Shown here: piece after piece, positions 1 to 23,736 of the stretch
Layout of the letters: each line of letters begins with the position of its first letter
Position numbering within the stretch: the first letter of the stretch is position 1
Origin: a virus
Virus record (IMG/VR): IMGVR_UViG_3300032241_001790
Coordinates: 1 to 23,736 of that record
DNA length: 23,736 bases
Strand: one strand, 5' to 3'
Position numbers and translations under genes: made by a program
Notes under the pieces: generated by a model
What the model saw: the letters and a program-made list of their open reading frames with translations, nothing else
Database searches by the model: none
Told to the model about the DNA's origin: nothing

Positions 1-1755
1 TAAAGCATCATTGAGATTTGCATTTGATATTGCGGCAGGTGCCGCTGATTGATTGGCCGCAACACCAAAGTCCAAAGCACCATATGGGTTAGATGCTGCG
101 GGTGCAGCAGGAGCCGCAGGAGCTTCGGGGGCAGCCGGAGCCGCAGGGGCGGCAGGCGCAGCATTAACAGCATCTTGCTGCGCCTGAGCGGCAGACAAGG
201 CCGCAGCCATGTCAGGGGATAGCGACGACGGGTCAGCGACAGATACCGACGTAGATGAAGCCGCAGGAGCGTTTGATGGCGATGTAGACGTGGAAGACAT
301 TGCTGTATCAGCAGAAGGCGCAGGCGCGGGCGTAGCGCCACCAATGGAAGGACCAGCGCCGCCACTACCAATATCTCCAACGCCAGAAGTTTCAGACTTT
401 TTAACAACAGGTTTGCCAGTTGCGGGATCAATATCGGTAGGCGTTCCACCGTCAGCAAAACGATAGCGCGTCGTTCCGACGTTGCCACCTTGGGCATACT
501 TTCGTTTTACGTTTACAAGCTTGTCGTCGAAGACAACGTAGTTGCGGGTGCCTTTATGCTCAGATGATCTCGAACCTTGATCCAAATATTTTATGCCAGA
601 TATGCCTTGCCTTTTAAGATGCTCAGATATTGCAGCGGATGGGTTTTTTGCGCCCTCTTGCAAAAACTGAACACCAAGGTTTTTTAGCCATTGTTCTCCA
701 GTAATATTTTCAATTGGTTTCCCATCAAGTTTTGAACTTAACTCAAGAAAACGCTTTACCCGTCCTGTTTGTTGATTAAGCGGCGCGTCCCAATCCAAAA
801 AATGATCAGGATGAGAATTTATGTAAACTTCATAACTATGACCGGCGAGCGCATGGCCTTGATGATGGCCGGAGTAATCATGCTCAACCTTTTTGCCGCG
901 CAATCCTTCAAGTTCAGCTTTTTGCGCTAAAGCCTGCTGATGATCATCTTCAGCTAACATATACGCAAGGTCATCCGGGTCTTGTGGCGCTGATTGAAAT
1001 GCCAATGCAGCCCGCTCCCAATGCGGGGACATAGCTTTATGGACAGCATCAACATTGCCCCGATGCTGCGCGACCAGCTTTTGCATGGCGGTTGGATTTT
1101 CAAACTTTTCACCATCAACAGTTATGGGAACAGGCTTGTTCTCAGAAGCTATTGGACGATAACTTTTTGCTACAGCCGGGTTTTCAGCAAAGTACAACCC
1201 ATGCCCATACGCCTGCGCGCCCTCGCCTGTCCCAATCTTGGACATGTCAAAGCGTTCAAAGTCATGGGGAGAGCCGTGATAGGCAGTGATGCTGGGGTCA
1301 TCTACTTCACCGCCTTCGGCTTTGGTGATGTCAGCAGATTGATCTATTGGTGGCAAAGACTCGGGGCCAGCTATGCCATATAAACGCAAATTAACATCAC
1401 GCTCAGGAATGCCATAGGATGCCCCTGCTTGACGAGTTGTTTGAAACAACTGCTGTTTTTCTTCAGGCGAGAACGCTTTTAACCGTTTTTGCCAAAATTT
1501 AGTTGCTGTAGGAGATATGCCCAATGGACTAGGCGCAATGCGTCTTCCCATTTTTTGCTCAATGAGATTGTATGCTTCGTGCCCAATGCCTTTCCCAATA
1601 AAAGGCTCATCTAGATTTGCCGCAGAAACAAAATGGCCCGCCCCATTTCTGGCAAGGCTAATCGTTCCAGCTTTTTTTCCAGCATGAAAAACATCAAATA
1701 TACCGTTGCCTGTATGTTCAACAGAGGTCAATGAAGGCGCATCACTTTTAGCCAT
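1..1755 (-). CDS. Polyvalent protein: GNAT-like plus ADP-ribosyltransferase (ART-PolyVal) domains, 3' end outside window
   Basis: The reading frame is open from the ATG at 1755 to the window edge (585 codons, no stop). Residues about 1-92 resemble a GNAT acetyltransferase: a glycine-rich GKGIG loop at 54-58 followed by an AYNLIEQ helix and a late FWQKR. Residues about 156-420 look like the ADP-ribosyltransferase of phage polyvalent proteins: AYHGSPHDF (His160), GTGEGAQAYGHGLYFAE (175-191) and a late NYVVFDDKLV strand (405-414). The visible end is an Ala/Pro-rich linker. The gene starts on the stop of the upstream gene (TGATG), so it is translationally coupled. From family knowledge such proteins are thought to be virion-carried and injected to modify host proteins; that role is inference here. 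The GNAT part is less certain than the ART part. Confidence 0.75.
   Translation of the reverse strand, partial: MAKSDAPSLTSVEHTGNGIFDVFHAGKKAGTISLARNGAGHFVSAANLDEPFIGKGIGHEAYNLIEQKMGRRIAPSPLGISPTATKFWQKRLKAFSPEEKQQLFQTTRQAGASYGIPERDVNLRLYGIAGPESLPPIDQSADITKAEGGEVDDPSITAYHGSPHDFERFDMSKIGTGEGAQAYGHGLYFAENPAVAKSYRPIASENKPVPITVDGEKFENPTAMQKLVAQHRGNVDAVHKAMSPHWERAALAFQSAPQDPDDLAYMLAEDDHQQALAQKAELEGLRGKKVEHDYSGHHQGHALAGHSYEVYINSHPDHFLDWDAPLNQQTGRVKRFLELSSKLDGKPIENITGEQWLKNLGVQFLQEGAKNPSAAISEHLKRQGISGIKYLDQGSRSSEHKGTRNYVVFDDKLVNVKRKYAQGGNVGTTRYRFADGGTPTDIDPATGKPVVKKSETSGVGDIGSGGAGPSIGGATPAPAPSADTAMSSTSTSPSNAPAASSTSVSVADPSSLSPDMAAALSAAQAQQDAVNAAPAAPAAPAAPEAPAAPAAPAASNPYGALDFGVAANQSAAPAAISNANLNDAL
84..170 (-). 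repeat. Ala/Pro-rich coding repeat
   Basis: Imperfect repeats of a short GC-rich unit (gcagccggagccgcagg type) encode alternating Ala-Ala-Pro in the tail of the GNAT/ART protein. It is a flexible linker by composition, not a separate element. Confidence 0.6.
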
Positions 1756-3617
1756 CACTTCTCTCCATGAAAGATAGGCTCTCCAGCTTCAGCAGTGCGG
1801 ATGTGAACACCGGGGATGTTGAGAGCGGGATGCAAGGGAACAGCACCGCCACGCTTGAAGGCGGGTTGACCTTTTAGGATGCTTTCTCGCATCTTGGGGG
1901 TAATTTCAATACCATGACCAACTATATCGCCAGATTGAGATGTTTCGTAATCATTTATCAAACGGCGTCTATGAGTAGGCGACATCTCATTCCATCTAGC
2001 GCTTTGTTCCTGCCTTGAAAGATTAGAATAAGATGGATGCCAGTTCATGATATCGCCAACAGGAGCGTGACCCTGACGCGGTTTATCCCCGCTGTTAGGG
2101 ATTTCATGCTCCCCAACTTTAGCTTCCGGATCATGCCTTTTAATCAATTCTTGCAGGCGCTTGGGCACGATCTTGTCGTAGTATCCTTTCATGCCCTCGC
2201 CGCCGACTGAAAGGTCTTGGCCTGAAAGAGAACGAATATTGCCGTCAACATCTCCTTCGTAAGCTCGCATCTTGTCAGCAACATCGCGCCCAAAAAGAGT
2301 ATCAAGCTCTTTTTCGGGTATATTATCCCGCTCAATGTGGTGGAGAGGCTCTCCATCTTTGTAAGGTATAACCGAATAAGTGCCATCGTCTTGCTTGATA
2401 TACTTAAGTTTATCAACCTGATTGCTCAAGCTATATCGCTTCGCCTGCTCTGCTCCCGGCGTCCAAATCATCTTGTCATAGCCGCCTTCCGCCGCTTCCT
2501 TGAGGGCGCGCTTCAGGGCGAGGTCGGTCCATGCGGGAGTGCTGGTGACGTAGGGGGCGGTGGGGATGTTAGAGCGAACAGCCGTCATCCGGTCAGATAG
2601 AGATGACATGGAATTATTAACTTCGTTCAATCGAGAAACTGCGGCCTGTGTAGCTGGGTCCGCGTCATCCCCGTTTCTAACGGAAACTTCTAATGCCCGG
2701 CGCTGTTTAGTCAAATAATCGTATTCTTTGACAAGGTCCTGCATGTTGTCTTTAGGATCAACAAAACCCTCCTTCTTCCCCTTCTGCCCCCAGTCGGACT
2801 GGATCTCCTCAACATGCAAGATCTTCTCACCGTTCGGGCCAGTACGGTCAGCTAAACGCAGATGCGCAAGGACGTTAGGGTCTTCGCGCCAATGCGAAGA
2901 TTGGAACAGGCCCTTGTCTGGGGTGGCCAAATACTGTTGGCGCTGCTCGTCTGTCATGCGCTCCCATATATCAGGCCGCACATAAGACTTTGCGCGTTCC
3001 ATCTTTGCTTCTGGCCTTTCCCCATACTTTAACAACACCTCGCGGTAATTCTCGCCGCCGGGAAGGGTGTATTGGCCGTACTTGGTAGGCTTTTCCTCCA
3101 TCGTTCTGCCAAGATCTGCTTGCTCACGTACATATTTATGCGCATCAGCAAGCTGCTTAATGGCATTATGGTATTCAGGAGGATAAAACTCTGGATTGTA
3201 AGTGCCCCTAGCAATTGGGGTATGTTCTGTAATTCCAGCATCATATAATTCGTTTGAAAGTTGATCAATTTTATTCCATGTGTGTTTTAAATCTTTGTGA
3301 GGAACCCCCAGCACCGTCTCTTCAACCTGCGGCATAGCATTTTGAAAATGCTGCGCAACCTCATCACGGGTAACGCTAGGACGGCCCGCAAAAGCTTGGT
3401 CAAATTGGCTGTTTTCAAATTCAGCAGGTTTGACGTTGTATTTTGGGTTCGTCAAAGTTGATTTGAACTGCTGCGGCGATCCCTTGGCCTGCGGAAGCGC
3501 AGCAGCCGCCTCAGCGCCTTGGCTGTACAGGCCGGAAGGCGCTACCTGACGCTCAGGTCGAGGTGCCATAATCGTTTGTTTGGCAAGACCAACCGGATCG
3601 TCAGGAAAAGTAGCCAT
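1755..3617 (-). CDS. Large polyvalent-type phage protein (620 aa) with EIQSDWGQ region
   Basis: No enzymatic function can be named. Residues about 28-105 match a helical segment I know from large phage polyvalent proteins (GLYSQGAEAAAALPQAKGS, then a VTRDEV helix and a VEETVLG end). Residues about 183-300 carry NYREVLL and the signature HVEEIQSDWGQ (268-278). Residues 355-395 carry a TPAWTDLALKRAL helix and YDKMIWTPGAEQAKRY, and 474-505 carry GMKGYYDKIVPKRLQEL and VGEHEI. The tail has a PKMRESILKGQPAFKRGG segment (574-591). These blocks recur together in phage and prophage proteins. The start ATG at 3617 has GAGGA eight bases upstream, overlapping the previous stop. Its stop is shared with the next start. 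It is probably a virion or ejected protein, by context. Confidence 0.72.
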   Translation of the reverse strand: MATFPDDPVGLAKQTIMAPRPERQVAPSGLYSQGAEAAAALPQAKGSPQQFKSTLTNPKYNVKPAEFENSQFDQAFAGRPSVTRDEVAQHFQNAMPQVEETVLGVPHKDLKHTWNKIDQLSNELYDAGITEHTPIARGTYNPEFYPPEYHNAIKQLADAHKYVREQADLGRTMEEKPTKYGQYTLPGGENYREVLLKYGERPEAKMERAKSYVRPDIWERMTDEQRQQYLATPDKGLFQSSHWREDPNVLAHLRLADRTGPNGEKILHVEEIQSDWGQKGKKEGFVDPKDNMQDLVKEYDYLTKQRRALEVSVRNGDDADPATQAAVSRLNEVNNSMSSLSDRMTAVRSNIPTAPYVTSTPAWTDLALKRALKEAAEGGYDKMIWTPGAEQAKRYSLSNQVDKLKYIKQDDGTYSVIPYKDGEPLHHIERDNIPEKELDTLFGRDVADKMRAYEGDVDGNIRSLSGQDLSVGGEGMKGYYDKIVPKRLQELIKRHDPEAKVGEHEIPNSGDKPRQGHAPVGDIMNWHPSYSNLSRQEQSARWNEMSPTHRRRLINDYETSQSGDIVGHGIEITPKMRESILKGQPAFKRGGAVPLHPALNIPGVHIRTAEAGEPIFHGEK

Positions 3618-3628
3618 GATGAAGTTCC

Positions 3629-4876
3629 TCAGTGGCCGCGTGTCAGCATGGTATGAATGATGTCTAGCGCCTTATGAAGTGCTGCATCCTTGTGCGGTCC
3701 AGCAGCTTTTTGTCCGCCGCCGCCAGCAGTTCCGCCGCGCTTATAATTGCCGTCAGATGGCGCTGTATCCGCCTGAGCAGCACGAAAGTATGCAGCCTTG
3801 TTTTCAGGATCAGCATTTGCTGCCGCCCAAAGATCGCTCTTGGACTGAGGCTGACTGCTGCTTCCGCTAGATAGCTTGTCTATGATCGAATTGAGCAAGC
3901 TCCTGTTGCCTTGTTCAGATGCAGGAACAGGCGCGGATGATGCTGGAGCATTTGACCTTGTAGTTAGGTCAATGGGATTGCCAGCATTGATCGGTGGACG
4001 GGGAGCTTGTGTTTGGCGGTCCGATGTAGCGGCTGAAGGCTGCGGTGTTGCATCCGTAGAAAACCGCATATAATTTGCGTTACTAAGCTGTGCGGGCATA
4101 CTAGCGGCATCAAACCGACTGCCGGGAACAACAGAAACGCCGGGGATACCAAATCTATCGGAACCCATCCCCAGATTGGTAGGAGCTGCATCAACGCCGC
4201 CATCAGGCATCGCCATTGAAGGAAGCGAGGCAGCAGGCTGAGCGGCAGTGGATGCGGCAGAGGTAGGAACCGACCTTTGCTGCAAGATTGATTTAGCCGT
4301 AGCAGGGATGTTTGCAGACGGTTCGCCATACATCTGAGCAATGCGATCTTTTGTCAAAAGCTGATCGCCGCCGAAAAAGTTGCCTTGAGGTTGCAGTTGC
4401 ATCTCTCTAGCTGAGAGAGCCAAGTTGGCCCTAAGACGCGCTTCTTCATCAATGTCTTCTTGCGTCGTCGCACGGTTCAACGGGTTCTGCAACGCAAGGG
4501 ATCGAGCAAAATCTGCATCTGTATACTGAGGCGTGAAGAAGCTTGACCCAGATGGGTCAGCCATACCTGTTTCGCCAAACGACAAAGCGGGACTAGCGCT
4601 TCCCTGCGCGACATCTAACGCTTTATCCAACGCAGGAGAAGTGTATGGGGACGACACAACTTCGCCATTGGGGCCAACTGTGAGCTTTTGATCAGGCCTA
4701 GCGCCAGTCGATGGGGTGTATTTGTTGGCAGGAACTACCACAACCTTCCCATCCGCATTACGCGCAATCATATAACCTGATGGAACGTCGCCATATGCAG
4801 GCGTATTATCCTGCGGATACTGGCGCATCAGATCGGCAATGCCCGCATTCATGCGGCTTGTTGCGGTATCAACCAT
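3629..4876 (-). CDS. Hypothetical virion-region protein, low complexity, C-terminal KRGG tail (415 aa)
   Basis: I do not recognise a domain. The protein is rich in Ala, Ser, Pro and Gln, with a more ordered N-terminus (SRMNAGIADLMRQYPQD) and a C-terminal tail NYKRGGTAGGGGQ followed by a helix ending in IHTMLTRGH. A GTG at 4879 is possible, but ATG at 4876 is preferred: GGAGG sits six bases before it, only three before the GTG. That ATG overlaps the portal stop as TGATG. Lying between the portal and two polyvalent genes, it may be an internal head or ejection protein; this is inference. Codon use looks like its neighbours. Confidence 0.75.
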   Translation of the reverse strand: MVDTATSRMNAGIADLMRQYPQDNTPAYGDVPSGYMIARNADGKVVVVPANKYTPSTGARPDQKLTVGPNGEVVSSPYTSPALDKALDVAQGSASPALSFGETGMADPSGSSFFTPQYTDADFARSLALQNPLNRATTQEDIDEEARLRANLALSAREMQLQPQGNFFGGDQLLTKDRIAQMYGEPSANIPATAKSILQQRSVPTSAASTAAQPAASLPSMAMPDGGVDAAPTNLGMGSDRFGIPGVSVVPGSRFDAASMPAQLSNANYMRFSTDATPQPSAATSDRQTQAPRPPINAGNPIDLTTRSNAPASSAPVPASEQGNRSLLNSIIDKLSSGSSSQPQSKSDLWAAANADPENKAAYFRAAQADTAPSDGNYKRGGTAGGGGQKAAGPHKDAALHKALDIIHTMLTRGH

Positions 4877-7176
4877 CACGCACCTCCGGGGGTCTGCTGG
4901 GGCCTAGCACCCTGCATCCCAATCTGTTCTTCGCGGTTAATGTCTTGCACCGTAGGCTGTATCAGCGGATCTACGAGGGCAGCGCTCATGGGATGAACGG
5001 CAAGGTTCTGTGCAAGATCAACCAACTGAATGCGCTCGCGGGCAATTCGATCAGCAGACTTCTCACGCAGCTCTTGCTCCGCGATCTGGATCTCGTTCTG
5101 AGCCCTGATCAAATCGGTCTTTGCCTTCATCAGATCGGCATGGCCCTTCATCTGCATGGCCTGCGATTTGGTTTGGGCATCCTGCATGGCAGCTTGCGCC
5201 TTCATGTCGTTGACCTTCATCATCGCCTGAGCCTGTATAAGCTCTGGCGGCGGGTTGGCCTGCGCGCTCTGCGGTGCAAGGAACTGTTCAGGGTTGCTCC
5301 AACCAATGGCCTTCAGCGCCGCCGTGTCGATGGCAATCGGGTCGTACATCGAGGGGTTGGAAGCAGCCAACTGCTTCAGCGCCATGATCTTCATCAAGCG
5401 CTGCGTATGGCTAGATGTATTCGGGTCCGCTTGCGGGATCAATTCGCAGTCATTCAGCGCCTGCACAAAAGTCTGCTCATCCCAAAGATAGGATGGCTTG
5501 CCCTTGCGCTGCCAGAAGCTTTCGGGATTTTCGCGAAAACAACGGGCCAGAAGTTGGAACTCCTCAGCCTGCGCGCTGTGCATACGCTTATGGACCGCGT
5601 TAAGAACCTTCGTGGCTTGCTCAATCATCGCTAGGGTAGTGCCAACAGGGGCGTCCGCCTTACCCTCGCCTACAGCCATCTCTGCCGTTCCTCCGATACG
5701 CATACCCGTCTGGGCCATGTTATCGGTCAGGCTCATCAGGCCTGCGCCAACATCCTTATAGGGAAGGGGCATAATGGCTTGGCTGATCGGAAGACCGCCA
5801 GTTTTGACCAAAGCGCCGCCGCCGGGAGGAACGCGGAAGATATTTGTGTTCTGCCTAGCGCCCGTATCAGCCATGAGGAAGCCGGGAAAATTGGCATACA
5901 TGCCAGCATCGAGCATCTCACGCCACGAAGCAGTCAGCGCATTAGTGGTGTTCCCAAGGATGTGCAGCAAGCCGATGTCATAGAACCCCATGCCCGGCAC
6001 AAACGTGTACTTGACAAAGTTCTGCCTGCTAGTCGGGAGGTCCGCGTCATCCTCATCGTAGTTGCGAACAATCGACAGGATTTCCTTTGTGGAAACGTCG
6101 ATAGTTACACGATACGGGATCTCAAGGCCGCTTTCCTTACCCTTGTACTTATGCTCGAAGCCGTTGATATCCAACTCGCAATAGCACTCGTAGATCTCGC
6201 GGTCGCGGTCTTCCGGGTTGAACGTCTCTTGGGAAATACCCTGCTGGGCGTTCTTCTCACGCTGAACACTATCAAGATCGAGAGGCTTAGGCGTTGAAAG
6301 ATCCACATCGCGGTAAACGCCAAGGATCTGCAACCTCTTTACAGTCGAAGGCCGCATGATTGTGCGGTGAGTGACACGTTTGGCATTGCGAAGATCGGTA
6401 GCACCATTGTTGACGATCAAGTCATCCGCATCGACGCTTTCGCTGACTGGCCTGTTGCGCAGCGGGCAGTAGTAAACCTTCTTGAAGCTAGTGCCGCCGA
6501 AACCAAGCATCAACAACATGCGATCAGTGTCGGGATAATATTCAGACGCGACCGCCGTGAGATAATGGTTCATATCCTTCTCAAGCGCATTACCCAGAGC
6601 ATCTTGCTCAATGGTAGACGCTACGGAGTCGTTGCGGATCTTTACCGGCCCATCAGTGGGCAACATCTCGGAGCGAGCGTTGGCCTGAAACCGAAGGACC
6701 GCCTCAAGCAGAAGCGGGTGACGGATTTTGCTCATCCCTTCTACTGGAGCGCCATCAGTCGCGCCCTGCAAGCCGGGGATTTCAATCTTGAGACCAAGCA
6801 GCTTGATACCTTGCGCTCGGTCCTCAATCCATTCACGACGGCTTTCAATATCGTCACGGATGCCGCGCATCAGCTCTTCAGAGATGTGGGTAAGCTCGCC
6901 TGCGTCGATGTCTTCAACGAGATTGCGAAACCATTCTTTGGCGCGCTCAGCTTCCGTCTCTTCGCCGTCGTTGTCTCCAATGCTCTTGCCATCAAGAGAA
7001 ATGGAAATAGAACCATCCGGATGCTCAATGCGTAGGATGTTGCCCTTGTCATCCGTGTCAACAGAAGGCTTGCCCTCGTCGATATGGATTTCCGTGTCGT
7101 CGTCATTTGACGGGATGCGCGGCGCGTCCAATCCCGCAAGACGAATATTAGGCACTAGCCCCGGCGCAACAGGCAT
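4876..7176 (-). CDS. Phage portal protein
   Basis: This 766-residue protein would form the dodecameric ring at the capsid vertex through which DNA enters and leaves. The N-terminal 65 residues are acidic and probably disordered. A portal-like core follows, with EGMSKIRHPLLLEAVLRFQA, NARSEMLP, GNALEKDMNHYLT and LMLGFGGTSFKKVYY. Later come IVRNYDEDDADLP, VKYTFVPGMGFYDIGLLHIL and TEMAVGEGKADAPVGTTLAM, all of which I associate with podovirus-type portals. Residues about 640-740 form a long Gln/Ala/Lys-rich coiled coil, suited to the crown or barrel. Its stop overlaps the next start (TGATG). TerL upstream and virion proteins downstream fit. P22-like assignment is from pattern memory, not alignment. 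Confidence 0.88.
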   Translation of the reverse strand: MPVAPGLVPNIRLAGLDAPRIPSNDDDTEIHIDEGKPSVDTDDKGNILRIEHPDGSISISLDGKSIGDNDGEETEAERAKEWFRNLVEDIDAGELTHISEELMRGIRDDIESRREWIEDRAQGIKLLGLKIEIPGLQGATDGAPVEGMSKIRHPLLLEAVLRFQANARSEMLPTDGPVKIRNDSVASTIEQDALGNALEKDMNHYLTAVASEYYPDTDRMLLMLGFGGTSFKKVYYCPLRNRPVSESVDADDLIVNNGATDLRNAKRVTHRTIMRPSTVKRLQILGVYRDVDLSTPKPLDLDSVQREKNAQQGISQETFNPEDRDREIYECYCELDINGFEHKYKGKESGLEIPYRVTIDVSTKEILSIVRNYDEDDADLPTSRQNFVKYTFVPGMGFYDIGLLHILGNTTNALTASWREMLDAGMYANFPGFLMADTGARQNTNIFRVPPGGGALVKTGGLPISQAIMPLPYKDVGAGLMSLTDNMAQTGMRIGGTAEMAVGEGKADAPVGTTLAMIEQATKVLNAVHKRMHSAQAEEFQLLARCFRENPESFWQRKGKPSYLWDEQTFVQALNDCELIPQADPNTSSHTQRLMKIMALKQLAASNPSMYDPIAIDTAALKAIGWSNPEQFLAPQSAQANPPPELIQAQAMMKVNDMKAQAAMQDAQTKSQAMQMKGHADLMKAKTDLIRAQNEIQIAEQELREKSADRIARERIQLVDLAQNLAVHPMSAALVDPLIQPTVQDINREEQIGMQGARPQQTPGGA

Positions 7177-7179
7177 TGG

Positions 7180-7392
7180 TTAACCCTTTGATATATCAAG
7201 AGATTCCATCTCCGTGACGAAGTTTTGGATGCCCTCTTGAGCCGCTAGTGTATCTGATTTCGCCATGATTTCATAGGTGCGAACATAGTCATAAGGCGAC
7301 TGGCCCCAGACCTCGACCTTAAAGTTGCCAATGCGAACCGGAGTAGCGGGCGTGATTACATCAACAACCGCGCTTGCAAGTACCTGTGCCAT
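7180..7392 (-). CDS. Small conserved phage protein upstream of portal (70 aa)
   Basis: The reading frame extends back into the tRNA, so the internal ATG at 7392 is taken as the start; AGGGGA lies six bases upstream. The product has an IGNFKVEVWGQSPYDYVRTYEI segment and an AKSDTLAAQEGIQNFVTEME helix, resembling small alpha-plus-beta proteins encoded beside phage portals. Its function is unknown to me. It ends three bases before the portal start, so it is probably co-translated with it. Its ribosome site lies in a hairpin (see 7397-7414). Confidence 0.7.
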   Translation of the reverse strand: MAQVLASAVVDVITPATPVRIGNFKVEVWGQSPYDYVRTYEIMAKSDTLAAQEGIQNFVTEMESLDISKG

Positions 7393-7396
7393 AGTA

Positions 7397-7414
7397 GTCC
7401 CCTGTGATGGGGAC
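7397..7414 (-). promoter_or_regulatory. Hairpin covering the ribosome-binding site of the 70-aa gene
   Basis: On the minus strand GTCCCC-ATCACA-GGGGAC forms a perfect six-pair stem. Its 3' arm contains the GGGGA used by the ATG at 7392. It sits fifteen bases after the tRNA 3' end, so it could either help tRNA processing or limit translation. Confidence 0.5.
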
Positions 7415-7429
7415 AGTATAACACAACAT

Positions 7430-7503
7430 TGGCTCCCGCGCATGGGTTCGAACCACGGTTTCCTGAGTCAAAGTCAGGCGTCCTACCACTGGACGACGCG
7501 GGA
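7430..7503 (-). tRNA. tRNA-Gln (anticodon UUG)
   Basis: Read on the minus strand the cloverleaf is complete. The acceptor stem TCCCGCG pairs with CGCGGGA, and the D arm GTCC-AGTGGTA-GGAC follows. The anticodon stem CCTGA/TCAGG encloses the loop CTTTGAC, giving anticodon TTG (Gln, reading CAA and probably CAG). The T arm is CGTGG-TTCGAAC-CCATG, with one G-T pair. The discriminator G and a CCA end are encoded. The sequence keeps the U1-A72 pair typical of bacterial tRNA-Gln. It lies between terL and portal in the late direction and is probably cut from the late transcript. No other tRNA was seen. Confidence 0.95.
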
Positions 7504-7679
7504 ATAACTAGAACCGCTATGGAGCCATCCCCAATACCCACTGACATGCTGGCACGGTTAGACCAACTGGGCGTTTCTGAATTCATTGGCGGGCTGGGCG
7601 AGGGCTCCAGCATCTTGGACACCTGCTGCGCGACAGGGCCTCACCGGTCTTTCCGGCCACCAAACAACATCTAGCACGA
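7504..7679. other. Spacer between tRNA-Gln and the Tat-signal gene
   Basis: No convincing gene is seen. A 51-codon plus-strand frame (7519-7674) lacks a good ribosome site and is not accepted. A weak CCGG-tcttt-CCGG inverted repeat lies near 7644-7656. The stretch may be a processing leader for the tRNA. Confidence 0.4.
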
Positions 7680-8057
7680 TTACGCTATGTGTTGAACGTT
7701 GTTCCTAAGCCTTTCTCTCATTTCCCTTATCTTTGGGTCAACCGGAACCCAGCTATAATCCCCATGTTCATACGTCTTTTCTTTAGTCACATATCGAATG
7801 GATTGAACTACCTTACTATGAGGCCCACCCCATCCACACATAGAGGTTCTCATGTCCCACCAAGTCTTGGTAATTTCCGGATCACCAAAAACTTTCGAGA
7901 CAATTCCCGTCGAGCCATCTCCGGCAAATTTGATTACTTCGAGATACGGCTCAAACGGCGGAGGCTTGATAATCATCAAGCTACTGGCTCGCACAACTGC
8001 TGGCGCGGCTATTATTCCAATCAGCCCAGTTAAGAAACCTCTTCTAGATGCGAGCAT
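7680..8057 (-). CDS. Exported phage protein with twin-arginine (Tat) signal (125 aa)
   Basis: The N-terminus is a Tat signal by eye: SRRGFL at residues 4-9, a hydrophobic stretch GLIGIIAAPAVV, and a possible cleavage after VRA near residue 24. The mature part is about 100 residues with WWDMR, CGWGG and a C-terminal HGDYSWVPVDPKIREMRERL helix; I cannot name its function. Similar short RRGFL proteins are, from memory, common beside terminase genes of alphaproteobacterial phages. It follows terL by 18 bases, so it is expressed late. A membrane or periplasmic role in the infected cell is inference. Confidence 0.8.
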   Translation of the reverse strand: MLASRRGFLTGLIGIIAAPAVVRASSLMIIKPPPFEPYLEVIKFAGDGSTGIVSKVFGDPEITKTWWDMRTSMCGWGGPHSKVVQSIRYVTKEKTYEHGDYSWVPVDPKIREMRERLRNNVQHIA

Positions 8058-8075
8058 TTTACCTATCCACCCACT

Positions 8076-9707
8076 TCAAATGCCATACAACGGTTGTGGT
8101 GCGGAACCCTTAAAGTCCATTTTATTATCAAGATCCGCAGTCCATTCAGCGCCGCGAACGAGCAGGCCAATCTCACGCAGGTGCCGAAGACCCATGCTCA
8201 CGGTATCCACCAAGTCGTCGTGCTTACCCTTCGGGAACGTGCTGGTCTGCGTGATTACCTGATCCGCCCATGCCCTATCTGGCGCAAAGATCAAGCCTTC
8301 AGCGAACAGATGCTGCACTGAATACAACCTCGAAAGCTTGTCTTGGCTTTTTGGGTCCACGAGCTGAACGGCGAAGTCTTCATGCCCGTATAAGCGCCTA
8401 ATTTCCTGCGCAACGCTAATCCCAGCCGCCTTGTTCTCAATCAGCAGTTTATCAACTTTGAACTTCTTCATGCTTTCCTGAACCTTGGTCACAAGATCAT
8501 GCAGCTCAAGACGTTCTTGCCATGCCCACAGCATCATCACTTTGGGATGCTCTTCTGAGTATGTGCGCTTAATAACAGAGATTGCCTCATCATCACGACC
8601 GACAACCCGTGTAGCCATAGCATTTTGAGCGCCGCCAGAAAAAACTCCCCACACGGTGAGCGCGCTGAAGTCGTTTTCCGTCTTCGTGGTGTAAGCCGTA
8701 TCAAGCGAGGCGATCACATAGTCCATGTCAGGGAAGAAGTCTCTTTCCCATAGTTGCCACCATTCGCGCTTGATGACGCCACCACCCTTTGGCTCCGGTC
8801 GTTGCTGAAGCTGTCCAGCAGCCGTCCAAGGCCCCATCTGGCGCTCTAAGGTTGCGACCTCTCGCTCACCAAAGCGTTCGGGCCACAGAAGCTCGCCAGC
8901 CTCTTTGCGAGGGTCTTCCCATCCGATGCTGGTTATGAACGAGCGCTCAGGCTCAAACCTCATCGGAAGGCAGAGATGGGTCCATTCCCCCACCTCTTTG
9001 CTAAGAATATGCCCGGTAAGATCTTCTTCTCCAAGCCGCTGCTGGATAACCACAAACGCGCCGGTCTTGGCATTGTTGAGACGAGTCGACAACGCGCCGT
9101 CCCACCATTCGATGGTGGTTGCGATGGTTGCTTCAGAGTGTGCTTCTTGTGCCGCATTGGGGTCATCGACGACAATAATATTCCCGCCTTCACCCGTAAG
9201 AGACGACCCGACAGATGTAGACAGTCGTGAGCCACCCTTGTCATTATCAAACCTCGTTTTGGTGTTCTGATCGCCCATGAGTGAAAAGCGGTCGCCCCAC
9301 AATGATTGATACCAAGGGCTCTCAATCAAGCGACGGCATTTAGTGGAATCACGCAGCGACAAGCTCTGAGCATATGAAGCATGAAGAAACTGAACACCGG
9401 GACCGCTGGTGTAGCTATTATGTCTTTGCGCCCATGTGAATGCAGGGAAGGCCACGGAGGTCAAAGACGACTTTGCGCAGCGTGGCGGGATGTTGATGAT
9501 AAGACGCCTGATGTCGCCGTCTACGACCGCCTGAAGATGTTCTGCGACCGCCTCAATAGGCCAGCCGTGAGAGAATGGCGCTGGGTCGATATACTTCCAT
9601 CCATTCTGCAAGAATGTGTAAAGGTTGTCTTGGCAATCGGCACGATCAAGATCGCGCAACTGCTCGTCGATTGAGATTGTTTTTCCGTTTACCTCGATGA
9701 CTTTCAT
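8076..9707 (-). CDS. terL: Terminase large subunit
   Basis: TerL is the ATP-driven packaging motor and nuclease that cuts concatemers and docks on the portal. The 543-residue protein has an adenine/P-loop region with IPPRCAKSS (73-81), a Walker A variant with Ala where Gly is usual; Walker B IIVVDD (177-182); and FVVIQQRLGEEDLTG (218-232), a coupling-type segment. The RNase-H-like nuclease follows, with Asp336 in SLDTAYT, Glu424 in LLIENKAAG and Asp497-Asp498 in KGKHDDLVD. The frame extends 27 codons upstream, but ATG at 9707 is chosen because it overlaps the previous stop as ATGA. All catalytic acids are present, so it should be active. Confidence 0.97.
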   Translation of the reverse strand: MKVIEVNGKTISIDEQLRDLDRADCQDNLYTFLQNGWKYIDPAPFSHGWPIEAVAEHLQAVVDGDIRRLIINIPPRCAKSSLTSVAFPAFTWAQRHNSYTSGPGVQFLHASYAQSLSLRDSTKCRRLIESPWYQSLWGDRFSLMGDQNTKTRFDNDKGGSRLSTSVGSSLTGEGGNIIVVDDPNAAQEAHSEATIATTIEWWDGALSTRLNNAKTGAFVVIQQRLGEEDLTGHILSKEVGEWTHLCLPMRFEPERSFITSIGWEDPRKEAGELLWPERFGEREVATLERQMGPWTAAGQLQQRPEPKGGGVIKREWWQLWERDFFPDMDYVIASLDTAYTTKTENDFSALTVWGVFSGGAQNAMATRVVGRDDEAISVIKRTYSEEHPKVMMLWAWQERLELHDLVTKVQESMKKFKVDKLLIENKAAGISVAQEIRRLYGHEDFAVQLVDPKSQDKLSRLYSVQHLFAEGLIFAPDRAWADQVITQTSTFPKGKHDDLVDTVSMGLRHLREIGLLVRGAEWTADLDNKMDFKGSAPQPLYGI

Positions 9708-9961
9708 TTGCTTGCCTTCGCCCACTGTTTGATGGGAAGCCTTGTGAAGGTCAGATACTTCTCGCCGGTCTTTGCGTCGCGCCAACAATCAAGATACACC
9801 CGGACGCTGTGACCGATGCGCTTGGTGTAAATCAAATCCCCATCCATCTCTTCGTAGGCATAGCCGTTCTCATCATCTAGCTCCGGGCGACGGAGCCATC
9901 CGTAATTGTAGTGCCAGCCACTAGAAATCCGCTCATCTGTCATGCTGTCATTGTAGCGCAT
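9704..9961 (-). CDS. Hypothetical small protein directly upstream of terL (85 aa)
   Basis: I do not recognise it. The product has aromatic patches (SSGWHYNYGWLRRPE, GYAYEEMDGDLIYTKR) and a basic C-terminus, with no membrane segment. ATG at 9961 is chosen for its AGGA seven bases upstream. The alternative at 9943 would overlap the previous stop as ATGA. A GTG further up is less likely. Its stop overlaps the terL start, so the two are coupled. Confidence 0.6.
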   Translation of the reverse strand: MRYNDSMTDERISSGWHYNYGWLRRPELDDENGYAYEEMDGDLIYTKRIGHSVRVYLDCWRDAKTGEKYLTFTRLPIKQWAKASK

Positions 9962-10116
9962 TTTGTGATCCTGTAAAAGCACAGCTCAGGATGAGCTTCA
10001 CCAACATATCCATTTGGAATGGTGAAGCCATACGCTTCAATGATCATGTCCGGTATCCACAGGCCTAACATCATGCGCGACCGCCAGCGGCGCTTAGATA
10101 GGTTTTTCTTTCGCAT
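9940..10116 (-). CDS. Hypothetical small basic protein (58 aa)
   Basis: ATG at 10116 is preceded by GGAGGG at five bases, inside the 3' end of the upstream gene, with which it overlaps by 23 bases. The N-terminus is strongly basic (MRKKNLSKRRWRSR), followed by a short hydrophobic part (MMLGLWIPDMIIEAYG). It could bind nucleic acid or a membrane surface, but nothing identifies it. Confidence 0.55.
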   Translation of the reverse strand: MRKKNLSKRRWRSRMMLGLWIPDMIIEAYGFTIPNGYVGEAHPELCFYRITKCATMTA

Positions 10117-10345
10117 CTTTACCCTCCAGCGCTTTGCGGGCAAACATTATTAATGCTTCTGCATTTGGTGGTGCTGGCACCTCACAATGCACGATGATTT
10201 CCCGCAGCGCCGCCTCCAGCTTCTCGATGCGGTCGGAAGCTTTTTGACGTTCGTATTCATATTCAGTAAGGCAAGTTTGCGGGTACTCATGTTTTATATC
10301 AGCGGGAAAGTATCTCCTCAGCATTGCCACAAGATCATCACTCAT
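10094..10345 (-). CDS. Small coiled-coil protein, RIEKLEAALR module (83 aa)
   Basis: The product starts MSDDLVAMLRRYF and contains the heptad-rich RIEKLEAALREI and a C-terminal FARKALEGKDAKEK. The same layout occurs in the gene upstream, so the two are modular paralogues. ATG at 10345 has GGAGGGG close upstream, within the last codons of the previous gene (8-base overlap). The molecular role is unknown; coiled-coil pairing with its neighbour is a guess. Confidence 0.65.
   Translation of the reverse strand: MSDDLVAMLRRYFPADIKHEYPQTCLTEYEYERQKASDRIEKLEAALREIIVHCEVPAPPNAEALIMFARKALEGKDAKEKPI
10202..10234 (-). repeat. 33-base coding repeat, copy 1
   Basis: This segment differs from 10443-10475 at one base and is echoed less exactly at 10816-10842. 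It encodes the RIEKLEAALR helix and includes CTGGAGG on the coding strand. Confidence 0.8.
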
Positions 10346-10928
10346 CTTTCCCCTCCAATGCTTCACACACCAAGGAGTAAGTTCTGTCATCTCTTTCTTG
10401 AAGATCGTCTATTCCGCCCGCATGGTGCATAGCTTTAAGCGCCCGCAGCGCCGCCTCCAGCTTCTTGATGCGGTCATTTTGTTTTTCTGTATGAGGCACC
10501 AATATATCCGCCAATTTTATATAATCTACAAGCAGTCTATCTGTCTGTTTGGCATGGCTTGAAGCAAAAACAAGACGCTCATACTTTTCTTCAGTCGTAT
10601 GCCCATCCCATTCACCATCATAAGGCGGCAAGTGAGCAAACAAATGCGCTTCGTTGTCATGGAAATGCCATGATGCTTGGCCAATTGGAAAATCAATGTA
10701 AACACATCCATGCCATGCCTCATCCCAGCCGGGAATAGCTGTTTTTTTAACGCCAGATGGATAGATACTAGCAAGAAACGCAACCAAACGATTGCGTTCT
10801 GTGTATGCACCGTCACGCGCCGCCTCCAGCTTCTCAATACGGACGGCGGCTAATTCGCACAAATATTCTGCTTCATGCGGGTCATAAATGGATGCACCAA
10901 ACAACCGCTTCACAAGATCATCAGTCAC
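10338..10928 (-). CDS. Phage protein with two RI(E/K)KLEAA modules around a central domain (196 aa)
   Basis: The start is GTG at 10928, overlapping the previous stop as GTGA and preceded by AAGGAGAAG. N-terminal MTDDLVKRLF and AAVRIEKLEAARDG are followed by a central domain (about 45-125: RLVAFLASIYPSG, GCVYIDFPIGQASWHFHDNE, HLPPYDGEWDGHTTEEKYERL). From memory this region is common in proteobacterial phage proteins of unknown function. A second helix DRIKKLEAALRALKAM and the tail CEALEGKDE close it. It looks like the small paralogue downstream with an inserted domain. Confidence 0.7.
   Translation of the reverse strand: MTDDLVKRLFGASIYDPHEAEYLCELAAVRIEKLEAARDGAYTERNRLVAFLASIYPSGVKKTAIPGWDEAWHGCVYIDFPIGQASWHFHDNEAHLFAHLPPYDGEWDGHTTEEKYERLVFASSHAKQTDRLLVDYIKLADILVPHTEKQNDRIKKLEAALRALKAMHHAGGIDDLQERDDRTYSLVCEALEGKDE
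10443..10475 (-). repeat. 33-base coding repeat, copy 2
   Basis: Nearly identical to 10202-10234 (one difference); encodes RIKKLEAALR. Short homologous repeats in adjacent genes could mediate recombination between modules. Confidence 0.8.
10816..10842 (-). repeat. Related coding repeat, copy 3
   Basis: A diverged copy encoding RIEKLEAAR in the N-terminal part of the 196-residue protein; it shares the core gccgcctccagcttct. Confidence 0.6.
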
Positions 10929-11278
10929 AGCCCTTCTCCTTCTTCAAAATCAAGCTCAACTTTGATGCAGGCGATGCGGGGCGCTACATCTTTGCAAAAA
11001 AGCTTGTCTGCTTCTTCTTTAAGGTTATGAGCGATAACTGATCTATTTACATGAACATTCAGCCACACCGTCCTCTTGTGGCGCGGGCGGACTTCGATGA
11101 GGTCGTTTTTGTGTGGTGACTCATCCTCAATCCACAATCCTGCATAGCTCCAACTTGCAGTGTGCCAAGCGCCATCATTTTTTATTGCTCCGTGAACGCG
11201 CATAAATGCCCCATCCGTCGCATAGATGCGAACTTCGCGACCGTCACGGGTGCGGTACTTTTTGTTGATGTCGATCAT
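10925..11278 (-). CDS. Conserved small phage protein, KYRTRDGREVRIYATDG type (117 aa)
   Basis: The product opens MIDINKKYRTRDGREVRIYA and continues with short beta-like segments (VHGAIKNDGAWHTASWSYAG), then KRTVWLNVHVN and an acidic tail. I recognise this N-terminus from uncharacterised accessory proteins in many phages and prophages, but no function is known to me. It overlaps its upstream neighbour by ATGA and its downstream neighbour by GTGA. Its last codons supply the ribosome site of the next gene. Confidence 0.75.
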   Translation of the reverse strand: MIDINKKYRTRDGREVRIYATDGAFMRVHGAIKNDGAWHTASWSYAGLWIEDESPHKNDLIEVRPRHKRTVWLNVHVNRSVIAHNLKEEADKLFCKDVAPRIACIKVELDFEEGEGL

Positions 11279-11637
11279 TTCTTCTCCTTTTGCAATTCGG
11301 GCATGGAGTCAAAGCATTTAGCCGCTATCTTTTCAAACTTATCTTTTGTGACAGTTCCAAGCTTTGCGGCTTCATCCCATGTTTCCGGCAAACCATCGTA
11401 AAATTCTAAGACAGTCGGAAATACCTTGCCCTCCCCCTTCTTAGGCGGCGCAGGCAAAGGCATCCAGTGAGTGATTGCCGCATTGGGGTGCCGGGCGCCA
11501 TCCGCATCGCACCAATTATGCGTATTATCCAATGCCCAGCCACCCCAAATGACTTGATCTATGCGAAGACCATCAGGTTCGGTGACAAGAATGCTGCGAT
11601 CCTTTGGCGCGGTGTCTATCGGTTGCCATTCAGCCAT
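11275..11637 (-). CDS. DUF551-like protein (120 aa)
   Basis: It carries both hallmarks of the DUF551-type fold: WQPIDTAPKDRSILVTE at residues 4-20 and ITHWMPLPAPP at about 55-65. A helical extension of about 50 residues (FYDGLPETWDEAAKLG, KFEKIAAKCFDSM) follows that I do not recognise. ATG at 11637 has GGAG seven bases upstream, inside the last codons of the previous gene. DUF551 proteins are frequent in phages; their role is unknown. A paralogue lies at 12826-13104. Confidence 0.8.
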   Translation of the reverse strand: MAEWQPIDTAPKDRSILVTEPDGLRIDQVIWGGWALDNTHNWCDADGARHPNAAITHWMPLPAPPKKGEGKVFPTVLEFYDGLPETWDEAAKLGTVTKDKFEKIAAKCFDSMPELQKEKK

Positions 11638-12019
11638 CTTTCTTCTCCATCAGCTTCCGAAGTTTTTCCTTATTGGCATCTGTCATATAGTACCCAATGC
11701 CGCGCCATGTAGCGATCTCGATACCATGCGGCTTCAGTTTGGCGCGTAACTTCAGCACCGCGATCTTCGTTCGAAGCTTTTCGTACTCAGGGCCGTTTTG
11801 TCGAAAGAATGTGCCAGTCAATGACGTGATGTGATCTAAACACGCATAACTGGCGACATCACGATTATAGATGCCCATGAGCAGTGCGCTTTGCTGATGC
11901 GAAAGAATGCTCTTCAACGCAGCGTTGGGCTGAACCATGTCAGCTTGGTATTGCCTGATCTGCTCTCGAAGTATCTCGATCTCTTCGCGTAGTTCACGAA
12001 TGGTTTGAGCGTCGTTCAT
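11630..12019 (-). CDS. Coiled-coil plus winged-helix-like protein (129 aa)
   Basis: Residues about 3-28 (QTIRELREEIEILREQIRQY) form a clear heptad coiled coil. The C-terminal half resembles an OmpR/PhoB-type winged helix: KIAVLKLRAKLKPHGIEI corresponds to the recognition helix, and ATWRGIGYYMTD to the wing hairpin (compare VRGVGY in response regulators). No receiver domain is present. It may be a dimeric DNA-binding regulator of the late operon; this is inference. ATG at 12019 overlaps the previous stop as ATGA; GGAGG lies eleven bases upstream. Confidence 0.7.
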   Translation of the reverse strand: MNDAQTIRELREEIEILREQIRQYQADMVQPNAALKSILSHQQSALLMGIYNRDVASYACLDHITSLTGTFFRQNGPEYEKLRTKIAVLKLRAKLKPHGIEIATWRGIGYYMTDANKEKLRKLMEKKDG

Positions 12020-12213
12020 TTTCTTGCGCCCCTCCAAACAGTATCAACAAGATGCTCGATGGATTTGCGAACCTCATCATCCATGATGTGGTTGAGCGCT
12101 ATAGCTTCGACATTGATGAGAGCGGTCTCCAGCTCACTCACCATCTTTTCGCTTTCAAGGTACTGCTCGTACCAGCGCTTCTCTTGGGTCTCCCAATAAT
12201 GTGCTGCTTTCAT
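12016..12213 (-). CDS. Small hypothetical helical protein (65 aa), first gene after a promoter
   Basis: ATG at 12213 has AAGGAG nine bases upstream. The product is short and probably all helical (HYWETQEKRWYEQYLESEK, then SELETALINVEAIALNH) and ends in RGARK. It is the first gene behind the promoter at 12241-12268, hence the head of the transcript leading to terL. I cannot name it. Confidence 0.65.
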   Translation of the reverse strand: MKAAHYWETQEKRWYEQYLESEKMVSELETALINVEAIALNHIMDDEVRKSIEHLVDTVWRGARK

Positions 12214-12240
12214 GTTGTATTGCTCCTTTGAGACAGGAGC

Positions 12241-12268
12241 ATTGTAAACCAACAGATTGACAAGTCAA
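12241..12268 (-). promoter_or_regulatory. Sigma70-type promoter with palindrome over the -35
   Basis: On the minus strand TTGACT (12268-12263), a 16-base spacer and TACAAT (12246-12241) form a good promoter. The -35 lies in TTGAC-aa-GTCAA (12257-12268), a likely operator. It would drive 12213 leftward towards terL. Confidence 0.7.
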
Positions 12269-12277
12269 TATGGTTAT

Positions 12278-12490
12278 CTAATCGTTAGCCACAGATTTTG
12301 TGCGCAAAGCGGTGATGTTGGTTTGGGCTCGAATTTCCGGGTTCTGCCAACACCAGATCTCACCATCGTCTTCGGCGCATACCCAAATGAGATGATGCTC
12401 AATGCCGTAATCAATCAGCACTTGAGCTAGAGCTTTACCACGAGGCGTAACTACAGGGATTGGCGGGTTCAATTGAAGCATGGTCTGCAT
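12278..12490 (-). CDS. Conserved small phage protein, QLNPPIPVVTPRGKA type (70 aa)
   Basis: The product MQTMLQLNPPIPVVTPRGKA is followed by ALAQVLIDYGIEHHLIWVCA and an acidic-aromatic stretch ending in WCWQNPEIRAQ. From memory this layout is very common in alphaproteobacterial phages and prophages, always uncharacterised. ATG at 12490 is chosen because GGAGGA lies eight bases upstream; the frame continues to a TTG but without a site. It follows the previous stop closely. Confidence 0.78.
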   Translation of the reverse strand: MQTMLQLNPPIPVVTPRGKALAQVLIDYGIEHHLIWVCAEDDGEIWCWQNPEIRAQTNITALRTKSVAND

Positions 12491-12491
12491 G

Positions 12492-12764
12492 TTATGGTTC
12501 CTCCGCAAATTTTATGGCTTCTTTGGCAAGGAATCGAGCTTTGTCTAAAGTGTTTATACGTTCATCGCCATTGTAGCCTGCGATGATCTTCATCGCGACA
12601 AAGAGCCGTGTATAGCCTTTCGCGTAATCATGAAAAAGCAGCTTCATCTCTTCATAATCATCTAGTTGATCGGCAATATCCGAATACTCAGGCAAGCCAT
12701 CCTTCAAAGCTCTATCGCGAAGAAAGTCTGCGGCACTCATATGGACATCGGATAATCTCTTCAT
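12492..12764 (-). CDS. Hypothetical phage protein (90 aa)
   Basis: The product begins MKRLSDVHMSAADFLRDRA and contains an acidic region (YSDIADQLDDYEEMK) and a C-terminal helix LDKARFLAKEAIKFAEEP. No membrane segment or catalytic motif is visible. GAGGG precedes the ATG at 12764. The final codons provide the GGAGGA for the next gene. Function unknown. Confidence 0.65.
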   Translation of the reverse strand: MKRLSDVHMSAADFLRDRALKDGLPEYSDIADQLDDYEEMKLLFHDYAKGYTRLFVAMKIIAGYNGDERINTLDKARFLAKEAIKFAEEP

Positions 12765-12825
12765 AGTCCGCCCTCACTTGATCAGCTCGATAGGCTACTT
12801 GATGATTGTCATAGGCTGTTAGCCG

Positions 12826-13104
12826 TTAGTCTAACTTTGGCGGCTCCGGCAATGGCATCCAGTAAGTTGGCTTACGTTTTTCGTAATATGTTTGTTCGAT
12901 CCACCACATCCCGCCCGCAAAGGAACCGATAACAATGTCCCCGTCACCACACAGAATCAAAACGTCAGTGTCATCTTTTGGCGCGGTCTCTATCGGTTGC
13001 CATAATGGGCGCTTGCATGTGGCGCAGAGAAAACGGTTCTCAGCGATCTTGCGCTCCCAGCTAATGGAGCCGCAGTGGCATTTGGCTGGTTTATGCTCAC
13101 TCAT
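12826..13104 (-). CDS. DUF551-like protein with N-terminal zinc ribbon (92 aa)
   Basis: The N-terminal 35 residues hold CHCGSISW and FLCATCKRP, four cysteines spaced like a zinc ribbon. A DUF551-type body follows, with WQPIETAPKDDTDVLIL and YWMPLPEPP. An ATG also exists at 13110, but AAGGGG abuts it directly; at 13104 the same site is six bases away, so 13104 is used. It overlaps the terS end by eight bases. The ribbon plus DUF551 combination suggests a small adaptor protein, but no function is known to me. Confidence 0.75.
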   Translation of the reverse strand: MSEHKPAKCHCGSISWERKIAENRFLCATCKRPLWQPIETAPKDDTDVLILCGDGDIVIGSFAGGMWWIEQTYYEKRKPTYWMPLPEPPKLD

Positions 13105-13645
13105 CTTCATCCCCTTCTGGCTGACCCTGTGCTGCCATCATGATGGCTCTGAGAGCATCCCGCTGTTCAGGGTCTAACGAGGAGCTGTCTATGACCGTGT
13201 GCTGCTGTACCTGAATGGGAGCACCATCTTTCCCAGTCAGTTCCGTATGCTGCTTGGGCGCGTACTTCTTCGGGAAAATCTTCTCCGCTCTCCATTGAAG
13301 AGCAGAAAGCTTCACGCGGTCAGCCGGAGCGCTCAATGGCGTGACCGACTTGATTACTTGGTCAATCTCATGCACCTTGTAATCAGCCAGACCCTCTCTC
13401 GCGCGCGCGCACCATGAGTCGAACTCTGGATGCTCTCTCATCCACCTATAAACACTCCCCCTATTCCACCCTAACAGCTCACAAGCTTCAACCACATCCT
13501 TGCCATTGATCATCACATCGAAGATGCGCTCACCAAACTCCGGCTTGTATGTGATGCGCTTTGCGAGCGCCCTGATGATGGGATCAGTGGCCGAAGCCAC
13601 CTCTCCCTTTGTGACCTCTGGCTCGTGCTTAGGCTTCTTCGCCAT
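13097..13645 (-). CDS. terS: Terminase small subunit
   Basis: TerS recognises viral DNA and regulates TerL. The 182-residue protein has an N-terminal HTH: DVMINGKDVVEACELLGW then NRGSVYRWMREHPEFDSWC (about residues 42-78). A helical segment around HEIDQVIKSV follows, then the block ALQWRAEKIFPKKYAPKQ (about 115-132) typical of this terminase family, and TELTGKDGAPIQV. The acidic C-terminal tail (PEGDEDE) may contact TerL. It overlaps the methyltransferase upstream by 17 bases. It is separated from terL by eleven small genes, which is unusual. Confidence 0.92.
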   Translation of the reverse strand: MAKKPKHEPEVTKGEVASATDPIIRALAKRITYKPEFGERIFDVMINGKDVVEACELLGWNRGSVYRWMREHPEFDSWCARAREGLADYKVHEIDQVIKSVTPLSAPADRVKLSALQWRAEKIFPKKYAPKQHTELTGKDGAPIQVQQHTVIDSSSLDPEQRDALRAIMMAAQGQPEGDEDE

Positions 13646-14789
13646 CTGGTGCCTCGTTCCCTATTACGTCCCAGCCCACACGACCAACTCGTGCAAACAT
13701 TTCTAACTTGGGTGTCGTCGGGTAAATTGTCGAGATCATGTCAGCGAAGAATGCTGGCTTCTCACTGTGCTTGGTAAGAGGCAGCTCAATCACTGACGGA
13801 GGCTGTGTTCCCATTGCAGGAGCGGGAACCCGGCCTTTGGTGGCAATCAGAAGCAGCTCATGCTTATTGCGGGTCCAATAGCCAGTGCCGATCCTATCCT
13901 TGATCCAGCAGATGTGGCTCTTGTAGGTGAAGCCCCATGCGTCGATCAGTTCTAGCGCTTCGGGAAGCATTGGGACCGTAGCCCACATGAATAGGGCGCA
14001 GTCATCAGCAGCAGGGGGCCGCAGTTCCATGAGGTCGAAGATGCTCATGGCTGGATAATGGTTGTCTGCCGAACGATCCATGCCGTTCTCTGAGTGTGTC
14101 TCAAACTTCCACGGCGGATCTACATACAGAACCCCATAGAGCTGACCATCCATGTCCAAAGATTGAGCAATGGTTCTATCTGCAAGCTCTTGCTCACGCT
14201 CTTCCCTTACGGCCTTTTTGATGGCTTGGTCTGGGCGAGGATCTGCAACAATCTGCTGCTGCTTCTGCGGTTCAAACTCAGCAATCTTAGCCGCGACAGA
14301 TACCGCGATCTTGCCGCTGTCTACCGCGCTGGACAACTCAGGCGTTCCACGATCCAGCACCTTCCTAGCGCGTTCTACAGACTTTTTGCCGACGTTCAAT
14401 CGCTTTGCAGCTTCTTCCTTCGACATTTTGGAAGCGCCAATTGGCGCGACCGCAGTATATTGGTTTTCGCCAGCCCTCATGTTGGCAAGGCGACCAGCGA
14501 TCATTGATCTTTGCGACTCATCCAGATGCCTTCGGTTCAAGTTATGGCTGATCACGAACCCAAGCGGGTCGCTGCCGTCATAAACAACCGACACTGGTTG
14601 ACGGCCCAAACGGACGCAAGCGAGGTAACGATGCCTTCCGTCAAGGATTTTGTTTTCATAGATCACGATGGGCTGACGCAGGCCATTATCACGGATGTCG
14701 TCCGTCAAGGCATTGAGCTGCTCTTCGCTCATCGGCGGGAAAAGCCTGCACAGTTCGTGCAGTTCCCAATCTAGCGTTTCATTGACCAT
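13629..14789 (-). CDS. ParB-like/MT-A70 adenine methyltransferase fusion
   Basis: The N-terminal half (about 1-200) is ParB-like: QPIVIYENKILDGRHRYLAC (39-58, with DGRHR), NLNRRHLDESQRSMIAG and a KMSKEEAAKRLNVGKKSVER helix-turn-helix. The C-terminal half (about 215-380) is an MT-A70-type methyltransferase with the catalytic DPPW at 224-227, LFMWATVPMLPEAL, KHELLLIATKG and KLEMFARVGRVGWDVIGNE. It should methylate adenine N6 in DNA, with the ParB part giving sequence recognition or sliding; the target is unknown. Protection of phage DNA or marking for packaging beside terS are inferences. GGGGGA precedes the ATG. Confidence 0.92.
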   Translation of the reverse strand: MVNETLDWELHELCRLFPPMSEEQLNALTDDIRDNGLRQPIVIYENKILDGRHRYLACVRLGRQPVSVVYDGSDPLGFVISHNLNRRHLDESQRSMIAGRLANMRAGENQYTAVAPIGASKMSKEEAAKRLNVGKKSVERARKVLDRGTPELSSAVDSGKIAVSVAAKIAEFEPQKQQQIVADPRPDQAIKKAVREEREQELADRTIAQSLDMDGQLYGVLYVDPPWKFETHSENGMDRSADNHYPAMSIFDLMELRPPAADDCALFMWATVPMLPEALELIDAWGFTYKSHICWIKDRIGTGYWTRNKHELLLIATKGRVPAPAMGTQPPSVIELPLTKHSEKPAFFADMISTIYPTTPKLEMFARVGRVGWDVIGNEAPDGEEA

Positions 14790-14806
14790 GTTATCCCCCT
14801 AATGCT

Positions 14807-15874
14807 TCAAATGATCTGCGGGAATTCGTCGGACGAAGGCGTCCAAGTGAAAATGCCTTTGCCAGCCCTGACTTCGCTGCGGTAAGCATTCCATGCTTGA
14901 ACTAGCAAAGCATTGCGAAGGATTTCATGCAAGCGACCGCCATTTGCATCCATCCGCTCTCTGACAGTCTTGATGTATGCCCGGCCATGTCCTGTCCCAA
15001 GAAGCAGTTGATTAGCAAACGCCAGCCCCTGCTTTTTGTTCACTTGAACAAACATGAACAGGTAAGCGGCAGTGGAACCCGCTGGAAGATAGTTTCGCTT
15101 ACGACCACTGGGAGCAAGCTGCTTGGTAGCCCGTTCGATATCCATAGCCAACGAAACAATCTCATGGAACGTCGGTAAGTCTAAGTTCTTCGAATAGAAC
15201 GAGTAGAGCTGGTGATTGGTATAGCTCTCGCTTCGGCTGACCGGGTTGTCACGGTGAACCATGAGCCATCGAGTAGCTGAGCAAGCTGCACTACTATTGG
15301 GAACACGAGATGTGTAAAACATGTCCCTATTGCTACGCTTGCGCCCAAGGTCTATCATAGCGAAGCTGGCGTCAGGGATATTGAATACTACGAAAGTTGT
15401 AAGAGGTTTGCCGGACTTGATGCAGGCTAGAAGCCGATGCTGGCCGTCGATGAGATATCCAGCCTTGCTAAATACAAGCGATGCACCTGTTACAGGCCAA
15501 AGCTTCTCTTCCATCGCAGCAACATACTCGTTGATCTTTTCGCTAGATGCTTTGCGATTAGAGCGGTTCAGGTTCTTGACGATATGATCAGCAAGCTCAG
15601 GGCTGATCGTATATACGCGGGCCACGTCACTAGGCGAGGTCTCAACCAAGCCGGTTAAAACCTCGATCTGATCCTCAAGAGACTGCTTTGGCGTAAAGTA
15701 CCGAATGGTCGTAATCGGAGCATTGGCAGACGCCTTGATTTCCGCGCCAATCTTTCCTGTAGCAACTTCCGCAACCCTACCCGGATTGACACCATACTTA
15801 GCAGCAATGTCATGCTGCTTCATGCCGCGCTTAAGCAAAGCTTTAACGTCAGCTACTTCTCTTGCTGTAAACAT
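14807..15874 (-). CDS. HTH plus ParB-like DGQHR protein (355 aa)
   Basis: Residues 8-40 form an HTH (VADVKALLKRGMKQHDIAAK then YGVNPGRVAEVATG). Residues about 87-180 resemble a ParB/Srx-like domain: SSEKINEYVAAMEEKLW, then YLIDGQHRLLACIKSGKPL with DGQHR at 143-147. The C-terminal 170 residues are helical and not recognised. The ParB-like fold binds nucleotide or DNA; whether this protein is a nuclease, a regulator or a partner of the methyltransferase cannot be told. AAGGGG lies six bases before the ATG. It is the first gene behind the promoter at 15943-15970. Confidence 0.82.
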   Translation of the reverse strand: MFTAREVADVKALLKRGMKQHDIAAKYGVNPGRVAEVATGKIGAEIKASANAPITTIRYFTPKQSLEDQIEVLTGLVETSPSDVARVYTISPELADHIVKNLNRSNRKASSEKINEYVAAMEEKLWPVTGASLVFSKAGYLIDGQHRLLACIKSGKPLTTFVVFNIPDASFAMIDLGRKRSNRDMFYTSRVPNSSAACSATRWLMVHRDNPVSRSESYTNHQLYSFYSKNLDLPTFHEIVSLAMDIERATKQLAPSGRKRNYLPAGSTAAYLFMFVQVNKKQGLAFANQLLLGTGHGRAYIKTVRERMDANGGRLHEILRNALLVQAWNAYRSEVRAGKGIFTWTPSSDEFPQII

Positions 15875-15921
15875 AGATCACCCCTTTTTACGGGATTTTT
15901 ACCGGACCCGCAGACGGTTTA

Positions 15922-15937
15922 TGCTGATATGTCAGCA
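15922..15937. promoter_or_regulatory. Palindrome at the transcription start of the ParB operon
   Basis: TGCTGA-tatg-TCAGCA is a perfect six-base inverted repeat located where transcription from the adjacent minus-strand promoter should begin. It is a probable operator; the binding protein is unknown. Confidence 0.55.
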
Positions 15938-15942
15938 ACTTA

Positions 15943-15970
15943 ATGGTACCTGAACCAGTTTTATGGTCAA
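15943..15970 (-). promoter_or_regulatory. Minus-strand promoter for the ParB/methyltransferase/terS operon
   Basis: TTGACC (15970-15965), a 16-base spacer and TACCAT (15948-15943) fit a sigma70 promoter and leave a leader of about 60 bases before the ATG at 15874. Confidence 0.5.
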
Positions 15971-15998
15971 ACTGATCCTTTTCATTTCCCCAACTTTT

Positions 15999-16007
15999 TG
16001 CTAGAAT
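15999..16007 (+). promoter_or_regulatory. Extended -10 promoter of the lone plus-strand gene
   Basis: TG-c-TAGAAT at 15999-16007 is an extended -10 element, with only a poor -35 upstream. Transcription would start near 16014, about 20 bases before the ATG. Confidence 0.55.
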
Positions 16008-16032
16008 ATTCTTCACGCTCTGGAGAATGTTC

Positions 16033-16230
16033 ATGGCAATCGGTCCCGTCACGCAAGCACAACGATACCCTTCGTTTGCAAGCAAAATTCAACCGCAAAC
16101 CAAACCGATGCCTGTTCAACAGACGCCCCCAGTGATCCGGGAGCGCTATTCGGAAGACCCAGCCGTTGCAGAAGCGCTCGCAGAAATGAACGCTTACGCA
16201 GGTCTTGGGAAAAATCGCGCACGGACATAA
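16033..16230 (+). CDS. Moron-like small Pro/Gln-rich protein (65 aa)
   Basis: This is the only accepted plus-strand gene left of 21849. ATG at 16033 has TGGAG seven bases upstream; the in-frame ATG at 16027 is too close to it. The product starts MAIGPVTQAQRYPSFASKIQ, has a Pro/Gln-rich middle (QPQTKPMPVQQTPPV) and a helical SEDPAVAEALAEMNAYAGL near the end. No domain is recognised. Its own extended -10 promoter and a terminator two bases after its stop make it a self-contained unit, as expected for a moron expressed independently of the lytic programme. Confidence 0.7.
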   Translation: MAIGPVTQAQRYPSFASKIQPQTKPMPVQQTPPVIRERYSEDPAVAEALAEMNAYAGLGKNRART

Positions 16231-16231
16231 A

Positions 16232-16258
16232 TCGCGGCGAATTATTAAATCGCCGCGA
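16232..16258. terminator. Bidirectional intrinsic terminator
   Basis: TCGCGGCGA (16232-16240) and TCGCCGCGA (16250-16258) form a perfect nine-pair stem with an AT-rich nine-base loop. It sits between the ends of the convergent genes 16033-16230 (+) and 16268-16795 (-). Rightward it is followed by ATTATTT and leftward by TTTATG, so it can serve both. Confidence 0.8.
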
Positions 16259-16267
16259 ATTATTTCC

Positions 16268-16795
16268 CTATGCCATTTCCGCCTCACTCTGCGCCAAGGC
16301 TTGCGCTAAAACTTGCTGCTTTTCATCATAAAGGCGCTCCAAAACCTCGCACAGCTTTGCAAAGTCAGGATGAATTTCGCCCTTTTTGATCCCATGCAGC
16401 ACAGTGGTGTGGTCCTTCTTCCCTGACGAACGGCCAATTTGCGGCAAGCTCATATGCCAACAGAATTTGCGAGCCAGCGCCCATATGATCTGACGAGTGG
16501 CGCATAAATGTTTAACACGCCGCTCCGCAAAAACCTCTCGACGGTGATATCCCCTGTGGTCGCATACAAGGCTGACCACCTCATCAAACTGAATACGAAC
16601 CTCATGCGGAAGAGGAATGACTGCGGGCATCCTCATTAACGGAACTACAATTTCAGGCTCTGGTTCTGGCTCTAGCGGCGGCGGGGGTAATGCAGATGGA
16701 TGAACAAATACCCTTGGCGCAGGACCATGAAGCCGAGCGCGTACTGTGGCGTAGTGGGCCATCAAGTCATCAGCGGTTGCAAACTTAGCGATCAT
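16268..16795 (-). CDS. DnaA domain IV-like DNA-binding protein, no AAA+ domain (175 aa)
   Basis: Residues about 69-140 match the C-terminal DNA-binding domain of DnaA: FDEVVSLVCDHRGYHRREVF, ATRQIIWALARKF, LPQIGRSSGKKDHTTVLHG (117-135), the last being the DnaA signature. The AAA+ ATPase is absent; instead there is a Pro/Glu-rich linker (PPPPLEPEPEPE, 37-48). It ends the replication operon, so it may bind a phage origin or DnaA boxes and recruit or displace host DnaA; this is inference. The start overlaps the previous stop as ATGA, with GGAGG in the previous gene's last codons. Confidence 0.88.
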   Translation of the reverse strand: MIAKFATADDLMAHYATVRARLHGPAPRVFVHPSALPPPPLEPEPEPEIVVPLMRMPAVIPLPHEVRIQFDEVVSLVCDHRGYHRREVFAERRVKHLCATRQIIWALARKFCWHMSLPQIGRSSGKKDHTTVLHGIKKGEIHPDFAKLCEVLERLYDEKQQVLAQALAQSEAEMA

Positions 16796-16953
16796 TTTTT
16801 CCTCCGGTCGTAATCTTGGGAACCCCAGTCCCGCGAATTTTGATACAAATCATCACTCACGCTTGTCACCATCGACACAACTACCGCCAACGTCATCAAC
16901 CCAAGCGGCAAAACCACAAATGCGATAAACGCGATTAGAAGCTCTGTGGGCAT
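16792..16953 (-). CDS. Small single-span membrane protein (53 aa)
   Basis: ATG at 16953 is chosen because GGAGG lies nine bases upstream; the longer frame would run through the previous gene. Residues about 4-30 form a transmembrane segment (LLIAFIAFVVLPLGLMTLAV and onwards). The rest is a short polar tail ending in DRRKK, so an N-out/C-in topology is likely. Its last codons carry the ribosome site of the DnaA-like gene. A holin-like or membrane-anchor role is possible, but nothing shows it. Confidence 0.65.
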   Translation of the reverse strand: MPTELLIAFIAFVVLPLGLMTLAVVVSMVTSVSDDLYQNSRDWGSQDYDRRKK

Positions 16954-16957
16954 GGTT

Positions 16958-17296
16958 TTAGTCCTCCCGGTACGCTTTAGGGGGCGAAGGTGTTCTTTCC
17001 TGCCAGCGGCCTCCGTAGCCTGTCCTAGAGGCATTTCCTGATGGGTTGTAAGATAGATCAAACATGCAGGGATCTTCGGATGGGGTAGTCACGGCCTTTC
17101 CTCCTCCCGCCCAAATTGCTTTCCATGTTCCAGCGGCGTTTCGTAACCCTTTGGCAGTCAAGTAGGCCAACCACGCTGCTCGCGCTCTCTCTTGTCTGGC
17201 ATGATCCTCCTTTGGAACTGTTTCAATGATGAACAGCATTTGTGGATTTAATTTAGCGAAATTTTTAACTTTCGCATGAAACTCTTCAGAGTTCAT
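16958..17296 (-). CDS. Hypothetical protein in replication operon (112 aa)
   Basis: No domain recognised. The N-terminal 65 residues are mixed helix/strand (LNPQMLFIIETVPKEDHARQ, AAWLAYLTAKGLRNAAGTWK) and the C-terminal part is Gly/Ser/Pro-rich and probably disordered. It overlaps the gene upstream as ATGA, and its stop lies four bases before the next start, so it belongs to the operon. Confidence 0.6.
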   Translation of the reverse strand: MNSEEFHAKVKNFAKLNPQMLFIIETVPKEDHARQERARAAWLAYLTAKGLRNAAGTWKAIWAGGGKAVTTPSEDPCMFDLSYNPSGNASRTGYGGRWQERTPSPPKAYRED

Positions 17297-17838
17297 GATT
17301 GTCCTCCTGATACTGAGCTATAGTACGCCTTTAAAGCAGCTTCAGATAGTTTAGGCGCAACTTCCGTCTTCGCATGTTCTGCTTTCTGGGCAAGCCATAC
17401 TTCTGCCGCTGCTTTCTCTTCAACTTTTGATCTAATAGAAATTTGATTTGTTCTAAAAGTTTCAGGTTTCGATTGAAGTTCAGCTATCAATTTGCCAAAT
17501 CCTTGAATTACTTTCTTCCTTTCAGCTTCTTTTGCTTCTTTGTCCTCTGACGGTCCCGACAATTGCAAGGGAGCTTTTGAAATAGATGCCCGACTGGGGG
17601 GATCTATCCTGTTCCAGATGCGGTCGCAGAATGTTCTCATTTCTGCAATGGAAGGAATGAACGTCGATTTTGTAACGATGCCCATCTTCGGGTTGGCTAG
17701 TTCTTCCAAAACATTATCGGGATATCTCTCCAAACTTTCGACCGCCATACGGTAAAAGTTCTCAATCCCGTCCCGGTTCGCGGAAGGGAATGAAGAGAGG
17801 ATAATCCCCAGAGCTTTGATTGCGGCTTGTTTCGACAT
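17293..17838 (-). CDS. Probable replication partner of the DUF1376 protein (181 aa)
   Basis: The N-terminal 75 residues (FYRMAVESLERYPDNVLEEL, then STFIPSIAEMRTFCDRIW) follow a pattern I know from small proteins encoded directly after DUF1376 genes in alphaproteobacterial phages. The remainder is charged and helical. It may act as a helicase-loading or replisome accessory factor, by position only. ATG at 17838 has AAGGAG seven bases upstream, inside the DUF1376 gene, with which it overlaps by 77 bases in another frame. The strong ribosome site and the conserved-looking N-terminus support this long overlap. Confidence 0.72.
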   Translation of the reverse strand: MSKQAAIKALGIILSSFPSANRDGIENFYRMAVESLERYPDNVLEELANPKMGIVTKSTFIPSIAEMRTFCDRIWNRIDPPSRASISKAPLQLSGPSEDKEAKEAERKKVIQGFGKLIAELQSKPETFRTNQISIRSKVEEKAAAEVWLAQKAEHAKTEVAPKLSEAALKAYYSSVSGGQS

Positions 17839-18520
17839 CGAGTAACTCCTTCGCGGTTTCCCAAATTCGATTTGTTGTTTTTTTGGCTTTCGGATTTTCG
17901 GCTACGCGCCTGATCCAGTTTCGCCATGTTGCTGCCCAATCGACCTTTACGCCCTTTTGGCCCGGCTGGCTGATCCAGTAGTCACGGAACTTGTCCAGCT
18001 CGCCCTGTAGTGAAACCCCAAGTTGCTTTGCCAGTTCAAGCTCCCCAACTTCCGGAAACCAATCCGCTGGCAAGCGAGAGCCGCGCGATGAGCGCGGAAC
18101 GCTCTCTTTCTTTGATTCTGACTCTAATATCTTATTATGGTTCTGGTTCTGGCTCTGGTTAGCATTAGTCAAGGATTGCTCGACGGATGCTTGGAGCATA
18201 CTTCCCCACCTAACAGAGGCCGCTTTTCTCGCCCTTTGAGAATTTGCTTCGGAAACTGACCTCTGACGCACTAGCTCACGATCTATCCGGCTATGCGTCC
18301 AGTTATGCTTGAAGAATGCTTGGAGCATGGGCTTCATGCCCATCCATTCGTCCATAGATCTGCCAGCGATCCTTGCAAGACGAGCATCGTCATCCGGCAA
18401 GGAGCCGTGCGTCCAATAATGGCTGATCAGTTTGAGATAAGAGACATGTTCGGCATCCGACAGGTGATTTGTGTCGCGCCAATAGTCGCCCCAATACATG
18501 GGCATAAATGGTAGGCTCAT
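17762..18520 (-). CDS. DUF1376/YdaU-type replication protein (252 aa)
   Basis: Residues about 3-90 carry the DUF1376 pattern: MPMYWGDYWRDTNHLSDAEH, YLKLISHYWTHGSLPDDDAR, then WMGMKPMLQAFF and RIDRELVRQR. An Asn/Gln/Ser-rich linker leads to a C-terminal module (about 150-215: RLPADWFPEVGELELAKQLG, KFRDYWISQPGQKGVKVDW, AATWRNWIRR), the usual partner in phage replication initiation or replisome-organiser proteins. It should bind DNA near the origin; no ATPase is fused. GAGGTG precedes the ATG. It is the first gene after the terminator at 18615-18646. Confidence 0.88.
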   Translation of the reverse strand: MSLPFMPMYWGDYWRDTNHLSDAEHVSYLKLISHYWTHGSLPDDDARLARIAGRSMDEWMGMKPMLQAFFKHNWTHSRIDRELVRQRSVSEANSQRARKAASVRWGSMLQASVEQSLTNANQSQNQNHNKILESESKKESVPRSSRGSRLPADWFPEVGELELAKQLGVSLQGELDKFRDYWISQPGQKGVKVDWAATWRNWIRRVAENPKAKKTTNRIWETAKELLDVETSRNQSSGDYPLFIPFREPGRD

Positions 18521-18582
18521 GTTCTCGCACCTCGTATTGCGGTTGCGAATAGAGCCTTCCCATGATAAAAATCAGGTAAGCC

Positions 18583-18594
18583 CAACGCGCGTTG
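18583..18594. promoter_or_regulatory. Perfect 12-base palindrome upstream of the DUF1376 operon
   Basis: CAACGCGCGTTG equals its own reverse complement. It lies about 65 bases before the operon start, in a stretch where I see no convincing -35/-10 pair. It could be an operator or a replication-protein site. Confidence 0.35.
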
Positions 18595-18614
18595 CGACCG
18601 CGATGTTGGTTAAA

Positions 18615-18646
18615 GAGGCTCGCTGGGGTGATGACCAGCGAGCCTC
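18615..18646. terminator. Intrinsic terminator, 12-pair stem
   Basis: GAGGCTCGCTGG and CCAGCGAGCCTC are perfect complements around an eight-base loop. Leftward (minus) it is followed by TTTAACC, ending the transcript of the HTH gene at 18659; rightward by ATCTTTTGAT. It separates the small regulatory units from the replication operon. Confidence 0.8.
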
Positions 18647-18658
18647 AATCTTTTGATA

Positions 18659-18865
18659 TTACACTTTTGCCACAGGTTTGCGCAAGGACAAAGTGATCTC
18701 CAGAAGCCGGATTGCTGAGGCAGGAACTTTGGTTGTCCCAGCCAACCACCGGTAAACAGTGCGGCTGCTCACTCCTAAAACCTCAGCAGCTTCATTGTTT
18801 GTAATGTTTAGAAGCCAAAGCAAATTGTTTAACTTGCTGGCGGCGTCAGGCAGGGATGTGTGCAT
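18659..18865 (-). CDS. Small HTH DNA-binding protein (68 aa)
   Basis: The product has a clear helix-turn-helix: NLLWLLNITNNEAAEVLGVS followed by RTVYRWLAGTTKVPASAI, as in XRE-type regulators. It is little more than the DNA-binding domain. The frame is open further upstream, but ATG at 18865 is the likely start after the overlapping upstream gene (20 bases); the ribosome site is weak. It may regulate the nearby operators; targets are unknown. Confidence 0.72.
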   Translation of the reverse strand: MHTSLPDAASKLNNLLWLLNITNNEAAEVLGVSSRTVYRWLAGTTKVPASAIRLLEITLSLRKPVAKV

Positions 18866-19172
18866 CGTACATCTCATCAATAGCTTGGACCACATCTGCC
18901 TCAGACCAAACAAAGCTGGGATCATTAGGGCGGTTCTTAAGTGCGCAATAAGCGGACCACAAATCAGGGTTTACCGCACTGCACAAATCAAAACCGGGGA
19001 TTTCCGGCAAAAGTTCTGATTGTTCGATAAGATCAAGGATGGCCTTTTCGCGAGTTTGACCATACCCAATCTTGTCAGTTGGCTGGCCGTCATAAGTGCT
19101 GTCGTCGATGGCAGACCAATCCATGATGCGGGTTCCAATTGGAGGGCAGTCATAGGTGACACGGATTTTCAT
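18846..19172 (-). CDS. Hypothetical phage protein, CPPIGTRIMDWSAIDD type (108 aa)
   Basis: The product begins MKIRVTYDCPPIGTRIMDWS and continues YDGQPTDKIGYGQTREKAIL, then DLIEQ. This is a recurring N-terminal pattern of small alphaproteobacterial phage proteins of unknown function. The C-terminal 50 residues are acidic. GGGAG lies seven bases before the ATG at 19172, after a leader hairpin at 19200-19221. Confidence 0.72.
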   Translation of the reverse strand: MKIRVTYDCPPIGTRIMDWSAIDDSTYDGQPTDKIGYGQTREKAILDLIEQSELLPEIPGFDLCSAVNPDLWSAYCALKNRPNDPSFVWSEADVVQAIDEMYDAHIPA

Positions 19173-19199
19173 GGGGTTACTCCCTGTTTGGATGGGACT

Positions 19200-19221
19200 G
19201 GGGAGAGGTTTCCCCCTCCCC
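19200..19221 (-). promoter_or_regulatory. Leader hairpin before the 108-aa gene
   Basis: GGGGAGAGG and CCCCTCCCC pair with one mismatch around a four-base loop. No run of T follows, so it looks more like a leader or mRNA-stability element than a terminator. It precedes CCAAACAGGGAG, a site similar to those behind the other leader hairpins of this region. Confidence 0.45.
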
Positions 19222-19229
19222 TTGGGATA

Positions 19230-19454
19230 TTATCCGCGAGCCATGTGAGGAACGTCGAGGGCGGCGCGATGGGCCTCGTCGAAAGTCTGGGTGGTGTAAG
19301 CGGTCTTGATTTCCAGCAACTCCCAGTTGTTGCCAGTCTTTTCTTTGCGGCGGTCGGCAACCTTCTTGGCGGTAGCAAGATTGTGGAATGTGTCGCACTG
19401 GGCAATCTGCTGGCCGAGGGAGAGATCGCTGTTGTTGTTGATGAGGTAGTACAT
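19230..19454 (-). CDS. Hypothetical small protein (74 aa) with its own promoter
   Basis: ATG at 19454 is preceded by AGGAG at seven bases. The product (MYYLINNNSDLSLGQQIAQC, FHNLATAKKVADRRKEKTGN, NWELLEIKTAYTTQTFDEAH) looks like a small alpha-beta fold and is unknown to me. It stands behind the promoter at 19499-19527 and the leader hairpin at 19474-19491, so it forms its own unit, perhaps reading on into 18846-19172. Confidence 0.68.
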   Translation of the reverse strand: MYYLINNNSDLSLGQQIAQCDTFHNLATAKKVADRRKEKTGNNWELLEIKTAYTTQTFDEAHRAALDVPHMARG

Positions 19455-19473
19455 GGGGTGGCTCCTGTTGGTA

Positions 19474-19491
19474 GCGGGCAATCCCGCCCGC
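19474..19491 (-). promoter_or_regulatory. Leader hairpin of the 74-aa gene
   Basis: GCGGGC and GCCCGC form a perfect six-pair stem with a six-base loop, followed by CCAACAGGAG and the start codon. Same placement as the hairpins at 20288 and 20677. Confidence 0.6.
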
Positions 19492-19498
19492 AGTTAGG

Positions 19499-19527
19499 TG
19501 TTTAGAGTGATTTGGATTTTATGTCAA
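19499..19527 (-). promoter_or_regulatory. Promoter A (TTGACA, 17, TAAACA) with TGACA direct repeat
   Basis: On the minus strand TTGACA (19527-19522), 17 bases, TAAACA (19504-19499). A second TGACA lies eight bases upstream of that in the -35 (ATGACATGTTGACAT), as in promoters B and C. Confidence 0.65.
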
Positions 19528-19563
19528 CATGTCATTTGAGGGATAATATACGGTTTGGCTTTT

Positions 19564-19851
19564 TTATTTCGCATTTATGTACAGAAGGGGGTCGAGGGCA
19601 AAGGGGGTGACGACAGAACCAACCAACTTGCCATCGTAGAAGATAGCTTCGGTATATTCATTTTCATCGGGAGTGATCATTTCCACAAGATCCACCCATT
19701 GCTTGGCAGCATGAGCATCTACATCAATTCCTTCGAAATGAGAGATGAAAGCTTGGCAAAATGCACCCCAGTCATCGCCGTCATACGCTTCAGACACGCG
19801 AAGGGTGGGCTTGTCAGCGGTGTCGGTGAGAGAGAAGAACTTGATGGTCAT
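19564..19851 (-). CDS. Hypothetical acidic protein (95 aa)
   Basis: The frame is open to 19911 through tandem repeats, but ATG at 19851 with AGGA eight bases upstream is the likelier start. The product MTIKFFSLTDTADKPTLRVS is acidic (EAYDGDDW, ITPDENEYTEAIFYDGKLVG) and unknown to me. If a start at 19911 were used, the 10-base repeats would be translated as NSDKLRQTPTNSDR. Confidence 0.62.
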   Translation of the reverse strand: MTIKFFSLTDTADKPTLRVSEAYDGDDWGAFCQAFISHFEGIDVDAHAAKQWVDLVEMITPDENEYTEAIFYDGKLVGSVVTPFALDPLLYINAK

Positions 19852-19863
19852 GGCCACATTCCT

Positions 19864-19903
19864 GTCGGAGTTTGTCGGAGTTTGTCGAAGTTTGTCGGAG
19901 TTG
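19864..19903 (-). repeat. Four tandem 10-base repeats in the leader of the 95-aa gene
   Basis: Four head-to-tail copies of gtcggagttt (third copy gtcgaagttt, fourth ends g) with no spacer. The ten-base period is close to one helical turn, so a protein could bind all copies on one face. They abut the G6-CAT-C6 hairpin. Confidence 0.85.
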
Positions 19904-19918
19904 GGGGGCATCCCCCCA
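19902..19918. terminator. GGGGGG-CAT-CCCCCC inverted repeat
   Basis: TGGGGGG and CCCCCCA pair around a three-base centre, six bases beyond the stop of the 114-aa gene. A T-tract is missing, so it may be a weak terminator or a leader hairpin for the next gene. Confidence 0.45.
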
Positions 19919-19923
19919 TTTCA

Positions 19924-20268
19924 TTAAACATCGTAGAAGTTTGAGATATCACGGGTTTCGCCAAGCAAATCGCGGCAGTCATGACCGAAGCCCTCAAGCC
20001 ATTCGCGCATTTTCTTCCAAGCGTAGCGGTTGTTGGCATCAAAATCATGGAAGACCAGATCGGCGATATCGCCAGTTACATCTGTGGTGGTCCCAGCGGC
20101 AATGTCGATGGTCAACACTTTGGCGATATCGTCAGCGTCCACCTGACCTTCGAGGATATCCGAAACAACCTGATCAAAGGTCTGAATGGGCGCTTCGCTG
20201 ATCCAGTTTCCGGGGATCTTGTTGCCGCTATAGGGACCGTTGCGAACGATGATGGTGAAGGTGTTCAT
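19924..20268 (-). CDS. Hypothetical acidic protein (114 aa) with its own promoter
   Basis: The product starts MNTFTIIVRNGPYSGNKIPG, is acidic (ILEGQVDADDIAKV, GDIADLVFHDFDANN) and ends in a helical segment. No family recognised. GGAG lies seven bases before the ATG, behind promoter B and its leader hairpin. Confidence 0.7.
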   Translation of the reverse strand: MNTFTIIVRNGPYSGNKIPGNWISEAPIQTFDQVVSDILEGQVDADDIAKVLTIDIAAGTTTDVTGDIADLVFHDFDANNRYAWKKMREWLEGFGHDCRDLLGETRDISNFYDV

Positions 20269-20287
20269 TGTCTGGCTCCGTTGTTGC

Positions 20288-20303
20288 CGGGTAGTCCAAC
20301 CCG
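20288..20303 (-). promoter_or_regulatory. Leader hairpin B (CGGGT-TGGACT-ACCCG)
   Basis: Five-pair stem with a TGGACT loop, followed by CAACAACGGAGCCA and the start. The outer pair is C-G here and G-C in hairpin C, a compensatory change that supports an RNA structure. Confidence 0.65.
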
Positions 20304-20311
20304 ATGAAGTG

Positions 20312-20340
20312 AGACTAGATCATATGCGGGGACATGTCAA
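20312..20340 (-). promoter_or_regulatory. Promoter B (TTGACA, 17, TAGTCT)
   Basis: TTGACA at 20340-20335 and TAGTCT at 20317-20312 on the minus strand. It drives the 114-aa gene. The -35 lies inside the operator-like inverted repeat 20328-20354. Confidence 0.7.
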
Positions 20341-20354
20341 CATGTCATGCCCCC
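20328..20354. promoter_or_regulatory. Operator-like inverted repeat over promoter B
   Basis: GGGGACATG and CATGCCCCC are nine-base arms (one G-T pair as RNA) around nine bases; the whole also contains two tandem copies of ACATGTCA. It covers the -35. Confidence 0.6.
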
Positions 20355-20369
20355 TTTTATGAAATTATT

Positions 20370-20657
20370 TTAGGCCAGCACAGGAGCCTTGATTGCCTTC
20401 ACGCGGATGGTGGTAACAAGCTCGCCGGACTTGGTGCAGGCCGCAATCTGTTCGGCGGTCAGCAGCTTCTTGGCGGCGGTCGCATCGAAGCGGACAGGCT
20501 CGGAGAGGGTGACGGTAACGACGTTGCGGTCGCCCACGATCTCGTCCATGCCGGTGGCTTTGATCTCGGCCTTAACTTCGTCCAGCAGGCGGGTCAGTCC
20601 ATCAATCTCGGCCTTGATGGCGGCGTAGCGGTCAGCGAGGGTGTTAAGGTTGCTCAT
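20370..20657 (-). CDS. Coiled-coil phage protein, TVTLSEPVRFDA type (95 aa)
   Basis: The N-terminal half is a coiled coil (LADRYAAIKAEIDGLTRLLD, EVKAEIKATGMDEI). The second half, GDRNVVTVTLSEPVRFDATA, AKKLLTAEQIAACTK, TTIRVK, resembles small phage proteins encoded in recombination/replication regions and, distantly, the Gp157-like layout (helical hairpin then beta segment). No function assigned. GGAG lies seven bases before the ATG, behind promoter C. Confidence 0.7.
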   Translation of the reverse strand: MSNLNTLADRYAAIKAEIDGLTRLLDEVKAEIKATGMDEIVGDRNVVTVTLSEPVRFDATAAKKLLTAEQIAACTKSGELVTTIRVKAIKAPVLA

Positions 20658-20676
20658 GTCTTGGCTCCGTTGTTGT

Positions 20677-20692
20677 GGGGTAGTCCAACCCC
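20677..20692 (-). promoter_or_regulatory. Leader hairpin C (GGGGT-TGGACT-ACCCC)
   Basis: Same loop, position and downstream CAACAACGGAGCCA as hairpin B, with a swapped outer base pair. Confidence 0.65.
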
Positions 20693-20701
20693 ATGAACAG
20701 G

Positions 20702-20730
20702 AACCTAAATGGAATCAGGGAGCATGTCAA
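20702..20730 (-). promoter_or_regulatory. Promoter C (TTGACA, 17, TAGGTT)
   Basis: TTGACA at 20730-20725 and TAGGTT at 20707-20702 on the minus strand; drives the 95-aa coiled-coil gene. The -35 sits inside the inverted repeat 20718-20744. Confidence 0.7.
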
Positions 20731-20744
20731 CGTGTCATGCTCCC
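20718..20744. promoter_or_regulatory. Operator-like perfect inverted repeat over promoter C
   Basis: GGGAGCATG and CATGCTCCC are perfect nine-base arms around nine bases holding the TTGACA core. It has the same geometry as the element at promoter B. Confidence 0.65.
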
Positions 20745-20760
20745 CTTTTGCAAATTATTT

Positions 20761-21042
20761 TCAATCTTTTTGCATAGCCTTGCCAAGCGGGGTGTCTTCC
20801 CACCTAGTGATAGCTCGCATGTACACGTCCACCATTGTCTCGCGGGCCTCGCGCTTGCTGGGATCTTCCCTGCGCATCTTCACAATCTCCTTGAGGGCGG
20901 AAGCATCATAACCGCGCCCCTTGGTTTCTTTGTAGATGTCTGAAATATCCGATGCGAGCTGCTTCTTTTCTTCTTCAAGCCGCTCAATGCGCTCAATGAT
21001 CTCGATCACATCACGCGTTGCGTTATCGCCAATGTCATTCAT
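20761..21042 (-). CDS. GapR/DUF2312-family DNA-binding protein (93 aa)
   Basis: The sequence follows the DUF2312 (GapR) pattern: IEIIERIERLEEEKKQLASD, ISDIYKETKGRGYDASALKE, IVKMRREDPSKREARETMVD, VYMRAI. Chromosomal GapR of alphaproteobacteria binds overtwisted DNA ahead of replication and transcription and aids topoisomerases; a phage copy probably serves phage DNA replication. The C-terminal dozen residues (WEDTPLGKAMQKD) go beyond the usual family end as I remember it. Its start overlaps the rusA stop by eight bases. This family is the best host clue in the window. Confidence 0.9.
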   Translation of the reverse strand: MNDIGDNATRDVIEIIERIERLEEEKKQLASDISDIYKETKGRGYDASALKEIVKMRREDPSKREARETMVDVYMRAITRWEDTPLGKAMQKD

Positions 21043-21400
21043 GCTGACCCCCTATTGTGTCGAGAATGATCGTACAAGGAGCGCCGTCCTCGACCCAGCG
21101 CGCCTCAATCCACCGACAATGCCTGTCGTTCTCTATGACACCCACCTTCGCTAAAACGTCCAGAGACGCCTTCAGGAGGTTGTCTAAATCCCTGTGTCGT
21201 TTGTCTGGCGGCACCACTAACATCGTCAACTTGAATAGGCCATCAATCCGAACAGCCTTACATTGAACCGCAGCGCGCCACGCGGCCTCTTTACTCCATG
21301 CAGCATACTCAGGCGACCGATACATTCCACCGCCCTTGGTGGTCCTCCAAAGCCTATTTACGCTGGGGGGAAACGGAAGTTCGATCACGATCTGGGTCAT
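21035..21400 (-). CDS. rusA: RusA-type Holliday junction resolvase
   Basis: RusA cuts four-way junctions as a dimer. The 121-residue protein, of normal family length, has IELPFPPSVNRLWR (5-18) near the start, then PPDKRHRDLDNLLKASLDVL with the acidic metal ligands (DKRHRDLDN) and a third acidic residue in GVIENDRH, the usual arrangement. The frame is open upstream to 21493, but ATG at 21400 matches family starts. It overlaps the HTH gene upstream by 47 bases. It would resolve intermediates made by the Rad52-type annealase on the other strand. Confidence 0.93.
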   Translation of the reverse strand: MTQIVIELPFPPSVNRLWRTTKGGGMYRSPEYAAWSKEAAWRAAVQCKAVRIDGLFKLTMLVVPPDKRHRDLDNLLKASLDVLAKVGVIENDRHCRWIEARWVEDGAPCTIILDTIGGQHE

Positions 21401-21563
21401 TGAATGTTTTCCGAGCCTCCATTGCGAAGCGCAATAGCTTGTAAGCCTCATGCTCCTTGATGCCGTACCGGGAAGCGATATCGGCAGTATCAACCCCGCG
21501 CATGAACAGGCCTAAAATTTCAGCGGGCGTCACGGAAATTCGGGGCGAATTACAGTTCGGCAT
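21354..21563 (-). CDS. Small HTH protein (69 aa)
   Basis: A single helix-turn-helix is visible: SVTPAEILGLFMRGVDTADI then ASRYGIKEHEAYKLLRFAME, like Trp-repressor/sigma-4-type small regulators. GAGG lies about ten bases before the ATG at 21563. It overlaps the Cro-like gene by 14 bases and rusA by 47. As second gene behind the divergent control region it may be a cII- or Cro-like regulator; not established. Confidence 0.7.
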   Translation of the reverse strand: MPNCNSPRISVTPAEILGLFMRGVDTADIASRYGIKEHEAYKLLRFAMEARKTFNDPDRDRTSVSPQRK

Positions 21564-21747
21564 AGATGTCTGGCCTCAAAACTTCGGGCAGTATTCCAGT
21601 GAACGCAGAGATCCTGCGAACATACTTAAGCGGAACTTTATGCCACTGGCACACTGCCTGACGGCTGACGCCAAGAGATTTGGCAAGATTTGAAGCTGTT
21701 CCGTATGCCCGAAAAACGTCAAGCAGGATGGGATCATGATGTTTCAT
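21550..21747 (-). CDS. Cro/YdaS-like repressor (65 aa), probably leaderless
   Basis: The product shows a Cro/YdaS-type HTH: GTASNLAKSLGVSRQAVCQW and a C-terminal FTGILPEVLRPDIYAEL, the classic ending of this family. The frame also has ATG at 21756, but that codon overlaps the -10 hexamer, so it lies upstream of the expected transcript start. ATG at 21747 falls at about +2, making translation nearly leaderless, with no ribosome site. An inverted repeat (21739-21756) lies across the start and probably gives autoregulation. It heads the minus-strand early transcript. Confidence 0.85.
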   Translation of the reverse strand: MKHHDPILLDVFRAYGTASNLAKSLGVSRQAVCQWHKVPLKYVRRISAFTGILPEVLRPDIYAEL

Positions 21748-21756
21748 GTGAAACAT
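21739..21756. promoter_or_regulatory. Operator palindrome across the Cro-like gene start
   Basis: On the minus strand ATGTTTCA-ca-TGAAACAT has perfect eight-base arms. It overlaps the -10 and the transcription start, an ideal position for repression. Confidence 0.75.
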
Positions 21757-21782
21757 AATATCATCCCTGTGATAAACGTCAA
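21755..21782 (-). promoter_or_regulatory. Promoter of the Cro-like gene (TTGACG, 16, TATTAT)
   Basis: TTGACG at 21782-21777 and TATTAT at 21760-21755 on the minus strand, a strong sigma70 match. Predicted +1 near 21748. Confidence 0.75.
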
Positions 21783-21790
21783 TCCCACGC

Positions 21791-21820
21791 TTGACGGCTT
21801 TCCCATGTTTGCGCTATCCA
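21791..21820 (+). promoter_or_regulatory. Divergent plus-strand early promoter
   Basis: TTGACG at 21791-21796, then about 17-18 bases and CTATCCA at 21814-21820. It would drive the Gp157-Rad52-SSB-like-HNH block. The -10 is mediocre. Confidence 0.5.
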
Positions 21821-21848
21821 TTGTTCGTCATCGGATGATGAGGAAAAC

Positions 21849-22337
21849 ATGAAACCAAATATCGAAATGCTTAAAATTCAGATCGGGCTGTTGCTTGATC
21901 AACACCCTGAACTGGCAGACGACGTTGATCTTCGGTCAGATATGCTCGAAGGATTAACCGATCTCCACAAGATTATGGAAAGGCTCCTTAACGAGGAGCG
22001 CGAAGCGGATGAGCTTATCGAAGCGGTAAAAGAACGCATTGAAAAGCTTTCTGCGCGACGTGCGATGTTTCGAGTTCGTCAGTCATCATTACGGGATGTA
22101 ATGATTGGCATTATGCAGAGGGCCGACCTGCGCAAGCTGGCGTTGCCAGAGGCAACCATTAGCATCATACGGACAGGAAGATCGGTGCAGGTTCTCGATG
22201 AGGCTTTGGTGCCTGATAGTTTCTGCCGCTTCAAAAGAGAAATATCAAAAACCGCGATTAAGGAAGCCCTGATGTCTGGAAATGAAGTTCCGGGCGCGCT
22301 TCTTGATAACGGCAATGAAACCATAAGGATCGGGTAA
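21849..22337 (+). CDS. Siphovirus Gp157-like protein (162 aa)
   Basis: The N-terminal two thirds form a long coiled coil (LLNEEREADELIEAVKERIE, KLSARRAMFRVRQSSLRDVM). The end has the Gp157-type strand and tail: LALPEATISIIRTGRSVQVL, DEALVPDSFCRFKREISKTA, IKEALMSGNEVPGALL. Gp157-family proteins sit in early recombination/replication operons of phages; their mechanism is not well known. GAGGA precedes the ATG, and its TAA overlaps the rad52-like start (TAATG), so the two are coupled. Confidence 0.88.
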   Translation: MKPNIEMLKIQIGLLLDQHPELADDVDLRSDMLEGLTDLHKIMERLLNEEREADELIEAVKERIEKLSARRAMFRVRQSSLRDVMIGIMQRADLRKLALPEATISIIRTGRSVQVLDEALVPDSFCRFKREISKTAIKEALMSGNEVPGALLDNGNETIRIG

Positions 22338-22993
22338 TGTTTTCATCTCAGATCAACAATGCTTTATCTGCGCCGCTAGATCGCGCGGTGGTGAAAGAAC
22401 GCTCTCAATCAAATCGAACATTTAGTTACATTGAGGGATGGTACGCAATCGCAGAAGCAAACAGGATCTTTGGATTTGATGGGTGGCATAGGGAAACTGT
22501 AGATGTCAGACTTGTCAATGAACGACCGCGCAAAATCGGCAGGGATGGCCGTGATGGGTGGGCTGTTAGTTACGTTGTACGTGTTCGCGTTATTGTCGGG
22601 GATGTTATTCGGGACGGTATGGGCAGCGGTCACGGCATTGATGCAGACTGCGGTCTCGCTCATGAGAGCGCTATTAAAGAAGCTGAAACCGATGCAATGA
22701 AACGCGCGCTCATGACATTTGGTAATCCGTTTGGTCTTGCGCTTTACGATAAAGAGCAGCGTCAGGTGGTTGATGCGTTGCCAGAAAAGATCCAGCCTAC
22801 GGATCTCGAAGCTATGATTGAAGAGATCTTTCGTATGCAAACTACCGTTGCATTGCGCAAATGGTGGAAACAAACCGCAGAATTCCGTAAGAGCGTAGGC
22901 CTTGTTGATGGAACTGAAGAGTATCAGTTGCTCTACACTACGTTCGCCAATCATGGCAAAAAAATAGCAGCAGGAGAAACCGTCAATGGCTAA
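22337..22993 (+). CDS. Rad52-family single-strand annealing protein (218 aa)
   Basis: Residues about 10-150 carry the Rad52/22 pattern: RTFSYIEGWYAIAEANRIFG, FDGWHRETVDVRLV, DGWAVSYVVRVRVIVGDV, RDGMGSGHG, ESAIKEAETDAMKRALMTFG, NPFGLALYDKEQ. Such phage annealases pair complementary single strands in recombination and replication. The C-terminal 65 residues are helical and may bind partners. It lies just before the SSB-tail protein, with an eight-base overlap, which fits a recombination cassette together with rusA on the other strand. No exonuclease partner is visible. Confidence 0.92.
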   Translation: MFSSQINNALSAPLDRAVVKERSQSNRTFSYIEGWYAIAEANRIFGFDGWHRETVDVRLVNERPRKIGRDGRDGWAVSYVVRVRVIVGDVIRDGMGSGHGIDADCGLAHESAIKEAETDAMKRALMTFGNPFGLALYDKEQRQVVDALPEKIQPTDLEAMIEEIFRMQTTVALRKWWKQTAEFRKSVGLVDGTEEYQLLYTTFANHGKKIAAGETVNG

Positions 22994-23273
22994 CCGTTAT
23001 GATGTGCTGAGCGTCAGCAAATATGTAGATCGCAATGGTGACGAGAAAAGCTTCTTTACGAAGATTGGCACCATGTTCCCTAACAAGAATGGTGGTTCTT
23101 TCTCAATGGAACTTGTCGCGCTTCCTATCAGCGACAAAGAGGGCAAGGTTCGATTGTATATTAAAGAACCTGAGCAGCGTGAGGGTGCGCAACAGGTCTC
23201 GCGTAGCGCACCCCGCCCTGCGGCTCGCCAACAAGAAGCCAACCATATTGACGATGAAATCCCTTTTGATTAA
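22986..23273 (+). CDS. Small SSB-like protein with acidic IPF tail (95 aa)
   Basis: The first 62 residues are mainly beta by composition (NRYDVLSVSKYVDRNGDEKS, FFTKIGTMFPNKNGG, SFSMELVALPI, KVRLYIKEP), compatible with a reduced OB-type fold. A Gln/Arg/Ala linker leads to DDEIPFD, a near copy of the DDDIPF tip by which bacterial SSB recruits partners, with one extra Asp at the end. Encoded next to the Rad52-like gene it is probably a phage single-strand-binding protein; the fold is inferred. The start overlaps the previous stop by eight bases. Confidence 0.75.
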   Translation: MANRYDVLSVSKYVDRNGDEKSFFTKIGTMFPNKNGGSFSMELVALPISDKEGKVRLYIKEPEQREGAQQVSRSAPRPAARQQEANHIDDEIPFD

Positions 23274-23304
23274 CCTCTGAGTGGGGCTCCCAATCACTCA
23301 GAGG
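23274..23304 (+). promoter_or_regulatory. Hairpin holding the ribosome site of the HNH gene
   Basis: CCTCTGAGTG (23274-23283) and CACTCAGAGG (23295-23304) form a perfect ten-pair stem with an eleven-base loop. The 3' arm ends in AGAGG, the only ribosome-binding site for the ATG at 23310. It lacks a T-tract, so a terminator is unlikely. Confidence 0.75.
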
Positions 23305-23309
23305 TCATC

Positions 23310-23732
23310 ATGGGAAATAAAGTTTGCCGCCGCTGCAATGCGGAAAAACAGCTAACAGAGTTTTATGTACATGCAAAAATGTTAGATGGTCATCTAAACA
23401 TTTGTAAAATGTGCGCAAAGCTCCGAGTTAAAAAACATAGGAAAGAGAATGATCATGTGCGGGAATATGATCGAAATCGGTATAAAAATAATCCCGAACG
23501 GAAACAAAAAACTGAAGAAATTGTAAAAAGGTGGAGAGCAAATAACCCGGACGGATATTTAGCCCACTATACGGTTTCCAATGCAATACGAGATGGAAGG
23601 TTAAAAAGAATGCCGTGCGTCATATGTGGAAATTTAAAAAGTGAAGCGCATCACGAAGATTACTCTAAACCTTTGGAGGTCATGTGGTTGTGTTCGCTTC
23701 ATCATCGTCGCTATCATCATGCAAATAGCTGA
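23310..23732 (+). CDS. HNH-type zinc-finger nuclease, probably mobile (140 aa)
   Basis: The N-terminus has paired cysteines (CRRC at 6-9, CKMC at 32-35) forming a zinc finger with the TEFYVHAKMLDG between. A basic helical linker (KKHRKENDHVREYDRNRYKN) follows. The C-terminus has PCVICGN (102-108), EAHHEDYSKPLEVMWLC (112-128) and LHHRRYHH (130-137), the Cys/His pattern of phage HNH endonucleases of this type. The gene is visibly richer in A than its neighbours and has a translation-blocking hairpin, both typical of freestanding homing nucleases. Function as a nuclease is not proven from sequence. Confidence 0.72.
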   Translation: MGNKVCRRCNAEKQLTEFYVHAKMLDGHLNICKMCAKLRVKKHRKENDHVREYDRNRYKNNPERKQKTEEIVKRWRANNPDGYLAHYTVSNAIRDGRLKRMPCVICGNLKSEAHHEDYSKPLEVMWLCSLHHRRYHHANS

Positions 23733-23736
23733 TGGA

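Follow-up and report, generated by a model that had tools for sequence, protein, structure and literature searches.

The window, by which we mean the whole stretch of DNA analysed, is a 23,736-base virus record in which several small genes lie on the minus strand: a 95-aa gene (20370..20657), a 114-aa gene (19924..20268), a 74-aa gene (19230..19454) and a small HTH protein (HTH-88; 18659..18925, the true start probably falling inside this range). The 95-aa protein has a weak match to the C-terminal part of the RecE-like exonuclease family phrog_434 (E-value 0.0016); all 22 of the 22 members of its family match the same part, with a best E-value of 1.6e-5, and the structure model of the window protein (pLDDT 67) was too poor for a fold search. 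The 114-aa gene has a relative at 64% in G008. A 10-base unit, TGTCGGAGTT, occurs in four tandem copies at 19863-19902, in the leader of a 115-aa ORF, and a G/C hairpin at 19902-19918, between the 114-aa and 115-aa genes, gave a terminator-like call on the plus strand. An Rfam scan of the window returned a tRNA and nothing further.

A preliminary description of this region had reported that the spacers before the 95-aa and 114-aa genes are near copies, and had proposed that a reusable expression cassette was placed before different small genes that share one switch. The near identity of the two spacers is borne out: cassette 1 (20658..20760, minus strand, 103 nt, before the ATG at 20657) and cassette 2 (20269..20369, minus strand, 101 nt, before the ATG at 20268) are identical in 79 of 104 columns of a global alignment, with a score of 121, compared with 28.5 ± 6.9 and a maximum of 54 for dinucleotide shuffles (n = 1000) and with 66.5 for the best of 6668 other stretches of the window. 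Every element that had been listed was found, namely AAATAATTT, AAAAGGGG, an inverted repeat of 27 or 28 bases, TTGACA-17-TAG, a hairpin with a TGGACT loop, and CAACAACGGAGCC; the proteins encoded behind the two spacers give no match to each other, as had been stated.

In cassette 1 the inverted repeat spans 20718..20745 (hairpin z -3.3), with outer arms GGGAG/CTCCC flanking a 17-bp core, CATGACACGTTGACATG (20723..20739), that overlaps the -35 (20725-20730). A GATTC, which is a GANTC site that had been overlooked, lies between the -35 and -10 at 20712..20716, followed by a putative -10, TAGGTT (20702..20707), whose position is conserved in the alignment, a predicted start at the A at 20694, and the leader hairpin GGGGT-TGGACT-ACCCC (20677..20692). 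Cassette 2 follows the same plan, with a 27-nt inverted repeat (20328..20354; hairpin z -4.1), the core CATGACATGTTGACATG (20333..20349) over its -35 (20335-20340), a putative -10, TAGTCT (20312..20317), a predicted start at the A at 20305, and the leader hairpin CGGGT-TGGACT-ACCCG (20288..20303), in which the outer pair is C-G rather than the G-C of cassette 1. Both -10 hexamers are poor, and cassette 2 also contains a competing -35/-10 pair, ATGACA-18-TATGAT, with the alternative -10 just upstream of TAGTCT. A third, diverged copy, also missed previously, lies at 19474..19536 on the minus strand before the 74-aa gene; it has a ATGACATGTTGACAT core (AATGACATGTTGACATA), TTGACA-17-TAAACA, a predicted start near 19491 and the hairpin GCGGGC-GGGATT-GCCCGC, and has neither outer arms nor GANTC. 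Promoters were picked partly by eye, and start sites were derived from sequence.

Searches of IMG/VR recovered the unit, with synteny, in seven further viral contigs (G001-G007), giving 17 cassette sites in total when the window is counted. The window TerL is 48% identical to that of an environmental phage and 44-45% identical to those of Roseobacter phages CRP-901/902; by such comparison the group is kin to Roseobacter phages, and the host of these uncultured phages is probably an alphaproteobacterium, to judge from the relatives and from GANTC depletion only. Across the relatives a gene string keeps its order, one side comprising Gp157-like, Rad52 and a small downstream gene and the other Cro-like, p69, RusA, GapR, cassette 1, the 95-aa gene, cassette 2 and variable genes. 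Pfam matches underlie the GapR, DnaA C-terminal and Rad52 domain assignments; the names Gp157, SSB and RusA were given by eye. No match among cultured phages was obtained from a DNA search with the region or a protein search with the 95-aa gene. A search of bacterial genomes with the leader pattern left, among the matches listed, three chance-like matches after a screen for paired arms, and bacterial genomes may still carry the cassette. The core-plus-GANTC pattern in IMG/VR gave, beyond the group, chance matches in unrelated phages.

The tandem pair, with its copies about 380 bp apart, is present in the window and in G001, G002, G004, G005 and G007; G006 retains copy 1, after which its contig ends. 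In the relatives, G003 excepted, the 95-aa family stands behind copy 1, and it is mainly the cargo of copy 2 that changes, with at least four unrelated genes found there: the 114-aa gene in the window, a 76-aa gene in G001, another gene cut by the contig end in G005, and in G002, G004 and G007 a 92-aa family related to the 115-aa ORF of the window. In G003 there are two core promoters, one before a distant 95-aa relative and one after GapR (L156 3443, minus strand) before a 291-aa ArdC-family antirestriction protein (ArdcN match 1.6e-32), which suggests an early counter-defence cargo. As the pair is common to the relatives and the cargo of copy 2 varies, this is a long-standing arrangement in which some of the cargo is variable. 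The proposal of a reusable cassette therefore stands insofar as a conserved unit precedes unrelated genes, chiefly at copy 2, but not as a recent placement; it looks as if new early genes are slotted in behind a control unit that was already there.

Comparison of the sites showed that the invariant part of the unit is not the 27-base repeat, which had been taken as the operator, but the 17-bp core CATG-N4-S-TTGACATG. The CATG-N9-CATG spacing occurs 16 times in the 104 kb of these contigs, with TTGACA inside every occurrence, compared with 1-6 occurrences for any remaining spacing between 5 and 13. With a weight matrix derived from the sites, these score 19.5-29, unrelated places 13.9 or less, and the opposite strands of the sites up to 16.2. 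Within a genome the four bases that follow the first CATG are similar from site to site, and between genomes they differ (within-genome difference 0.36 versus 2.3 when permuted, p = 5e-5), which points to a phage-specific regulator and argues for the single switch of the preliminary description, since all copies in one phage carry the same core. A third site in G002, about 4 kb away and with unrelated flanks, has the same CAGA core bases, so that local gene conversion would not explain the likeness of the cores. The dyad is shared by several promoters of one phage and its type is tied to the genome, as would be seen for the operator of a phage repressor or Cro.

The outer arms, on the other hand, differ even between the two copies of one genome (T/A versus A/T in G005; GATCGCGGGA.. 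versus GGGGGG.. in G002), and the whole repeat consequently fails as a conserved operator. Each arm nevertheless pairs better with its own partner than with permuted ones (mean -11.4 versus -8.2 kcal/mol, p = 5e-5, 10 distinct arms), and arms that vary in sequence yet stay complementary behave as structure. This pattern suggests a core read by its sequence, nested in a hairpin maintained as structure; the arm pairing could alternatively be due to template-switch repair of quasi-palindromes.

Leaders were folded from the A of a conserved CAT, taken as the transcription start. A hairpin is located at +1 to +3 in 18 of the 22 leaders so defined (Stouffer z -8.3; -5.5 outside the group). Distant relatives also have a leader hairpin, with unrelated stems and loops (CGGC-AAUGAC-GCCG and GGUC-GCUGAU-GACC), while the leader of one of them, L193, folds no better than its own shuffles. 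Hairpins at the 5′ end guard bacterial mRNA against RppH and RNase E (reviewed in PMC3997798), and the leaders resemble the stabilising stem-loops of the ompA and papA type described there in that the hairpin lies within a few nucleotides of the 5′ end, here a predicted one. Folding from an upstream start hinted at a leader that hides the ribosome site, but this was gone when folding began at the predicted +1, and the idea of an RNA switch was given up; an MS2-like GGAUUACC in the leaders of relatives was taken as chance.

GANTC occurs in the -35/-10 spacer at 13 of the 17 sites, with T, A or C as the middle base, against 0.5 expected from each record's own density, a count to be read with the shared descent of the contigs in mind, as are those for DnaA boxes, because neither is made of independent trials. 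Within the window one of the three cassettes has the site; cassettes 2 and 3, one G001 site and one G003 site lack it. Overall the window has 15 GANTC sites, 0.14 of expectation, making it the most depleted palindrome of its form; depletion reaches 0.06 in G008 and about 0.5 in other relatives. Eight of the nine perfect DnaA boxes in these contigs, TTATCCACA, precede a core by 7-35 bp on its own strand (L154-L159, L033), mostly directly after the GapR gene, and there is none in the window. Such boxes could mark a replication origin or a DnaA-controlled promoter. These phages also encode a protein with a DnaA C-terminal domain (16268-16795 in the window). Sister phages have another palindrome inside the -35/-10 spacer (GCGAA..TTCGC and TGAAA..TTTCA; L160 4187 and 6066, L193 6339), and G008 combines another spacer palindrome with the same layout of 5′ leader hairpin.

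Taken together, we consider it probable, at roughly 0.65, that the spacers are copies of a conserved, shared and regulated early-promoter unit with a 5′ hairpin. A host sigma-70 polymerase would use the perfect TTGACA with the weak -10 and begin transcription 7-8 nt beyond it, at the A of the conserved CAT. A dimeric phage regulator, most likely HTH-88 encoded downstream, would occupy the CATG-N9-CATG core, which overlaps the -35; the copies of a given phage would thereby all respond together, and the regulator would feed back on the gene string it belongs to. A short stem-loop would open the transcript, shielding its 5′ end from RppH and RNase E while leaving the ribosome site open, and the spacer GANTC and, in relatives, the upstream DnaA box may add host control. 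HTH-88 is a lead as the predicted reader of the core: its recognition helix carries N in two CAGA genomes and R in three AC genomes, five genomes in all, and a wider search found homologues with other promoter types that did not extend the correlation. The Cro-like 68-aa protein was disfavoured as core reader; the same recognition helix region is present in L158 and L159 despite their different cores.

Several other explanations were weighed against a regulated early-promoter unit. The cassette could be at heart a host cell-cycle promoter, in which a methylated spacer GANTC recruits GcrA-polymerase, DnaA, of host origin or as the phage protein with a DnaA domain, works through the upstream box, and the dyad is secondary. 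The enrichment of GANTC in the spacer with a variable middle base, the placement of the perfect DnaA boxes, the depletion of GANTC in the window and the weak -10 are all in keeping with it, as are precedents from Caulobacter, where one class of cell-cycle start sites is characterised by GANTC between -10 and -35 (PMC4287350) and mutation of GANTC cripples several GcrA-dependent promoters (PMC3667746). We regard this as possible though rather unlikely given the four sites that lack GANTC, the lack of a DnaA box in the window, the non-independence of related sequences, and a survey of alphaproteobacterial phages in which GcrA and DnaA sites had no positional bias (PMC9437464). Translational control of the CsrA/RsmA kind, with the leader loop presenting GGA and a second GGA in the ribosome site, would account for the GGAY that nearly all group leaders carry in their loop region, on differing stems (UGGACU, UGGAUU, GGGAUU and UGGAUG; GGAU in G001b), but the loops of distant relatives have no GGA (AAUGAC, GCUGAU), G003b has no 5′ hairpin, and most copies share the loop by descent, so that we consider it very improbable.

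It is also conceivable that the repeats persist mainly as shared sequence for swapping small genes by homologous recombination, like the T4 PeSLs. The differing cargo of copy 2 and the Rad52-like and RusA genes adjoining the cassettes fit such a module, yet the copies are only about 75% identical, their arms differ within one genome, and the genome-specific cores and conserved leaders would need regulation in addition; we judge it unlikely as the main explanation. That the inverted repeat instead serves the upstream transcript, as a terminator or an RNA-processing hairpin, and overlaps the promoter by chance, appears quite doubtful. Strong hairpins whose arms stay complementary as their sequence changes, and a TTTT after the window copies on the opposite strand, speak for it; however, that T run is not retained in relatives, core sites without arms exist, and template-switch repair could likewise keep the arms paired. 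A terminator on the gene strand was rejected, as the hairpin is followed by no U tract and the terminator scan made no call.

Among known systems, the ESAS of cluster K mycobacteriophages (PMC3203893, PMC11373665) pairs an inverted repeat with a SigA-like promoter and is often accompanied by an SAS at the start codon. In both cases a sigma-70-type promoter of 17-18 spacing and an imperfect inverted repeat recur before several unrelated small non-structural genes, and the repeat consensus varies between phage subgroups. The 13-bp SAS, GGGATAGGAGCCC, is not found here at the start codon, where CAACAACGGAGCC or a similar sequence stands instead; in the present unit the core lies across the -35, the two copies of one genome have different outer arms, and there are 2-3 copies rather than about seven. 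A leader hairpin, GANTC and a DnaA box are not among the ESAS features given in the accounts consulted. The cassette works like an ESAS and, without the SAS sequence, is not filed as one. The PeSLs of T4-like phages (Arbiol 2010, Comeau 2014, cited in PMC4503421), as summarised in the citing article, likewise combine an early promoter with a stem-loop amid changing small genes, but their stem-loops are described as promoter-terminator composites, whereas no terminator tail is present here. GcrA/CcrM promoters of Caulobacter resemble most of the sites here in having GANTC between the -35 and -10 of a sigma-70-type promoter (PMC4287350, PMC3667746); the putative promoters here belong to a phage, bear an additional dyad over the -35 and in 4 of 17 cases lack GANTC. 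On its sequence features the unit is nearest to ESAS and PeSLs and falls fully within neither definition.

Promoter-plus-leader cassettes, known from T4-like and cluster K phages, now also extend to a group related to Roseobacter phages, in which setting the copies of a single genome side by side tells apart a regulator site read by its sequence and a hairpin kept as structure. Given the placement of GANTC and DnaA boxes, a link of phage early transcription to host cell-cycle control can be tested directly. It is a speculative and decidedly unlikely extension that the module reads the replication state of the host, with the DnaA box, a CcrM-methylatable GANTC and the phage-specific -35 dyad jointly gating the small early genes; if so, these genes, including the ArdC-type gene in one relative, would fire at a permissive stage of the cell cycle. 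The cassette also marks the location of changing early genes in metagenomic phages.
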